This document shows positions 1-64,000 of a stretch of 64,000 nucleotides of DNA, in pieces. Within the stretch, counting starts at the first letter, position 1. The number at the start of each line of letters is the position of its first letter. Where the stretch lies: assembly GCA_019244165.1 (NCBI GenBank), contig JAFATA010000030.1:1-64000 (forward strand), read 5' to 3'. The stretch comes from Pseudonocardiales bacterium. Its GTDB lineage: Bacteria > Actinomycetota > Actinomycetes > Mycobacteriales > Pseudonocardiaceae. The notes below the pieces were generated by a model. That model was not told the origin of the DNA. It saw only the letters and a list, made by a program, of their open reading frames with translations, and ran no database searches. The translations under genes and the position numbers were made by a program.

Positions 1-133
1 CCACATCCACCCCGTACAGTCGAGAGACCAAGGCATGCCCCACCACACCCGCGCCGCCGGTGAGAAGGACAGTGCGGCCCAGTGCACTCGCCGTAGTCCC
101 AGTGACTGGGAAGGCGCTCAGCTGCCTATGCAT
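1..133 (-). CDS. NAD-dependent epimerase/dehydratase family protein, N-terminus only
   Basis: Only the first 44 codons are inside the window; the gene runs off the left edge. The reading frame opens with ATG at 133, preceded by a good GAGGAG ribosome binding site. It carries the nucleotide-binding start of an extended short-chain dehydrogenase: a beta strand followed by TGGAGVVGHALV, a variant of the GGxGxxG Rossmann fingerprint. The family oxidises, epimerises or dehydrates nucleotide sugars and related compounds in the cytosol; the substrate cannot be read from this piece. It shares strand with the P450/methyltransferase set to its right but is separated from it by a strong hairpin. Confidence 0.6.
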   Translation of the reverse strand, partial: MHRQLSAFPVTGTTASALGRTVLLTGGAGVVGHALVSRLYGVDV

Positions 134-357
134 CCCCACTCCTCTTCCATAGCTCCTGCCCGGCCCTAACCCGAGAAGGCACACCGAGAATGAGGTGTGG
201 CAGCGAGCGCCTGATACAACAACTTCTCGACCTCAATGAGAAGGTGATCGTGGTTGGTGGACAACGTCAGGACGTACTTGCCGACCGTCGTGCTGGGCCA
301 AGCCACCATTGAACGTTCCTGGCATCACACTGTTCGGCCGCATCGACCTGATCTGCT

Positions 358-394
358 GCGCCGTGGCGATCGTCTCGGACGATCGCCACGGCGC
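358..394 (-). terminator. perfect 17-bp hairpin, likely terminator of the 492-5148 operon
   Basis: Positions 358-374 and 378-394 are perfect inverted complements with a 3-base loop (tcg). It lies about 100 bases downstream of the stop codon of the minus-strand lipocalin-like gene and upstream of the next minus-strand gene. There is no clear U tract, so it resembles the long-stem terminators common in high-GC actinobacteria. The rest of 134-491 shows no gene I can support. Confidence 0.6.
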
Positions 395-491
395 CTGCAT
401 CTCTTGCTATTGCATGCTCTACACACCATGCACGGCATCGGTGCTCAGACGGCGGTTGCTGCGGCCGTCATGCCTACGAGGGAGTTCCATC

Positions 492-1514
492 TCAGGCGCG
501 TATGGAGATACCGTGCGTGCGGTCGTCGGTTAAAATCTCGAACAGTGCCCGGTGCTTGGTCCGCAGCACGTGTCGCTGGCCGGTCTCCTTGTCCAGGAAT
601 GTCAGCTCACAAGACCCAATCTTAGTGTTGAGGCAGTGCTTGATGCCACCAGGCGGGTTGTAGTAGTTAAGCCCGACAAACGCATCCGGGGTGGCGTTGA
701 TCTGGCCATCGAGCTTCACTTCGTCAGCGTCGGCGCTGAACTCCCAATGAAAGTAGTGGAATCTGCCCTGGGTTTTGGCCACAGCGTCTAGTATAGAGGT
801 CAGCGCATACTCCCGCCCGCCGTGGCGGAGTACAAGCATGGTCAGGAACGGGGTTTTGACGGGGCCAGCGACCTTGATCTTCGCGGTGATGATCTCCAGG
901 AAGGAGTCTGGATCGTCGTCGAATCCTGCCACTTGACCAAAGGCATAGTAGTCGGTGTGCCGTATGCCCCAGTTATGGTTCTGGCTGCCAAGCCAGTTGG
1001 TCACATCAATGTCCCGGCCTTTCACCGTCAGCGACCCGTCATAGTTTGCCAGCGGCAGACGGACCAGGCTCTTGGCTTTCGGGAAATTCCCCGAGTACAG
1101 CTTGTGCGGTAGCAAGAACAGCGGCTGCTGATCACCGGAGTACGTCAGGTTCCAGCCGATGGTGTTGCCGAAACTGGACGCTTGTCCCTTGAGGCTTCCT
1201 GGTCCCAGAACACTGTCTTTCACCCGCGCCGAGAACGCTCGGGTGGCGAAGTCACACTCGGCGATCGGGTGTTCCTCCTTGGCAACGACGTGCTCGCCGG
1301 TCTCGCCATCGAAGAAGATCGCCCAGAGCTCGCCGATCGCAGCCTCTGGCCGGTCATTCGGGCTGAAGGTTGTATACCTGATCCAGAACGCCAACGGACG
1401 AGTCGGATGGTTGGCCCGCTGGTAAAAGCTCTCGTAATGGCCTTGCCGCTGGCCCGGAACGCACTGCGTCCAGTTCAGTCGATCCCAGTCTATCTTGGCG
1501 AAGTTGACGTCCAT
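492..1514 (-). CDS. lipocalin-fold (AttH/CrtC-like) tailoring protein
   Basis: A 340-residue protein of beta-rich composition whose central motif QNHNWGIRHTDYYAFGQ resembles the WG-containing signature of AttH and carotenoid 1,2-hydratase (CrtC) lipocalin-like proteins. Members bind hydrophobic ligands, and some hydrate or cyclise terpenoid substrates. ATG at 1514 is preceded by GGAAAG. It is the last gene of a minus-strand run with a FAD oxidoreductase, a methyltransferase and a P450, 32 bases behind the P450, so a role in modifying a hydrophobic small molecule is inferred. No signal peptide is obvious. The family assignment rests on motif likeness only; the exact reaction is unknown. Confidence 0.5.
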   Translation of the reverse strand: MDVNFAKIDWDRLNWTQCVPGQRQGHYESFYQRANHPTRPLAFWIRYTTFSPNDRPEAAIGELWAIFFDGETGEHVVAKEEHPIAECDFATRAFSARVKDSVLGPGSLKGQASSFGNTIGWNLTYSGDQQPLFLLPHKLYSGNFPKAKSLVRLPLANYDGSLTVKGRDIDVTNWLGSQNHNWGIRHTDYYAFGQVAGFDDDPDSFLEIITAKIKVAGPVKTPFLTMLVLRHGGREYALTSILDAVAKTQGRFHYFHWEFSADADEVKLDGQINATPDAFVGLNYYNPPGGIKHCLNTKIGSCELTFLDKETGQRHVLRTKHRALFEILTDDRTHGISIRA

Positions 1515-1546
1515 TTACTTTCCTTTTCGGTGTGCCATTCGGTGTG

Positions 1547-2989
1547 CTATTCGAAGGATCCAGCAACATCCCGTCGCCGTTCATGAATGGTCATAAGCAT
1601 GCCGTATCGAGGGCGGAGGGTGATGGACGCGACATCTACCACCCGGTGGGTGGGAACATGCCGGAACTCGTAGTGCTGTACCAGGGCAATCAACAGAAGC
1701 TGGGCCTCCATGAGGGCGAAGTGCTTGCCGATGCACAGGTGCGGCCCGGCGCCGAATGGGATGTAGGCGTATCGGTGGTGTTGTTTTTTGGCCTCGACGG
1801 AAAAACGATCCGGATCGAACCGCTCTGGATCGGGCCAGTGCCGTCCGTGCCGTCCGATGTTGTATAGATTCACCAGGACCCGCGAACCGGCCGGGACTCG
1901 GAAACCCCCCAGACTGGTGTCCGTAGTAGTCAGCCTGGGGACAATCGGCGCCGACGGGTACAGCCGCATCGACTCCTCGAACACTTGCAACGAGTAGGGC
2001 ATGCGCTGCATGTCCTCGAGGGTGGGCAGCCGCCCGCCGAGGACCTGATCCACCTCGGCCTCCAGCCGGCGCAGGACCTGGGGGTGACGGGAAAGCAGGT
2101 ATAGCGTCCACGTAAGAGTGATCGCCGTAGTCTCGTGACCGGCGGCGAAGGTGGTGATGACCTCGTCCCGCAACTCTTTGTCCGTCATGCCGACACCAGT
2201 GTCGGCGTCGCGCATGGACAACAGCATATCCAGCAGATCCTGCCGGTGCTCGCCACTGCGCCGGCGTTCCCGAATCAGCCGGAACATTAGCTCGTCCACA
2301 TCCTTCATCACGTTGCGAAACCGGCGGTTCGCGGGCGTCGGCCAGGACAGTGGTGGGCTGAACGGGTTCTGCAGCCGGCTGAACGCGTAGTTGACGGCGA
2401 TGTCTATCGCGTCTGGGCTTATCGAGTCGATTGAGTCCTGCACGTGCGTACTGAACATGCACCGGCCAACGATGTCGAGCGTCACCCGCATCATCACCTT
2501 GTGCATGTCCAACGCATCGCCGTAGCAGCGCGCGCTGTGCAACTGCTTGAGCATCTCCTCGGCACAGGCGACCATCGTGTCATACATTGAGGAAATGCTC
2601 TGCTTGGTGTAAATCGGCTGCATCATCCGCCGGTTGCGCATCCAGCTCTCGTGGTCAGAGCTGGTGAGCAGGCCGTCCCCGAGCACTAGCCGCAGCGGGT
2701 TGTCCGGGCCGAGCTTGCCGAACACGGTGCTGTTGGTGAGCACCTCACCGGCCAGCGCCGGGCTGGACACGCCGTACACGGTAACCGGCCCGAGCCGGTG
2801 TCGCACGAGATCGCCGTGCATGTCCCAACCGAGCCGCAAGGCACGGAGAATGTCTCGCCTGAAGTCCAGGACGTTGCCCAGCACCGGCAGGCCGGTGGCC
2901 GCGGGCGCTAGCTGCTCCGGCACCGCGACCTGGGCAGCACGCCGCTGGCTCCTGGCTTTGGCCATAGTCTCTCTCGACGCGGTGTTCAT
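1547..2989 (-). CDS. cytochrome P450 monooxygenase
   Basis: A 480-residue P450 with all hallmark motifs: I-helix AGHETTA, K-helix EESMR (ExxR), and heme loop FGAGPHLCIG with the axial Cys near residue 419. The sequence resembles class-E type P450s more than the usual short actinobacterial ones. ATG at 2989 overlaps the methyltransferase stop as ATGA, indicating translational coupling. An in-frame ATG at 3010 would add seven residues but lies inside the upstream gene. It probably hydroxylates or epoxidises a hydrophobic substrate using electrons from a ferredoxin system encoded elsewhere. It sits in an operon with methyltransferase, FAD oxidoreductase and lipocalin-like genes. Confidence 0.9.
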   Translation of the reverse strand: MNTASRETMAKARSQRRAAQVAVPEQLAPAATGLPVLGNVLDFRRDILRALRLGWDMHGDLVRHRLGPVTVYGVSSPALAGEVLTNSTVFGKLGPDNPLRLVLGDGLLTSSDHESWMRNRRMMQPIYTKQSISSMYDTMVACAEEMLKQLHSARCYGDALDMHKVMMRVTLDIVGRCMFSTHVQDSIDSISPDAIDIAVNYAFSRLQNPFSPPLSWPTPANRRFRNVMKDVDELMFRLIRERRRSGEHRQDLLDMLLSMRDADTGVGMTDKELRDEVITTFAAGHETTAITLTWTLYLLSRHPQVLRRLEAEVDQVLGGRLPTLEDMQRMPYSLQVFEESMRLYPSAPIVPRLTTTDTSLGGFRVPAGSRVLVNLYNIGRHGRHWPDPERFDPDRFSVEAKKQHHRYAYIPFGAGPHLCIGKHFALMEAQLLLIALVQHYEFRHVPTHRVVDVASITLRPRYGMLMTIHERRRDVAGSFE

Positions 2990-3669
2990 GGTTTTGTCGC
3001 CAACGCGCATACCCAGCCAAGAGACTTGCTCGGCTCGGAGACGAAACGTGCTTCCCGGAAACCGGCTTCGGTCAGCATCGCGGTGAGTTCGGCGCCCGAG
3101 AGGATGTGCAGTCCGGCTCGCTCGGATCGCTCGGTGAACCGCCGGCCAAAGTACTTCTGCACCAGGGTCGGGTTGGCCGCGGCCTCCCTGCTCATCTCTA
3201 AAGTGATCGCCACCCGGCCACCCGGCCGCAGCACGCGGTGAGCTTCGGTGAGACCCTGCATGTAGTCGGGCCAGAAGTACAGCGTCTCGATGGCGGAGAC
3301 AACGTCGAAGCTGTCGTCACTGAATGGCAGCTCCATCGCGTTCCCCAGCTTGACCTGCACCCGACCGCGGGCGACCGCGGCGGCGTTGCGCCCGCTGGCC
3401 TGCACAATCATCTCTGGCGAGTAGTCGACACCAGCGACGAGCCCGTGACTCGCTTTGGCTGCCATCAGCTTAATAGCCATACCGCCGCCACAGCCGACGT
3501 CCAGGACGTGATCGCCGAGCTGGATCCTCATCTGCTCGATCGCCCACTCGGTAAGGGTCCGATGCTGGATGGCCATCAAGTGGCCGACGAGACCGCCCGC
3601 GAACCCGGACGGTCGGCGGAAGTTGTTCTCGATCAGTTCCAGCGGCTTAAGCAGCAGTGACTCAACCAT
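2986..3669 (-). CDS. class I SAM-dependent methyltransferase
   Basis: 227 residues with the class I methyltransferase core: motif I VLDVGCGGG near residues 55-63, an acidic end of beta 2 (VDYSPEM), LPFSDDSFDVV (motif II region) and RVLRPGGRV (motif III). This layout is usual for small-molecule O-, N- or C-methyltransferases such as the UbiE/sterol type. ATG at 3669 follows the oxidoreductase stop by 18 bases with a purine-rich RBS, and the stop overlaps the P450 start. The substrate is probably the same metabolite handled by the neighbouring P450 and oxidoreductase; that is inferred from context. Confidence 0.85.
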   Translation of the reverse strand: MVESLLLKPLELIENNFRRPSGFAGGLVGHLMAIQHRTLTEWAIEQMRIQLGDHVLDVGCGGGMAIKLMAAKASHGLVAGVDYSPEMIVQASGRNAAAVARGRVQVKLGNAMELPFSDDSFDVVSAIETLYFWPDYMQGLTEAHRVLRPGGRVAITLEMSREAAANPTLVQKYFGRRFTERSERAGLHILSGAELTAMLTEAGFREARFVSEPSKSLGWVCALATKP

Positions 3670-3687
3670 TCTTCTCTTTTCCTTCTC

Positions 3688-5148
3688 TCAAAGCACCTCG
3701 GGCCGACTCCTCGCGGCACGGTCGGCTGGGTTCCTCCCCTGGTGGGCGCGGGGCCGGCCCTCGGCGTTTCGACGCTCGGCACGCTCGGTCTCCTGACGAG
3801 CACGGCGGTTCAGTGCGGCGACGTAGCGGCGCAGCAGCAGGCGGATGGGCGGACCGGGCGGCAGCCAGGGCGCCCGCTCGCGGAACCAGGGCAGTTGCGG
3901 TAGCGACCCACCAAGTACCGCATCGGCCACCGCCTGCGCGTTGAACACGGACATCGCCAGGCCGTGGCCACAGCACCCGCCGACGAACCAGACGTCCTGG
4001 CGACCCGCCACCCGGCCGACCACGGGCAGGCCATCCAGGGTCAGGCCGATGCGGCCGGCCCAGCGGTGCTCGACGGGTACGTCGATCAAGTCCGGATGCA
4101 GGTTGTGCAGCCGGCGCTCCAGCCAGTCCCACACCTTGGTGCGGCGCGCGAGCAACTGTGACGACGACAGCCCAACCGGGTAGATCGCGTCGCCACCGCC
4201 GAGCACTAGCCGACCGTCGCCAGTGAGCCGGAAATACGGGGCAAGCGGCTCGGCGTCGAGGACTGCGGCGCCGTGATTCCAGCCCAGCGTTCGGCGGGTA
4301 GATTCGGGCAGTGCGGCCGTCGCCAGGGCATGCACCTCGATCGGCAGCACTGCGCCCACGCCCAGTCGGAGGCGATCGGAGTAGCCATTGACCGCAAACA
4401 CCACCGTGCGAGTGCGGACCGACCCGGCAGGGAACCGCAGGACCGGCAGGCCGCCTTCCTGATCGAGCATCACCACGGGACTGTTGTCGTAACGGCGGAC
4501 GCCGCTGGCGGCCAGCGACTGAGCTAGGCCCCAGACCACAGCGGATGGGTTAAGCGTGGCTGCCGTTGGGTACGCCAGGCCACCCTGATTCGGCACGTCG
4601 ACGAGCTGACGTATCTCCGCCGCCGAACGCTCAGAAACGTCCAAGCCGAGTTCTCGGTAGGCCTGCCCGCGAGCCCGGAGAGTCGCAGCAGCACGAACAG
4701 AGCGGGCCACCACGAACTGCTCGCCTGGCCGCAGCTCGCAGTCTATGCCGAGGCGCTCGACCAGGCCGATGACTCGGCGTACTGCCTCCACGCTGGCCTG
4801 ATGCATCCGAACTGCCGTGCTGTCCCCGAAGCGCAGGCGCAACCGTTCGATCGCCGGACCAACCCGTGGGCCCAGTAGCCCGGTTCCCCGGCCACTCGCA
4901 CCCGCGCCCGGAACGCCGGCATCCACCACCACGATGTCACGGCCGGGACTAGCATCGACCAGTCGCTGGGCAGTGGCGAGCCCGGTCAGGCCAGCCCCGA
5001 CGATCACCACGTCGGCGCTCTGCCTTCCCGCCACCTCCTGATGCGGCACTGCTGGCGACGACGCGTCATCCCGGGAGCGGGCGGGGGCCCACAGCGGAGT
5101 CCCCTGTCCAGTGTCACGGACTAGCGTGGTGCGGTCGGATGCGGCCAC
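3688..5148 (-). CDS. FAD-dependent oxidoreductase of the D-amino-acid oxidase/PuuB family
   Basis: 486 residues. An FAD-binding Rossmann motif VVIVGAGLTGLATA lies near residues 47-60, then a GASGRGTG loop typical of DAO-family amine oxidases, and a C-terminal FVGGCCGHGLAMS region that closes the FAD site. The family oxidises amines or amino acids to imines and yields hydrogen peroxide. The last 40 residues are an Arg/Glu-rich extension. GTG at 5148 is the chosen start; its RBS is weak, and an in-frame stop lies only about 25 codons upstream. It is first in a four-gene minus-strand run with methyltransferase, P450 and lipocalin-like genes, so a biosynthetic rather than catabolic role is plausible. 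Confidence 0.8.
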   Translation of the reverse strand: MAASDRTTLVRDTGQGTPLWAPARSRDDASSPAVPHQEVAGRQSADVVIVGAGLTGLATAQRLVDASPGRDIVVVDAGVPGAGASGRGTGLLGPRVGPAIERLRLRFGDSTAVRMHQASVEAVRRVIGLVERLGIDCELRPGEQFVVARSVRAAATLRARGQAYRELGLDVSERSAAEIRQLVDVPNQGGLAYPTAATLNPSAVVWGLAQSLAASGVRRYDNSPVVMLDQEGGLPVLRFPAGSVRTRTVVFAVNGYSDRLRLGVGAVLPIEVHALATAALPESTRRTLGWNHGAAVLDAEPLAPYFRLTGDGRLVLGGGDAIYPVGLSSSQLLARRTKVWDWLERRLHNLHPDLIDVPVEHRWAGRIGLTLDGLPVVGRVAGRQDVWFVGGCCGHGLAMSVFNAQAVADAVLGGSLPQLPWFRERAPWLPPGPPIRLLLRRYVAALNRRARQETERAERRNAEGRPRAHQGRNPADRAARSRPEVL

Positions 5149-5554
5149 CTCTACGACCCGGTAGCCGATGACGTCTGGTAGAAGTAGAAAATGACGCTAT
5201 CCGCTGTGTACGCTGGCCGAGCGTGTCCCTTGACCTCGAGAACCGGGTGACCTGCTTGCTGTCTTTGAGGCGATGAGTTCGCGACGCTGCGAGTGCTCCG
5301 GCTAGCTCCCACTGCGAGTGCCGCCGCACGGCCGACACACAGCGGGAACGACCTGAAAACGACCATAACGTCCACAACCGCCGCCTTACCCGACTTCAGC
5401 CCCCAGGAATGACTTCTTTAAGAGGACCCAGCGCCGGCACAGATACACCAACTGGGACTGTGAATCTCAACGGCGCCTTCCTCTTAGGTCGCCCTTCTAG
5501 GTTGTTTTTGCACGGTTCCGAGAGCGAAACAAACTGGAGAGGCAGGCAGGGGGT

Positions 5555-5763
5555 TCAGAGATCAAGAGCCGCGCGCAGAGCGTTGTCGAGGGCCTGCTGC
5601 TCGTCTGGGCTGGCGACGATCGCCCAGCCGTGACCTTCAAGTCTTACTTGAACGGGTCCGCAGAGATGATCAAGCGCTGGAGCGATTGGCCGGGTCGGGG
5701 CAGGACTGGTTTGTAGGGGTGGACGGCCCCTCGGTGGTACGAGCGCCGCGCTGGCGGACCCTG
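5555..5763 (-). other. possible coding remnant (C-terminal-like peptide without a start codon)
   Basis: Within the roughly 690-base gap between the oxidoreductase and era, one minus-strand frame reads like a genuine protein C-terminus, with a stretch RLEGHGWAIVASPDEQQ followed by an amphipathic helix and a TGA at 5555-5557. The frame is bounded upstream by TAG and has no ATG or GTG. I do not recognise the family. The rest of 5149-5834 shows no gene I can support. Confidence 0.2.
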
Positions 5764-5834
5764 GCCGCTACGGGCGCGTCTAGAGAGATCGTCAAGCGCT
5801 CACGCTACTCATACGGCAGAGCGTACCGAGTCTG

Positions 5835-6776
5835 CTAAAAACCTAGCCGACGCAGCTGCTTGGGATCGCGCTGCCAGTCTTTGGCGACCTTCACATGCAG
5901 ATCCAGGTACACCGAGCTGCCCAGCAAGGCCTCGATGTGCGCCCGGGCGCGGCTGCCGACCTCCTTGAGCCGCGCCCCGCCACGTCCGATCACGATCGCT
6001 TTCTGACTGTCGCGCTCGACGTAGAGGTTCGCGTAGACATCCACCAGATCAGCTCGCCCCGGTCGCGGGGTCATCTCCTCCACCACGACGGCCAGCGAAT
6101 GCGGCAGCTCATCGCGCACGCCCTCCAGGGCCGCCTCCCGGACCAACTCAGCGACCAGGGTGTGCTCCGGTTCGTCGGTGAGCTCCCCGCTGGGGTACAG
6201 CGGTGGCGACTCGGGCATCCGAGCCAGCAGCAGGTCCGTGAGCAGCTCCACCTGGAAGCCATCGACCGCCGACACCGGCACCAGCTCGGCGAACTCACCG
6301 AAGCCGGCTACGCGCGCCAGGTCAGCCAGCCCAGCGAGTTGTTCGGCCACCCGCTGGGGGCTCACCAGGTCGGTCTTGGTCACGATGCCGAACACCGGGG
6401 TCCGCCGGGCCAGTGCGGCCAGCTCCCCGGCGATAAACCGGTCCCCAGGCCCGATTGCGGCGTCGGCGGGAACGCAGAAGCCGATCGTGTCCACCTCAGA
6501 CCAGGTCGCGCGTACCGCACGGTTGAGCCGCTGACCGAGCAGCGTGCGGGGCCGGTGCAGGCCGGGGGTGTCCACCAGCACGAGCTGCCCGCCTGGCCGG
6601 TGCACGATTCCCCGGATGGTGTGCCGGGTGGTCTGAGGCCGGCTGGAGGTGATCGCCACCTTCTGACCCACCAGCGTGTTGGTCAACGTTGACTTGCCGA
6701 CGTTAGGCCTGCCCACCAGGCAGGCGAAGCCCGCCCGGAACGGCCCTTCGGTGTCCTGACCCATGTCCTGACCCAC
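5835..6776 (-). CDS. era: GTPase Era
   Basis: An essential-type GTPase that binds 16S rRNA and helps mature the 30S subunit. G1 GRPNVGKS at residues 22-29, G3 DTPG, G4 TKTD, and a C-terminal KH RNA-binding domain with GRGGARLKEVG. The length of about 310 residues is normal. The first codons are a 12-bp tandem duplication, giving GTG at 6776 and ATG at 6764 in the same frame; either could be the start. It is the last gene of the run hrcA to era, 10 bases after the cytidine deaminase-like gene. The recO gene that often follows era in actinobacteria is not here. Confidence 0.95.
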   Translation of the reverse strand: MGQDMGQDTEGPFRAGFACLVGRPNVGKSTLTNTLVGQKVAITSSRPQTTRHTIRGIVHRPGGQLVLVDTPGLHRPRTLLGQRLNRAVRATWSEVDTIGFCVPADAAIGPGDRFIAGELAALARRTPVFGIVTKTDLVSPQRVAEQLAGLADLARVAGFGEFAELVPVSAVDGFQVELLTDLLLARMPESPPLYPSGELTDEPEHTLVAELVREAALEGVRDELPHSLAVVVEEMTPRPGRADLVDVYANLYVERDSQKAIVIGRGGARLKEVGSRARAHIEALLGSSVYLDLHVKVAKDWQRDPKQLRRLGF

Positions 6777-6786
6777 GTTTTGTTTT

Positions 6787-7155
6787 TTACCTCGCCGCGC
6801 GTAGGACGTCGCGGACGGTGCCGCGCTGATCGGCCACCAGCACCAGGGCGGTGGGCCCCAGCTCGCGGAGCGCGGCCAGCGAGGCGGCGTCCACCGAGGC
6901 GGCCTCCACCGAGTTCGGCCCAGACGCCACCGCGGCCGCCTCCACGTCCCTTGCCCCGCTGGCCACCGCCGCAGCCACCGCCGCCTGCAGCGCGGTCAGC
7001 GTCAGCGAGGGCAGCGACACCGTGGCCCCGGTGTAGGTGCGCCCCTCGGTATCCCGCACTGCGGCACCCTCCTGGGCGCCGGCGCGGGCTTGCGCCGAGC
7101 GCGCCAGCGTCACGATCTTGGCGTCCTCAGCGTCGAGGTGGATGGTCTCAGGCAC
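6787..7155 (-). CDS. small cytidine-deaminase-like protein between corC-like gene and era
   Basis: 122 residues from GTG at 7155, overlapping the end of the CBS-domain gene by 8 bases. In actinobacteria a protein at exactly this position is commonly annotated as cytidine deaminase. This one keeps the general fold-like pattern ([10 protein letters not shown], an Ala-rich helix, PTALVLVAD) but I cannot see a convincing HxE plus PCxxC zinc site, so catalytic activity is doubtful. A 15-bp tandem repeat (6881-6910) lies in an Ala-rich stretch. Translational coupling to its neighbours is likely from the overlap. Confidence 0.7.
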
Positions 7156-8455
7156 GGGTGTCGCTCGCTTCCTGGTGGGCGGGAGGGGGATCCGGCTGGG
7201 CGTCGATCCGGCGTGCGGTGACGGTGGTGATCCGCAGGCGCCCGCGACGATCGTTGCCGCCCTCGGCGCACAGTCGCAAGCCGGCCACCTCGGCCACGGC
7301 ACCGGGCACCGGCACCCGACCCAACCGCCGGGCCAGCAACCCCCCGACGGTCTCCACGTCAGTGTCGGTGAGATCCACCCCGAACAGCGCACCCAGGTCG
7401 ACCACCGGCAGCCTGCTGACCACCCGTACCGTACCGTCCCCGAGGCGCTCGATCGGCGGGGCCACCTCGGTATCGGACTCGTCGGTGATCTCACCGACGA
7501 TCTCCTCGAGGATGTCCTCGATCGTCAGCAGGCCGGCGGTGCCCCCGTACTCGTCGACGACGACGGCCATGTGGTTGTGCGAGAGCTGCATCTCCTTGAG
7601 CAGCCCGGTCAGCGGCTTGGAGTCAGGGATGAACGTCGCGGGCCGCATCACCTCACCGACCGGGCCGCCCTGCTGTTCGGCCGCCACCAGGTCCTTGAGG
7701 TGCACGACGCCGACGATGTCATCGACGCTGTCGGCGATCACCGGGATCCGGGAAAATCCGGAACGCAGGCACAGCGCCACTGCCTGGCGCACCGACTTAC
7801 CCTGCTCAATCCAGACGATCTCGGTGCGGGGCGCCATCACCTCGCGGGCCACGGTGTCACCGAGCTCGAACACGGAATGGATCATCTCGGCCTCGCCGGG
7901 GGCGACCACGCCGCGCTGCCCCGCCATATCCACCAGCTCCCGGAGCTCAACCTCGGAGCTGAACGGCCCCTCCGGGAAACCCCGGCCGGGCGTGATCGCA
8001 TTGCCCACGACGATGAGGAGCCGCGACAGCGGGCCCAGGAGCCGGCCCAGCACCCGGACCGCTCCCGCCACCAGGAGGCCGACGCGGTAGGGGTGCTGGC
8101 GCCCGATGGTGCGCGGGCCCACTCCGACGACCACATAGGTCACCACCACCATCCCCAACCCGGCGAGCAGGACCGCCAGCCAGGTGGGCGACAACGCCCG
8201 CACTGCCACGACGGTGAGCATCACCGTAGCGGTCAGCTCGCAGCTCAGCCGCAGCAACAGCAGCAGGTTGAGATGTCGGGGCCGGTCGGCGACGACGCGC
8301 GCCAGCGCCCCGGCGCCAAACCGGCCGGAGCGCACCAGCGCCTGCACCCGGGCACTCGACACCGTGCTCAGCGCGGCCTCAGCCGCAGCGAAACCACCCG
8401 CGGCCACCACCAGGCTGGCGACCAGCACGAGCAGCAAAACTGAGGACGTCAGCAC
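7148..8455 (-). CDS. HlyC/CorC family membrane protein with CBS pair
   Basis: 435 residues. An N-terminal DUF21-type membrane domain of about four hydrophobic segments (residues 1-140), a CBS domain pair (about 200-320, with SGFSRIPVI and [18 protein letters not shown]), and a C-terminal CorC_HlyC domain (about 340-420). Related proteins take part in magnesium or cobalt efflux or resistance; the CBS pair probably senses Mg-ATP. In actinobacteria this gene is conserved between ybeY and era, as here. ATG at 8455; its end overlaps the cytidine-deaminase-like gene. Confidence 0.88.
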
Positions 8456-8472
8456 AGGAAGAGACCGGTGAG

Positions 8473-9042
8473 CTATCCCGACGGGCCGGGCTCCTCCGGC
8501 CCGTCCAGACCAACCACTCTCAGCAGCCGGGTATCTGCGTCGCGCTGGGCGATCCGGCGGGCGCTGGCCCCCTCGGCGCGCCGGAACTCCTCGAGGATCC
8601 GGTCCTGCAAGGTGAACATCTCGCGCTCCTCGGCAGGCTCGGCGTGGTCGTACCCCAGCAGGTGCAACACGCCGTGCACGGTGAGCAGGTGCAACTCCTC
8701 GAGCACGGAATGACCCGCCACGGCGGCTTGTTCCCGCGCCACCTCGGGGCAGAGCACGATGTCGCCGAGCAGCGCAGGACCACCGAACGGGCTGTCCGGC
8801 TTGCCACCGGCCAGCACACCATCCTCGTCCGTGTCCTCCATCGGGAAAGCCATCACATCGGTAGGCCCCAGCAGATCCATCCAGCGTTCGTGCAGATCGG
8901 CCATCACCCCGCTACTAACCAACAGCACCGACAGCTCGACCAGCGGGCTGACACCCATCCGATCCATCGCAAAGCGCGCCACCGCCGCGATGGATACCTC
9001 AGCGACGGTGGTACCAGACTCATTACGGATCTCGACACCCAC
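8473..9042 (-). CDS. ybeY: endoribonuclease YbeY
   Basis: 189 residues, acting in 16S rRNA 3'-end maturation and ribosome quality control. The zinc-binding signature [11 protein letters not shown] lies at residues 123-133, with all three histidines present. The start is GTG at 9042, seven bases after the phoH-like stop and preceded by GGTGAGG; the frame stays open upstream but runs into phoH. The order phoH-ybeY-corC is the classic bacterial arrangement. The C-terminus is extended by about 20 Gly/Pro-rich residues. Confidence 0.95.
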
Positions 9043-9049
9043 TAGCGCC

Positions 9050-10150
9050 TCACCGCCTCCGGCGGCGGTCGGCACGGTTGGGGACCGGCCGGGCAGTGGT
9101 GGTCTCCTGCCCGGCCTCCCACCGCGCATAGGCGTCCACGATATCGGTGACCAGCCGGTGACGGACCACGTCGGCACTGGACAGCGGGGCGAAGTGCACA
9201 TCGTCCACCCCATCGAGGATGTGCTGCACGATCCGCAGCCCGGAGGCCTGGCCGTTCGGCAGGTCAACTTGGGTGACGTCACCGGTGACCACGACCTTGG
9301 AGCCGAAGCCGAGCCGGGTGAGGAACATCTTCATCTGCTCCTGGGTGGTGTTCTGTGCCTCGTCGAGGATGATGAAGGCCTCGTTGAGGGTACGGCCGCG
9401 CATATAGGCCAGCGGGGCGACCTCGATGGTCCCGGCGGCCATCAGCTTGGGGATCGCCTCGGGGTCGAACATGTCGTGCAGCGCGTCGTAGAGCGGGCGC
9501 AGATAGGGATCGATCTTCTCGTACAGGGTTCCCGGCAGAAAGCCTAGCCGTTCCCCGGCCTCGACCGCTGGCCTGGTGAGAATGATCCGGTTGACCCGCT
9601 TGGCCTGCAGCGCCTGCACCGCCTTGGCCATCGCCAGGTAGGTCTTGCCGGTACCGGCAGGTCCGATGCCGAACACGATCGTGTGGCGGTCGATGGCATC
9701 GACGTAACGCTTCTGGTTCAGCGTCTTGGGTCGGATCGTGCGACCGCGTCGGGAAAGAATGTCCAGGCTGAGCACCTCAGCGGGCGATTCCGGGTTCCCT
9801 TGGGCGAGCATCACCAGGGTTTCCCGGACTGCGTCCGGGCCAAGCGGCTGGCCGAGGCGGGCCAGGGTGACTAACTCGCCAAAGGCCCGCTCGGCAAAGG
9901 CGACGTCCGCCGGGGTGCCGGAGAGGGTGACCTCATTGCCCCGCACGTGTACATCGGCGGCCAGCAGGTCCTCGGTTATCCGGAGGTTCTCGTCGCGGGA
10001 TCCCAGCAGGGCCAGTACGGCGGAATCTGGGATCACAATCTTCGACTGGACCGGTTCGGGCTGCGTCGTCTCCAGACCGGATCGGGAGGCGCCCGCCACT
10101 GGGGTAGGGGTCACGTGGGCGTGGGTCCTGCTTTCTGCGCGCTCGCGCAT
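9050..10150 (-). CDS. PhoH-like ATPase (YbeZ type)
   Basis: 366 residues. A KH-like N-terminal region (about 40-120) precedes the PhoH NTPase domain with Walker A GPAGTGKT and Walker B-like IILDEAQN. The family couples ATP hydrolysis to RNA metabolism and partners YbeY, encoded just downstream. ATG at 10150 is taken as the start; the first 35 residues are variable, so a start inside them is possible. It is preceded by a 270-base spacer with two inverted repeats, suggesting a separate promoter. Confidence 0.92.
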
Positions 10151-10332
10151 CTCGGGGCAACCAGCAGAATTGATGCTAGCCGGACACCCGAGCCCGCGGG
10201 GCGGGAGAACTTGGTGTTTCGACCGCCCGGCCCACCAGGATGGGATGCCGCGCCGCGGCGGAACTGGGGGCTGTCCCGCCGGGGCGCGGCGCCGCCGGAC
10301 CGAGGGGGGAGGTGCCCGGCGGGGTCTCTGGG

Positions 10333-10400
10333 CTGATGGACCAGAACCAAATCTGTAACTCCATCAGAGGTCTTCATCGGTGTTACCTACTTAAGGTAAC
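10333..10400 (-). promoter_or_regulatory. two inverted repeats in the rsmE-phoH spacer
   Basis: CTGATGGA (10333-10340) pairs with TCCATCAG (10360-10367), and GTTACCT (10382-10388) pairs with AGGTAAC (10394-10400). Both lie in the only long spacer of the hrcA-era run. They could be a terminator after rsmE, an operator, or an RNA switch ahead of phoH. I see no coding sequence that must be here. Confidence 0.4.
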
Positions 10401-10420
10401 GCACTTTCAGCCATAGGAGG

Positions 10421-11209
10421 CTATTTTTCACTCAAATGGAGTAAAGACCACCGTTGAGAGAGGGCATTTATTGCACCGAGAGCAACCACTCCGGCACTCG
10501 AAGAACGCAAGACCCCCGGTCCCAGGAGCACTGGGTGGCCTCCCGCAGCGGTGAGCGTGGCCAGTTCGGCTTCGGTGATGCCACCCTCGGGTCCGACCAC
10601 CAGCAGGAGCTCCCCCGCGGTGGGCAACGGAACCGAAGGCAGCGGATCGGTCGCGCTCTCGTCCAGCACCAGGCACCCCGCCGCGGCGGCAGCGCGCTGC
10701 CCGAGCCCGGGAGTGCCCACTGGCTCGGCCACCTCGGGGAACCATCCTCGGCGGGACTGCTTGGCCGCTTCCCGAGCCCTCTGCCGCCACCGGGACAGCG
10801 CTTTCGCCCCGCGCGGCCCGGAATCCCAACGGGCCACGCAGCGGTCAGCCCGCCAGGGCAGCACCGCATCCACCCCGGCCTCGGTGGCCAGTTCCACCGC
10901 CAGCTCCCCCCGCCAGCCCTTGACCAGCGCCTGGGCCAACGTCACTCGCAATGCCGGAGCTGGCTCGATCGTCCGGCGCAGCGCGTGCAGCCGCAGCCGA
11001 TCCCGACCAGTCTCGAGCACCTCACACAGGGCGAGCTCACCGCAGCCGTTAGTGAGCATCAGACGCTCGCCGGGCCGCAACCGTCGCACGGTCGCGGCGT
11101 GGTGGCCCTCCGGGCCAGCCAGCATTGTCTCGGCACCTTCGGCAGGCAGCCGCTCCGCAAGAAACACCGGCAGACTGCTCATCGCGGTCCTCACATCAGT
11201 GCCCATCAT
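10421..11209 (-). CDS. rsmE: 16S rRNA m3U1498 methyltransferase RsmE
   Basis: 262 residues of the SPOUT superfamily. It methylates N3 of U1498 in 16S rRNA using SAM. The C-terminal knot signature is visible as LLLVVGPEGGITEAE followed by LGPGVLRSSSAG. A PUA-like N-terminal domain carries VRRLRPGERLMLTNG. ATG at 11209 lies 8 bases after the dnaJ stop; an ATG nine codons on is an alternative start. The order dnaJ-rsmE is conserved in actinobacteria and firmicutes. Confidence 0.93.
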   Translation of the reverse strand: MMGTDVRTAMSSLPVFLAERLPAEGAETMLAGPEGHHAATVRRLRPGERLMLTNGCGELALCEVLETGRDRLRLHALRRTIEPAPALRVTLAQALVKGWRGELAVELATEAGVDAVLPWRADRCVARWDSGPRGAKALSRWRQRAREAAKQSRRGWFPEVAEPVGTPGLGQRAAAAAGCLVLDESATDPLPSVPLPTAGELLLVVGPEGGITEAELATLTAAGGHPVLLGPGVLRSSSAGVVALGAINALSQRWSLLHLSEK

Positions 11210-11217
11210 CGGGCCCG

Positions 11218-12372
11218 TCAGCGTCCGCCTAAGGAATCCCGCAACCGGGAGAACAAACCACCGGCCCGGCCGTTGGCCGTGAGCTCGGCCTGCTCCTCCC
11301 CGCGCAGAACAGCGAGCTCGCGCAGCAGTTCGATCTGCCGGGGATCCAGCCGAGTCGGCGTCACGACGTCAAGATGGACGAACAGGTCGCCCCGCCCCTC
11401 GGCACGGCCGGTGCTGCGCAGCCGCGGCATCCCCCGCCCGCGCAGGGTCAGCACGGTCGCGCACTGGGTTCCCGGCTCGACCCGGACCTCCTGGGTGCCA
11501 TCCAGGGTCTCCAGCATGACAGTAGTGCCCAGCGCGGCGGCCGTCATGGGAACCCGCACGGTGCAGTGCAGGTCGGCACCGTCCCGGGTGAACGTCTCGT
11601 GCGGCACCTCCTGCACCTCGACGTAGAGATCACCCGCTGGTCCACCACCAGGGCCTACCTCGCCCTGGCCGGCCAGCCGCACCCGCATCCCGTCACCCAC
11701 CCCGGCAGGTACCTTCGCGGTGACGTTGCGGCGGGCCCGGATCCGTCCGTCCCCCGAGCACTGGCGGCAGGGGTCCGGGATGACCTCACCGAAGCCCCGG
11801 CACACCGGACACGGCCGTGCGGTCATCACCTGGCCGAGGAAGGTGCGCTGCACGTTCTGCACCTCGCCGGCACCACCACAGGTGTCGCAGGTCTGCGGCC
11901 GGGTACCGGGCGCGCAACCGGAGCCGTTGCACTCGTTGCAGAGCACAGCGGTGTCCACGGTGAGCTCCCGGGAGGCACCGCTCGCGCACTCCTCGAGGGT
12001 GAGCTGCAGCCGGATCAGGGCGTCCGAACCGCTCTGCACCCGGCTGCGCGGTCCCCGCCGGCCGGGCCCGCCACCCGGACCGAAGAAGGCGTCCATGATG
12101 TCGCCGAAGCCGAACCCGCCGAAGGGGTCTCCCGCCGCGCCGCGGCCCGCGCCGGGCTCTAGCGGATCCCCCCCCAGGTCAACGATCTGGCGCTTCTGCG
12201 GGTCGGTCAGCACCTCGTAGGCGGCAGTAACGTCCTGAAAACGCTGTTGTGCCGCGGCATCGGGGTTGACGTCGGGGTGCAGTTCACGCGCCAGCTTGCG
12301 GTAGGCACGCTTGATCTGCTCCGCGCTGGCATCCCGGGGCACCCCCAGGATTGCGTAGTAATCCCTGGCCAC
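11218..12372 (-). CDS. dnaJ: molecular chaperone DnaJ (DnaJ2 type)
   Basis: 384 residues, the hrcA-linked actinobacterial DnaJ. J domain at residues 1-66 with the HPD tripeptide, a short Gly/Phe region, four zinc-binding CxxCxGxG repeats ([32 protein letters not shown]), then the substrate-binding C-terminal domains. It stimulates DnaK ATPase in protein folding. ATG at 12372. It follows hrcA by 67 bases. Confidence 0.96.
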
Positions 12373-12439
12373 GCTGGCGTCCTCCTGCCGCGGCCCTCGC
12401 CACGGTACTCGTCGTACATATCGGTGAGCCCAACCCCGC

Positions 12440-13462
12440 TTAACGGGTGGTCAGGATCTCCCCCACGTATCGGGCCACCGCGCGCACGGCGGCGATGGTG
12501 CCCGGGTAGTCCATCCTGGTCGGCCCGACCACGCCCATTCCCCCGAGCACCATGCCGTGCGAGGTGTAGCCGATCGAGACCAACGACGTGTTGCGCATCT
12601 CTTCAGCCTCGTTCTCCTCACCGATCCGCACCGTGATAGTGCCCGGGTCACACGCTGCAGCCAGCAGTTTAAGCACCACCACCTGCTCTTCCAACGCCTC
12701 AAGCACTTGGCGTAACGAACCCGGGAAGTCGGTGGCGTTGCGCGTGAGGTTGGCCGTGCCGCCGAGCAACAGCCGTTCCTCGGGATGCTCCACCAATGTC
12801 TCGATCAACACGGTCGAGGCCCGGGTCATCGCATCCCGCAGCTCCAAGGGAGCCTGCTCGGGAAGATCAGCCACTGCCACGGAGGCCTCCGCCAGCCGGC
12901 AGCCCGTCAGCGCTTGGTTGAGCAGCGTCCGCAGTTGCGCCACCTGCTCCTCGGTGATGACGTCGCCCAGGTCAAGCAGGCGCTGGTCCACCCGGCCTGA
13001 GTCGGTGATGAGGACCAGCATCAACCGGGCCGGGGTCACCGCGAGCACCTCAAGGTGACGCACCGTGGACCGGCTCAGGGTAGGGTACTGGATCACCGCC
13101 ACCTGCCGGGTGAGCTGGGCCAGCAGCCGCACGCTGCGGCGCAACACGTCGTCGAGGTCGACCGCGCCGCGCAGGAAGGTCTGCACCGCGCGGCGCTCGG
13201 CCGCCGACAGCGGCTTCACTTCCGAGAGCCGGTCGACGAACAGCCGGTAACCCTTGTCGGTGGGTATCCGACCAGCGCTGGTGTGCGGCTGGGCGATGTA
13301 GCCATCCTCCTCCAGTGCCACCATGTCGTTGCGAATCGTCGCGCTGGACACCCCGAAGTGGTGCCGCTCCACCAGCGAACGGGACGCGACCGGCTCGTGG
13401 GTAGCCACGTAGTCCGTGACGATGGCGCGCAGCACCTCAAACCGGCGGTCCTCTGCGTTCAC
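12440..13462 (-). CDS. hrcA: heat-inducible transcription repressor HrcA
   Basis: 340 residues: an N-terminal winged helix ([26 protein letters not shown]) and the HrcA inserted/dimerisation domain. It represses heat-shock genes through CIRCE operators. GTG at 13462 is preceded by a perfect GGGAGGTGA ribosome binding site, which decides the start over the longer open frame. No CIRCE inverted repeat is visible upstream here, so autoregulation is not shown by this sequence. First gene of the dnaJ-rsmE-phoH-ybeY-era run. Confidence 0.95.
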
Positions 13463-13606
13463 GTCACCTCCCTGGGCGGGTCCCTGGCACTGGTTAGAGG
13501 CCTGTACATCGAGTCTAGTGCGCCCCGGGCGCAGGCGTCGGGACCGCCGATGCGCCCGATACGCTGGCCGCTCACCTTGAGCGGGATACGGAGATGAGCG
13601 CCAGCT

Positions 13607-13927
13607 GTGATCTTCAAGGAAGTCCGGCAGGGCCGCCCCTACCCCGAGCACGGGTTTTCCCTGAAGGACTGGGCGCAGATCCCGCCCCAGCAGGTGCTCC
13701 TCGCGGACTTGGTCACCACCGCGACACTGGTGGAGCTAGATCGGCTGCTCTCCGAGGACCCCACACCCTTCGGCGACCTGTTCCCGCACGCGGTGCGGTG
13801 GTGCGGCGAGCTGTTCTTAGAGAATGGCCTGCACCGCGCCCTGCGCGCCGCCCTGCAGCAGCGCACCACCCTGCACGTGCGGATCCTGGACTTAGATCTC
13901 CTTCACTTCCCGCATTCGGCGGGCTGA
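13607..13927 (+). CDS. conserved actinobacterial protein divergent from hrcA
   Basis: 106 residues, GTG at 13607 with GGAGATGAG upstream. It opens with an [15 protein letters not shown] stretch and has a [25 protein letters not shown] segment. A small protein of this size lies divergently next to hrcA in mycobacteria (the Rv2375 position). The function is unknown; the [17 protein letters not shown] part reminds me of ParB/Srx-like nuclease folds, but I cannot assign it. The 13463-13606 spacer should hold both promoters. Confidence 0.65.
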
Positions 13928-13938
13928 GCGCCGAGCCT

Positions 13939-14982
13939 TCACACTGCACGAAGCCGCTTGGGTTGAATAAGAAACGGATTAGCCTGCGTGCCCGGCGCGA
14001 ACCCAGCCATGCGCGCTATCTCGTCATCGCTCAATCCTCGCTCGCGCATCCTGACACCAATTCTTTGCGCCAGTTCAGGGTGTTCAATCGGCAGTTCATC
14101 ACTGGCCGGCTCACGAACTTTCCATCCTCGCGAACTAAGCGACCTATAGAAGTCCATGCGATCACACGACTTGACGAGTCCAAGACAATAAGCGCGCTCG
14201 AAAATAGCTTGCATGGAAACCCCCCACTCACGTTTCAAGTCAATGAGCTTCCCGAGGCTGAGGTTGCGTAGCTCCGGTCGGATAACATGCTCAGGCATGA
14301 GGAACTCGGCGGCAAACGCGTTTGCCTCCCCTTCCACGTCGGCAGTCGCGGTAGAGCTGTGTAGACAAAGATGGCCCAGCTCGTGCGCGAGGGTCAGGCG
14401 CTTCCTATCCGCGCCAAGCCCACTATTGGTCAGGATGATCGGGTGGTCTCCGACCCACTGGGACAGTCCATCAACTCGTGTCGTTCCGAAGTCTTCCTCG
14501 ATGATGACGCATCCTGCGGCCTCAAGCCATCGAATGAGATGCAAGACAGGCCCGATAGGCATCTTCCACTGCGCGCGCGTAAGGAGCGCTGCCGTAGCGG
14601 GCTCCGTCTCTTCCGGGTCGAAGGTCGGGATGATGTTTGTCGACTGAAGCGACACCTCCTCAAACAACAGCGAGGCGTGCAGGCGATGCATATTCAGGCG
14701 GGCTTCAAGCCGCCGCCAGAGCGCGGCTTTCGCGGTTTTCTGTCTCCGCATATGCGAATCAATCGCCAAGGCGCCCTGCATGCGCTGCCCGTACCGCAGA
14801 AAGCTGACAGTGACACCGTAGATCTTTGCGAAACTAGCGAGTGTTTCGCCATCAGGCACTCGTTGATCGTTCTCATATCGTGAGAGCGCCGCCTGCGTGA
14901 TGCCGAGCTGACCGCAAACGTCGTCCCGAGTGAGGCCTTGAGCTTTTCGAGCCACGAGGAGGACTTCACCTGGTCCGATCAT
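13939..14982 (-). CDS. XRE-family regulator fused to ImmA/IrrE metallopeptidase
   Basis: 347 residues. An N-terminal Cro/C1-type helix-turn-helix (about 9-64, SRYENDQRVPD) is followed by an ImmA/IrrE-type zinc peptidase domain with HELGH at residues 200-204. The family often controls mobile elements or toxin-antitoxin-like modules by DNA binding plus proteolysis of a repressor. ATG at 14982 overlaps the stop of the upstream 180-residue gene as ATGA, so the two are co-translated. The pair interrupts an otherwise conserved hrcA-hemW neighbourhood and has less extreme GC than its surroundings, which suggests transfer. The target protein is unknown. Confidence 0.85.
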   Translation of the reverse strand: MIGPGEVLLVARKAQGLTRDDVCGQLGITQAALSRYENDQRVPDGETLASFAKIYGVTVSFLRYGQRMQGALAIDSHMRRQKTAKAALWRRLEARLNMHRLHASLLFEEVSLQSTNIIPTFDPEETEPATAALLTRAQWKMPIGPVLHLIRWLEAAGCVIIEEDFGTTRVDGLSQWVGDHPIILTNSGLGADRKRLTLAHELGHLCLHSSTATADVEGEANAFAAEFLMPEHVIRPELRNLSLGKLIDLKREWGVSMQAIFERAYCLGLVKSCDRMDFYRSLSSRGWKVREPASDELPIEHPELAQRIGVRMRERGLSDDEIARMAGFAPGTQANPFLIQPKRLRAV

Positions 14983-15521
14983 GATGACGCGCCCCCGTCG
15001 TCGCGCTTGTCGATACGGGTCGCATCGAAGAGGTCGATGTCAGGAAGGTCAGGTCGGGTGATCGGTCGCCAGACTATGGCGCCTGCGCCCTCATAGGGCT
15101 CATCGAGCTCAACGGCCCAGACGGGGTTGTCTTTGCCGTCCCGGTATGAGATCACGGCCGGACCAACCCGACGCTCCTCGGCCAGCCACCGATAGCCCGC
15201 TCCTAACGTGATCTCCTCAAGGTTCGGCAGCTGCGATCCCTGCGTCCAGAACTCCAGCGCCGCAGCTGTCGGGTATGTACTAATCTCCTCGTGCGGGTGG
15301 TGCCGCTTGATCCGAAGTCGGTAGGTCTGCGAAATCCAAATCTCCCGAACCGGCTCGCGATCAATCGTCTCAATTTCCGGGTTGCCATCGACAGCTGTAA
15401 CCAACCGAGCCCAGACGCGGTCGTGGATAAGGTTGGCAAGGCACCGCTCGTTCATAAGAGGGAACCAGTTTGGTCGCCACTCCCGAAATTCAGCGAGGTC
15501 CTCGCGCGCCCCACGAATCAA
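14979..15521 (-). CDS. uncharacterised partner of the XRE-ImmA protein, probably frameshifted at its 5' end
   Basis: 180 residues from TTG at 15521, coupled by ATGA overlap to the XRE-ImmA gene. I do not recognise a named family. It is a soluble, Trp-rich protein with a regular alpha/beta pattern, and resembles uncharacterised proteins found beside ImmA/IrrE genes. The TTG start has no RBS. A different frame opens with ATG at 15592, right after a TATATT -10-like box, and reads MFSLRDQSAVMAGLVT before stopping at 15518. Adding one base near 15547 would join it smoothly to FLKDLAWLIRGARED of this gene. So either the gene has lost a base, or the sequence has an error. Confidence 0.6.
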   Translation of the reverse strand: MIRGAREDLAEFREWRPNWFPLMNERCLANLIHDRVWARLVTAVDGNPEIETIDREPVREIWISQTYRLRIKRHHPHEEISTYPTAAALEFWTQGSQLPNLEEITLGAGYRWLAEERRVGPAVISYRDGKDNPVWAVELDEPYEGAGAIVWRPITRPDLPDIDLFDATRIDKRDDGGASS

Positions 15522-15585
15522 CCAAGCGAGGTCTTTGAGGAACTTGTCACAAGACCGGCCATCACCGCCGACTGATCACGGAGTG

Positions 15586-15609
15586 AAAACATACCAGAAA
15601 ATATACCAG
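15586..15609 (-). promoter_or_regulatory. 12-bp direct repeat operator with -10 box for the ImmA module
   Basis: AAAACATACCAG (15586-15597) and AAAATATACCAG (15598-15609) are tandem near-identical repeats in a strikingly AT-rich stretch. Read on the minus strand they contain TATATT, a good -10 element, about 7 bases before an ATG at 15592. This suggests a leaderless transcript and autoregulation by the XRE protein encoded downstream. Confidence 0.5.
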
Positions 15610-15645
15610 TGGCGATCTTGGTCGGCGCAAGGGCCATCTGTTGGG

Positions 15646-16836
15646 TCAGCTGACGAGCAGGTTGCGGACCACGGTATCGGCGAGGAGACGGCCGCGGCGG
15701 GTGAGCACCAGCCGCTCGCCGGGGGTGGCGGTGAGCAGACCATCGGCGAGCGCGACCTCGGCGGCAGCCTTGCCTGGCGCGTCGAGGATGCCCCGCGGTA
15801 GCCCCTCGGCCAACCGCAGGCCGAGCATCACGCGCTCGGTGTAGCGCTCGGTGCGGCTGAGCACCTCCCGGCCGGCCACCGGTGAATCTCCGGCCCGCAA
15901 CGCGGCGGCGTAGCGGGCCGGATGCTTGCTGTTCCACCAGCGCACCCCGCCGACGTGAGAATGCGCCCCCGGCCCGGCGCCCCACCAGTTCCCACCGGTC
16001 CAATAGCCGAGGTTGTGCCGGCACCGGGACTCGGCCGACAGTGCCCAGTTGGACACCTCATACCAGCGCAGGCCCGCTGCGGACAACACCGTGTCGAGGT
16101 GCTCGTAGCGCTGGGCGAGCACGTCGTCGTCTGGGGCGGGCAGCTCACCGCGGGTTACCCGGCGCGCCAGCGCGGTCCCCGGCTCGACGAGCAGGGCGTA
16201 GGCCGAGACGTGGTCAACCCCGGCACTGCGCACCGCGTCCAGGGAAGCGGCCAGGTCATCGTCGGTCTCCCCCGGCGTACCGTAGATCAGATCCAGGCTG
16301 ACCCGCTCGATCCCGGCGGCGCGGGCCTGCGCCGCGGCGGCCACCGGCCGGCCCGGGGTGTGCACCCGGTCCAGCACGGCCAGCACGTGCGGCGCGGCGC
16401 TTTGCATCCCCAGGGAGACCCGGGTGTAGCCGGCCGCGGCGATCCCGGCGAAGAACTCCGGCGAGGTGGACTCGGGGTTGGCCTCGGTGGTCACCTCAGC
16501 GCCCTGGGCCAGACCCAGCGAGGCGCGAATGGCATCCAGGACCGCAGCCAGACCAGCGGCACCGAGCAGGGACGGGGTGCCGCCACCGACGAACACCGTG
16601 TCCGCCGGCACCGGCGTGCCGAGTACCTGGGTGGCGAGATCCAGTTCCTGGCGCACCGCGTCCAGCCAGCTGGAGGGCGACGACGAGGAGCCCAGCTCTC
16701 CCGGGGTATAGGTGTTGAAGTCGCAGTAACCGCAGCGGGTGGCGCAAAACGGCACGTGCACGTACACCCCGAAGGGCGCCTGGCGCAACTCCCGGAGGGC
16801 AGCAGCGGGCAGGGTTGCCGGCGGCGGGGCAGTCAT
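15646..16836 (-). CDS. hemW: HemW-type radical SAM heme chaperone
   Basis: 396 residues from ATG at 16836. Radical SAM cluster motif CATRCGYC (CX3CX2C) near residue 31, GGGTPS, EANPES and a C-terminal HemN domain. Such proteins are often annotated as oxygen-independent coproporphyrinogen oxidase, but the CX3CX2C spacing without the extra downstream cysteine is the HemW pattern; HemW delivers heme to targets. Longer in-frame starts exist, but the sequence before residue 1 is not conserved-looking. It is divergent from the nirA leader region. Confidence 0.88.
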   Translation of the reverse strand: MTAPPPATLPAAALRELRQAPFGVYVHVPFCATRCGYCDFNTYTPGELGSSSSPSSWLDAVRQELDLATQVLGTPVPADTVFVGGGTPSLLGAAGLAAVLDAIRASLGLAQGAEVTTEANPESTSPEFFAGIAAAGYTRVSLGMQSAAPHVLAVLDRVHTPGRPVAAAAQARAAGIERVSLDLIYGTPGETDDDLAASLDAVRSAGVDHVSAYALLVEPGTALARRVTRGELPAPDDDVLAQRYEHLDTVLSAAGLRWYEVSNWALSAESRCRHNLGYWTGGNWWGAGPGAHSHVGGVRWWNSKHPARYAAALRAGDSPVAGREVLSRTERYTERVMLGLRLAEGLPRGILDAPGKAAAEVALADGLLTATPGERLVLTRRGRLLADTVVRNLLVS

Positions 16837-16879
16837 CTCAGCATTGTGCGGGACCGCAGCGGGGTGGCACTCTGGTGAG

Positions 16880-16966
16880 GTGGCCGCGCTCGGACTCGTG
16901 CTGGTGGCTCGCCGGCACATCGACTATGTCCGGGTTTCCAGCGCGCTGTGCCGCCGGATGAGCTGA
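16880..16966 (+). CDS. putative cysteine-responsive leader peptide upstream of nirA
   Basis: A 28-codon ORF (GTG at 16880, possibly one of the later GTG codons) ending in RRHIDYVRVSSALCRRMS. It matches the actinobacterial putative leader peptide family, whose RRHxDxxRVSSALC signature sits in front of sulfur assimilation genes. The single Cys near the end is thought to let ribosome stalling report cysteine supply. It lies 113 bases before nirA, and the spacer can form strong hairpins. Strong match by eye; regulation here is inferred from the family. Confidence 0.8.
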   Translation: MAALGLVLVARRHIDYVRVSSALCRRMS

Positions 16967-16971
16967 CGCCT

Positions 16972-17016
16972 AGCCCGACTGCCCCTAGCCGGTGCCGGGT
17001 GCGCCGGAACCGGGCT
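16972..17016 (+). promoter_or_regulatory. possible attenuator hairpins between leader peptide and nirA
   Basis: GC-rich dyads follow the leader stop directly: AGCCCG (16972-16977) can pair with CGGGCT (17011-17016), and CCGGT (16989-16993) with ACCGG (17009-17013). These are nested or competing structures of the sort expected for translation-coupled control. No U tract is present. Confidence 0.35.
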
Positions 17017-17079
17017 GCGGAATACCCCCGGTCACGGCCCTGGCCCGGACGCCGCTGCTCCCCTGACGGAGGCACCAGG

Positions 17080-18762
17080 ATGCCTGCACCGACCCGCCCA
17101 GCGTCCCCGACCAAGGCCCGCCGTGGCGAGGGCCAGTGGGCCCTGGGCCATCGCGAGCCGCTCAACTCCAATGAACGGACCAAAAAGGACGACGACGGGC
17201 TCAACGTCCGGCATCGGATCGAGACGATCTACTCCCGGCGGGGCTTCGAGTCGATCGACCCAGCCGACCTGCGCGGCCGGTTCCGCTGGTGGGGGCTGTA
17301 CACCCAGCGCCGGCCCGGCATCGACGGCGGCCGCACCGGCACGCTGGAGCCCGAGGAACTGGAGGACTCCTACTTCATGATGCGGGTGCGCATCGATGGC
17401 GGCGCGCTGAGTACTGAGCAACTGCGGGTGATCGGCGAGACCTCCCGGCTCTACGCCCGCGACACCGCCGACATCACCGACCGGCAGAACATCCAGTACC
17501 ACTGGATCCGGATCGAGGACGTGCCCGCGATCTGGGAACAACTGGAGGCCGTCGGGCTGTCCACCACCGAGGCCTGCGGGGACTGCCCCCGAGTCGTCCT
17601 GGGTTCCCCGGTCGCGGGTATCGCCGCCGACGAGATCATCGACGGCACCCCAGCGATCGAGGAAATCAAGCGGCGCTACCTCGGCAGTCCCGAGTTCTCC
17701 AACCTGCCCCGCAAGTACAAGACCTCGATTTCCGGTCTGCAGGACGTCGCGCACGAGGTCAACGACATCTCCTTCGTCGGGGTGGTGCATCCCAAGCACG
17801 GTCCAGGCTTCGATGTGTGGGTCGGCGGCGGCCTGTCCACCAACCCGAAGATCGCCCGTCGGCTGGGCGCCTGGGTGCGGCGCGAGGAGGTGCCCGAGGT
17901 CTGGGCCGCGGTGACGGCACTGTTCCGCGACTACGGCTACCGGCGGCTGCGCCACCGCGCCCGGATCAAGTTCCTCGTCGCCGACTGGGGTGTGGAGCGG
18001 TTCCGCGAGGTGCTGGAGACCGAGTACCTGCACTACAGCCTCCTCGACGGTCCCGCGCCGCAGCCACCGCCCGCGCCGATCGACCACATCGGCGTGCACC
18101 GCCAGCACGATGGCAAGTGCTACATCGGGGTTGCCCCGGTGGCCGGTCGGGTCTCCGGCAGCACGCTGCTTGATGTGGCTAAGGCCGTGGAGCGGGCCGG
18201 TTCCGCCCGGGTTCGGCTGACCCCCTACCAGAAGCTCGTCGTGCCCGACGTCACCGAGTCCGAGGTGGACAGCCTGCTCGCCGAGCTGGGCCGGCTCGGG
18301 TTGTACGCTGACCCGAGCCCGTGGCGACGATCCGTGATGGCCTGCACCGGCATCGAGTTCTGCAAGCTGGCCATCGTGGAGACCAAGAACCGGGCGATCA
18401 CGCTGGTCGCCGAGCTGGAGCAGCGCCTCGCCGACATCCAGCCCACCCTGCAGACCCCGATCTCGGTGCACCTCAACGGCTGCCCGAACTCCTGTGCCCG
18501 GATCCAGGTCGCCGACATCGGGCTCAAGGGCCAACTGGTCACCGACGCGCAGGGCAACCAGGTCGAGGGCTTCCAGGTGCACCTGGGCGGCGGGCTTGGA
18601 CGGGACAGCGGGTTCGGCCGCAAGCTGCGCGGGCACAAGGTGACCTCTGCTGAGCTGGCGGACTACGTGGAGCGGGTCCTTCGCCGTTACGCCCGGCAAC
18701 GTGCACCGGGCGAGCCCTTCGCGCGCTGGGTGGCCCGAGCCGACGAGGAGACTTTGCGATGA
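17080..18762 (+). CDS. nirA: ferredoxin-dependent sulfite (or nitrite) reductase
   Basis: 560 residues. Two NirA/SirA ferredoxin-like halves and the siroheme-[4Fe-4S] ligands ACTGIEFC (CX5C) and NGCPNSC (CX3C) are present, together with TQRR near the N-terminus. It reduces sulfite to sulfide with six electrons from ferredoxin. Coupling to cysD-cysN and the Cys-type leader favour sulfite rather than nitrite as substrate. ATG at 17080 has a clear GACGGAGG RBS; the stop overlaps the cysD start as ATGA. No cysH gene follows, unlike many actinobacterial nirA operons. Confidence 0.93.
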   Translation: MPAPTRPASPTKARRGEGQWALGHREPLNSNERTKKDDDGLNVRHRIETIYSRRGFESIDPADLRGRFRWWGLYTQRRPGIDGGRTGTLEPEELEDSYFMMRVRIDGGALSTEQLRVIGETSRLYARDTADITDRQNIQYHWIRIEDVPAIWEQLEAVGLSTTEACGDCPRVVLGSPVAGIAADEIIDGTPAIEEIKRRYLGSPEFSNLPRKYKTSISGLQDVAHEVNDISFVGVVHPKHGPGFDVWVGGGLSTNPKIARRLGAWVRREEVPEVWAAVTALFRDYGYRRLRHRARIKFLVADWGVERFREVLETEYLHYSLLDGPAPQPPPAPIDHIGVHRQHDGKCYIGVAPVAGRVSGSTLLDVAKAVERAGSARVRLTPYQKLVVPDVTESEVDSLLAELGRLGLYADPSPWRRSVMACTGIEFCKLAIVETKNRAITLVAELEQRLADIQPTLQTPISVHLNGCPNSCARIQVADIGLKGQLVTDAQGNQVEGFQVHLGGGLGRDSGFGRKLRGHKVTSAELADYVERVLRRYARQRAPGEPFARWVARADEETLR

Positions 18763-19691
18763 CGGCGATCATGACGGCACCGGCGAGATCCGCTGCCGTA
18801 GAGGCTGATCACCTGGCAGCGTTGGAGTCCGAGGCGGTGCACATCATCCGCGAGGTGATTGCTGAGTTCGAGCGGCCGGTACTGCTGTTCTCCGGCGGCA
18901 AGGACTCCGCGGTGCTGCTGCATCTGGCGCTGTGCGCGGTGTACCCGGCTCCGCTGCCGTTGCCGCTGCTGCACGTGGACACCGGGCACAACTTCCCTGA
19001 GGTGATCTCCTACCGGGACCGTCGGGTCCTCGAGCTGGGGCTGCGGCTGCACGTGGCGGCGGTGCAGGACTGGATCGACGACGGTCGGCTGACTGAGCGC
19101 CCCGACGGCACCCGCAACCCGCTGCAGACCGTCCCTCTGCTGGACACCATCAACGAGCACCGCTTCGATGCCGTCCTCGGCGGCGCCCGCCGCGACGAGG
19201 ATCGGGCGCGAGCCAAGGAACGCATCGTCAGCCTGCGCGACGCCTTCGGCGGTTGGGATCCTCGCCGACAACGTCCGGAGCTGTGGAACCTCTACAACGG
19301 CCGGCACAGCGCCGGGGAGCATGTCCGGGTCTTCCCCCTGTCCAACTGGACCGAACTGGACGTCTGGCGCTACATCGCCCGCCGCGATATCCCGGTCCCC
19401 AGCATCTACTACGCGCATCAGCGGGAAGTGTTCGCCCGGGACGGGATGTGGTTGACCGCTGGCACCTGGGGCGGCCCGCGCAGGGGCGAGCGGGTAGTCC
19501 TCAAGTCGGTGCGGTATCGCACCGTTGGGGATACCTCCTGCACCGGCGCGGTGGAGTCCACGGCCGCGACCTTGGAGGAGGTGCTCGCCGAGGTGGCCGC
19601 CAGCCGGATCACCGAGCGCGGCGCCACTCGAGCCGACGACCGGTTGTCGGAGGCCGCGATGGAGGACCGCAAACGCGAGGGCTACTTCTGA
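18759..19691 (+). CDS. cysD: sulfate adenylyltransferase subunit 2 (CysD)
   Basis: 310 residues, the catalytic subunit of ATP sulfurylase that makes APS from sulfate and ATP. PP-loop motif FSGGKDSAVLLHLA near residues 44-57, then HVDTGHNFPE, RRDEDRARAKER and a C-terminal DRKREGYF tail, all typical of CysD and distinct from the shorter CysH reductases. ATG at 18759 overlaps the nirA stop; its TGA overlaps the cysN ATG by one base. Part of the Cys-leader operon. Confidence 0.96.
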   Translation: MTAIMTAPARSAAVEADHLAALESEAVHIIREVIAEFERPVLLFSGGKDSAVLLHLALCAVYPAPLPLPLLHVDTGHNFPEVISYRDRRVLELGLRLHVAAVQDWIDDGRLTERPDGTRNPLQTVPLLDTINEHRFDAVLGGARRDEDRARAKERIVSLRDAFGGWDPRRQRPELWNLYNGRHSAGEHVRVFPLSNWTELDVWRYIARRDIPVPSIYYAHQREVFARDGMWLTAGTWGGPRRGERVVLKSVRYRTVGDTSCTGAVESTAATLEEVLAEVAASRITERGATRADDRLSEAAMEDRKREGYF

Positions 19692-20935
19692 TGACCAGCT
19701 TGCTGCGGCTGACCACCGCAGGTTCGGTCGACGACGGCAAGTCCACGTTGGTCGGGCGGTTGCTGCACGACACCCAGTCGATCATGACTGATCAGCTTGC
19801 CGCGGTGGAACAAGCCACCCGCGCTCGCGGTGGCGACTTACCGGACCTGGCCCTGTTCACCGACGGGCTGCGCGCGGAGCGGGAGCAGGGCATCACCATC
19901 GACGCGGCCTACCGCTACTTCGCCACGCCCACCCGCAAGTTCGTGCTGGCCGACTGCCCGGGGCATGTGCAGTACACCCGCAACACGGTCTGCGGGGCCT
20001 CCACCGCCGAGCTCGCCGTGATCCTGGTCGACGCGCGCCAGGGTCTAGTCGAGCAGACCCGGCGCCACCTCGCCGTCATGGCGTTCCTGCGGGTACCGCA
20101 TCTGGTGCTCGCGGTGAACAAGATGGACCTGGTGAACTTCGACGAGCCGACGTTTCGTCGCATCGAGTCGGAGTTCGCGGCGGCGGCAGGCGCGCTAGGC
20201 GTGCCGGATCTGGTGGCTGTGCCGGTGTCCGCGCTGCACGGCGATAACGTCGCGGTTGCCAGCCGGCGCACCCAGTGGTATCGGGGTCCGACGCTGCTGG
20301 AGCACTTGGAGGCGGTGCCCACCGGGCGGGCGGCGGTGGCCGAGCCGATGCGCTTTCCGGTGCAGCTGGTGCTGCGACCGCGCACCGCCGAGCACCCCGA
20401 CTACCGTGGCCTCGCCGGCCGGGTCGCCTCCGGAGTGCTGGAAGTCGGCCACGAGGTCATCGCCTTGCCTTCCGGGGGCCGTTCCACCGTGGTGGGCATC
20501 GACACCCCCGACGGTCCGATGTCGTGCGCCGCCGCCGGGCAATCGGTCACCGTGCTGCTGAGCGACGAGATCGACGTCGGGCGGGGCGAGGTGCTGGCCC
20601 GCCCGGAGCAGGCACCACGGGTGGTCACCGAGCTCGACGCGGACCTGTGCTGGCTGGCCGACCACCCGCTGCGCGCCGGCGCGCGGGTGCTGGTCAAACA
20701 CGGCACTCGCACCGTCCGGGCGGTCGTCACCGAGCTGACCGGGCGGCTGGACCTGCGCACCCTGCGGCATACCGCGCCACCGGCCGCGCTGGAGCTCAAC
20801 GAGATCGGCGTTGCGCGGATCCGGCTCGCCCAGCCGCTGGCGGTGGACTCCTATGCCACGGACCGCCACACCGGTGGCTTCCTCGTCATCGACGCCGCCG
20901 ACGGCAACACCCTCGCCGCCGGTCTGGTCGGATAA
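19691..20935 (+). CDS. cysN: sulfate adenylyltransferase subunit 1 (CysN), GTPase
   Basis: 414 residues. EF-Tu-like GTPase with P-loop GSVDDGKST at 11-19, DCPGH and NKMD motifs, followed by two beta-barrel domains. GTP hydrolysis drives APS formation by CysD. There is no C-terminal APS kinase (CysC) extension, so PAPS is not made by this protein; assimilation probably goes through an APS reductase encoded elsewhere. ATG at 19691 is fixed by the TGATG overlap with cysD. Last intact gene of the operon. Confidence 0.95.
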   Translation: MTSLLRLTTAGSVDDGKSTLVGRLLHDTQSIMTDQLAAVEQATRARGGDLPDLALFTDGLRAEREQGITIDAAYRYFATPTRKFVLADCPGHVQYTRNTVCGASTAELAVILVDARQGLVEQTRRHLAVMAFLRVPHLVLAVNKMDLVNFDEPTFRRIESEFAAAAGALGVPDLVAVPVSALHGDNVAVASRRTQWYRGPTLLEHLEAVPTGRAAVAEPMRFPVQLVLRPRTAEHPDYRGLAGRVASGVLEVGHEVIALPSGGRSTVVGIDTPDGPMSCAAAGQSVTVLLSDEIDVGRGEVLARPEQAPRVVTELDADLCWLADHPLRAGARVLVKHGTRTVRAVVTELTGRLDLRTLRHTAPPAALELNEIGVARIRLAQPLAVDSYATDRHTGGFLVIDAADGNTLAAGLVG

Positions 20936-20987
20936 GCCACTCCGTCAGCAGCCTTGTGTCGTCGCTAGGCCCAATAGGCTGGGCTCG

Positions 20988-21778
20988 GTGAAACGGTGGT
21001 CGGGCAGCTGGCGCCACGCCGGTGCTCGCCTCGCCCGGGCGCCCTCGGTCCGGCTACCGGGCGATGCGTGGCGCCGCAGCTATGACTGGTTGCGCGGATC
21101 GGCCCCGGGTCTGGTGCCGTTGGCGCTGCTGGTCGGGGCTGGCGCGGGTGCCGGTGCGGTGGTGTTCCGGTACCTGATCCTTGGCTTCACCGAAGCGTTC
21201 ACTGGGCAGGCGGACTACAGCGCCGCAGGCCGCGTCGCCAGCCCGCATTTTCCTGGCTTGGGCATATTTTTCGTAATCCTGGTCCCCGCGCTCGGGGGCT
21301 GGTGTATGGGCCGATCGTGGACCGGTACGCGAAGGAGGCCCGTGGGCACGGGGTGCCGGAGGTGATGCTGGCCATCGCGGAGCGGGGCGGGCGGATCGGT
21401 CCGCAGGTGGCGGTCGTGAAGTCGTTGGCGTCGGCGTTGTGTATCGGCTCAGGTGGATCCGTCGGTCGGGAAGGACCGATCGTGCAGATCGGCTCGGCGC
21501 TGGGGTCGAGCATCGGGCAGGCGCTGCGGATCTCCGATACCCGGCTCCGGTTGCTGGTTGCCTGCGGCGCGGCCGGCGGCATCTCGGCCACGTTCAACGC
21601 CCCCCTTGCGGGGGTGTTCTTCGCTCTTGAGCTGATCCTGCGGGACTTCGCCACCGAGTCGTTCGGGGTGGTGGTCCTCGCGTCGGTCACCGCCGACGTG
21701 ATCGGGCGAGCGGCCTTGACTTCATCGAAGGGCCGGCGCTGGGTGTGGGCTCGTATACCAGTGGCAGCCGGGGACTGA
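20988..21778 (+). pseudogene. ClC-family chloride channel/transporter, frameshifted and truncated
   Basis: The frame from GTG at 20988 encodes an N-terminal region with a first membrane helix (LVPLALLVGAGAGAGAVVF) and reaches LVPALGG. It then loses frame in a run of five G (21294-21298); one more G would continue as LVYGPIVDRYAKEARGHGVPEV. The second frame holds ClC signatures: GSGGSVGREGPIVQIG (selectivity filter region) and GGISATFNAPLAGVFFALE. It stops at 21778 after about 160 residues, far short of a full ClC of 400 or more residues, with an unrelated tail. The two lesions together make a functional channel unlikely, although the G run could be an error or phase variation. Confidence 0.8.
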
Positions 21779-21782
21779 AAGA

Positions 21783-21845
21783 GTGAACGAGTCCGGCAGC
21801 GGTAAACACCGGAAAGAAGACAGAGGCGATAAGAACGACCAGTGA
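21783..21845 (+). other. 20-codon mini-ORF overlapping the methyltransferase start
   Basis: GTG at 21783 opens a very hydrophilic reading frame (KHRKEDRGDKNDQ at its end) whose TGA overlaps the GTG start of the next gene. The frame is open upstream to about 21720. It could be a coupling ORF or the tail of a lost gene such as a RiPP precursor. Not recognisable. Confidence 0.2.
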
Positions 21846-23020
21846 CCGTCATCGATGCGAATTCTTCCTGGGTCGCTTTGGTCGTGGAGGTGCCGCGCGC
21901 AGCGTTCATTCCCGACACCATCTGGCTAGACGATAGCTGTGGTGACGCGCTCGTGGCGTTGTCCAAGCACACTGACCCGGATGGCTGGCACGCTGTGGTG
22001 TCTGCGGATGCGCCCGTCATCACGCAGGTCAATCTCGGTGACGTGCAGCCTGGCCAAAGGGGTAGCTTTGCGTCCAGCTCGGCTAGCCAGCCGAGCATCG
22101 TTGCGGAGATGCTGAACGCCCTGGACGCCCGTCCCAGGCAGTCCGTGCTGGAAATCGGTACCGGGACCGGGTGGAACGCCGCGCTGCTCTCACGCTGTGT
22201 CGGCGAGCACGGCCGGGTGGTCACCATCGAAGTGGATCCACGCCTGGCGCAGCACGCCCGACGCGCGCTCGCTCACGCCGGATACGACCCGCTGGTGATC
22301 ACCGGAGACGGCCTGGTCGGGTACTCGGCGGGGGCTCCGTACGACCGGGTGATCTCCACTGCATCCATCCGCGAGGTCGTGCCCCGCGCCTGGCTCGACC
22401 AGCTCCGGCCCACAGGACGGCTGGTGACGCCGTGGGGTACGGATTGGTCCAACGGGGTCCTGCTGACCCTCACCTTGGCCGAGGGCGGTGTGGCCACCGG
22501 CAGGTTCTCTGGCGATGTGGCCTTTATGCGTCTGCGCAGCCAGCGCCGCGCCCGGTATGGCTGGCGGCCCAGTGACCGTGACATCGAGCGCGCCCAGATC
22601 ACCGCCACCGCCTGCCGCGGGAGCGATCTGGACCGAATGCTGAACCCGGAGAAAGGCACGTTCGCCATCGGTGCGCGGCTGGCGTCCTGCTGCCTGGTGG
22701 TCGAGCGGGACGCCCGCGGCACACTCCACCACACCCTGGAGCTGGACGACGGAGCAACCAGGTCGTGGGCGCAACTGGACGCCAACCTCAACGACCCGGC
22801 CCCGTTCATGGTGCGCCAATTAGGGCCGCGCAAGCTGTGGGACGAGGTCGAGGCCGCCTACGACTGGTGGCACGACCAAGGCGAACCGCGCCTCGATCGG
22901 TTCGGTTTGCACAGCTGGGAGGGGCAGCAGTGGATCTGGCTCGACGAACCCGACAACACCGTCCGGGTCGTGGAACCATCAGACGCGGGTCGTGGCGACC
23001 TGCCGGGCCTTGCGGGCTAG
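21842..23020 (+). CDS. protein-L-isoaspartate O-methyltransferase-like enzyme of RiPP type
   Basis: 392 residues. PIMT core: VPRAAFIPD, ASSSASQPSIVAEML, VLEIGTGTGWNAALL and APYDRVISTAS. The long C-terminal extension ending LWDEVEAAYDWWHDQGEP...DRFG is typical of PIMT homologues in RiPP clusters (FxLD lanthipeptide, ATP-grasp graspetide and aspartimide-forming systems), where they methylate a precursor-peptide Asp to give aspartimide. No precursor, ATP-grasp or lanthionine enzyme is seen nearby, so it looks like an orphan or remnant of such a cluster. GTG at 21842. It converges on and overlaps the XRE-TPR gene by 42 bases. A truncated paralogue lies at 60134-60784. Confidence 0.8.
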   Translation: MTVIDANSSWVALVVEVPRAAFIPDTIWLDDSCGDALVALSKHTDPDGWHAVVSADAPVITQVNLGDVQPGQRGSFASSSASQPSIVAEMLNALDARPRQSVLEIGTGTGWNAALLSRCVGEHGRVVTIEVDPRLAQHARRALAHAGYDPLVITGDGLVGYSAGAPYDRVISTASIREVVPRAWLDQLRPTGRLVTPWGTDWSNGVLLTLTLAEGGVATGRFSGDVAFMRLRSQRRARYGWRPSDRDIERAQITATACRGSDLDRMLNPEKGTFAIGARLASCCLVVERDARGTLHHTLELDDGATRSWAQLDANLNDPAPFMVRQLGPRKLWDEVEAAYDWWHDQGEPRLDRFGLHSWEGQQWIWLDEPDNTVRVVEPSDAGRGDLPGLAG

Positions 23021-24307
23021 GTCACGGGCGTCGGTGCCCGGGCGGGCTGCCAGCGCAGCGGCCAGGGGCACCAGTCGCTCCCGGCGGAGGGCGGCGGAGC
23101 GCAGGGTGCTGACCACCTCGATGGCCTGGTGAGCCAAACTCAGCCCCTGGGGTTCCCCGGCCCGCACGTGCACCTCAGCGAGCAGCAGCTCGGCGACGGT
23201 GCGGCCCGGGCGGTAGTGGCCCTCGCGGTAGCCGCGGACCGCGTTGGCGGCGGAGCGCTCGGCGGCCTCCAGCTGGCCCAGATTCAGCTGAACCCCTGCC
23301 GTGGTCAAATCACCCCCCGCGTGCTCGAAGGCATCGCGCGGCTCCCACCCCTCATTCGCCTCAGCAAGACACCGGGTGGCCTGCTCGGGGGCCTTCATGA
23401 GGGCCCACGCGGTCGCGGAAAGCCGGCTCAGCCGCGCAGCGAGGGTCGGCAGCCGGGGATCATCAGCACGTGGGAGTGCCGAGGCGGGCCTGCCGAGCGG
23501 GAACCCGCCAAGCCGCAGCTGCCCGAACTGAAATAGCTTCAGCGCCTCGTTGGGATGCCCGATCCAGACCAGGGTCAACCCGGCCTGCCAGGTGGCGTTG
23601 GCGACCCCGTAGCTGTCCCCGAACTGATCGGCCAAAGACAGCGCTTCGGTGAAGAAACCGGTCCCGTCCAGCCCATCGTCGTAGCAGTACCACCCCGCCT
23701 CGGTGTACAGCTCGACCAGCGCGGCAGCAAACTGTGCCTTGACCGCCTCGCGCGCGGGCACCTCCAGCCACGGCGTGTACTCCCTGGCCGTGGCACCGAA
23801 CACGCCAGCCTGCCCACCGTAGTGCCGGGCCACCCCGCGCAGCGACTCGGTCAGGGCGCGCAGGACGTGCACATCGGAGATTCCCAGTCGCGAGGGCAGC
23901 ACCTGCCTGCTGGGCAGGGCCAGCTTGACCGTTTTACCCAGACCCACCGCCTGGCCCACGGCTGCCGTCGAGGCGGTCGCGATGAGGGCGCGGCGTTTCA
24001 CGGCCTCGTCCACCTCTTCCTCGGCCGGCGGTGCCTCCGCTGGCTCCTCACCGTAGCTGACGCCCAGCCACGCCCGGGGTACGCCGAGTCCGTCGGCGAT
24101 GCGCTCGATCACCCACACGTTGCTGACCTGACGGCCCCTGACCATGATCTCGCTGACCTCCGACTGGGACTGACCGGTCAGCTGCGCGATGTGGCGCTGG
24201 CTCACCCCCAGGCGCCGCAGGTGGCGGTACACCGTGCCGATGTCCCGGGCGGCCAGCACAGCACGCATCTCGTCGCCCTCGAACAGCGCGCGATCCAGGG
24301 GACCCAC
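22979..24307 (-). CDS. XRE-family regulator with TPR-like sensor domain
   Basis: 442 residues. Helix-turn-helix at about 27-80 (SQRHIAQLTGQSQSEVSEI), a short Ala/Glu-rich linker with a hydrophobic patch, then helical repeats (about 170-440) of the TPR kind. This architecture is common among actinobacterial regulators that bind small signals or peptides, and one often accompanies RiPP-type methyltransferase genes. The convergent overlap with the PIMT-like gene suggests they travel together. ATG at 24307. Target and signal unknown. Confidence 0.8.
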   Translation of the reverse strand: MGPLDRALFEGDEMRAVLAARDIGTVYRHLRRLGVSQRHIAQLTGQSQSEVSEIMVRGRQVSNVWVIERIADGLGVPRAWLGVSYGEEPAEAPPAEEEVDEAVKRRALIATASTAAVGQAVGLGKTVKLALPSRQVLPSRLGISDVHVLRALTESLRGVARHYGGQAGVFGATAREYTPWLEVPAREAVKAQFAAALVELYTEAGWYCYDDGLDGTGFFTEALSLADQFGDSYGVANATWQAGLTLVWIGHPNEALKLFQFGQLRLGGFPLGRPASALPRADDPRLPTLAARLSRLSATAWALMKAPEQATRCLAEANEGWEPRDAFEHAGGDLTTAGVQLNLGQLEAAERSAANAVRGYREGHYRPGRTVAELLLAEVHVRAGEPQGLSLAHQAIEVVSTLRSAALRRERLVPLAAALAARPGTDARDLARKARQVATTRV

Positions 24308-24548
24308 CAGTGATCACCTCTCGGTCAACCAGACGGCGGTATCTGCAGCCACCACGTCACTGTGCCGGTAACGATCTCACTTCAAGCAAGTTGCCGAGAA
24401 CCGTGATCTATCAACCGTGCGGCTACTTGCCGCACCACAGCTGGTGCCCACCAACGGGGCGCGGCGGTGCGACGGGTAGCCCCCCGCCGTTAGCGGCGCG
24501 GGCGACGGTCCGCCGGGCCTGGGGCCTGCCAGCGCCATCCGACCAGAC

Positions 24549-24929
24549 GTGATCGACGGCCGGGTTCTCGACGCCTCCGCACTGATCGCGTTCGCGCGCG
24601 GCACCTCACTCTATGCTGCTGCGGCAGTCTGGACGGCGGTTGAGGAGTCGATCGTCCTGATTGTGCCCTCGACTGCGGTAGCGGCAACGTGGACGGAACT
24701 TACCGACGAGCAGCAACCCGTGCTCGACGTCGTGCTGAACCTTCCGGTCACAGTCGTCGACGACCTTGATCAAGCACGTGCTCGCACTGTTGGCCAGCTT
24801 GGCGGTCCCCAGGCCGACGCGCACGCCATCGCCTGCGCTCAGCAACGCAGATGGCCCCTGCTCACTGCCGACCCTGCCCACTACGCCCGCCACGAACAGA
24901 CCGGCGTCGACCTCGAACCCATGACCTAG
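24549..24929 (+). CDS. PIN-domain ribonuclease toxin (VapC-like), no visible antitoxin
   Basis: 126 residues. PIN fold residues: LDASALIAF with the first catalytic Asp, an internal ELT acidic site, DAHAIACA, and a terminal TADP motif. VapC toxins cleave tRNA or rRNA and need a cognate antitoxin. The roughly 240 bases upstream are open in the +1-type frame but do not look like an AbrB, RHH or Phd antitoxin. GTG at 24549. It lies just left of the tRNA-Val element relic, consistent with accessory DNA. Confidence 0.75.
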   Translation: MIDGRVLDASALIAFARGTSLYAAAAVWTAVEESIVLIVPSTAVAATWTELTDEQQPVLDVVLNLPVTVVDDLDQARARTVGQLGGPQADAHAIACAQQRRWPLLTADPAHYARHEQTGVDLEPMT

Positions 24930-24957
24930 CCGTCGCCGCAGTTCAGAGGGGATTTTA

Positions 24958-24988
24958 GTGGGCGCAGCAGGAGTCGAACCTGCAACCT
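24958..24988 (-). repeat. duplicated tRNA-Val 3' end, putative distal attachment site
   Basis: Matches 26353-26383 with two differences (A for G at two sites). It retains the T-arm and acceptor 3' strand but no usable D-arm or anticodon arm, so it is not a second tRNA gene. Directly repeated with the intact copy, as attL/attR should be. Confidence 0.7.
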
Positions 24989-25126
24989 GCCCAGCGGCGA
25001 GCGTGATCGTTAGAGGTGACCACCGCACCAACGCCCGGCCGACAGCCGGGCTCAGCCCATGCCTTTCTTTCTCGTGTCACGCGCGAGCCGCCCGGCGCGC
25101 TCGAAACCGCAGGGAAAATCCTCACA

Positions 25127-25612
25127 CTAACCTTGTTGAAGCTCGGAAGCCACCGACTCGATCCTGACAAATGGTATCTTCGCTATATAGTTCCGATATA
25201 GTTCGGCAGCATTTCGGACTGGCAAGTGCTGAAGCTCCAGAAGAGTTTGCAGCCCTTCCAGCTCTGTATCACAAGCCTCTGCCGCGCGAAGCTGCGCCGC
25301 CATATCTTGCGATTTTCCTAGTTGCACAGAAATGGTCGCTACAAGCGACACAAGCATGGCGACGAGACAGAGGACTCGCCACACAGTAGAAGAACTCGAT
25401 AACGAGAGTGCGTGTTGGACTGCTCCAGCAAACGATAGTCCTCCGAACGCGGGGCCGGCGGTAAGAACCGCCGCAATAGCACTACCGATTATGCTAGTAT
25501 TCGCCAATCGAACGCTACGCGGCCGGACTCGTCGTATGAAATTTCCTATGTTCACCCGTTGCACTTCAATCCGCCGCAGTAGTTCCTGTCGGTTTTTACC
25601 ATTCTCGTCCAT
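25127..25612 (-). CDS. small membrane protein of unknown function in the element relic
   Basis: 161 residues from ATG at 25612, chosen because GAGGGG lies six bases upstream; an ATG at 25636 has no RBS. A basic N-terminus, then two hydrophobic segments (IIGSAIAAVLTAGPAFGG and VLCLVAMLVSLVATISV) and a C-terminal helical, probably cytoplasmic domain. The layout recalls SLATT-type two-helix proteins of conflict systems, but that is only a resemblance. Its base composition is visibly less GC-rich than the chromosome, in line with imported DNA. Confidence 0.6.
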   Translation of the reverse strand: MDENGKNRQELLRRIEVQRVNIGNFIRRVRPRSVRLANTSIIGSAIAAVLTAGPAFGGLSFAGAVQHALSLSSSSTVWRVLCLVAMLVSLVATISVQLGKSQDMAAQLRAAEACDTELEGLQTLLELQHLPVRNAAELYRNYIAKIPFVRIESVASELQQG

Positions 25613-25686
25613 ATTGTTCCCCTCGGGGTCTTCCATGTGAGAATTTTTTAGGGCGTGGGGTTACTGATCGTGTACCGACACGCGCG

Positions 25687-26013
25687 TCACCTTTCTCTGA
25701 GTTCAACACTTTCAGAGTAATCGAGCACGAGTCCGTTTTCGTCGGACCACCAGTGTCGTTCGATGAGTACTGGGTCACCGACACCGATATTGAGGGCTGT
25801 CGCTTGGTCGGAGGTGGGTGCGGGCTGGGCGACCACGGTGCCCGCACCGGAGGTTGACTGTACGAGACCCTCAGCTTGGAGGACTTTGAGTGCCATGGCG
25901 CGGACAGATGGTAGGAGCTGGCTAGGCCGGCGGTCGCCGCGCTCGATGCGTTGGCGGTAGTGCCGCGCGACCTGGAGGTAAGGCGGCTCCTCACGGTTGA
26001 TCATGTTAGCCAT
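25687..26013 (-). pseudogene. GntR-family regulator with deleted recognition helix and truncated C-terminus
   Basis: 108 residues. The start YLQVARHYRQRIERGD and LPSVRAMA are the GntR winged-helix opening, but the sequence jumps directly to LKVLQAEGLVQSTSGAGTVV. The roughly 15 residues that normally form the recognition helix are missing in frame. The UTRA-like ligand domain begins (GVGDPVLIERHWW) but ends after about 30 residues. In intact elements this KorSA-type protein represses transfer genes. DNA binding by this version is unlikely. Confidence 0.7.
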
Positions 26014-26051
26014 GTGATCCGGTCCCGGCGTGGTGTGAGCGTAACTAGTTT

Positions 26052-26078
26052 ATCTTAGGAGGAATTATCCTAGGAGGA
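26052..26078. promoter_or_regulatory. 12-bp direct repeats between GntR and the divergent AICE gene
   Basis: ATCTTAGGAGGA (26052-26063) and ATCCTAGGAGGA (26067-26078) repeat with a 15-base period in the divergent spacer. The position fits a GntR operator; the second copy also serves as the ribosome binding site for the ORF at 26086. Confidence 0.5.
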
Positions 26079-26085
26079 GTGGATC

Positions 26086-26196
26086 ATGAGGTTGATGGTG
26101 GATGTGTCTGAGGTTCAGTTCACGGTGGGTCGGCCGTGTGCGCCGAAGACGGATCAGGCTGGTGCTCAGCGGACGAAGAAGGGACCTGCACCTTGA
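26086..26196 (+). pseudogene. N-terminal fragment of a conserved AICE protein (VDVSEVQFTV family)
   Basis: 36 codons with an excellent RBS. The opening MRLMVDVSEVQFTVGRP and APKTDQAGAQ match the first residues of a protein family carried beside GntR regulators in actinobacterial integrative elements. After about 30 residues the similarity stops and the frame ends, where a deletion has joined it to the integrase remnant. The family function is not firmly known to me. Confidence 0.6.
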
Positions 26197-26197
26197 C

Positions 26198-26278
26198 GGA
26201 GTCCGTACTCGCGCTGGCTACCCCCACGTACGGTTGCATGATTTTCGTCACATTGTAGTCAGCTTGCTCTTTAGCTGA
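26198..26278 (+). pseudogene. tyrosine integrase remnant (box II)
   Basis: The frame reads RTRAGYPHVRLHDFRHIVVSLLFS and stops. HDFRH is the HxxR catalytic box of tyrosine recombinases, preceded by the usual AGxPxVRLHD lead-in. The catalytic Tyr and the whole N-terminal part are missing. Its place, reading toward the tRNA-Val 3' end, is where AICE integrase genes sit. Confidence 0.7.
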
Positions 26279-26350
26279 AGACTCCCCAGTCGTTACCGCA
26301 CTGTTGCTACATTTGGCCTACTTACCGATCTTGCACAAGGTAGTCCTACC

Positions 26351-26425
26351 TGGTGGGCGCAGCAGGGGTCGAACCTGCGACCTCTCGCTTGTAAGGCGAG
26401 CGCTCTTCCGCTGAGCTATGCGCCC
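26351..26425 (-). tRNA. tRNA-Val (UAC)
   Basis: Canonical cloverleaf: acceptor GGGCGCA/TGCGCCC, D-stem GCTC/GAGC, anticodon stem CTCGC/GCGAG with loop CTTACAA (anticodon TAC), T-arm GCAGG-TTCGACC-CCTGC. The terminal CCA is encoded (26351-26353). A short palindrome (26338-26351) directly 3' may help termination. Its 3' end is duplicated at 24958. Confidence 0.96.
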
Positions 26426-26460
26426 CCCGTCCGGGCCGGGGCAACCCGGGCGGCCGGTGG

Positions 26461-26925
26461 TCAGCCTGGCAGCGCGGTCAGGGCCTGCTTCCAGGCGGTC
26501 TGGTCACGAGCTTCGTGGGGCTGCTTCATCTCGGCGAAGCGAATCACGCCGTCAGTGTCTACCAGGAAGGTGCCCCGGTTAGCGATGCCAGCCGCGCCGT
26601 TAAACACCCCGTAATCCTGCGCGACCTTGCCGTGTGGCCAGAAGTCGGACAGCAGGGGAAAGCGGTAGCCCTGCTGCTCTGACCAGGCCTTGAGCGTGTA
26701 CCCCGAGTCCACGGACACCGCCAGCACCTGCACCTCGGAGTTCTGGAACTCCGCGAGGTCGTCGCGGACCTGGCAGAACTCACCGGTGCAGACCGGGCTG
26801 AAGGCAAGCGGGTAGAACACCACCAGCACGTTGGTCTTGCCGCGGAACCCCGACAGCGTCCACTCCTGATCGTTCTGATCCCTCAAGGTGAAGTCCGGGG
26901 CCTGGTCCCCGATCTCCAGCGGCAT
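26461..26925 (-). CDS. ahpE: peroxiredoxin, AhpE/BCP type
   Basis: 154 residues, thioredoxin fold. The peroxidatic Cys46 lies in FSPVCTGEFC with a second Cys five residues on, then VLAVSVDS and a conserved aromatic-rich middle. It reduces hydrogen peroxide, organic peroxides or peroxynitrite in the cytosol. In mycobacteria ahpE has the same neighbours (DUF3052 protein and divergent aceE). ATG at 26925. Confidence 0.93.
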   Translation of the reverse strand: MPLEIGDQAPDFTLRDQNDQEWTLSGFRGKTNVLVVFYPLAFSPVCTGEFCQVRDDLAEFQNSEVQVLAVSVDSGYTLKAWSEQQGYRFPLLSDFWPHGKVAQDYGVFNGAAGIANRGTFLVDTDGVIRFAEMKQPHEARDQTAWKQALTALPG

Positions 26926-26950
26926 CTGCTCAACCCTCCCATCCGGCGGT

Positions 26951-27388
26951 TCAGCGTTTGGACTTGGCCGCCTTCGGCGTGGCCAGCCTGGTGGCCGCCC
27001 AGTCGTCGCTCACACTAATGGTGGACGTCTGCGCTAGACCGACGGTAGGGGCCGCCTCGGCGATGTCCGAGGGCTCGACATGGCCGTCCCGCCCGGTCTT
27101 GGGTGTGAACACCCAGATCACTCCATTCTCAGCCAACGGCGTCCGGGCGTCGACGAGAGCGTCCACAAGATCGCCGTCCTGGTCGCGCCACCACAGCAGC
27201 ACCACATCGACGATCTCGTCGGAGTCCTCATCGACCAGGTCAGCGCCGATCACCTCCTCGATTCCCGCACGCACTTCGTCGTCGACGTCGTAGTCCCAGC
27301 CGAGTTCCTGTACGACCATGTCTGGTTCGATCCCGAGCCTCTCGGCGACGCCGAGTTTGCCGGTGTCTCCCGCCGCAGCGGCGACCAC
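26951..27388 (-). CDS. DUF3052 family protein
   Basis: 145 residues from GTG at 27388, which has GGAGG ten bases upstream; a GTG at 27397 is too close to the RBS. Acidic protein with KLGVAERLGIEPDMVVQELGWDYDVDDEVR, the DUF3052 signature, and a core VDVVLLWWRDQDGDLVDALVDA. Conserved throughout actinobacteria between ahpE and aceE (Rv2239c position). Function unknown. It shares its upstream region with the divergent aceE. Confidence 0.9.
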   Translation of the reverse strand: MVAAAAGDTGKLGVAERLGIEPDMVVQELGWDYDVDDEVRAGIEEVIGADLVDEDSDEIVDVVLLWWRDQDGDLVDALVDARTPLAENGVIWVFTPKTGRDGHVEPSDIAEAAPTVGLAQTSTISVSDDWAATRLATPKAAKSKR

Positions 27389-27661
27389 GGTGTTCACCCC
27401 TCCACAACATCGAGCCCGGCGGCAGCCGCCCGGCGATCTATTACTCGATAGCGTCCCAGCGAACACTGCAGTCCGGTGGGAGCGCAACTGCCAGCAGCGG
27501 GACACGCCGATCCAGGGCTGCCCAGCGGGATAACCTGGGGAAAACGGTGGCGCCAATCGCGAGCGTCGCCAAGCATGGGGCACGATGTCGACAGGAGCCG
27601 GCCCGACGCTGCCGCAGGCCGGCCTGCCATGACAGTTTCCAGGCGAGGAGATCCCTTGGCC

Positions 27662-30433
27662 ATGCAGAAAGATCACCGACCGGCTCGAGTGCGGGTGATC
27701 CGCGACGGGATGGCGGCACACCTGCCGGACATTGACCCGGACGAGACCGCGGAGTGGTTGGAAGCCTTCGACTCGGCGGTGCTGTCCGGGGGCAAGCAGC
27801 GGGCGCGGTATCTGATGCTGCGACTGCTCGAACGGGCTCGCGAGACCGGCGTCGGCGTGCCCGCGTTGACCAGCACGGACTACGTCAACACCATCCCTAC
27901 CGAAAACGAGCCATGGTTCCCCGGTGACGAGCACACCGAGCGACGCTACCGCGCCTGGATCCGGTGGAACGCGGCGATGATGGTGCATCGGGCCCAGCGT
28001 CCCGGGGTGGGCGTCGGCGGGCACATTTCCACCTACGCCTCCTCAGCCGCGCTCTACGAGGTGGGCTTCAACCACTTCTTCCGGGGCAAGGACCATCCCG
28101 GCGGCGGAGACCAGATTTTCATCCAGGGCCATGCGTCCCCCGGTATCTACGCTCGGGCGTTTCTGGAGGGCCGGCTGTCGGCTGCCCAGCTCGATGGGTT
28201 CCGCCAGGAGTTCTCCCACGCCGGCCCGGGTGGCGGCCTGCCGTCCTACCCCCACCCGCGGCTGATGCCAGACTTCTGGGAGTTCCCCACCGTCTCGATG
28301 GGGCTGGGTCCGATCAACGCGATCTTCCAGGCCCGGCTCAACCGCTACCTGCAGGCCCGTGGCCTCAAGGACACCTCAGACCAGCACGTGTGGGCCTTTC
28401 TCGGTGACGGTGAGATGGACGAGCCGGAGTCCCGTGGCGAGATTCAGGTCGCGGCCATTGAGGGGTTGGACAATCTCACCTTTGTGGTGAACTGCAACCT
28501 GCAGCGCCTCGATGGGCCGGTCCGGGGCAATGGCAAGATTATCCAGGAGCTGGAGTCTTTCTTCCGCGGCGCCGGCTGGAATGTCATCAAGGTGATCTGG
28601 GGTCGCGAGTGGGATGGCCTGCTCTTCGCCGACCGGCAGGGCGCGCTGGTGAACTTGATGAACATCACGGCCGACGGCGACTACCAGACCTACAAGGCCA
28701 ACGACGGTGGCTACGTGCGGGAGCACTTCTTCGGCCGTGACCCGCGCACCAAAGAACTCGTCAAAAACCTGTCCGACACCGACATCTGGAACCTCAAGCG
28801 CGGGGGGCACGACTACCGCAAGGTCTACGCCGCCTACCAAGCCGCCACCCAGCATCATGGCCAGCCCACGGTGATCCTGGCCAAGACCATCAAAGGCTAC
28901 GGCCTGGGCCCCCACTTCGAGGGCCGCAACGCCACCCACCAGATGAAAAAACTCACCCTGGAAGATCTCAAGCACTTTCGCGACGTCCAACGCATCCCCC
29001 TTTCCGACGCGCAGCTGGAGGAGAACCCCACCCTGCCGCCCTACTATCACCCGGGGCCCGACGCGCCGGAGATCCAGTACATATGCGAGCGCCGCCGGGC
29101 GCTGGGAGGGTTCCTGCCTGAGCGACGGACCAAGTCCAAGGCCCTGGTGCTGCCCGGCGACAAGGTCTACACCGTGCTGCGCCGTGGGTCGGGTAAGCAG
29201 GAGGTCGCCACCACGATGGCGTTTGTCCGGTTGCTCCGCGAGCTCGTCAAGGATCCGGAGATCGGGCCACGATTCGTGCCGATCATTCCGGACGAGGCGC
29301 GCACGTTCGGCATGGACTCGATGTTCCCCGCACAGAAGATCTACAACCCGCACGGCCAGCTCTACACCTCGGTGGACGCCGAGCTGATGCTGGCCTACCG
29401 GGAGAGCGAGCACGGCCAGATCCTGCATGAGGGCATCAACGAGGCGGGCTCCGCCGCGTCGTTCACCGCGGCGGGCACCTCCTACGCCACGCACAACGAG
29501 CCGCTAATCCCGGTCTACATCTTCTACTCGATGTTCGGTTTCCAGCGCACCGGCGACGGCCTGTGGGCGGCCGGCGACCAGATGGCCCGCGGGTTCCTGC
29601 TCGGCGCCACCGCCGGGCGCACCACGCTGGTCGGCGAGGGTTTACAGCACAACGACGGGCACTCGTTGCTGCTCGCCGCGGCCAACCCCGCGGTGGTGGC
29701 CTACGACCCGGCGTGGGGCTTCGAGATCGCCCATATCGTCCGCGACGGGCTACGCCGGATGTACGGGGAGGACGCTACCCGCGATCCGAACGTCTTCTAC
29801 TACCTCACCCTCTACAACGAGCCCTACCGCCAGCCGGAAGAACCCGCGGACCTCGACGTCGAGGCCCTGCTCCGCGGCCTGTACCGGTACGCCCCGGCAC
29901 CAGCACCGGGTCCCGGGAAACCTGCGGTGCAGTTGGCTGCCTCGGGAGTGGCGCTGCCGTGGGCACTGCGCGCCCAGGAGATGCTCGCCCAGGAATGGGG
30001 CGTGCAGGCCGATGTGTGGTCGGCGACGTCGTGGACGGAGCTGCGCCGCGAGGCTGTGGAGGTCAGCCGGCACAATCTGCTGCACCCCGAGGCCGAGCCC
30101 CGGGTGCCGCACGTGACCCGGGTGTTGCAGGACGCGGCGGGACCGCTGGTCGCGGTGTCGGACTGGATGCGCGCGGTGCCCGACCTCATCCGCCCGTGGG
30201 TACCCATCGACCTGATCACCCTGGGCACGGACGGCTTCGGTTTCTCCGACACCCGCCCGGCGGCGCGGCGACATTTCCTCGTCGACGCCGAGTCGATCAC
30301 GGTCGCCGCGCTGGCCGGGCTGGCCCGCCGCGGCGAGGTGGACCAGCAGATCGTCGTCCAGGCGGCCCGCAACTACCGCATCGACGACCCGCAAGCCGCC
30401 GGTCCGCAGACCTCCGACCCCGGGGTCGCGTGA
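27662..30433 (+). CDS. aceE: pyruvate dehydrogenase E1 component, homodimeric type (AceE)
   Basis: 923 residues. It decarboxylates pyruvate with thiamine diphosphate and passes the acetyl group to the lipoyl domain of E2. The ThDP motif begins [10 protein letters not shown] and ends NCN. The homodimeric length matches the AceE of Gram-negatives and actinobacteria. GAGGAG precedes ATG at 27662; a TTG two codons earlier is also well placed, and the longer open frame upstream lacks an RBS. It feeds acetyl-CoA to the fatty acid genes downstream. Confidence 0.96.
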
Positions 30434-30505
30434 GGGGATCCTCCCTGCTCGGTGGCACACACTATCGCGCGCAGCGATTCCCCGGCGCCATGCGATGCTG
30501 GCCCC

Positions 30506-31690
30506 ATGACCGTCGAGGCGGGCACCCACACGCTGCCGGCCAGCACATTGCGCAGGCTGGCACTGGCCTCCGGTGGGCTCGCCACGGCCAGCGTGGCCGA
30601 GATGGAGCGGCGTTACCCCTGGTTCCGCCGGTTGTCGGCCGACCAGCGGGCCGGGGTCCTGCTGATCACCCAGGCCAGCGTGGCGAACTTCGTCGAGTGG
30701 CTCAAAGATCCACAGCATTCGATCAGGCGCACCATCGACGCGTTTCGCACCGCTCCGCGCGATCTGACCCACTGGGTCAGCCTGCGCCAGACCGTCGAAC
30801 TGATCCGGGTCGCCACCCTGGTGTTCGAGCAGCAACTGCCCGAACTCGCCGCTGACGACGCCGAGCGCGCCGTGCTCACCGAGGCCTCACTGCGCTATAG
30901 CCGCGAGGTCGCCTTCACCGCCGCCAGCACCTACGCCGGCGCCGCTGAGGCCCGCGGAGCCTGGGACGCACGGCTGGAAGCGCTGGTGGTGGACGGCATC
31001 ATGCGCGGTGACGGCGAGGAGTCGCTGCTGTCCCGCGCGGCGGCGCTGGGGTTGGAGCCCACCGCCCCAGCGACGGTGCTCGTGGGCAATCCCCCACCGG
31101 ACGAGCCCCCGGAACTCCTCGCCGACATTCGGGGCATCGCCGTTCGCAGCGGGGGCGGGGTGCTGGTCGGTGTGCAGGGATCCCGCCTGGTGCTGGTCGC
31201 CAGCGGCAGCCTCGACCTCCCGGAAAACCATCGGTGGATGATCGATGCTTTCGGAGAGGGCCCGGTCGTCGTCGGGCCGACGGTCCCGTCGCTGGCCGAA
31301 GCGCACCGCAGCGCTGCCGACGCCCTATCCGGGCTGCGCGCGGTGGCGGCCTGGCCAACCGCACCGCGCCCGGTACCGGCCGCCGAGCTCCTTCCCGAGC
31401 GCGCGTTGGCCGGGGACCCGGAGGCCGAACGCCTGCTGGTCGATCAGGTGATGCGTCCGCTGACAGCGGCCAGCGGTGGGCTGGTCGAGACGCTGGACGC
31501 CTTCTTCTCTGCCGGTGGAGTCCTGGAGGCCTGCGCCCGGCAGTTGTTCGTGCACCCCAACACGGTCCGCTACCGGTTACGCCGGATCGCCGACATCACC
31601 GGGCGAGTGCCCGGCGACCCCCGGGATGGGCTCGTGCTGCAAGTGGGCCTGGCGGTCGGGCGGCTGGCCCGCTCCCGCGGCCTGTGGTGA
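30506..31690 (+). CDS. fasR: PucR-type regulator of fatty acid synthesis (FasR-like)
   Basis: 394 residues. A helical N-terminal region, a GGDEF-like middle part and the C-terminal PucR helix-turn-helix LEACARQLFVHPNTVRYRLRRIADITG. In Streptomyces the orthologue FasR sits directly upstream of fabDHPF and activates it; mycobacteria carry the same gene at the Rv2242 position. ATG at 30506 is chosen over earlier in-frame codons with no RBS. It probably binds the 91-base spacer before fabD, where TTGT/ACAA half sites flank a short AT-rich core. Confidence 0.85.
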   Translation: MTVEAGTHTLPASTLRRLALASGGLATASVAEMERRYPWFRRLSADQRAGVLLITQASVANFVEWLKDPQHSIRRTIDAFRTAPRDLTHWVSLRQTVELIRVATLVFEQQLPELAADDAERAVLTEASLRYSREVAFTAASTYAGAAEARGAWDARLEALVVDGIMRGDGEESLLSRAAALGLEPTAPATVLVGNPPPDEPPELLADIRGIAVRSGGGVLVGVQGSRLVLVASGSLDLPENHRWMIDAFGEGPVVVGPTVPSLAEAHRSAADALSGLRAVAAWPTAPRPVPAAELLPERALAGDPEAERLLVDQVMRPLTAASGGLVETLDAFFSAGGVLEACARQLFVHPNTVRYRLRRIADITGRVPGDPRDGLVLQVGLAVGRLARSRGLW

Positions 31691-31781
31691 TGACAAGGGG
31701 AGATTTGTAGGTATCTGACAAGGATGCGTCGGTGGACTTCGTGAGCGACAGCATCACGGCCACGGCCGGGCAGGGTGTTCA

Positions 31782-32756
31782 GTGAACGGGATGATCGCGC
31801 TGCTCGCACCCGGACAAGGTGCCCAGTCCCCCGGCATGCTCGCCCCCTGGCTGGCGCTGGACGGTGCGCCCGAGCGGGTCGCGGCGTGGTCGGAGGCCAC
31901 CGGGCTTGATCTTCAGTGGCTCGGTACGACGGCGGATGCTGAGCAGATCAGAGACACCGCGGTGACTCAGCCGCTGACCGTGGCGCTGTCGCTGCTGGCC
32001 GCTGAGGAGCTGGCACGGCGGGTGGACCTGCCAGCCGAGGCCCCGGTCGCCGGGCACTCGGTCGGTGAGCTCACCGCGGCAGCCGTGGTGGGGGTGCTCA
32101 CCGCTGACGAAGCCGTCGCGCTGGCCGCCGTCCGGGGCCAGGAAATGGCCGCTGCGTGCGCGCGGGAGCCGACCGGGATGTCCGCGGTGCTCGGGGGCGA
32201 GCCTGAGGAGATCACGGCGGTGCTGGCCGAGCTGGGGCTGGAGGCGGCCAACCACAACGGCGCCGGGCAGATCGTCGCCGCGGGCCCTACCGAGGCGCTG
32301 GCGGCACTGGCGGCACGCCAGCCTGCCCCCGCCCGGGTGGTGGCGCTGCAAGTGGCTGGGGCGTTCCACACCCGGTTCATGGCCCCAGCCGAGCACGCAC
32401 TGGCGCGGTACGCCGCCCAGCTCACCGCCAAGGACCCGGCGCGCCCGCTGCTGTCCAACGCCGAGGGCCACGTGGTGACCGAGGGCGCAGAGATGCTGCG
32501 CCGGCTGGTCGCGCAGCTGACCAAGCCGGTCCGCTGGGACCGCTGCATGGCAACGCTGCGCGCCTTGGCCGTCACCGCAACAGTCGAGCTCCCGCCCGCT
32601 GGTACGCTCTCCGCCCTGGTCAAACGAGGCCTCAAGGGCACGGCCACGCTGGCGCTGAAGGCTCCCGAGGATCTCGACAAGGTCGCCGACCTGATCTGCG
32701 CCCATTCCCAAGCCCACTCCGAAACGGAAACGGACCAATCAGGAACACTGGTATGA
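31782..32756 (+). CDS. fabD: malonyl-CoA:ACP transacylase FabD
   Basis: 324 residues. It loads malonate from CoA onto acyl carrier protein. Oxyanion GQGAQ at 11-15, nucleophile Ser93 in GHSVGE, and catalytic His196 in AFHTRFM. GTG at 31782. The stop overlaps the fabH start (ATGA). First structural gene of the FAS-II operon fabD-fabH-acpP-fabF-accD. Confidence 0.96.
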   Translation: MNGMIALLAPGQGAQSPGMLAPWLALDGAPERVAAWSEATGLDLQWLGTTADAEQIRDTAVTQPLTVALSLLAAEELARRVDLPAEAPVAGHSVGELTAAAVVGVLTADEAVALAAVRGQEMAAACAREPTGMSAVLGGEPEEITAVLAELGLEAANHNGAGQIVAAGPTEALAALAARQPAPARVVALQVAGAFHTRFMAPAEHALARYAAQLTAKDPARPLLSNAEGHVVTEGAEMLRRLVAQLTKPVRWDRCMATLRALAVTATVELPPAGTLSALVKRGLKGTATLALKAPEDLDKVADLICAHSQAHSETETDQSGTLV

Positions 32757-33745
32757 GCCCCCGCCTCCGGCAGCTCCCCCCGATCGCTGGCGCACGCATC
32801 CTTGGCTTAGGCAGCAGGCAACCCCAGCACATCGTGACCAACGCTGACATCGCCGCCCGCGGAGTGCAGACCACCGACGAGTGGATCCGCGAGCGGGTCG
32901 GCATCGTCGAACGGCACTTGGCCCGCGAAGACGAGTCAGTGGTGGACATGGCAGTCGATGCGGGCGCCAAAGCGCTTGCCGACGCCGGGCTCGCCCCCGC
33001 CGAGATCGACGCCGTGCTGGTCGCAACCTGCACCATGCCCTCACCCATCCCCAACGCGGCCGGGCAGACCGCGGAGCGGATTGGGGTGCGCGGCGCCCAC
33101 GCCTTCGATATCAACGCCGCCTGCGCCGGCTTCTGCTACGGCCTGGGCACCGCATCCGACATGATCCGCGCCGGCTCCGCGCGGCACGTGCTGGTGATCG
33201 GTGCGGAGAAGCTGTCCGACTGGGTAGACCCCACCGACCGCTCCACGTGCATCATCTTCGCCGACGGCGCGGGCGCGGTGGTGGTCGGCCCAGCCGATCC
33301 CGACGAGCGGCCCGGAATCGGCCCGATTGCCGCTGGCAGCGCAGGCGACCTAGTGGACACCATCGTGGTGGCCAACCGCCACTCCTTTATCCGCCAGGAG
33401 GGCCAGGAGGTGTACCGATGGGCGATCACGGAGATCGCCCCGGTGGCGCTGCGGGCGTTGGCGCTGGCCGGGCTCACGGCGGCGGACGTCGATGTGCTGG
33501 TGCCGCACCAGGCCAACTTGCGCATCATTGAGGCCATCGCCAAGCGCATGCGGGCAGCCGGAGCTCGCGACGACATGGTGGTGGCCGACGATATCGTGCG
33601 CTCGGGCAACACGTCCTCGGCGTCGATACCACTCGCGCTGGACCACATGCGAGCCGAAGGCAGAGTCGGCTCAGGGGACCTCGCGCTGCTGGTGGGGTTC
33701 GGTGCTGGACTGTCCTACGCGGGCCAGGCGGTGGTCCTGCCGTGA
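32753..33745 (+). CDS. fabH: 3-oxoacyl-ACP synthase III FabH
   Basis: 330 residues. It starts fatty acid chains by condensing a short or branched acyl-CoA with malonyl-ACP. Catalytic triad Cys124 (AACAGF), His252 (PHQAN) and Asn286 (SGNTSS). ATG at 32753 overlaps fabD. Presence of fabH in this operon follows the Streptomyces order, not the mycobacterial one. Confidence 0.96.
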   Translation: MSPRLRQLPPIAGARILGLGSRQPQHIVTNADIAARGVQTTDEWIRERVGIVERHLAREDESVVDMAVDAGAKALADAGLAPAEIDAVLVATCTMPSPIPNAAGQTAERIGVRGAHAFDINAACAGFCYGLGTASDMIRAGSARHVLVIGAEKLSDWVDPTDRSTCIIFADGAGAVVVGPADPDERPGIGPIAAGSAGDLVDTIVVANRHSFIRQEGQEVYRWAITEIAPVALRALALAGLTAADVDVLVPHQANLRIIEAIAKRMRAAGARDDMVVADDIVRSGNTSSASIPLALDHMRAEGRVGSGDLALLVGFGAGLSYAGQAVVLP

Positions 33746-33834
33746 CAGCCGCGGCCCAACCCCTGCCTCGCATCGGGACAATGCCTCGCGACGCGGGCTC
33801 GACCCCGATCACCGGTGACCGACAGAAGGGACCC

Positions 33835-34080
33835 ATGCCAGTGACGAACGAGGAGATTCTCCGCGGCCTCGCCAAGATTGTGCACGAGGTGGCGGGCATC
33901 GAGGAGAACGAGATCACCCCGGAAAAGTCCTTCGTGGACGAGTTGGACATTGATTCTCTGTCCATGGTGGAGATCGCCGTGCAGGTGGAAGACCACTTCG
34001 GCGTCAAGGTGCCTGACGATGTGCTGGCCAACCTCAAGACCGTGGGTGACGCGGTGGACTACGTCGCCAAGACCACATGA
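33835..34080 (+). CDS. acpP: acyl carrier protein
   Basis: 81 residues, acidic, four-helix ACP. The phosphopantetheine attachment site is Ser41 in DIDSLS. ATG at 33835 with AAGGGA upstream; the open frame extends back to the fabH stop but is not conserved-looking. The 90-base gap after fabH contains a TCACCGGTGA palindrome (33808-33817), possibly regulatory. Confidence 0.96.
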   Translation: MPVTNEEILRGLAKIVHEVAGIEENEITPEKSFVDELDIDSLSMVEIAVQVEDHFGVKVPDDVLANLKTVGDAVDYVAKTT

Positions 34081-34110
34081 CGCCGACGTACTTCACCCCG
34101 CGGAGGCGTG

Positions 34111-35334
34111 ATGAGCACTGAGGTTGTTGTCACTGGGCTAGGCGCCACCACCCCGCTCGGCGGGGATGCTACCTCGACGTGGGAGGCCCTGCGCGCTGGC
34201 AAGAGCGGGATCGTCGCGCTGACCGAGGACTGGGTTGACCGCTTCGACCTACCTGTGCGGATCGCCGCGCAGCTGTCGGTCGATCCGGCTGACTCACTCC
34301 CGCGGGTGCAGGCCCGCCGCTGGGACCGTTGCGAGCAGGTCGCCATCATCGCCGCACGAGAGGCCTGGCAGCACGCGGGCGCACCGGACGTGGAGCCAGA
34401 GCGGCTGGCAGTCGTGATCGGCACCGGTATCGGCGGTGCCCTGACCCTGCTCGGGCAGGACGACCTGCTCGAGACCGTAGGCACCCGCAAGGTCTCGCCA
34501 CTGACCATCCCGATGCTCATGCCCAACGGCCCGGCCGCGCATGTCGGTCTGGACCTCCAGGCCCGGGGCGGCGTGCATGCCCCCGTCGCTGCCTGCGCCT
34601 CCGGTGCCGAGGCACTGGCCATCGCTTGGCGGATGCTGCGGGCCGGGGAGGTCGACGTGGTGGTCGCTGGCGGGGCCGAGGCGTGCATCGTCCCCATCAC
34701 GTTGGCCGGGTTCGCCCAGATGCGGACCATGAGCACCCGCAACGACGAGCCCGAACGGGCCTCCCGCCCCTTCGATACCGCGCGGGACGGGTTTGTCCTC
34801 GGCGAGGGTGCGGGGGTGATGGTCCTCGAACGGGAGGAGTTCGCCGCAGCCCGGAAGGCCACCCGGTACGCTCGGCTGGCCGGGGTGGGCACCAGCTCCG
34901 ACGGCCACCACATCACCGCCCCCCAACCAGACGGCGTCGGGGCCAGCCGAGCGATCTCGGCTGCGCTGCGCACCGCTGGGCTGGACAAAGCCGACGTCGG
35001 GCACGTGAACGCGCACGCCACCGCCACCCCGGTGGGCGACGTCGCGGAGGCGGTCGCGATCCGGGCCGCCATCGGTGACCATGTGGTGGTCACCGCGCCC
35101 AAAGGGGCATTAGGCCACCTGATCGGGGCCGCGGGCGCGGTCGAAGGCCTGGCCTGCGTGCTGGCCCTGCGGGACGGGGTCGTGCCTCCGACGTTGAACT
35201 TGGAGAACCTCGACCCGGGTGTCCAGCTCGACGTCGTGACCGGCTCCGCCCGTGAAGTGAGGTTGCGCGCCGCCGTCAACGACTCGTTCGGGTTCGGCGG
35301 GCACAACGTCGCAGTCGCCTTCACCTCGGCTTGA
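34111..35334 (+). CDS. fabF: 3-oxoacyl-ACP synthase II FabF
   Basis: 407 residues from ATG at 34111 (the GTG immediately before it is too close to the CGGAGG RBS). KAS active site Cys162 (ACASGAEAL), His302 (NAHATATPVGD) and His336 (KGALGHLIGA), and a C-terminal FGFGGHN loop. It elongates acyl-ACP. Only one KAS I/II gene is present, whereas mycolic-acid bacteria have kasA and kasB in tandem here. Confidence 0.96.
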   Translation: MSTEVVVTGLGATTPLGGDATSTWEALRAGKSGIVALTEDWVDRFDLPVRIAAQLSVDPADSLPRVQARRWDRCEQVAIIAAREAWQHAGAPDVEPERLAVVIGTGIGGALTLLGQDDLLETVGTRKVSPLTIPMLMPNGPAAHVGLDLQARGGVHAPVAACASGAEALAIAWRMLRAGEVDVVVAGGAEACIVPITLAGFAQMRTMSTRNDEPERASRPFDTARDGFVLGEGAGVMVLEREEFAAARKATRYARLAGVGTSSDGHHITAPQPDGVGASRAISAALRTAGLDKADVGHVNAHATATPVGDVAEAVAIRAAIGDHVVVTAPKGALGHLIGAAGAVEGLACVLALRDGVVPPTLNLENLDPGVQLDVVTGSAREVRLRAAVNDSFGFGGHNVAVAFTSA

Positions 35335-35374
35335 TCGGCCGCCGGTAAGGCACTCCACCCCAAGGAGATCACCC

Positions 35375-36907
35375 ATGACAGCCCTGGCTCATTGTGCCCG
35401 CGCAGAGACTCCTACCACAGAGGAGACTCCTACCACAGAGGAGACTCCTGCCGCGGATGGGACTCAAGCCGCGGATGGCCGGTCCCGTCGTGGCGGGGCA
35501 ACGGATCCGCGAGACCCGCAACTGCGCCTGGAGTGCTTGTTCGACCCGGACACGTTGCTCCCGCTGCGGCCCCGTGACAGCAGCGGAGCGTTCGCCGCGC
35601 GGGGCCGTATCGACGGGGCCAAGGTGATCGCCTACTGCACCGACGCTACCACCATGGGCGGTGCGATGGGTTCGGAGGGGTGCCGGCACATCGTGGAGGC
35701 CATCGACGCCGCGGTCCGGGACCGGACCCCGGTGATCGGGTTGTGGCACTCCGGAGGGGCTCGGCTGGCCGAGGGTGTGGAGGCTCTTGACGCCGTCGGC
35801 CAGGTGTTCGCCGCCATGGTCCGGGCCTCCGGGCGAGTGCCCCAGATCTCCGTGGTGCTCGGTGCCGCCGCGGGTGGAGCTGCCTACGGCCCTGCGCTCA
35901 CCGACATCGTGATCATGGCGCCGGAGGGCCGGGTGTTCGTCACCGGTCCGGACGTGGTTCGCAGCGTCACCGGCGAGCAGATCGACATGGAGGCGCTGGG
36001 CGGTCCCAGCGCGCACAGCAAGAAATCCGGCGTGGCGCATGTCCTCGCCTCTTCCGAGCCCGACGCGTTGCTGCGGGCCCGTCATCTCGCCAGTCTGTTC
36101 GCTTCTCCTGGAATGTTCGACCTGCACTCGGTTCGGGAAGAGGTGGACTTGTCTGAATACCTGCCCGCGGAGCCTCAACGCGCCTACGACGTGCGCCCGT
36201 TGCTGCGCGCCGTCCTGGATGAGCCCGGCTCTGAGCAGCCCGATCCCACCGGTGGGTTCGTTGAGCTGCAGCCCAAGTGGGCTCCCAACATTGTGGTAGG
36301 GCTGGGCCGGTTCGCCGGCCGAACCATCGGGGTGATCGCGAACAACCCACTGCGGCTGGGAGGTTGTCTGGACTCGGTGTCGGCGGAGAAGGCGTCACGC
36401 TTCGTGCGGATGTGCGACGCAGTCGGGGTACCCCTGCTGGTCCTGGTCGATGTGCCCGGCTATCTTCCCGGCGTCGGCCAGGAGTGGGACGGCGTGGTGC
36501 GTCGCGGCGCGAAGCTGCTGCACGCCTTCGCCGAAGCGATCGTTCCCCGAGTCACCCTGGTGACTCGCAAGGCCTTCGGCGGTGCCTATATCGCCATGAA
36601 CTCCCGGTCGCTGGGCGCGACTCGGGTCTTCGCCTGGCCCGACGCCCAGGTCGCCGTGATGGGCGCCAAGGCCGCCGTGGGCATCCTGCACCGCAAAGCG
36701 TTGGCCGCGGCGGCCGAGGACGAACGTGAAGCGCTGCACGCCAAACTTGCTGAGCACCACGAGCAGCTCGTCGGCGGGGTCGATCGCGCCGTGGCGATCG
36801 GGGTGGTGGACGAGGTGATCAAACCGGCGCAGACCCGGCTACGCCTGGCGCAAGCACTGGCTGCGGCCCCCGCTGGCCGCGGCGCGCACGGCAATATCCC
36901 TCTGTAG
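35375..36907 (+). CDS. accD: acyl-CoA carboxylase beta (carboxyltransferase) subunit, AccD6-like
   Basis: 510 residues with the two crotonase-like halves of carboxyltransferases (GLWHSGGARLAEGVEAL with the oxyanion GG in the N half, VDVPGYLPGVGQEW and KAFGGAYIAM in the C half). It transfers CO2 from biotin to acetyl- or propionyl-CoA to make malonyl- or methylmalonyl-CoA, working with a biotinylated alpha subunit encoded elsewhere. The position after fabF matches mycobacterial accD6, so malonyl-CoA supply is the likely role. The first 45 residues are low-complexity and contain tandem ETPTTE repeats. AAGGAG precedes ATG at 35375. Confidence 0.93.
   Translation: MTALAHCARAETPTTEETPTTEETPAADGTQAADGRSRRGGATDPRDPQLRLECLFDPDTLLPLRPRDSSGAFAARGRIDGAKVIAYCTDATTMGGAMGSEGCRHIVEAIDAAVRDRTPVIGLWHSGGARLAEGVEALDAVGQVFAAMVRASGRVPQISVVLGAAAGGAAYGPALTDIVIMAPEGRVFVTGPDVVRSVTGEQIDMEALGGPSAHSKKSGVAHVLASSEPDALLRARHLASLFASPGMFDLHSVREEVDLSEYLPAEPQRAYDVRPLLRAVLDEPGSEQPDPTGGFVELQPKWAPNIVVGLGRFAGRTIGVIANNPLRLGGCLDSVSAEKASRFVRMCDAVGVPLLVLVDVPGYLPGVGQEWDGVVRRGAKLLHAFAEAIVPRVTLVTRKAFGGAYIAMNSRSLGATRVFAWPDAQVAVMGAKAAVGILHRKALAAAAEDEREALHAKLAEHHEQLVGGVDRAVAIGVVDEVIKPAQTRLRLAQALAAAPAGRGAHGNIPL
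35405..35440 (+). repeat. 18-bp tandem repeat inside accD
   Basis: Two identical 18-base units (35405-35422, 35423-35440) followed by a diverged third. They encode the repeated ETPTTE hexapeptide in the disordered N-terminus, in frame, so unit gain or loss would be tolerated. Confidence 0.8.
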
Positions 36908-36948
36908 ATCCCTCCTGGAGAGGGATCCTTCCTGGAGAGAGATCCCTC
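36907..36948. terminator. bidirectional stem-loop region between accD and a convergent gene
   Basis: GATCCCTC (36907-36914) pairs with GAGGGATC (36920-36927) around CTGGA; GATCCCTC recurs at 36941-36948 and can pair with the same arm. It overlaps the stop codons of both convergent genes. No U tract. Confidence 0.45.
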
Positions 36949-37555
36949 AGCAGGCCGCCCGCAGGTTCACGTTCGTCGAGCTGGGACCCAGCCGGAGCTG
37001 GTCGCCTTGATCTATAAGTGGGCCGATCACGGGATAGGACACCCACCACCGCAGGCACCTCACCGGCAGCTCAGGCGGTGCGTCAGCAGGGTTCTGCAGG
37101 CTGGTGAACGACGTCAGAGCGAGGAGCCCACCGCCGGCTCGGGGCTCCAGCCGGTGCACCACGATGCTGCCGTCCAGAGTAGATCGGTACTGGCCGTGCC
37201 AGGCGCGTTCTCCGAGGTCTCGCGCCCACTGCGGGATGACGGAGCGGCGCCAGAGCGGGTAGTCCCCGGTGTTGATCGCGTCAAAATACTGTTGCAGCAG
37301 TTTCCGGATCCGATCGGCGTCTGGATGCAGCGCGACATCCTCGACGAGCACGACGGTGGCCGGCCCTGGCTCCGATGGTCTCGGTGTGGCACGGTTGCTG
37401 GTCGAGCCCAGCCGGGCGGCTCCGGCGACCGGCAGGAGGGGTTGCCGGCCGCGCAGCAGCAGTCCGGCCCCCACCGCGCTGGCGAGCACCAGAGTGAGCA
37501 CCACGAGGGGAGCCCAACTGCGTCGGACGACATGCAGCGCCACCGGGGCCATCAC
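36947..37555 (-). CDS. membrane-anchored extracytoplasmic protein, unknown function
   Basis: 202 residues. One N-terminal membrane helix (about 15-35, APLVVLTLVLASAVGAGLLL), a Pro/Ser linker, then a soluble domain with LLQQYFDAINTGDYPLWRRSVIP. That segment is characteristic of NTF2-like extracytoplasmic domains of actinobacterial membrane proteins. A start two codons in is equally possible. Six bases downstream of the DUF3145 gene, so probably co-transcribed. No catalytic residues are evident. Confidence 0.7.
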   Translation of the reverse strand: MMAPVALHVVRRSWAPLVVLTLVLASAVGAGLLLRGRQPLLPVAGAARLGSTSNRATPRPSEPGPATVVLVEDVALHPDADRIRKLLQQYFDAINTGDYPLWRRSVIPQWARDLGERAWHGQYRSTLDGSIVVHRLEPRAGGGLLALTSFTSLQNPADAPPELPVRCLRWWVSYPVIGPLIDQGDQLRLGPSSTNVNLRAAC

Positions 37556-37561
37556 GAGCCG

Positions 37562-38053
37562 TCAGCCTACGCGGTGCAACCAGGTCACCGGGGCGCCGTC
37601 GGCGGCGCGACGGAAAGGTTCCAGCGCGTCGTCCCAGGTCGCACCGAGGAGCTGGTCGAGCCGGTGGGCAAAGGACTCCGCGTCCCGGGCAGTGGCGGCC
37701 AGCGCCCGTAACTGGTCTTCACCGACCACGATGTCCCCGTTGGCGCTGGTGCGGGCGTGCCACAAACCGAGCCCGGGCACGAAACAGAACCGCTCACCAT
37801 CCAGTCCAGGGCTGGGTTCCTCGGTGACCTCAAAACGCAGCATCGGCCATGCCCGCAGCGCACTGACCAACGCCGCCGCAGTACCCGGTTCGCCAGCCCA
37901 GTCGGCCTCAGCCCGCAACTGGCCAGGGGCCGCAGCCTGCGCGGTCCACTGGAGGTCCACCCTGGTCTGCAGCACACCTGCTACCGCCCACTCGACATGC
38001 GGACAGACCGCAGACGGCGACGAGTGGACATAGATCATCCCACTGGTGCTCAT
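37562..38053 (-). CDS. DUF3145 family protein
   Basis: 163 residues. The start GMIYVHSSPSAVCPHVEWAVAGVL is the DUF3145 signature; the protein is found across actinobacteria, often near fatty acid or acyl-CoA carboxylase genes, as here. Function unknown; no membrane segments. ATG at 38053. Likely first gene of a two-gene unit with the membrane protein. Confidence 0.88.
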   Translation of the reverse strand: MSTSGMIYVHSSPSAVCPHVEWAVAGVLQTRVDLQWTAQAAAPGQLRAEADWAGEPGTAAALVSALRAWPMLRFEVTEEPSPGLDGERFCFVPGLGLWHARTSANGDIVVGEDQLRALAATARDAESFAHRLDQLLGATWDDALEPFRRAADGAPVTWLHRVG

Positions 38054-38135
38054 GAGGTGCCTCCGCTGATCGACGAGAAGCGTCTTCCCCTACGTCCTCG
38101 TGATCACCTGAGTGCACCGTTACACATTGTGCCCG

Positions 38136-38163
38136 GGTGGCCGCTGGCGTGCCAGTGGCCACC
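38136..38163 (-). terminator. 12-bp stem-loop between the subtilase and DUF3145 genes
   Basis: GGTGGCCGCTGG (38136-38147) pairs with CCAGTGGCCACC (38152-38163), one G-T wobble, loop of four. It lies about 55 bases past the subtilase stop on its strand, with an A/T run (38176-38182) just before it, so it may end that transcript. Confidence 0.5.
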
Positions 38164-38216
38164 GTGTGTCGCGCCAAAAAATCCCGACACCGCCGCCGAC
38201 CCGCTCCTGGCGAAGG

Positions 38217-39725
38217 TTAGTGGGCATGGGCCCCCAGCGCTTTGGCGGCAGCTACCGTGTCGACCAACCCGGCGCCCTTATCGAACGATGTCCAGTATCC
38301 ACCCACCCGCTGGTAAGGCGCGCCGTAAGGATAACGTACGGCGGTCGATTTCAACGCATTCTCGATCTCGGCTGGCGTCGCCGTGGGGTCGGCTTGGAAG
38401 AGCAACGCCACAATCCCGGCGATCTGCGGCGCGGCCATGGAGGTGCCGCTCAGCGTGTTGTAACTACCCACGTCAAGGATTCCAGGTCCGTTCTGCGGCT
38501 TGAGCCCAGTGGAGCAGACTAGCAAGTAAGCTCGGCACGCACCGACGATGTTCTGCCCCGGAGCGGAAATGTCCGGCCAGGTGGACGGCTGCTTCTTCGC
38601 ACCACGCGAGGAAAAGGCAGACACTGGCCCATTGCGGGTGCCGGTGCCCTGGTCATTGTAGGAGGCCACCGAGATGATCCCACCGGTGGGGTCCTGGGCC
38701 GGCGGATTAGTCAGACTCTTCGACCCATCCCCGCCGGCGTTCCCCGCAGCCCACACCACGACCACGCCCTCGCGAACAAGCTGGCGTTGCAGCTTGACGG
38801 CCGCCGAGTTCGGATCGAACTGCCCCCCACCTTCCGGACCATAGGAGTTGTTCACCACCCTGATCGGCGGGCACACCGCAGCCGACACCGCTGGCCCACA
38901 CGGGGCGGCATGGTGCTCCAACACCCAGTTCAACGCCGTATCCGCACTCAAGATAACAACAGCAGCGCCAGTAGAAATCGACACAATCTTGGCCGCAGGC
39001 GCGGCACCAGATACCGTGCTGCCATCGTTCAAGGTGACACTGCGGCCCGCGGCGATGCTCGACACATGAGTGCCATGACCGCCCAACGACAGCGTATCGG
39101 TGTCAACACCGGTAGGCATATCCAACAGGCACCGGGTATCCGTGTTGGACTCATCCAGGCACACACCCTTCAGGCTGCGCACCACCTTGCCACCAGCAAA
39201 CGCGGGATGCGAGGGATCGATTCCGGAATCGATCACCGCGATACTGACGCCACTTCCATCCAACGCCGCACCATTCGCTCCCACCAGACTGTGCCGGGCC
39301 TCCAGCCCACGAGTCGCCACTAACGACGTGGAGCGAGTAACCACCTCAGAGCTCGCCGCGTGCACCGCCAGGGGTTGATCACCCTCCAGATACGTCACCC
39401 CGGGTTGGGTACGGGCCGCCTCAATCTGCTGCTTGGTCCCCCGCGCGACAACCACCCCGATCTTGCTAAACCTGGTGACCTGTCGCATCCCCGTCGCGGT
39501 AACGGCTCGCTGCGCATCCGCCAGCGTCACACCATGCACCATCACCAGCGTCCGATCAGACCCTGCCTGAGACCCCGCCTGAGAGTCCGCCGAGAGTAAC
39601 TGCCCTGCCAACGACGGCGACAGCGCGACAGGCACCGGCTCGGCACTGGCTGGCATGGCCATCCACGAACCCGCCATCACCAGTCCGCCCACCAGCAAAC
39701 CGCTCAGCGCACTCCGTCGAGTCAT
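38217..39725 (-). CDS. secreted S8 (subtilisin-like) serine protease
   Basis: 502 residues. A signal peptide (residues 1-28, ending ASA), an I9-like inhibitory propeptide (about 50-120, LVMVHGVTLADAQRAV) and an S8 catalytic domain with Asp in VIDSGIDPSHPAF, His in GGHGTHVSS and Ser in SGTSMAAPQ. ATG at 39725 has a strong GGGGAGGATGG; an open frame continues 23 codons upstream without an RBS. Exported and probably autoprocessed. A 12-bp tandem repeat (39559-39582) encodes SQAGSQAG in the propeptide linker. The 39726-39888 spacer holds no gene. Confidence 0.92.
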   Translation of the reverse strand: MTRRSALSGLLVGGLVMAGSWMAMPASAEPVPVALSPSLAGQLLSADSQAGSQAGSDRTLVMVHGVTLADAQRAVTATGMRQVTRFSKIGVVVARGTKQQIEAARTQPGVTYLEGDQPLAVHAASSEVVTRSTSLVATRGLEARHSLVGANGAALDGSGVSIAVIDSGIDPSHPAFAGGKVVRSLKGVCLDESNTDTRCLLDMPTGVDTDTLSLGGHGTHVSSIAAGRSVTLNDGSTVSGAAPAAKIVSISTGAAVVILSADTALNWVLEHHAAPCGPAVSAAVCPPIRVVNNSYGPEGGGQFDPNSAAVKLQRQLVREGVVVVWAAGNAGGDGSKSLTNPPAQDPTGGIISVASYNDQGTGTRNGPVSAFSSRGAKKQPSTWPDISAPGQNIVGACRAYLLVCSTGLKPQNGPGILDVGSYNTLSGTSMAAPQIAGIVALLFQADPTATPAEIENALKSTAVRYPYGAPYQRVGGYWTSFDKGAGLVDTVAAAKALGAHAH

Positions 39726-39888
39726 CCATCCTCCCCTTGCCCGACACGTCCAGACACACTGAGTGAGTGAACACGCAGCGCGCACAACAGTCAACGCTAC
39801 GCGACCATTGAGCCGGTAATTTCTCGGTAACCATCAAGGAGACGTCTGGGAGCCCGATCGGTTGCGCCTGCCGCGCCAGCGCCCTTGG

Positions 39889-40392
39889 TCAGGCGCTCAG
39901 TGACCGGGTAGGCCGCCACGTCGCGGCCAACAGCACCGCGGCACCGAGGAGGCCGAGCCCGACCACGATGGCCACGCCCACCGCACCCGCCACGTCCACC
40001 CCCAGGAGCCGGTCCACCGAGGCGCTACCCGGCCCGAGCAGCCCGATCACCGCACACACCACACCGATCAGCAGGACGTACTCATAGCCATCTCGGAAGA
40101 CGAAGAACCCGTTCCGGCGGTGCGCGGTGACCCCGGCGATCACCATGGCGCCGAGGACGAACGCCGCTGCCAGCGGGGTGAGTAACCCGATCGCCAGTGC
40201 CGCTCCGGCGGCAAGCTCCCCCGCACCGGACAGCACGGCGTGCAACTTTGGCGGCCGCAGACCCAGCGAGCCGAACCAGCGAGTGGTGCCAGCCAGCCCG
40301 CCGCCGCCCCACAAGTGGTTGTAGCCATGCGCGACCATGGTGAGCCCCACCACGAGACGCAGCAGCGCAACCGCGGTATCAACCGCCGTCAT
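39889..40392 (-). CDS. DoxX family membrane protein
   Basis: 167 residues with four hydrophobic segments and the DoxX opening ALLRLVVGLTMVAHGYNHLWGGGGLAG. DoxX-like proteins are small integral membrane proteins linked to thiosulfate/quinone or redox-stress functions; the role here is unknown. ATG at 40392 overlaps the stop of the GGDEF-EAL gene (ATGA), so it is the last gene of a coupled three-gene operon. Confidence 0.85.
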   Translation of the reverse strand: MTAVDTAVALLRLVVGLTMVAHGYNHLWGGGGLAGTTRWFGSLGLRPPKLHAVLSGAGELAAGAALAIGLLTPLAAAFVLGAMVIAGVTAHRRNGFFVFRDGYEYVLLIGVVCAVIGLLGPGSASVDRLLGVDVAGAVGVAIVVGLGLLGAAVLLAATWRPTRSLSA

Positions 40393-42557
40393 AACGCCTC
40401 CCGGCTGATGTCCTCCCGGCTAATATCTTCCCGCCTGATGCCGCACAGCGGGCTAGCGGCCCGGAACAGGGCATCAATCTGCTCGGCAGCGCTGGGTGGG
40501 GCGAACAACGACCCCTGACCAACATCGCACCCTACCTCGCGGAAGTGCTCAAGCTGGGCCGGCGTCTCGATGCCCTCCGCGGTGACCGTCAGCTCCAGGG
40601 CGTGCGCCAGGTCCACCAGCGCCGCCACGATCCGCTGGTCCACAACAGGGCATGGAGATTGCAAACCCACCGCGAACGAGCCCGCCAGCTTGAGTTCATG
40701 CAAGGGCAGTCGACGCAGGTCAGGAAGGTTCCAATAGCCGGTGCCGAAGTCGTCGAGCGCGATTCGCACACCCAGGCGGTGCAGCTTGGTCAGCACCGTG
40801 AGCGGACCCGTCTCGTCGCCTATCAGAGCCTGTTCGGTGAGCTCGAGATGCAGGCTGGAGGGGTGGAGCTGGTTGTCATCCAGGATCTTCCCGATGTCGG
40901 TCACCAGAGTGGGCTCGTGGAGCTGTCGAGGCGCGAGGTTGACGCTGACGAATGGTGCAGCATCACCGAAGGCGTCCCGCCAGACCCGAGCCTGCTGGCA
41001 TGCTCGGGCGAGCACCCAATGCCCGAGCTGCACGATGGACCCGCTCTCTGCGGCGAGGCCGACGAACCGTTCGGGTCCGAGCACGCCGAACCTCGGGTGA
41101 CGCCACCGCACCAGCGCCTCCACACCGAGCAGTGCGCGATCCGCCAGGGCGGCCAGCGGCTGGTACTCGACGAAGAACTCACCGCGCTCCACCGCAGCCA
41201 GCATCGTGGCGGACAGCGTGAAACGCCTCACCTCGCTGTCGTTACGGTTCCGGTCGTACATCACGCAGCGAGCCTTACCGTTGTGCTTCGCCTGGTACAT
41301 GGTGATGTCGGCGGCTTGGAGAAGGTCCTCCGGGTTGGTCTCGGCCACCGCCTGCTCGACGACGCCGATGCTCGTCGTCACGCTCAGTTCGTGATCGCCG
41401 ACTCGGACCGGCTCGACCACCGCGGCCAGGACCTCATCGGCCAAGGCGGCCACATCCGCCTTGCCACCGGTGTCCTCAACGACGATCACGAATTCGTCAC
41501 CGCCCATCCGGCCCACCAGATGCTCCTCCCCGCAGCAGCGGGTGAGCCGCGAGGCCACGGTTTTCAGCAGCTGATCGCCGACGTCGTGGCCCAGGCTGTC
41601 ATTGACCACCTTGAACCCGTCCAGGTCCAGAAAGCACAGCCCTACCCGGCGCTGACCTGCCGGCGCGGCGAATATCTTTCCCAGCCTTTCGGTGACCATC
41701 TGCCGGTTGGCCAGCGCCGTCAGCGGGTCGTGGTAGGCCTGGTACTCCAACTTCTCCTGCAGGCGATGCCGTTCGGAGATGTCCTGCAGCAGTGCCACCT
41801 GATAAGCGGGCGCTCCGGCCTCGTCGCGCACCAGCGACACGGTCAGCTGGGTCCAGATCTCACTGCCATCGGAACGGTAATACCGCTTCTCCATGCGGAA
41901 GTGGTCCCGCTCACCGCGGACCAGCTCTCCGTAGGTTTCCCACACACTGGGGGCGTCGTCGGGGTGGATCATCGAGCGGACGACGTTGAGCTGGGTGAAC
42001 TCCTCGAGGGTGTAGCCGAACATTCGCTGCAGCTCCGGATTAGCGTCAGTGATGTTGCCGTCCAGGTCAGCGATCCCGATCCCGATTGCCGCCTCGGTGA
42101 ACATCGCGCGAAACTTCGCCTCGCTCGCCGCCAGTGCCTGTTCGGCCTGCCTGCGCGCCCGCAGCCCCGCCCGATAGATCGCGTCTTGCTCATCAAGGCT
42201 GCGCTCGCGCAACGCACCGGCGTAGCCGGCGGCCATGCTGGCGACCAGCTGAGCAACCCGACCGGCAGCGTCGACTCCGGGGGGAGCTGAACCCAGCAGC
42301 CCCGGCAACTCCTCGGCGATCAGTGCAAGGGTCTCTCTGAGCGTCTCGGTGCCGGTGAAATGCGCCGCCACCATATCGACGCCGATCTGGCGCCCGAGCG
42401 CCGGGACGAACTCGACCGCCAGCGCCGCCTCGACAAGCCGCCGGGTGAGCCCGAGAAGGTGTTTGGTGAGCACCCGGCGCCCGATCGGCACATAGCTGGT
42501 GCCGACGATCGCCTCGGCCCACCGCCGAGCAAACTCCTCCTGCTCACCATAGGTCAT
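40389..42557 (-). CDS. PAS-GGDEF-EAL cyclic-di-GMP signalling protein
   Basis: 722 residues. An N-terminal actinobacterial sensor-like region (1-140), PAS domain (about 146-265), diguanylate cyclase domain with intact GGDEF at 352-356, and phosphodiesterase domain with EAL at 480-482. The EAL residues Asn540, DDFGTGY (602-608), Lys623, Glu661 and Gln681 also appear intact, so both activities are possible. No RxxD inhibitory site is seen before GGDEF. Predicted cytosolic. The C-terminus ends in the repeat REDISREDISREAL from a 15-bp tandem repeat (40397-40441). Coupled by ATGA overlaps to the methyltransferase upstream and DoxX downstream. Confidence 0.94.
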   Translation of the reverse strand: MTYGEQEEFARRWAEAIVGTSYVPIGRRVLTKHLLGLTRRLVEAALAVEFVPALGRQIGVDMVAAHFTGTETLRETLALIAEELPGLLGSAPPGVDAAGRVAQLVASMAAGYAGALRERSLDEQDAIYRAGLRARRQAEQALAASEAKFRAMFTEAAIGIGIADLDGNITDANPELQRMFGYTLEEFTQLNVVRSMIHPDDAPSVWETYGELVRGERDHFRMEKRYYRSDGSEIWTQLTVSLVRDEAGAPAYQVALLQDISERHRLQEKLEYQAYHDPLTALANRQMVTERLGKIFAAPAGQRRVGLCFLDLDGFKVVNDSLGHDVGDQLLKTVASRLTRCCGEEHLVGRMGGDEFVIVVEDTGGKADVAALADEVLAAVVEPVRVGDHELSVTTSIGVVEQAVAETNPEDLLQAADITMYQAKHNGKARCVMYDRNRNDSEVRRFTLSATMLAAVERGEFFVEYQPLAALADRALLGVEALVRWRHPRFGVLGPERFVGLAAESGSIVQLGHWVLARACQQARVWRDAFGDAAPFVSVNLAPRQLHEPTLVTDIGKILDDNQLHPSSLHLELTEQALIGDETGPLTVLTKLHRLGVRIALDDFGTGYWNLPDLRRLPLHELKLAGSFAVGLQSPCPVVDQRIVAALVDLAHALELTVTAEGIETPAQLEHFREVGCDVGQGSLFAPPSAAEQIDALFRAASPLCGIRREDISREDISREAL

Positions 42558-43360
42558 TCTCGCCGGCCCATCACCGCAAAGCCAGTGAACCGCTCAGGGT
42601 GATCATCGACGTCGGCTGGCGAGTCCGGACGCCATAGCGGCAGGAACACCACTCCGGGGGGCACCAGATCGAACCCGTCGAGCAATGCCTCGATCTCCAG
42701 CCGCGAGCGCATCCTCAACGGTGCGCCGGCACGCCGGTAGAGTTCGGTGTGCGGCCCGGCCTGATCAGGGCGGCCTTCGTGAGAGGCGTGCGAGACAACA
42801 AGGTAGCTTCCGGGTACCATCGTCTTGCGGTACTGAGCGACGATGTGCGCCGGATCCGCTTCGTCCGGCACGAAATGCAGCATTGCCACCATGAGCACCC
42901 CGATCGGCTGGTCCAGGTCGAGCAGTCGCCGTGCCCGTGGGTTATCGAAGATCGCCTCCATGTCGCGCAGATCAGCCTGGACGATGTCGGCAAGCGGGTT
43001 TCTGGCCAGCAAGGCCCGGCTGTGCGCGACAGCCACGGGATCGATATCCACGTAGAGAACTCGGGACAGGGGTGAAGCGACCTGGGCGACTTCGTGCACG
43101 TTTCCCTCGGTGGGGATGCCGGAGCCGATGTCCAGGAACTGGGTGATGCCCTGCCGGACCAGGTAGCGCACCGAGCGGCGCAGGAACGCCCGGTTGGCCT
43201 GCATGATCAAGGGCAGTTCTGGCCACAGGTCCACCGCCCGACGGGCCACCCGCCGATCCGCGACGAAGTTGTGGCAGCCGCCGAGGTAGCAGTCATACAC
43301 CCGAGCGGGACTGGGCTGCTCGATGTCCAGGTCACCCAACCCCCAGCTAGGCTTCTCCAT
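42554..43360 (-). CDS. SAM-dependent methyltransferase, DUF574 (Methyltransf_19) family
   Basis: 268 residues from ATG at 43360, preceded by AGGAGGGTGACC. Family signatures: PSPARVYDCYLGGCHNF, FLDIGSGIPTEGNVHEVAQ and VLYVDIDPVAVAHSRALL. These enzymes are abundant and lineage-specific in actinobacteria, with unknown substrates; many sit beside regulators. Here it leads an operon with a c-di-GMP enzyme and a DoxX protein, an association that suggests but does not show a role in signalling or envelope change. Confidence 0.88.
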   Translation of the reverse strand: MEKPSWGLGDLDIEQPSPARVYDCYLGGCHNFVADRRVARRAVDLWPELPLIMQANRAFLRRSVRYLVRQGITQFLDIGSGIPTEGNVHEVAQVASPLSRVLYVDIDPVAVAHSRALLARNPLADIVQADLRDMEAIFDNPRARRLLDLDQPIGVLMVAMLHFVPDEADPAHIVAQYRKTMVPGSYLVVSHASHEGRPDQAGPHTELYRRAGAPLRMRSRLEIEALLDGFDLVPPGVVFLPLWRPDSPADVDDHPERFTGFAVMGRRE

Positions 43361-43563
43361 GGTCACCCTCCTAGCGGTGTCGATGGCACCGGATGCCAAA
43401 CAGCGACTGACCGCAGACACGGACTACCCCGTCAGGCCTCAATAACAGATTGGAAACGCCTCGTGCAAGTACCGTAGACGAGTGCAGTTGCCTCTTTCTC
43501 CGATACTGGCCTGATACTAACTCGGTGGTAAACAACAGGTGTCCAGCATAAGAAGAGCAGTCG

Positions 43564-44430
43564 ATGGCGGGTGGTGAGCCGACGAGGCGGCGAGCGGCGG
43601 TGCTGGGTTCTCCGATCCGGCATTCCTTGTCGCCCACGCTGCACCGCGCAGCCTACGCGGCGCTGGGTCTGACCGGTTGGTGCTACGAGGCGTTCGACTG
43701 CGGCGAGGCGGATCTGCCCACCTTCGTCGAGCGGCTCGGTCCGGAGTGGGCCGGCCTGTCGCTGACGATGCCCCTCAAACGGGTGGCGCTGACCGTGGCC
43801 GATGAGATCTCCCCGCTGGCCAGCGCGGTTGGCGCGGCGAACACCCTGGTGCTCGGCGAGCCTGGTGAACCCCGTCGAGCCGAGAACACCGACGTGGCCG
43901 GTATCCGTGCTGCGCTGTCCGAAGCGGGGGTCGAGCACGTGAGCGCCGCAGTGATCCTCGGGGCCGGCGGCACCGCCCAAGCTGCGCTCGCCGCACTGCG
44001 CGAGCTGGGGGAACGTGCGCCAAGAGTACTCGTGCGGGATCCGGCGAGAACAATCAGCCTCAGTGCGGCAGCCGACCGGCTCGGTGTCCAGCCGCTGATC
44101 TCCGGCGGGCTACCCGATGTGGGACCGCCCGAGGCTGACGTCGTCATCTCCACCCTGCCTCCTGGCGGCGCCGACGTGCTGAGCGAGCGGTGGGGTGCTG
44201 CGCCGTGGATGACCCGGCCGGTGGTGCTCGACGTGGTCTATGCGCCGTGGCCCACGGCCCTGGCCTCCTGCGCGATCGGCGCGGGTTGCCGGGTCATCAG
44301 CGGCCTGGCCGTGCTGTTGCACCAGGCCCTCGCGCAGGTTGAGCTGATGACCGGCCACTGTGCCCCGATCGCCCCGCTGCGCGCAGCCCTGGACGCCGCT
44401 ATCCGGGGAACGGGAGCACGGCAACCGTGA
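43564..44430 (+). CDS. aroE: shikimate 5-dehydrogenase
   Basis: 288 residues. Shikimate-binding SPIRHSLSPTLHRAAY near residues 16-31, catalytic Lys in LTMPLKR, ENTDVAG, an NADP Rossmann loop ILGAGGTAQAA, and a C-terminal GLAVLLHQALAQ. It reduces 3-dehydroshikimate to shikimate in aromatic amino acid synthesis. ATG at 43564. It stands alone and converges on the MFS gene. Confidence 0.94.
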   Translation: MAGGEPTRRRAAVLGSPIRHSLSPTLHRAAYAALGLTGWCYEAFDCGEADLPTFVERLGPEWAGLSLTMPLKRVALTVADEISPLASAVGAANTLVLGEPGEPRRAENTDVAGIRAALSEAGVEHVSAAVILGAGGTAQAALAALRELGERAPRVLVRDPARTISLSAAADRLGVQPLISGGLPDVGPPEADVVISTLPPGGADVLSERWGAAPWMTRPVVLDVVYAPWPTALASCAIGAGCRVISGLAVLLHQALAQVELMTGHCAPIAPLRAALDAAIRGTGARQP

Positions 44431-44453
44431 CATTTCGCGACAGGACCATCCAG

Positions 44454-45980
44454 TCAGGCCCGGTGTACGTCGGCCTCCGCCACGCTGGCCGCGTCCAGTT
44501 CCGCCGGTGACTGCCGGCGCCGGAGCACTCGCAGTTCCACCCCGGCCACGAGCAGCGCTAAGCACACGAACCCGGTCCCGAGGAGCAGGGCTGCGGCAAT
44601 GGCGTTCTGGTAGCGGCCGCTGTGCGCCAGCACACTGTAAAATACCGCCGCCAGCGTCGCCGTCCCGATCGCGGATCCGATCCGCTGCCCGGTCTGCAGC
44701 GCGCCAGCCGCCGCCCCTCCCATCGAGGGTGGCACGCACTCCAGGGTCAGCGTGACGTTCGGCGAGATCACCGCGCCACTGCCGACGCCCGCGACGAGCA
44801 GGGGCAATGCCGCTACCCGCCCTGCCCAGCCCGCAGGGAGGGCGTCGAGCACCACGGCGGTAGCCGCCAACCCGACCGCGACACCGCTGAGCCCCCCCAC
44901 GGTCACCCAGCGGCCATACCTGATCACCAGCCGGCCGGCTAGGGCAGCCGACACCGCCGAGCCGAGCGCGAAGGGCGTCACCGCGAGCCCAGACTGCAAC
45001 GGCGTGTAGCCCAGGCCGCGCTGGAAATACAGCGCGAACACCAGCCAGATCCCGCTGTAGCCGATGAAGTACACCAACGCCAAGGCGGCCCCCGCCGGGT
45101 AGCCGGGCGTGGCAGAGATCAGCCGGGTGTCCAGCAACGGCGCCCGATCGCGCCGCACCATCCGCCGCTCCCAGCGGAGGAAGAGCGCAACCAGTACCGG
45201 CACCAACCCGAAGAGCCACCACAGCCGGCGCAGCCCACCGGTATCGAGCTGCACCAGCGGCAGCATCAGGCAGAGCACGGCCGCGCCGAGCAGCAGCGCG
45301 CCCACCACGTCAATGTGCGATGCCACGTGTGATGCCCCCGGCGCGGTGCGGCGCGACGGGGGTGGGACCAAGCGCCACACCGCCACCAGGGCGACCAGGC
45401 CAATCGGGACGTTGACGTAGAAGACCCACCGCCAGCCCTCCTGCTCCCCCGCCACGGTGAGGATGAGACCACCGAGTACTGGTCCGACCGCCGTGGACAA
45501 CCCGACCGTGGCACCGAAGATGCCAAAGGCCTTGCCCCGCTCCGCGCCATGGAACAGCACTTGGATCAGGCCCGAGTTCTGGGGGGTGAGCATCCCCGCG
45601 GCGATTCCCTGCAGCAGCCGGGTCGCGACCAACAGCTCCGCCGTGGGCGCCACCCCGCAGAGCGCGCTGGTCACGACGAACGCGCTTAGCGCGATGAGGA
45701 ACATCCGCCGCCGGCCCAGGGCGTCGCCCAGCCGCCCGCCGGCCACCAGCACCAGCCCGAAGGTGAGCGCGTAGCCAGACACCACCCACTGCACCTGCGT
45801 CACCGAGGCAGCCATGCTGCGCGCAATGGAGGGCAACGCGACGTTGACGATGCTGACGTCCAGCAGGCTCATGAAGCCCGCCATCTGGGTGACGGCGAGG
45901 GCTCGCCAGCGATGCGGGTACCCGCTCTGGTTGCCGGCGGAGGCGTCCGGGTGAGTACTCACCACCCTATCCTCCGTCAC
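44454..45980 (-). CDS. MFS drug exporter of the DHA2 (EmrB/QacA) family, 14 helices
   Basis: 508 residues. Motif A-like GGRLGDALGRRRMF after helix 2, LDVSIVNVALP in helix 1 (motif D1), and WRWVFYVNVPIG in the middle are signatures of 14-helix proton-driven multidrug exporters. Substrate unknown. No TetR or MarR regulator is adjacent. ATG at 45980. It lies 28 bases after the terC stop on the same strand, so the two may share a transcript. Confidence 0.9.
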   Translation of the reverse strand: MTEDRVVSTHPDASAGNQSGYPHRWRALAVTQMAGFMSLLDVSIVNVALPSIARSMAASVTQVQWVVSGYALTFGLVLVAGGRLGDALGRRRMFLIALSAFVVTSALCGVAPTAELLVATRLLQGIAAGMLTPQNSGLIQVLFHGAERGKAFGIFGATVGLSTAVGPVLGGLILTVAGEQEGWRWVFYVNVPIGLVALVAVWRLVPPPSRRTAPGASHVASHIDVVGALLLGAAVLCLMLPLVQLDTGGLRRLWWLFGLVPVLVALFLRWERRMVRRDRAPLLDTRLISATPGYPAGAALALVYFIGYSGIWLVFALYFQRGLGYTPLQSGLAVTPFALGSAVSAALAGRLVIRYGRWVTVGGLSGVAVGLAATAVVLDALPAGWAGRVAALPLLVAGVGSGAVISPNVTLTLECVPPSMGGAAAGALQTGQRIGSAIGTATLAAVFYSVLAHSGRYQNAIAAALLLGTGFVCLALLVAGVELRVLRRRQSPAELDAASVAEADVHRA

Positions 45981-46008
45981 CTGACCCGGTTACCGGTCAG
46001 GAAACTGA

Positions 46009-46980
46009 CTACTTCGGGCTGATTATCTCCTGGCGTGCCGGCTGGCTACCGCGACGATGCCGGCGCGTCCTGAGCACGCTGGCCACGGTCGTCACCAGCA
46101 GCACGCCGACGATCACGCCGAGCGAGAGCTTGCTGCCCACCGTCGGCACCGAGTGCAGCGGCCGGCCCTCGTTGAGAAAGGGAAGCGCGTTCTCGTGCAA
46201 CGCATCAAGCACCAGTTTAACACCGATAAAACTGAGGATTACACCCAGGCCCACGGACAGGTAAACGAGCCTGGTGAGCAGCCTGCCAATAATGAAATAA
46301 ATCTGTCGCAACCCCATCAGCGCAAAGGCGTTGGCGGTGAAGACGAGGAAGGGTTCGTGGGTGAGCCCAAAGATCGCAGGGATGGAGTCCAGGGCGAAGA
46401 CGACATCGACGGAACCGATCGCGATCATCACCACGATGATCGGGGTGAACTGCCGCTTGCTGGCCCCGGGGGTCAGCTTCCGGAACGCGCGCAACACGAT
46501 GTTCTCCCGGAGCTGCACGTTCTGTCTCCGCTGGCAGAGCTGCCGGGCGCCCAGGTAGACCAGCAACACCCCGAAGAAGTAGAACACCCAGCTGAAATGC
46601 GAGATCAGGGTCGCACCCGCCGCGATGAACCCGCCCCGCATGACCAGCGCGAGCGCAACGCCGACCGCCAGTACCCGGTGTTGCCGGATCGTGGGCACCC
46701 TGAAAGCAGTCATGATGACCACGAAGAGGAACAGGTTGTCCACCGACAGGGAGTACTCAGTGAGGTACCCAGCGAAGTACTTAACGGCGAAATCGCCGCC
46801 AGCGAAGCGCCAGACACCCAGCCCGAACACCGCCGCGCAGGCGAGGGAGAACACCACCCACCGGGCCGCTTCGGCCAGACCCATTTCGTGCGGTGTGCGC
46901 TCGACAATGACCAGTTCGAGGGCGAACAGGACAGCGAGACCGCCCACCGTGGCGAACCACACCCACGCAGGCACATCCAT
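46009..46980 (-). CDS. TerC/Alx-family membrane protein, probable manganese exporter
   Basis: 323 residues with about nine hydrophobic segments and TerC motifs: SVDNLFLFVVIM (metal-binding Asp-Asn) and the repeat SVDVVFALDSIPAIFG. Related TerC and Alx proteins export Mn2+. ATG at 46980 has CGGAGG eight bases upstream. A yybP-ykoY-like manganese riboswitch precedes it, which supports the transport role and predicts induction by Mn2+. Confidence 0.92.
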   Translation of the reverse strand: MDVPAWVWFATVGGLAVLFALELVIVERTPHEMGLAEAARWVVFSLACAAVFGLGVWRFAGGDFAVKYFAGYLTEYSLSVDNLFLFVVIMTAFRVPTIRQHRVLAVGVALALVMRGGFIAAGATLISHFSWVFYFFGVLLVYLGARQLCQRRQNVQLRENIVLRAFRKLTPGASKRQFTPIIVVMIAIGSVDVVFALDSIPAIFGLTHEPFLVFTANAFALMGLRQIYFIIGRLLTRLVYLSVGLGVILSFIGVKLVLDALHENALPFLNEGRPLHSVPTVGSKLSLGVIVGVLLVTTVASVLRTRRHRRGSQPARQEIISPK

Positions 46981-47006
46981 TCCGAGAACCTCCGGGCAGA
47001 CTGATA

Positions 47007-47122
47007 CGTCGAGCACCGAAGGTCTCTTCCACCGGCAGACCGGCCGACGGCACCGGGCACATCCCGCGCTGCAGGAAGGCCGTGTTGACGATGCCGCCGC
47101 GAAGGAATACTCCCCTCCACTC
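47007..47122 (-). ncRNA. yybP-ykoY-type manganese riboswitch upstream of terC
   Basis: On the minus strand the aptamer's conserved pieces occur in order: GGGGAGTA (47115-47108), ATCGTCAACAC (47092-47082), a GC-rich hairpin region, and GAGACCTTCGG (47026-47016). Flanking GGCAGACT (47137-47130) and AGTCTGCC (47002-46995) can pair, the second arm abutting the terC RBS, so Mn2+ binding could switch access to the start. Assignment is by eye against the known consensus. Confidence 0.8.
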
Positions 47123-47196
47123 GCGGACAAGTCTGCCGTATCACCCGCACCGGCACCACTGGCCGGTACCGATCGCTTCTCAGGGTGTCGGCGCGC

Positions 47197-47736
47197 TCAC
47201 AGCCAACCGATGCGGGCGCTGTCCAGCTCCTGTTCGTCCGGCGCAAGCGCCAGCTGCTCCGCCTTCACCCGATCGAGCAGCCGCTGCAGCGCAGTGACGA
47301 TCTCGGGAACGGCCTGCCGGAGCGCTTCGGCGTCGCCAGCACCGACGTCGGTGGCGGCCATGCCGCTGCGGTGAAGGAGGGCGTCGAGATCGGACAGTTG
47401 GGCGGCCACCCAGGCGAGCGGCGCCTCCGCCAGAGCGTCCACGAAGTGGCGCGGGCCCGGCTCCCATCCCTGGAAGGCCGGGTGGTGGTGAGCGCGGTCC
47501 AAGCTGCCCGGCAGGCTCGCCACCGACTCCAGCAGATCAACCCTCCAGACCGGCCGGTCCACCACGATCGGCCGAGCCGAGTAGATCGAACCCGTCAGCT
47601 CACCCGACTCCAGCAGCCGCACCTCCAGGCGCACACCGCGCTCAGCGCCCTCCTGACCCGGCAACGGGTCGGGATCGATAAAATACAGGTCGCCCATCAC
47701 CACGCCGACCCGCTCAAATCCCACGACATAGAACAT
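47197..47736 (-). CDS. uncharacterised protein coupled to the FIST gene
   Basis: 179 residues from ATG at 47736, with GGGGAAG upstream; a GTG at 47757 overlaps the FIST stop. A beta-rich N-terminal half (FYVVGFERVGVVMGDLYFIDPDPLPG) and a helical C-terminal half. No membrane segment or catalytic motif is visible, and I do not recognise a family. Tight linkage to the FIST-domain gene suggests a joint sensory function. Confidence 0.65.
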   Translation of the reverse strand: MFYVVGFERVGVVMGDLYFIDPDPLPGQEGAERGVRLEVRLLESGELTGSIYSARPIVVDRPVWRVDLLESVASLPGSLDRAHHHPAFQGWEPGPRHFVDALAEAPLAWVAAQLSDLDALLHRSGMAATDVGAGDAEALRQAVPEIVTALQRLLDRVKAEQLALAPDEQELDSARIGWL

Positions 47737-47753
47737 GGCGTCTTCCCCGCCTC

Positions 47754-48947
47754 TCACGCCTCGCCGGTGCCGAACACCAAGATTGACGCGGTGAACCCAT
47801 GCAGGTGGTTTCGGCCTGCCACGGGGCCGATCTCACCGGCGGCGAAGAATCCGGCCACACCGGTGATATCAAGGCCAGCGCGCACCGCCAGCACGTCGTG
47901 ATCAGCGCTGGGGAACATGACCCGGCCGCGGCCGTTGCACGAAAACAGCAGCGCACCGCCCACCGGACCGCCCTGCGCACGGAATCGGGTGAACAGCTCC
48001 CTGAGGTCCTCGTCGGCGGCGGAGGAGTCACGCACCTGGAAGCGAACGGTCCGGCCCACCTCCACGACGTCCCCGATGGCGATCGCGCCTCGCTGTTGGT
48101 CGGCACCCACGACGCCGCGAATCAAGAAATCGCCACGCTCGTGCTCCTCGGCGTACTCGTCCATGGCGATGCCGATCTGCAACCCACGCACGGCGGCTGG
48201 CCGATCCTCGGCCGGCAGTTCAGCGACGATCTGCTCGAGCTTGGCCAGCGCGGGCATTCCGGCCAGTTCCAGCAGCACATTGCCCTCCGCCTTGGTGACG
48301 GTCATCGATGGGCCGAAGGGAACACAACCTTGGCTGACCACCGGGCGGGCCACCACGGGACCGCCGAGCACCACCCCTACCGCACCGGCCGGGACGCTGT
48401 GACCATCCAGAAACAGCCACGCTGACCTCCTGCCCCGGGGAGGGCTAGCCATGCCTCCGATCAGCGGCAGACCGTTGAGGTCATCGTGGGAACGCCGCAC
48501 GAACTCCGCGACGGGGAAGGTGAAGGGGTCGGCAAGGAGCACCGCGACGGCGTCATCCTCGCGCCGGTCTGGCATTCCGGTGATGGCAGCCCCGTCGAGG
48601 GTGTGCACCAGTTCCAGGCGCATCGGGGTGCACCTGACCCCGGGCAGGCAGGCGGCGAACGCGCTGACCGCGGGTCCCTCCTCCACCCCCCGGCCAGCAC
48701 CGATCACACCACCGGCGCTGCAGCCCACGGCCGTCCGTGCCCCGGCCACCTCCATGCCGCGAATACCCGCCGACTCCGCCATCGCCGGATCGTCGCCGCA
48801 GACGAACACGCACAGCAGGTCGGGGCGTTGCCCGCGGAGCGGAACGAGGGCCTGCGCGACGGCGGATTCCGCGGCCGCAGCCAGGTCGGGGCCGGTTGCC
48901 AGGCCGTCACCGAAGCGAGACGTGAGCAGGTCTGCTGGGGAGGACAC
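47754..48947 (-). CDS. FIST N- and C-domain sensory protein
   Basis: 397 residues. An N-terminal FIST domain (about 30-220, GCSAGGVIGAGRGVEEGPAVS) and a C-terminal FIST_C domain (about 225-385) ending with LTSxADHD-like FPSADHDVLAVRAGLD and FAAGEIGPVAGRNHLHGFTASILVF. FIST domains are predicted to sense small ligands, possibly amino acids, and usually feed two-component or c-di-GMP systems. It has no attached output domain. GTG at 48947. Confidence 0.88.
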   Translation of the reverse strand: MSSPADLLTSRFGDGLATGPDLAAAAESAVAQALVPLRGQRPDLLCVFVCGDDPAMAESAGIRGMEVAGARTAVGCSAGGVIGAGRGVEEGPAVSAFAACLPGVRCTPMRLELVHTLDGAAITGMPDRREDDAVAVLLADPFTFPVAEFVRRSHDDLNGLPLIGGMASPPRGRRSAWLFLDGHSVPAGAVGVVLGGPVVARPVVSQGCVPFGPSMTVTKAEGNVLLELAGMPALAKLEQIVAELPAEDRPAAVRGLQIGIAMDEYAEEHERGDFLIRGVVGADQQRGAIAIGDVVEVGRTVRFQVRDSSAADEDLRELFTRFRAQGGPVGGALLFSCNGRGRVMFPSADHDVLAVRAGLDITGVAGFFAAGEIGPVAGRNHLHGFTASILVFGTGEA

Positions 48948-49092
48948 GGGCCACCTCCGGCCTCACAGGTACTGGAAGCCCCATTGTGCTTGGGTCACGC
49001 CGAGCCGTCACCCGTTGACCGTTGACCAGATGGGATGACCGTCCCGCTCCGCTGGTGGGCAGCCGATATGCTGTGCTGACGGCTGCCACAGA

Positions 49093-49132
49093 GATCAACA
49101 AGTGGGAGACGGGATCAACGAGTGGGAGACGG
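49093..49132 (+). repeat. 20-bp tandem repeat before the deacetylase gene
   Basis: Two copies (49093-49112, 49113-49132) differing at one base. The second supplies the GGGAG ribosome binding site and a spare GTG start for the gene that follows. Confidence 0.8.
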
Positions 49133-49136
49133 GTTG

Positions 49137-49895
49137 GTGCGGCAAGCACGGAAGGTCTCTCGACGCCGGGTACTCGGGTGGGCCACCAGGGCTGTGACGC
49201 TCGCCGGGGGGATGGCCGTCGGCTTCCCGGGACACGCCCTCGCTGCTCCGCCCGGAGCGCGCCCCGGTGATTCAGCGGTCCCGCACGCTGGGACAGTCCG
49301 GCCGGCGCGCCGGGTCCGAGACGTCCGGCCCGAAGTGGCGCATGACGCCATCGCATTGACCATCGACGACGGACCGCACCCGCTGTGGACGCCGCCAACC
49401 CTCGACCTGCTGCGTGACAACGGGATCCAGGCGACCTTCTCCCTGATCGGGATACAGGCACGGGCCCACCCCGCCCTGGTGAAACGAATTCTCGCCGAGG
49501 GCCACAGCGTCTGCAACCACAGCATGACCCATCCGCAGCCCTTCAACCGCCGTACCCCCGCGGCGATCCGTCAGCAGATCACCGACGCCCAGTTGGCCAT
49601 TGTTGAGGCTGGCGGGGTCGCCCCACAACTGTTTCGAGCGCCCGGCGGGGACTGGTCAACGGTGGTGCTCTCCACCGTCGCGGACCTGCGGATGGTGCCC
49701 CTGGGCTGGGACATCGACCCCCGGGACTGGGCGCGGCCGGGTACCACGCTGATCATCAGGAGGCTTCTCGCCGCGCGGCCGGGCGACATTCTGCTGTGCC
49801 ACGACGGCGGCGGCAACCGAGCCCAAACCATCGCGTCGTTGCGCCTTGTGCTGCCGATGCTCAAAGGCCGTGGTCTGGAGTTCGTCACCCTCTAA
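49137..49895 (+). CDS. exported polysaccharide deacetylase (NodB domain)
   Basis: 252 residues from GTG at 49137 (RBS GGGAG eight bases upstream; GTG at 49122 is an alternative). A twin-arginine-like signal SRRRVLGWATRAVTLAGG ends near ALA. The NodB domain has metal/catalytic motifs TIDDGPH and NHSMTHP, then RAPGGDW and a late LLCHDGGGNR. It removes acetyl groups from a cell-wall or extracellular polysaccharide. Stands alone between FIST and uvrB. Confidence 0.88.
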   Translation: MRQARKVSRRRVLGWATRAVTLAGGMAVGFPGHALAAPPGARPGDSAVPHAGTVRPARRVRDVRPEVAHDAIALTIDDGPHPLWTPPTLDLLRDNGIQATFSLIGIQARAHPALVKRILAEGHSVCNHSMTHPQPFNRRTPAAIRQQITDAQLAIVEAGGVAPQLFRAPGGDWSTVVLSTVADLRMVPLGWDIDPRDWARPGTTLIIRRLLAARPGDILLCHDGGGNRAQTIASLRLVLPMLKGRGLEFVTL

Positions 49896-49940
49896 GATCA
49901 GTCATGCTGACGCCTCGCGGGGCACTCCGAGGTCACCGAG

Positions 49941-52121
49941 CTAGCGCAGGCCAGCGACGTCCATGCCCCGAAGTTCCTTCTTGAGTTCGGCGATCTCGTC
50001 CCGGAGCCGGGCGGCCAGCTCAAACTGCAGGTCCCGAGCCGCACTCATCATCTGGTCAGTGAGCTGTTGCACCAGGTCCGCGAGCTCGGCGCGAGGCATC
50101 GACGCGGTGTCTCGACCCTCCACCAGCACGCCAGCGCTACCCCGGGCCCTCCCCGGCTCACCAGCGGCGCGTTTGCCCCGGGAGGCATTGCGGCCGGATC
50201 CTCCGACCTGCGTCACCACCGGGTCCGAGATGTCGTTGGCCTCGGCGTATACCCGCTCGAGAATATCGTTGATCTTCTTGCGGAGTGGCTGCGGGTCCAC
50301 TCCGCGTTCGGTGTTGTAGGCGATCTGCTTGGCTCGTCGCCGGTTGGTCTCGTCGATGGCGCGGCGCATCGAGTCGGTGACCGTGTCGGCGTACATGTGC
50401 ACCTGACCGGACACATTGCGGGCGGCCCGGCCGATGGTCTGGATCAACGAGGTCTCGCTGCGCAGGAAACCTTCCTTGTCTGCGTCCAAGATCGACACCA
50501 GTGACACCTCGGGCAGGTCCAGACCTTCGCGGAGCAGGTTGATCCCGACCAGCACATCGAACTCGCCCAGCCGCAACTGCCGGAGCAGCTCCACCCGACG
50601 GAGCGTGTCCACCTCGGAATGCAGGTAGCGGACCCGGATGCCAAGCTCAAGCAGGTAGTCGGTGAGGTCCTCGGCCATCTTCTTGGTCAACGTCGTGATC
50701 AGCACCCGTTCGTCGCGCTCGGCGCGGATCCGCACTTCGTGCAGGAGGTCATCGATCTGGCCCTGGGTCGGCTTCACCACGACCTCCGGGTCCACCAGGC
50801 CGGTGGGTCGGATGACCTGCTCGACGAACTCGCCACCGGTCTGGGTCATCTCATAGGGCCCCGGGGTCGCCGACAGATACACCGTCTGACCAATCCGGTC
50901 CTGGAACTCTTCCCAGTTCAGGGGCCGGTTGTCCAGCGCGGAGGGCAGCCGGAAACCGTGCTCCACCAGGGTGCGTTTGCGGGAGGCATCACCCTCGTAC
51001 ATCCCGCCGATCTGCGGCACCGTGACGTGTGACTCGTCGATGACCAGCAGGAAGTCCTCGGGGAAGTAGTCCAGCAGGGTGGCCGGTGCCGAGCCGGCCG
51101 TGCGCCCGTCGATATGCCGCGAGTAGTTCTCGATGCCCGAGCAGAATCCGACCTGGCGCATCATCTCCACGTCGTACTGGGTCCGCATCCGCAGCCGTTG
51201 CGCCTCCAGCAGCTTGCCCTGTTTCTCCAGCACAGCCAGCCGATCTGCCAGCTCAGACTCGATGCCCGTGATCGCGCGCTCCATCCGCTCCGGTCCGGCG
51301 ACGTAGTGCGTTGCCGGGAAGATCCGCAGCTCGGACACCTCCCGCACCACCTCTCCGGTGAGCGGGTGCAGGAAGTAGAGCGACTCGACCTCGTCACCGA
51401 AGAAGTCGATGCGGACCGCGAGCTCCTCATAAGCCGGGATAACCTCCACGGTGTCACCGCGGACCCGGAACGTCCCGCGGGCGAAGGCAAGGTCGTTTCG
51501 GGTGTAGTGGATGTCGACCAGTGCCCGCAGCAGCGCATCGCGCCCGATCTCCCCGCCAAGGGGCACATGGATCGACTGGTTCAGATATTCCTGAGGGGTG
51601 CCGAGCCCGTAGATGCACGACACCGAGGCGACGACGACCACGTCCCGCCGGGTGAGCAGCGACATCGTGGCGGAGTGCCGCAACCGCTCCACGTCGTCGT
51701 TGATGGAGGAGTCTTTCTCGATGTAGGTGTCGGTCTGGGGGACGTACGCCTCGGGTTGGTAGTAGTCGTAATAGGAGACGAAATACTCCACTGCGTTGTT
51801 CGGGAAGTAGTCCCGCAGCTCATGGGCGAGCTGTGCGGCGAGGGTCTTGTTCGGTGCCATCACCAGCGTCGGGCGCTGCACCCGCTCGATCAGCCAGGCC
51901 GTGGTGGCCGACTTGCCCGTTCCGGTGGCGCCCAGCAGCACGACGTCACGCTCACCGGCGGTGACCCGGCGCTGGAGCTCATCGATCGCGGCTGGTTGGT
52001 CACCGGCGGGGGCGTAGTCGCTGACCATCTGGAACTGGCCCTGCGCTCGGGAAATCGTTCCGAGCGGGCGGAACGTGGAGCGGGGAAGTAGGTCGCGCTG
52101 GGAGGCGGTGACATCGGTCAT
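49941..52121 (-). CDS. uvrB: excinuclease ABC subunit B
   Basis: 726 residues. DNA-damage recognition helicase of nucleotide excision repair. Walker A GATGTGKS, the beta-hairpin region [17 protein letters not shown] that grips DNA, DESHV, helicase motifs [10 protein letters not shown] and QTIGRAARN, and a C-terminal UVR domain that contacts UvrC. ATG at 52121; the longer open frame upstream has no similarity. Same neighbourhood as mycobacterial uvrB (coaE, rpsA, polA). Confidence 0.97.
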
Positions 52122-52182
52122 GGCACTCCAGAGTAGGCCGGAACCCTGACAGTGGGAGCTTCGCGTAGGGTCGAGCGCTATC

Positions 52183-53361
52183 TCAGGCCGGAAACCAGCC
52201 GGAGCGTAGCGCCCACTGTTCGGCCCGATCCAGCGCGCTGCGCAGGAACGGGGTCTTCGCGGTGGCGTAGGCATCGATGCTGTCCCACTGCTGCGCCGCC
52301 AGCCGGTGCTTGAGCTCGGTGTACTCCCGAACACCGGCGGGATGGGTACGCAGCCAGTCCCGCAGCAGCAGGGTTTCCCGCCAGAACGGGGAGTCGAGGG
52401 GCCGGACGTGGCAGTTGACGTCCCGAGCAGGATCGGCGTTGGTCGCGTACCCCTTGTCGCGGGTAGTGCCATCCCGGGCGTGGTCCAAGCGACCCGCCAG
52501 CGTGACCAGCCCTACCGCGCTGAGGTCCGCTGCTAGACGCTGGGCCACCGTGAGGTCGGCGACGACCACTTGCATGTCCAACACGTCTTTCGCGTCCAGA
52601 CCAGGGACCGCTGTCGAGCCGATGTGATCGATGCGCAAGGCCCGCCCGGCCGCCACCTTCTCGACACGGGTGATCACCCGCTGCGCTTGCTGCGGCCAAC
52701 TGTCATCGGGCGGGGCGAGCACCGGGACCGCACTCCGCGGTGCCCGTCGGCCCGCACGGAGGTTGCTCTCGAAGGGCACCAGCCGCTGCGCCCATAGCCG
52801 TTCGACGGCGACGAGAGTGTCCTCCCGACAGCCACTGTTGTCCAACCACACGTCCGCAGCGGTGCGGCGCTGCTCGTCGGTGGCCTGCGCCGCGATCCGC
52901 GCCGCAGCGGCGGAGGACACCATGCCGCGCTGCTCGACCAGCCGGCGCAACCGTACCGCAGCGTCCGCGTGCACCACGATGACCAACGGGAATCCGGCCG
53001 TCATCCCAGCCTCGACCAGCAGCGGGATGTCCTGCACCACGATGGCCTCGGGTGGTGCGGTCGCGATCAACTCGGCGGAGCGGGCGGCGACCAGCGGGTG
53101 TACGAGGGCGTTGAGCCGGCCGCGAGCGTCGGCGTCGTGGAAGACCCGCGCCGCGAGCGCCGCACGGTCCAGCGCCCCGTCCTCGGCGAGGATCTCCTCG
53201 CTGAACTCCTCGGCCAGGGCACGCAGCGCTGCCGTACCGGGCTTCAGGACCTCGCGGGCGATCCGGTCCGAGTCGATGATCCACGCCCCGCATTGTGCAA
53301 GCCGGGCGGCGACCATCGACTTACCGGACCCGATCCCTCCGGTCAGCCCCACCCGCAGCAT
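52183..53361 (-). CDS. coaE: dephospho-CoA kinase fused to a GrpB-like domain
   Basis: 392 residues. The N-terminal kinase (1-195) has GGIGSGKS and the lid/CoA regions, and phosphorylates dephospho-CoA in the last step of CoA synthesis. The C-terminal half (about 215-385) is a GrpB/UPF0157 nucleotidyltransferase-like domain with [21 protein letters not shown]. The fusion is the normal actinobacterial form. ATG at 53361, 20 bases after rpsA. Confidence 0.95.
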
Positions 53362-53381
53362 CGGGCGATGGTGACGCTTGC

Positions 53382-54851
53382 CTACACGCCGCCGGAGAGC
53401 TTCTCCCGTAGCGCCGCCAACTGCTCCTCGCTGGCGAGCGAGCCCTCACTGGCGCTGCTACTGGAAGCGGGCGGCTCGGCGGTGTCCGAGGAGTAGTTCT
53501 GCTCCTCCGTCGTCTGCGACTCGGCCTCGGTGGCCTTGACGACCTGCCTACGGTGCTGCTCGAAACGGACCTGAGCCTCGGCGTAGGCGCGCTCCCACTC
53601 CTGACGCTGTTTGTCGTAGCCCTCCAGCCAGTCGTTGGTCTCCGGATCGAAACCCTCGGGGTAGATGTAGTTGCCCTCGCTGTCGTACTCGGCGGTCATG
53701 CCGTACTGCGTCGGGTCGAACTCCATCTCCGGCGACAGTCCCTCGTTGGCCTGCTTGAGGGACAACGAGATCCGCCGGCGGTCCAGGTCGATGTCGATGA
53801 CCTTGACCATCACGTCGTCACCGACTTGTACGACCTGCTCGGGAATCTCGACGTGCCGCGCGGACAGCTCCGAGATGTGCACCAAACCCTCGATGCCCTC
53901 ATCGACCCGGACAAACGCCCCGAATGGCACTAGTTTGGTCACCTTGCCGGGCACGATCTGCCCGATCTGGTGGGTTCGAGCAAACTGCCGCCAGGGGTCT
54001 TCCTGAGTTGCCTTCAGCGACAGCGACACCCGCTCGCGCTCCAGGTCAACGTCGAGCACCTCGACGGTGACTTCCTGGCCGACCTCGACGACCTCGCCGG
54101 GGTGGTCGATGTGCTTCCAGGACAGCTCGGAGACATGCACCAAACCGTCCACGCCACCGAGGTCCACGAAGGCACCGAAGTTTACGATCGAGGAGACCTG
54201 ACCCTTGCGGACCTGACCCTTGGCCAGCTGGTGGAGGAACTCGCTGCGCACCTCGGACTGGGTCTGCTCCAGCCAAGCGCGCCGGGAGAGCACCACGTTA
54301 TTGCGGTTCTTGTCCAACTCGATGATCTTGGCCTCAAGCTCGCGACCCACGTAAGGCTGCAGGTCGCGCACCCGCCGCATCTCGACCAGGGAGGCAGGCA
54401 GGAAACCGCGCAGCCCGATGTCGAGGATCAGACCGCCCTTCACTACCTCGATGACGGTGCCGCGCACCGGCTCCTCGTTCTCCTTGAGGGTCTCAATATT
54501 CCCCCAGGCGCGCTCATACTGGGCGCGTTTCTTGGAGAGAATCAGCCGGCCTTCCTTGTCCTCCTTCTGGAGAACGAGGGCCTCGACCTGGTCGCCGACT
54601 GCCACGACGTCGGCGGGGTCGACGTCGTGCTTAATGGACAGCTCTCGGGACGGGATGACGCCCTCAGTCTTGTAGCCGATGTCGAGCAGCACTTCGTCGC
54701 GGTCGACCTTGACGATGGTGCCTTCGACGATATCGCCATCATTGAAGTACTTGATGGTCTTGTCGATGGCGGCGAGGAAGTCCTCCGCCGTCCCGACGTC
54801 GTTGATCGCGACCTGCTGTGTGGTCGGGACGGTGGTGGTATCGGTGGACAT
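53382..54851 (-). CDS. rpsA: 30S ribosomal protein S1
   Basis: 489 residues with four S1 RNA-binding repeats (roughly 38-105, 122-190, 208-276, 293-362), including VSSIVNFGAFVDLGGVDGLVHVSELSW and VTKLVPFGAFVRVDEGIEGLVHISEL. Four repeats rather than six is usual for actinobacteria. The C-terminus is Gln/Glu/Ser-rich and disordered. It recruits mRNA to the 30S subunit. ATG at 54851. Confidence 0.97.
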   Translation of the reverse strand: MSTDTTTVPTTQQVAINDVGTAEDFLAAIDKTIKYFNDGDIVEGTIVKVDRDEVLLDIGYKTEGVIPSRELSIKHDVDPADVVAVGDQVEALVLQKEDKEGRLILSKKRAQYERAWGNIETLKENEEPVRGTVIEVVKGGLILDIGLRGFLPASLVEMRRVRDLQPYVGRELEAKIIELDKNRNNVVLSRRAWLEQTQSEVRSEFLHQLAKGQVRKGQVSSIVNFGAFVDLGGVDGLVHVSELSWKHIDHPGEVVEVGQEVTVEVLDVDLERERVSLSLKATQEDPWRQFARTHQIGQIVPGKVTKLVPFGAFVRVDEGIEGLVHISELSARHVEIPEQVVQVGDDVMVKVIDIDLDRRRISLSLKQANEGLSPEMEFDPTQYGMTAEYDSEGNYIYPEGFDPETNDWLEGYDKQRQEWERAYAEAQVRFEQHRRQVVKATEAESQTTEEQNYSSDTAEPPASSSSASEGSLASEEQLAALREKLSGGV

Positions 54852-54927
54852 GCGGTGAAGTGCTCCGAAGGGATAGGGTCGAGTGGGCGGGGTTGTTCAG
54901 TTCGTGCCGGCGCGCTGAACTTCCCCT

Positions 54928-54961
54928 GTGCTAGATCAACCTCAGTGCTAGATCAACCTCA
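54928..54961. repeat. 17-bp tandem repeat in the rpsA upstream region
   Basis: GTGCTAGATCAACCTCA is present twice head to tail in the spacer between rpsA and the divergent methyltransferase gene. It may hold a duplicated regulatory site or be a slippage product. The rest of 54852-55129 shows no gene. Confidence 0.7.
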
Positions 54962-55129
54962 CCCGGTGCTCTCGCCCCCGAGCCAGACTGACCCAGAGCC
55001 AGCCTGACACTGGGCCGGACAACCTGGGCAGCAGGAAACCACAGCGCAATTCGATCCTACCCAGGCGGGAGTCGGAGCAGCAAACTCGACTCCCGGCGCT
55101 TGCCTGGTTCTTGGTGAGACACTGCCCCC

Positions 55130-56029
55130 ATGATGGGCCCAATGATGGACGCAGTGACCGGCGCGCCGCAACCAGGGCAGGCCGATGACCGGACGGTCCG
55201 GCTAGGCGATCACCGCCGTGCTGAGGCGGTGCTGGGCACTGCCGGTGTAGTGAACCGGCTGGTCAACGACGCGGAAACAACAGCCGCTAACCGCCGCTGG
55301 TGGGATGCTGATGCGCAGGACTACCTCGCGGCACACAGTGAGTACCTCGGTTCGGCGGATTTCCTCTGGTGCCCGGAGGGGCTTCGCGAGTCGGACGCCG
55401 GCCTGCTGGGTGAGCTGGCGGGCCGGGTCGTGCTCGAGGTCGGTTGCGGGTCGGCGCCGTGCGCGCGTTGGTTGGCCACCCAGGGAGCACGGGTGATCGG
55501 CCTGGACCTGTCGGCGGGAATGCTGCGGCATGCGGTGCGCGCAGCGCGCGAGACCGGGATCTCGGTGCCTCTGGTGCAGGCTGACGCCGCCCGGTTGCCC
55601 TTCGCCGCAGACAGCTTCGACCTCGCCTGTTCGGCGTTCGGCGCGGTGCCGTTCGTCGCGGACTCGGCCGCGGTGATGCGAGAGGTCGCCCGGGTGCTGC
55701 GCCCTGGCGGTCGGTGGGTCTTCGCCGTGACCCACCCGATGCGCTGGATCTTCCCCGACGATCCCGGGGAAGCCGGCTTGGCGGCGACCCAGTCGTATTT
55801 CGACCGTACCCCGTATGTCGAGGTGGACCGCCTGGGCAATCCCACGTACGTGGAGCATCATCGCACCCTGGGCGACCGGGTCAGGGAGATCGTCGCTGCC
55901 GGATTGGTGTTGGAGGACCTGGTCGAACCGGAGTGGCCACCCGATCTGCACCGGGAGTGGGGGCAATGGAGCCCGCTGCGCGGCGCGCTGTTCCCCGGGA
56001 CCGCGATCTTCTGCTGCCGGTGCCGCTGA
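55130..56029 (+). CDS. class I SAM-dependent methyltransferase
   Basis: 299 residues. An extended N-terminus with the motif NRRWWDADAQDYLAAH, then motif I VLEVGCGSAPCARWL, GLDLSAGML, LPFAADSFDLACS and VLRPGGRWVFAVTHPMRW. Methyltransferases of this form are conserved opposite polA/rpsA in actinobacteria; the substrate is unknown. ATG at 55130 has a weak RBS and several in-frame ATG codons follow (MMGPMM), so the exact start is uncertain. It converges on polA. Confidence 0.85.
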   Translation: MMGPMMDAVTGAPQPGQADDRTVRLGDHRRAEAVLGTAGVVNRLVNDAETTAANRRWWDADAQDYLAAHSEYLGSADFLWCPEGLRESDAGLLGELAGRVVLEVGCGSAPCARWLATQGARVIGLDLSAGMLRHAVRAARETGISVPLVQADAARLPFAADSFDLACSAFGAVPFVADSAAVMREVARVLRPGGRWVFAVTHPMRWIFPDDPGEAGLAATQSYFDRTPYVEVDRLGNPTYVEHHRTLGDRVREIVAAGLVLEDLVEPEWPPDLHREWGQWSPLRGALFPGTAIFCCRCR

Positions 56030-56050
56030 GAGCGGCCATCCCGAGCCGGC

Positions 56051-58732
56051 TCAGTGCGCAGCGTCGTGCCAGCTACGGCCGACTCCCACCGAGACCTCGA
56101 GGGGAACGTCCAGGACGTAGGCCGAGGCCATCTCGCGGCGCACCAGTGCCTCCAGAGCGGCCCGCTCGCCCTCGGCGACCTCCAGCACCAGTTCGTCGTG
56201 CACCTGCAGCAACATCCGGGAACGCAACCCCTGGGCGCGCACCGCCCGGGCGACCCCCAGCATCGCGACCTTGATGATGTCCGCGGCGCTACCCTGGATC
56301 GGCGCGTTGAGCGCCATCCGCTCGGCCATCTCGCGGCGCTGCCGGTTGTCGCTGCCCAGATCGGGCAGGTAGCGCCGGCGCCCCATGATGGTGGCGGTGT
56401 AGCCGTCCATCCGGGCTTTCTCCACGATCGCATGCAAGTAGTCGCGGACACCGCCGAATCGGGCGAAGTAGTCCGTCATCAGCTCGCGAGCCTCCTCGGT
56501 GGAGATCCGCAGCTGCCCGGCGAGCCCGAACACCGACAGGCCATAGGCCAGGCCGTAGTTCATCGCTTTGATCTTGGCTCGTTGCTCGCCGCTGACTGCG
56601 GTCGGCTCCACCGCGAACACCCGCGCCGCGGTGGCGGCATGAAAGTCATGCCCCGAGGTGAACGCCTCGATCAGCGCGGTGTCCTGGGACAGGTGCGCCA
56701 TGATCCGCATCTCGATCTGGCTGTAGTCCGCCGTCATCAGTTCTGAATAGCCGGGGCCGACCACGAAGGCCTGCCGGATCCGCCGCCCGGACTCGGTGCG
56801 GACGTGGATGTTCTGCAGGTTCGGCTCGGTAGAGGACAGCCGACCCGTCGCGGCGATGGTCTGGTTGAAGGTGGTGTGGATGCGCCCGTCGTCGGCGATG
56901 GCCTTGATCAGCCCGTCCACCGTGGTCTTGAGGCGGGTCGCGTCGCGGTGTGCCAGCAGGTGCGCGAGGAACGGGTGTTCGGTGGATTCGTAGAGTGTCT
57001 GCAACGCGTCGGCGTCGGTGGTGTATCCGGTTTTGATGCGTTTGGTCTTGGGCATGTGCAGCTCGTCGAACAGCACCCCCTGCAGCTGCTTGGGCGAGCC
57101 CAGGTTCACCTCGCGGCCGATCACGGTGAAGCAGTCCTGCTCAGCCTGCTTTACCGCGGCCGAGAAGCTGGCTTCCAGGTCGGCCAGCACGTCACCGTCC
57201 ACGGCGATACCGGCTGACTCCAGGTCGGCCAGCACGGCGAGCAGCGGCAGCTCAAGCTCCGTGAGCAGGGACTGACCCGTTATCCGGTCCAGTTCGGCGT
57301 CCAACACGGTGGCCAGCTCGGCCACGGCGCGGGCCCGCAGGATCTCGTCGGCGATCCGGGCGGCGGTGTCCTCGTCCTCGAACAGGCTCGGTTGGGCGAC
57401 CTCCCCGCTTTCCACCCGCAACTCCTTGTGCAGGTAACGCAGTACCAGGTCGGCGAGGTCGAACGATCGCTGGCCGGGCCGGACCAGGTAGGCGGCCAGC
57501 GCGGTGTCGCTGGTCAGCCCGGCCAACTCCACGCCGCGTGCCCGCAGCGCGTGCAGCAGTGGCTTGGCGTCGTGGGTGGCCTTGGGTGCACTCGGGTCGG
57601 CCAGCCACTGCGCCAACGCCCGCTCGTCGTCGGGGGTGAGCGCGCGCGGGTCGAGGTAGCCGCCTTCGCCGTCGGGGGCGAGCAGGGCGAGGCTGTCCAG
57701 GTCTGCGGCGCCGCGCGCCCAGCTACCGCGGAAGGCGAGCCCGGTCCGACGCCCATCCCGGGCGTGCGCGTCCAGCCAGCTAGCCACGCCACCCGCCTCG
57801 ATCATCCCGCCGCGCACGTCGAAGCCTTCGTCGGCGTCGGGCTCCAGGGTGTTCAACGTGGCGAACAGCCGGTCCCGCAACACTCGGAACTCCATCTGGT
57901 CGAACAGCCGGTGCACCGCGTCGCGGTCCCACGGTTTGAGCACCAGCTCGGCGGGTTGCTCGGGGAGATCGACATCCCGGACCAGCTCAGTGAGCTGGCG
58001 GTTGAGCAGTACCGAGGCGAGGTTCTCGCGGAGCGCGTCGCCGGCTTTGCCCTTGACCTCGTCCACCCGATCGATGAGAGCGTCCAGCGAGCCGAACTCC
58101 CGCACCCACTTCGCGGCGGTTTTGTCGCCCACCCCTGGGATGCCGGGCAAATTGTCGGAAGGGTCGCCGCGCAGCGCCGCGTAGTCCGGGTATTGCTGCG
58201 GCGTCAGGCCGTAGCGTTCGGCGAGCACCTCCGGAGTGAACCGGATGAGATCCGAGACCCCCTTGCGCGGATAGAGCACCGTCACGTGGTTACTGACCAG
58301 CTGGAACGCGTCCCGGTCCCCGGTGCAGACCAGCACCTGGAAGCCCTCCGGCTCAGCCCGGGCCACCACGGTCGCGATGAGGTCGTCGGCTTCGTAGTTC
58401 TCTTTGGTGAGCACGGGGATCCCCAGGGTGGCGAGCACGTCCTGGATCAGCGACACCTGGCCGCGAAACTCATCGGGTGTGGTACTGCGATTGGCCTTGT
58501 ACGGTGCGTAGGTCTCCGCGCGGAAGGTCTTGCGGGAGACGTCGAACGCTACGGCGAGGTGGCTGGGCTGCTCGTCGCGGAGCAGGTTGATCAGCATCGA
58601 GGTGAAGCCGTACACCGCATTAGTAGTCTGCCCCGTCATGGTGCGGAAATTCTCGACAGGCAACGCGAAGAACGCCCGGTAGGCCAGCGAGTGACCATCC
58701 AGCAGGAGCAACCGCGGGGGGGAAACCGTCAC
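56051..58732 (-). CDS. polA: DNA polymerase I
   Basis: 893 residues. An N-terminal 5'-3' exonuclease/flap nuclease (about 1-300, LLLLDGHSLAYRAFF, GDRDAFQLV, GDPSDNLPGIPGVG), a middle domain corresponding to the 3'-5' exonuclease, and polymerase motifs DYSQIEMRIMAHLS (A), the O-helix KAMNYGLAYG region (B) and VHDELVLEV (C). It acts in Okazaki fragment maturation and repair. GTG at 58732 is chosen because the family begins a few residues before LLLLDG; the frame is open 25 codons further upstream. Confidence 0.96.
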   Translation of the reverse strand: MTVSPPRLLLLDGHSLAYRAFFALPVENFRTMTGQTTNAVYGFTSMLINLLRDEQPSHLAVAFDVSRKTFRAETYAPYKANRSTTPDEFRGQVSLIQDVLATLGIPVLTKENYEADDLIATVVARAEPEGFQVLVCTGDRDAFQLVSNHVTVLYPRKGVSDLIRFTPEVLAERYGLTPQQYPDYAALRGDPSDNLPGIPGVGDKTAAKWVREFGSLDALIDRVDEVKGKAGDALRENLASVLLNRQLTELVRDVDLPEQPAELVLKPWDRDAVHRLFDQMEFRVLRDRLFATLNTLEPDADEGFDVRGGMIEAGGVASWLDAHARDGRRTGLAFRGSWARGAADLDSLALLAPDGEGGYLDPRALTPDDERALAQWLADPSAPKATHDAKPLLHALRARGVELAGLTSDTALAAYLVRPGQRSFDLADLVLRYLHKELRVESGEVAQPSLFEDEDTAARIADEILRARAVAELATVLDAELDRITGQSLLTELELPLLAVLADLESAGIAVDGDVLADLEASFSAAVKQAEQDCFTVIGREVNLGSPKQLQGVLFDELHMPKTKRIKTGYTTDADALQTLYESTEHPFLAHLLAHRDATRLKTTVDGLIKAIADDGRIHTTFNQTIAATGRLSSTEPNLQNIHVRTESGRRIRQAFVVGPGYSELMTADYSQIEMRIMAHLSQDTALIEAFTSGHDFHAATAARVFAVEPTAVSGEQRAKIKAMNYGLAYGLSVFGLAGQLRISTEEARELMTDYFARFGGVRDYLHAIVEKARMDGYTATIMGRRRYLPDLGSDNRQRREMAERMALNAPIQGSAADIIKVAMLGVARAVRAQGLRSRMLLQVHDELVLEVAEGERAALEALVRREMASAYVLDVPLEVSVGVGRSWHDAAH

Positions 58733-58797
58733 GGTCTGCGAGTCTAGGCCGCGGCACCGACAGCCGGATGCGTCAGCACCTACAGTGGGGAGGCTCT

Positions 58798-58823
58798 GCC
58801 GTCTCACTGGGCCGTCTCACTGG
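58798..58823 (+). repeat. 13-bp tandem repeat before the thioesterase gene
   Basis: GCCGTCTCACTGG occurs twice in tandem (58798-58810, 58811-58823), with the second copy running into the GGAGG ribosome binding site of the gene at 58833. Confidence 0.75.
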
Positions 58824-58832
58824 AGGTTGTGC

Positions 58833-59273
58833 ATGACCACGTCCGGCGTCCCCTTCGAGGTCGATCCGGCCACCACCGAACTGATAGCCCGCTGGATGGA
58901 TGAGCAGCTCATCGACCGGATGGGCATCAAGATCACCGAGTGGGACCCAGAGCGGGTCGTGGGGACCATGCCGGTGGCGCACAACCGCCAGAAGTTCGGG
59001 CTGCTCCACGGTGGGGCGAACGCGGTGCTGGCCGAGACCCTGGGCTCGATCGCCGCCTGGCGCTGGGGCATGCCCGACAAGGTTCCCCTGGGGATGGAGC
59101 TGTCCTGCTCGCACCACCGGGCGGTGACCGAGGGAGAAGTCACCGGCGTGTGCACGCCGCTGCACCGCAGCCGCGCGGTGGCGACCTTCGAGATCCGGAT
59201 CAGTGACGAGCAGCGGCGCCCGACCTGCACCGCGCGGCTGACCTGCCTGCTGCGCCACCATCCTCCAGGGTGA
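58833..59273 (+). CDS. hotdog-fold (PaaI-type) acyl-CoA thioesterase
   Basis: 146 residues. Hotdog fold with KFGLLHGGANAVLAETLGSIAA, the PaaI signature including the HGG loop and the catalytic Glu/Asp helix, then SCSHHRAV and a beta-rich end. It hydrolyses aromatic or medium-chain acyl-CoA. ATG at 58833 with TGGAGG upstream. It converges on the pdtaR-type gene. Confidence 0.9.
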   Translation: MTTSGVPFEVDPATTELIARWMDEQLIDRMGIKITEWDPERVVGTMPVAHNRQKFGLLHGGANAVLAETLGSIAAWRWGMPDKVPLGMELSCSHHRAVTEGEVTGVCTPLHRSRAVATFEIRISDEQRRPTCTARLTCLLRHHPPG

Positions 59274-59294
59274 CCTCCAGCGGGTGGTGGCTGC

Positions 59295-59918
59295 TCAGGA
59301 CAGGCTTTCCAGGACGGCCTGGGCCACCGCTTTCATCGTGGTCCGGCGGTCCATCGCGCTGCGTTGGATCCAGCGGAACGCCTCGGGTTCGGTGAGTCCA
59401 CGGCGAGTCATCAGCAGTCCCTTGGCGCGCTCCACCGTCTTGCGGGTCTCCAGCCGGTCGGTGAGCCCTGCCACCTCGTTCTCCAGGGCAATCAGCTCGC
59501 GGAACCGCGATACGGCAAGCTCCAGGGCAGGCATCAGGTCTTTGCGACCAAACGGCTTCACCAGATAGGCCATCGCGCCGGCATCGCGGGCGCGTTCCAC
59601 CAGATCACGCTGGCTGAACGCGGTGAGGATCAGCACTGGCGCGAGACGCCGCTCCGCTATGATCGACGCCGCGTCGATGCCGTCCATCTTCGGCATCTTC
59701 ACGTCCATGATCACCAGATCGGGGCGCAGGGTCTCGGCCTGCTCGACGGCCTGCTCACCGTCAGCCGCCTCTCCGACCACGACGTAGCCCTCCTCGGCGA
59801 GCAGCTCAACGAGGTCCAGCCGGATCAGCGCTTCGTCCTCGGCGACAAGCACCCGGTGCCCGCTCGCCGAGGAGTCCGGTCCGGTAGGCACCGCGTTCGC
59901 GCCGGCCTGCGGATTCAC
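59295..59918 (-). CDS. pdtaR: ANTAR-domain response regulator (PdtaR type)
   Basis: 207 residues. A receiver domain (about 20-135) with acidic pocket VAEDEALIR, phosphoacceptor Asp in LVIMDVKMP, Thr in LILTAFS and Lys in YLVKPFG. A coiled linker and ANTAR RNA-binding domain (about 145-205, KTVERAKGLLMTRRGLTEPEAFRWIQ) follow. PdtaR-type proteins bind nascent RNA hairpins and prevent termination. The mycobacterial orthologue lies beside polA too. The PdtaS kinase gene is not in the window. GTG start at 59918. Confidence 0.94.
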   Translation of the reverse strand: MNPQAGANAVPTGPDSSASGHRVLVAEDEALIRLDLVELLAEEGYVVVGEAADGEQAVEQAETLRPDLVIMDVKMPKMDGIDAASIIAERRLAPVLILTAFSQRDLVERARDAGAMAYLVKPFGRKDLMPALELAVSRFRELIALENEVAGLTDRLETRKTVERAKGLLMTRRGLTEPEAFRWIQRSAMDRRTTMKAVAQAVLESLS

Positions 59919-60029
59919 CTTCAGACCCCCGTCTCCTCGCGGCTACCCCTCGAACTCGAACGATAGCGATGTCAGGATCGGGGTGGGGTCATGTTCACTC
60001 AACCCGTACAGTGATCCCGCCAACAACTC

Positions 60030-60103
60030 GCCCCCGTAGCCCAACCGGCAGAGGCAGCGGACTCAAAACCCGTCCAGTGTGGGTTCGACTCCCACCGGGG
60101 GCA
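60030..60103 (+). tRNA. tRNA-Leu (CAA), short variable loop
   Basis: Cloverleaf: acceptor GCCCCCG/CGGGGGC, D-arm GCC..GGC with AACCGGCAGA loop, anticodon loop CTCAAAA giving CAA, T-arm GTGGG-TTCGACT-CCCAC, discriminator A; CCA is not encoded. It is only 74 nt, with no long class II variable arm as normal for Leu. The anticodon stem GCGGA/CCCGT has a G-T pair and an A-C mismatch at 31-39. A decayed island starts directly after it. Confidence 0.8.
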
Positions 60104-60133
60104 CACATCATCGCAGTTCAGAGGGTATTCTCC

Positions 60134-60784
60134 GTGGCCTTGTCGGACACGAGGTTCGGGGCGGTGAAGGTGGTGACCGGTGAAGGTGCGTTCGGATACC
60201 CTCCGGGTGCCCCGTACGACCGTGTGATCGTCACCGCGGCCTGCAACCAAGTTCCGTATGCCTGGGTGGCACAGACTCGACCGGGCGGGCGGATTGTGCT
60301 GCCCTGGGCGAATACCTACACCGAGGGACTTGTGGTGTTAACGGTAGCCGACGATAGCACTGCCCGGTGCGCCGTCAAACCCACCATGAGCAATGGTGTA
60401 GGGGATCCGGAGCGCGCTGAGGAGAGGGTCACCACGTTGCACCCCTCCAACGTCACGAGGCCGCATGGTGCGCAAGTTGCTATTGGTCAGCGGGTTCCTG
60501 GCTGTCAGTGGCGGTACTGGCCCTGGGAACCCAACGAGCCGGTGGGTGTGCTGTGGCTGGTGGACCCCTGGGGCTCGCGAGCCAAGCTAACCCATACCAG
60601 CCCCAATGCTGAGGAGGACGAGTTCCCGGTATTGCAGTCGGGGCCGCGGCGACTGTGGGATGAGGTGGAAGCGACCTGCCGCTGGTGGCTCGAAGCGGGC
60701 AGCCCAGGAGCCGACCGCTGGCAGTTCACCATCGCACCGGACGGGCAGCGGGTGGAGTTGGCCGACGTCACGATCAGGACGTGA
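60134..60784 (+). pseudogene. 5'-truncated RiPP-type isoaspartyl methyltransferase
   Basis: The frame lacks the N-terminal half of a PIMT (no SAM motif I) and begins around FGAVKVVTGEGAFGYPPG, continuing with APYDRVIVTAACNQVPYAW, RPGGRIVLPW and the RiPP-system C-terminus ending RLWDEVEATCRWWLEAGSPGADRW. It resembles the intact gene at 21842 in both core and tail. It starts 30 bases after the tRNA-Leu, so an insertion or deletion at the tRNA probably cut it. A 6-bp hairpin (60983-60997) lies in the empty 60785-61012 stretch. Confidence 0.75.
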
Positions 60785-61012
60785 CCTTGAGGGCGCCTTG
60801 TCCCCGGTTCACGGCCATAGCGGGCGGTTGCAACATCAGGGGAGGTTAAGAAGATCGGCCCGGGTAGCCGGGCTCAACCCCATGCCCTGCAGCGCGCCCG
60901 AGGGGCCTCGACGCGTTAAGGGGCACTGGTACGCGCCCTATGCCAGGGGAGCACTGCGGGAGGGGTTAGACTTCTCGGACCCCCGAACTTCGTTCGGTTG
61001 TTTGGCTCAGCT

Positions 61013-61435
61013 TCACCCCGGCGGGGAGTTATCGGGGCGCCCCGCTTGCCAAAAACCGGGCGTATCGGACGCGGGTCGAGTAGCGCTGTTTGAGTTCGTC
61101 GGTCGACGCACATGGCCATGGGGGTCAGGCAGCGCCGCCACGGTCTCGTGGTAGACCGCCTCATACTTGTGCGTACCCTTAATAAGGATCACAGCCTCCA
61201 CTGGGCGCGTGTCCGAGTGAATGACCCGAAACTGTCGTAGCACCGGAACGTCCACTGGAAGCCGTAGGGCCTCCAACTCTTCGCTGGTAGGCAGTCGCGC
61301 CGTCACTCGATCGGTGAAATATCGCTGAGGATGCCCGAGTTCGGCGAGTACCGCTGGTGCACCATCCTTGATCTTTCGCTGACCAGTGAGAGCGGTCCCG
61401 GTGACAAGATCCATCGGGTAGTAAGACCAACTCAA
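61013..61435 (-). pseudogene. GntR-family regulator fragment (UTRA domain only)
   Basis: The frame reads SWSYYPMDLVTGTALTG, then FTDRVTARLPTSEELEALRLP and PVLRQFRVIHSDTRPVEAV, the second half of a UTRA effector-binding domain. The DNA-binding half and the first part of UTRA are absent upstream, where the frame turns into unrelated sequence. The last 35 residues after HETVAALPD look non-native. It complements, but is not continuous with, the GntR stub at 25687. Confidence 0.7.
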
Positions 61436-61580
61436 AAGCGACCTGTGTGCACGATGACTGATGAGTGTGAGAAACGGCCCGCTAAGAAGCGTCAGCGGCG
61501 CTGGAACGTGGCACGCAATGAGGGGGGCTTATCTGTTACAGTGGGACCATGAGTGTCTCCAGGGAAAGGGAGGACTCGCG

Positions 61581-61781
61581 ATGCCTTTCATTGTCCGTGA
61601 ACGTCTGCATATAATACCGGGCATAGTCTGGTTGAATTTTTCGAAATCAGGCTGGACATCGACCTCGGTGCATCTTGGCCTGTGGACGTGGAACAGCAAG
61701 CTGGGGCTGACCACCCACATTGGTCATGGGGTGAGCTACCGGAAGTCCCGACATGCCGCGAAGTACCCACACCGGAGGTGA
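61581..61781 (+). CDS. small DUF4236-like protein
   Basis: 66 residues with a good GGGAGG RBS. The sequence FIVRERLHIIPGIVWLNFSKSG then TWNSKLGLTTHIGHGVSYR matches the DUF4236 pattern (RxRxxIxPGxxLNxSKSG, a second strand, and GLSYR). Such small beta proteins are common in mobile or accessory DNA; function unknown. It looks intact at this length. A 32-codon basic ORF just upstream (61455-61552) is not recognisable. Confidence 0.55.
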   Translation: MPFIVRERLHIIPGIVWLNFSKSGWTSTSVHLGLWTWNSKLGLTTHIGHGVSYRKSRHAAKYPHRR

Positions 61782-61788
61782 CAGAGTA

Positions 61789-61866
61789 ATGGTGACCGAG
61801 GTCCCTGATGACCAAGCGTGGTTCTGGGCATCCGGGTGGCAGGCTGGCGAAGCTCAAACTGGATCC
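61789..61866 (+). pseudogene. N-terminal fragment resembling an antitoxin gene
   Basis: ATG at 61789, eight bases after the DUF4236 stop, begins VTEVPDDQAWFWASGWQAGEA. This resembles the PDQAWFWTPEWQAxE start or segment of small actinobacterial antitoxin proteins. Coherent similarity ends after about 25 residues, where a PP2C phosphatase fragment begins in another frame. Low confidence on family. Confidence 0.3.
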
Positions 61867-62090
61867 GCACCACGCTCAGCCGGGCGGTCGTGGCCACGGT
61901 CTATGAGATCGCGATTCCGCCCGGTGACCTCGTGCTGCTGACCTCCGATGGTGTCCACGACCAAACGCCCCACGACGTGCTGGCCGCCCTGGTAGGCCAG
62001 CACTAGGACAACCCTCAGGGCCTCGCGGATGCCATCGTGACCGCCGCCTCGGACGACAGGGCTGGCTATCGCGACGTCATGATAAACTTG
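61863..62090 (+). pseudogene. PP2C-type protein phosphatase fragment with internal stop
   Basis: One frame reads RTTLSRAV, then IPPGDLVLLTSDGVHDQ and, past an in-frame TAG at 62004-62006, GLADAIVTAASDDRAGYRD. These are the late motifs of PP2C/SpoIIE phosphatases, including the GDxxLLxSDG core. The N-terminal metal-binding Asp motifs are missing. Broken by truncation and by the stop. Confidence 0.65.
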
Positions 62091-62189
62091 TACGCGATAA
62101 AGTCCCGGAGGTTATCAGGGAGTGCGGCACGGTGCCGATAATCCGTAAGGCGTTCCGGGCAGGCGCAGGCTGTGGTCCGGGGTGGTGAG
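62081..62189 (+). pseudogene. N-terminal fragment of a MazG-like nucleotide pyrophosphohydrolase
   Basis: The frame KLVRDKVPEVIRECGTVPIIRKA matches the strongly conserved opening of phosphoribosyl-ATP pyrophosphohydrolase-like (MazG-fold) proteins, LVRDKIPEIIR. It lacks its own start codon in this context and loses similarity after about 25 residues. It overlaps the end of the PP2C fragment in another frame, a clear sign of patchwork deletion. Confidence 0.6.
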
Positions 62190-62310
62190 GTGCACCATTG
62201 CGTTGTCTCCGGTGATGTTTTGCTGCGCTGGTTGGTCACACCGCGGCATCGGGAGCCGTCCCAGACGTCGGGGGTAAGGAGTGGTTGCCTCCAGGGAGGA
62301 GGAGTGGGCG

Positions 62311-62784
62311 ATGGGTTGGTTTGAGTGGATGTCTGGGGAAAGCAAACGCCGGCCTGCTGGTGAGATCGACCTGGGGGCGACTGCGTACCATGAGGCGTCG
62401 CATGCTCGCGCAGCGCATAAACGCGGCTTCACGCTGCTGGGGATCGAGGTACACGCCGACGGGGGCGGTCGCACCGGGTTCGTCGATGCCGGTTCCCACG
62501 GCCGTGCGCTGGAGGACCACCTGGTGGCGTTGCGCGCTGGGCAGGCCGGGGAGGTCCGCTACCTCATGGACCGCGGTTACCGCCGCCGACAGGCGGAACA
62601 GATGACCGCGCATGGCGCTAGTTCCGACCGGGCGCGGTTCGAGGCAGTGGCGCGGGGGACGATCTACACGTGGGAGGGGATGCGTGGCGAGGCTGACCGG
62701 TTCGTGCGGCGCCACGCCTACACCATCGACAAGACCGCGAAACGGTTGCTACGACGGGGCCGCGACAGCGGCACGTGGGCCTAA
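62311..62784 (+). CDS. small protein with HEASH motif (M41/FtsH-peptidase-like fragment domain)
   Basis: 157 residues from ATG at 62311 with a strong GGGAGGAGGAG RBS. ATAYHEASHARAAHKRGFTLLGIEV resembles the HExxH zinc helix of M41 (FtsH) peptidases, with Ser in place of the usual Gly in HEAGH. A second helical half contains GEVRYLMDRGYRRRQAEQM and an Arg-rich end. No ATPase or membrane part, so it is not FtsH; a stand-alone metallopeptidase is possible. Intact frame within a decayed island. Confidence 0.55.
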   Translation: MGWFEWMSGESKRRPAGEIDLGATAYHEASHARAAHKRGFTLLGIEVHADGGGRTGFVDAGSHGRALEDHLVALRAGQAGEVRYLMDRGYRRRQAEQMTAHGASSDRARFEAVARGTIYTWEGMRGEADRFVRRHAYTIDKTAKRLLRRGRDSGTWA

Positions 62785-62950
62785 AGGAGCCGGGGCTTGG
62801 TCGTCTCGCGCACGACGAGACCGGCGCGGGCCATCAACGGTCCCGACCCCGGCGCTCACCGATCAAGACTTCTCGTTGTCTGGATAAGACAAATTAGCGA
62901 GGTCGGTCCATGCCCTCCGCAGTACTTCTAGCAAGGGTTGCGGATGTTCT

Positions 62951-63025
62951 GTGCCCTACGCTCTCGCTTATTACTGGGACGCGGACGTGATCCGGCCAGA
63001 GCAGAGCGTATCCAGTCAATCATGA
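62951..63025 (+). pseudogene. possible PIN-domain toxin N-terminal fragment
   Basis: GTG at 62951 begins VPYALAYYWDADVI, like the first strand and catalytic Asp of a class of PIN proteins, then diverges and stops after 24 codons. The surrounding 62785-63052 has no other gene I can support. Weak. Confidence 0.25.
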
Positions 63026-63052
63026 ACTCAGCTTGCGCTTGGCGGCGTCCGC

Positions 63053-63328
63053 TTAGGCGTTCGCCTCGATCGCCGCCCGCAGCCGCCGCGCGCCCTCGTC
63101 CGCGAGATCCCGCAGCCGTTCCAGGCTCTCCACGTCATAGAACTCCAGGATGAGCCGCTCGTCACCGAAGAAGATCGAGACGGTCTCGGCATCCGGCAGC
63201 TTCGACGCGTGCAAAGCGATCTCCACCTCGTCATCCACGGCAGCGTTCGCGAACAGCGCCATATCGCCCCGCACCGGATCGTCCACCTGAACGTCGGGGC
63301 CTGTTGTCAGCATGCTACGTACACTCAC
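63053..63328 (-). CDS. small acidic protein divergent from an XRE/DUF5753 regulator
   Basis: 91 residues from GTG at 63328, which has GAGGAGA six bases upstream; longer frames lack an RBS. Central FANAAVDDEVEIALHASKLPDAETVSIFFGDERLILEFYDVESLERLRDLADEG: a beta-alpha pattern and coiled C-terminal helix. Proteins of this sort are frequent next to XRE-DUF5753 genes in actinobacteria, where they may act as partners or antitoxin-like proteins. No function is known to me. Confidence 0.65.
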   Translation of the reverse strand: MSVRSMLTTGPDVQVDDPVRGDMALFANAAVDDEVEIALHASKLPDAETVSIFFGDERLILEFYDVESLERLRDLADEGARRLRAAIEANA

Positions 63329-63596
63329 AGTGCGTCTCTCCTCAACCATGGGGATAGGTGGAGGGCCGCCCGGTGCCGGAGCCGACGTCACTGCACCGGC
63401 GCGGCACCGCTCGGCGTGGTCGTCCGGCTCCCACTCGGGACCTCCTCCTGCCTCTGGCACACTTACCGGTCTCGCCTGGAACGCGTTCCGCCACTAAGAC
63501 AGGGAACGTGTTACGGTCAGAGTATCGTAGCTTCTAGCACCTTGTCTACAAGGAACAGGTAACGATCAGTGCGAATTCCTGGAGAGGGACGATGAC

Positions 63597-64000
63597 GTGC
63601 AGGTGACCTTTGGCCCCCAGGTCGCTCGCCGAGTGCTCCGGTACGAGCTGGACCGGCTGTGCGAGCAGGCCGGGAAGACCCACGCGCAGGCCGGTGAACG
63701 ACTGGGCGTCTCTCGCGTCGGGTTCACCCACCTGGTCAGCGGGAAGAACCTCCCGTCCCGGCCCGCGCTGGAGATCCTCATGGACTTCTTCGGCCGGCCC
63801 GACCGGGTGCCGATGATGCTGGAGCTGCTGGCCGTGGCGAGGCTCAAGCCGGACCAGCAAGGCACGGTGCAGCAGGACATCGAGTCCTCGTCATCGATGA
63901 ACGATTTCGAGCTGTTCATCGGCCTGGAGGCGGTCGCCGCCGGGATCGAGGTCTTCGAACCCCTGCTGATCACCGGGTTGTTGCAGACCGAAGCCTACGC
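63597..64000 (+). CDS. XRE-family regulator with DUF5753 domain, C-terminus outside the window
   Basis: 134 residues visible. GTG at 63597 has GGAGAGGGA upstream; an ATG at 63592 opens a frame that stops at once. The helix-turn-helix spans about 12-70 (THAQAGERLGVSRVGFTHLVSGKN), and the DUF5753 sensor domain begins with VFEPLLITGLLQTEAYA. This is a very common actinobacterial regulator type, of which some act with a DUF397 protein encoded next door. It probably binds the divergent spacer 63329-63596. Confidence 0.9.
   Translation, partial: MQVTFGPQVARRVLRYELDRLCEQAGKTHAQAGERLGVSRVGFTHLVSGKNLPSRPALEILMDFFGRPDRVPMMLELLAVARLKPDQQGTVQQDIESSSSMNDFELFIGLEAVAAGIEVFEPLLITGLLQTEAY

Follow-up and report, generated by a model that had tools for sequence, protein, structure and literature searches.

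A 1.4-kb stretch beside a tRNA-Val gene of a Pseudonocardiales bacterium is very probably the remnant of one pSAM2-type AICE that collapsed by at least four deletions. It lies in the window, the 64,000-nucleotide stretch of DNA analyzed here (positions 1 to 64,000 of contig JAFATA010000030.1). The initial annotation had read this locus as a full element reduced to ~1.4 kb by internal deletion, with its ends and one membrane gene kept, and the homologies, the order of the pieces and the deletions support that view. From the repeat, the tRNA, the homologies, the order and orientation of the pieces and the deletions measured against intact homologues, we infer both the history of the element and its loss of function. 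The features are as follows.

24958..24988 (+): distal direct-repeat copy, the displaced tRNA-Val 3' end, 29/31 identical
24986..25103 (-): left end of the element; its 31-mer at 25073-25103 and 17-mer GCTCGCCGCTGGGCAGG at 24986-25002 recur on contig C34 of this genome
25127..25636 (-): cargo gene for a 169-aa membrane protein with two hydrophobic stretches, apparently complete
25687..26013 (-): GntR (HutC/KorSA-type) pseudogene with partial Pfam GntR and UTRA matches
26014..26085 (no strand): divergent kor/pra-type intergenic region, with two copies of a 15-bp tandem, TTATC(T/C)TAGGAGGAA, at 26050-26078
26086..26196 (+): Pra/SCO3933-type activator, N-terminal fragment with ~30 codons and then a deletion junction; contains VDVSEVQFTV
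26192..26290 (+): tyrosine-integrase C-terminal stub (HLDGVRTRAGYPHVRLHDFRHIVVSLLF), from tblastn to L080, L043, L076 and L077, a genome search and alignment to related genes
26304..26352 (+): attP arm remaining between integrase and tRNA, from one TTGCTACAT repeat and DNA likeness to G010
26353..26383 (+): tRNA-proximal 31-bp direct repeat, the att site within the tRNA-Val gene
26351..26425 (-): tRNA-Val (anticodon TAC), the integration target, 3' end at 26351 (ARAGORN)

The two repeat copies are spaced 1395 bases apart in identical orientation and bracket positions 24958-26383, so that the locus carries direct repeats at both ends and integration at a tRNA 3' end, as expected of an AICE. The 31-base repeat of the tRNA-Val 3' end (29 identical) had been claimed beforehand and was confirmed here: dinucleotide-preserving shuffles of the whole window gave 0 matches with up to 3 mismatches, and a third copy was absent even when up to 8 substitutions were allowed. 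The G+C content is 0.52-0.61 between the repeats against 0.65-0.71 outside; it recovers at the tRNA, and the drop is confined to the inter-repeat DNA. Taken together, the repeat, the shuffle result and the drop in G+C therefore mark the bracketed DNA as foreign-looking and bounded by att-like ends. The ORFs located inside it were the four announced by the earlier reading, namely an integrase stub, the VDVSEVQFTV fragment, a GntR regulator and a membrane protein. From the tRNA inward, the order is attP arm, integrase C-terminal piece, pra-type start, divergent GntR gene and membrane gene.

Remains of the integrase, activator and repressor genes

The stub HLDGVRTRAGYPHVRLHDFRHIVVSLLF matches tyrosine integrases from the same genus. 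It encodes HDFRH at 26237-26251 (+), and its ORF stops ~75 bases short of the tRNA-side repeat. Nothing is left upstream of the H-x-x-R box. The stub has neither the catalytic Arg-I nor the later His nor the Tyr, and relative to the related gene in G004 it is short of ~130 bases, the Tyr codon among them. The search against AICE integrases proposed as a check in the initial annotation returned relatives: by tblastn, the stub is 90% identical over 21 residues to L080, an integrase encoded at one end of G001 contig C234, and 61% identical over 33 residues (E ~1e-8) to the integrase L043 of G010, the closest relative, which is found at the same tRNA-Val in an orientation identical to that of the stub. 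On contig C234, the integrase sharing the RTRAGYPHVRLHDFRH stretch adjoins an excisionase-like gene, RepSA and a pra-like gene in an AICE-type cluster. Integrases of this family also face tRNA 3' ends in G005, G003 and G001 (tRNA-Ser) and in G004 (tRNA-Pro). The tyrosine integrase of an AICE beside the tRNA-side att is thus represented in the window by a homologous stub with its catalytic residues missing. The bases from stub to tRNA are 80% identical to those of G010 over 87 columns, the tRNA end included, and six junctions of related integrases with their tRNAs each hold one or two TTGCTACAT copies; those tRNAs, as far as known, are tRNA-Val, tRNA-Ser and tRNA-Pro.

Upstream of the stub, ORF 26086-26196 is 59% identical (E 7e-7) to the gene that opens a complete element in G070 and 55% identical to its counterpart in a complete element of G022. 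Both elements carry RepSA, FtsK, Xis and Int, which bears out the earlier assignment of VDVSEVQFTV as AICE-type; complete AICEs of this make-up, ending at a tRNA, occur in the family. The G022 homologue (L083) matches NCBIfam NF051478, the SCO3933 family, with an E value of 4.5e-21 and 75 bits, slightly below the curated threshold of 80 bits. In G022, the order is pra-type gene, FtsK/SpoIIIE, RepSA, an HTH_17 excisionase-like protein and a phage integrase ending beside tRNA-Thr; the G070 element has the same order and ends at tRNA-Lys. Compared with this order, the pra-type fragment of the window joins the integrase stub directly, and everything between them is therefore missing. No ORF for a replication initiator (RepSA or other) is present between the repeats, where the intact relatives L063, L080 and L083 have one, nor any for an FtsK/TraB-type translocase, present in L083.

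The divergent GntR gene is also broken. Measured against an intact 248-aa protein of the same genome (L136:240-986, at the start of contig C18), it lacks 13 helix-turn-helix codons and 115 UTRA codons, the latter being most of the ligand domain; both losses are in frame, and the protein stops ~13 residues early. Its earlier naming as a GntR regulator therefore stands as to identity, given the partial GntR and UTRA matches, but not as to an intact gene, given the two internal deletions and the early stop. KorSA/Pra-type regulators, another mark of AICE origin, are thus present as GntR/UTRA fragments and as SCO3933-family homology via L083, both broken. The GntR protein SCO3932 and SCO3933 of Streptomyces coelicolor, homologues of the pSAM2 proteins KorSA and Pra, are encoded divergently from one promoter region (PMC8584621). 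On C18, the displaced 3' half of a tRNA-Gly(TCC) is found ~0.5 kb beyond the GntR gene, with the tRNA gene itself on C34. This layout places the same regulator type immediately next to another element's distal att, on its inner side, as in the window.

The tandem TTATC(T/C) repeat in the intergenic region shared by the GntR and pra-type genes is operator-like. It was considered as an SCO3932 operator and rejected, being unlike the published motif and shared by none of G022, G070 and G001.

Judged by the intact gene order, one large deletion would have joined the beginning of the pra-type gene to the 3' portion of int, removing the translocase, replication and excision genes. A second took the ~130 bp at the int end, and two further deletions 39 and 345 bp of the kor-type GntR gene. 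With a repressor that lacks part of its DNA-binding domain and an activator reduced to a stub, the control switch is presumably dead. The remnant would by itself be unable to integrate, excise, replicate or transfer.

The tRNA-Val site in relatives and the distal att

The same tRNA-Val is followed in G006 and G007 by the usual chromosomal genes, with one repeat copy in the stretches fetched. In G001, a ~20.7 kb integrase-bearing block lies between two copies, the second of 46 bases, and beyond this distal copy stand the same genes that follow the single-copy tRNA-Val of G006 and G007. The comparison of this locus suggested by the initial annotation thus gave one copy without an element and two with it; uninserted relatives keeping both repeats, which would have spoken against the insertion, did not turn up, as G006 and G007 are single-copy. 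The site is occupied in G001, G003 and G010. G010 has the integrase type of the stub, G003 a second type and G001 a third, fused to a GntR domain, and tRNA-Val(TAC) is an integration hotspot in the genus with at least three integrase types. The same collapsed insertion at tRNA-Val was not found in the set of congeners searched, nor, among relatives, an empty site with the exact left flank of the window.

Several side observations were made at this hotspot. The integrase of G001 at the same tRNA-Val (L035:2663-4504) is a 613-aa tyrosine integrase with a C-terminal GntR DNA-binding domain, and a sequence resembling this fusion lies beside tRNA-Val in G004. The G003 element carries as cargo a 1072-aa nSTAND1 NTPase with WD40 repeats (L039:10728-13946), possibly a defence protein. 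On contig C101 of G002, an apparent integrase end fragment precedes a 46-base copy of the tRNA-Val 3' end (L038:8403-8448), after which comes non-tRNA DNA, an attP-like arrangement.

The distal repeat of the window spans 31 bp and has 2 mismatches. The distal copies of G001, G002 and G003 are 45-46 bp long and reach the anticodon loop, with 14-15 anticodon-side bp that the window copy is without. As the distal att is shorter than in other elements at the site, excision is doubtful. The 17-mer GCTCGCCGCTGGGCAGG overlaps the last three bases of the distal repeat and occurs on C34 without a tRNA-Val end; the C34 counterpart (L084:18248-18325) matches the 31-mer at 30/31 and the 17-mer at 17/17 positions. 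The distal att was probably trimmed by one more deletion, at a shared AGGT. A degenerate second tRNA at 24958-25037 was also considered, as the adjoining 17 bases are similar to a tRNA anticodon stem, but since they recur on C34 outside any such tRNA, they are better read as element sequence. The counterpart on C34 lies near tRNA-Gly and another integrase end fragment, and may be where another decayed element ends.

Known elements and competing readings

The remnant shares with pSAM2-type AICEs, which carry RepSA, an FtsK/TraSA-like translocase, Xis, a tyrosine Int and KorSA/Pra, the tRNA 3' end as target, an int 3' end facing the tRNA, and a kor-type GntR gene divergent from a pra-type gene, as in SCO3932/SCO3933. 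It differs in being without rep, translocase and xis and in having a stub for int, and it is not a functional AICE. Because rep and translocase are absent, it is an AICE derivative but no longer an AICE. A similar kor-pra pair is left from a pSAM2-like element in the S. coelicolor AICE remnant SCO3932-SCO3937 (PMC8584621), although that remnant retains tra, rep and a serine integrase, all gone or broken in the window. Closer in anatomy are the decayed AICEs of Streptomyces, in which cargo remains and truncated integrases lie between direct repeats (PMC9513070, fig. 4). The remnant has the direct repeats, the truncated int and the leftover cargo in common with these; it differs in belonging to another actinobacterial genus, in its tRNA-Val site and in kor/pra fossils that are still readable. 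The decay process is thus already known, and the locus in the window is a clear, well-preserved example. It shows unusually clearly what an AICE loses (the genes for replication, transfer and excision, together with the catalytic int end and the control switch) and what survives, namely the ends and a cargo gene. Although the locus adds no new biology of its own, it can usefully serve for training in the detection of collapsed elements that gene-based detectors miss.

In anatomy, the remnant also fits a CIME, a cis-mobilizable element (PMC5704250): integration and transfer genes are lost and two att-like ends kept, with the distal one shortened. The integrase of another AICE might recombine the att copies, so that the 1.4-kb unit excises or travels in tandem; both repeats and the attP arm remain, long open frames of the stub's integrase family are present in congeners, and cis mobilization of decayed elements is documented generally (PMC5704250; PMC9513070). 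Against this, the distal copy is shortened on its anticodon side and has 2 mismatches, neither an excised nor a tandem form can be seen, and no intact integrase of the stub's subfamily was found in the genome itself, the best other matches being ~40% identical. Mobility of this kind is unlikely, and both mobilization in cis and excision in trans would be doubtful with the shortened distal site.

The membrane-protein gene looks to be the sole gene of the remnant that is still whole. The two hydrophobic stretches of its product point to the inner membrane, and cargo is the best reading of the gene. Homologues 41-56% identical and aligned over nearly the full length occur in 7 of the 249 other genomes of the order that were searched. 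The neighbors of these homologues vary between genomes, no Pfam, NCBIfam or PADLOC family scored above chance and no plasmid carrying the gene was found; with nothing above chance and inconsistent neighbors, an assignment of function from family matches was rejected.

If this protein and the shortened GntR were kept by selection for a host function, the locus would be a domesticated remnant rather than a decaying one. The full-length state of the membrane gene and the presence of its family at ordinary chromosomal places in other genera are compatible with such a role. The frame kept in both GntR deletions could suggest retained expression, which counts against the collapse reading, but two deletions in frame are expected by chance in ~1 of 9 cases. 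Moreover, the GntR protein is short of 13 helix-turn-helix codons and most of its ligand domain, the membrane gene is itself apparently frameshifted in its nearest copy (in an Actinobacteria MAG, 62-77% identical and ~1 kb from an integrase end fragment), and the unit is absent at tRNA-Val of the congeners searched. We regard domestication as quite improbable.

Accretion, in which pieces of at least two elements that used tRNA-Val in turn make up a composite, deserves equally little credence. The hotspot with its at least three integrase types would allow it, and an XRE-type island like that of the window also adjoins the distal repeat in G003. However, the order and orientation of the pieces equal those of one standard AICE, the G+C is low throughout and no third copy of the repeat is present. 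It is very improbable, too, that the 1.4-kb unit is a miniature AICE parasite and not a fossil, a minimal element mobilized in trans or cis by AICE integrases and spreading the two-helix membrane protein.

The left flank

To the left of the distal repeat, the genes are a PIN-domain gene, an XRE gene and then cysN/cysD as read from the sequence, unlike the usual flank of tRNA-Val. The genes of the usual flank lie on contigs C44 and C21 of the same genome, which therefore indicates a rearrangement, an accretion or an assembly join somewhere left of the element. That the element itself is an assembly artefact of a fragmented, possibly metagenome-derived genome (85 contigs, 88% complete, and with this unusual flank) is most improbable, as three of its four genes are broken inside their own coding sequence, the base composition shifts at the repeats and the odd join is several kb to the left, outside the element. 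The collapse of one AICE remains the preferred reading. The XRE gene and the other left-side genes were also considered as proof of an orthologous empty site and set aside, since they belong to high-copy families and a match in G003 proves little.

Further observations concern the flanking genes themselves. Positions 20935-24307 of the window run into genes reading as cysN/cysD/nirA, and a rearrangement or assembly join may lie near 21-22 kb. The XRE-type regulator at 22979-24307 has many related copies in the same genome, G003 and G006. The PIN-domain gene at 24549-24929, for which no antitoxin was identified, is directly outside the distal repeat, and DNA blocks 77-90% identical, with nearly the same limits as 24475-24929, occur elsewhere in G003, G006 and G001.
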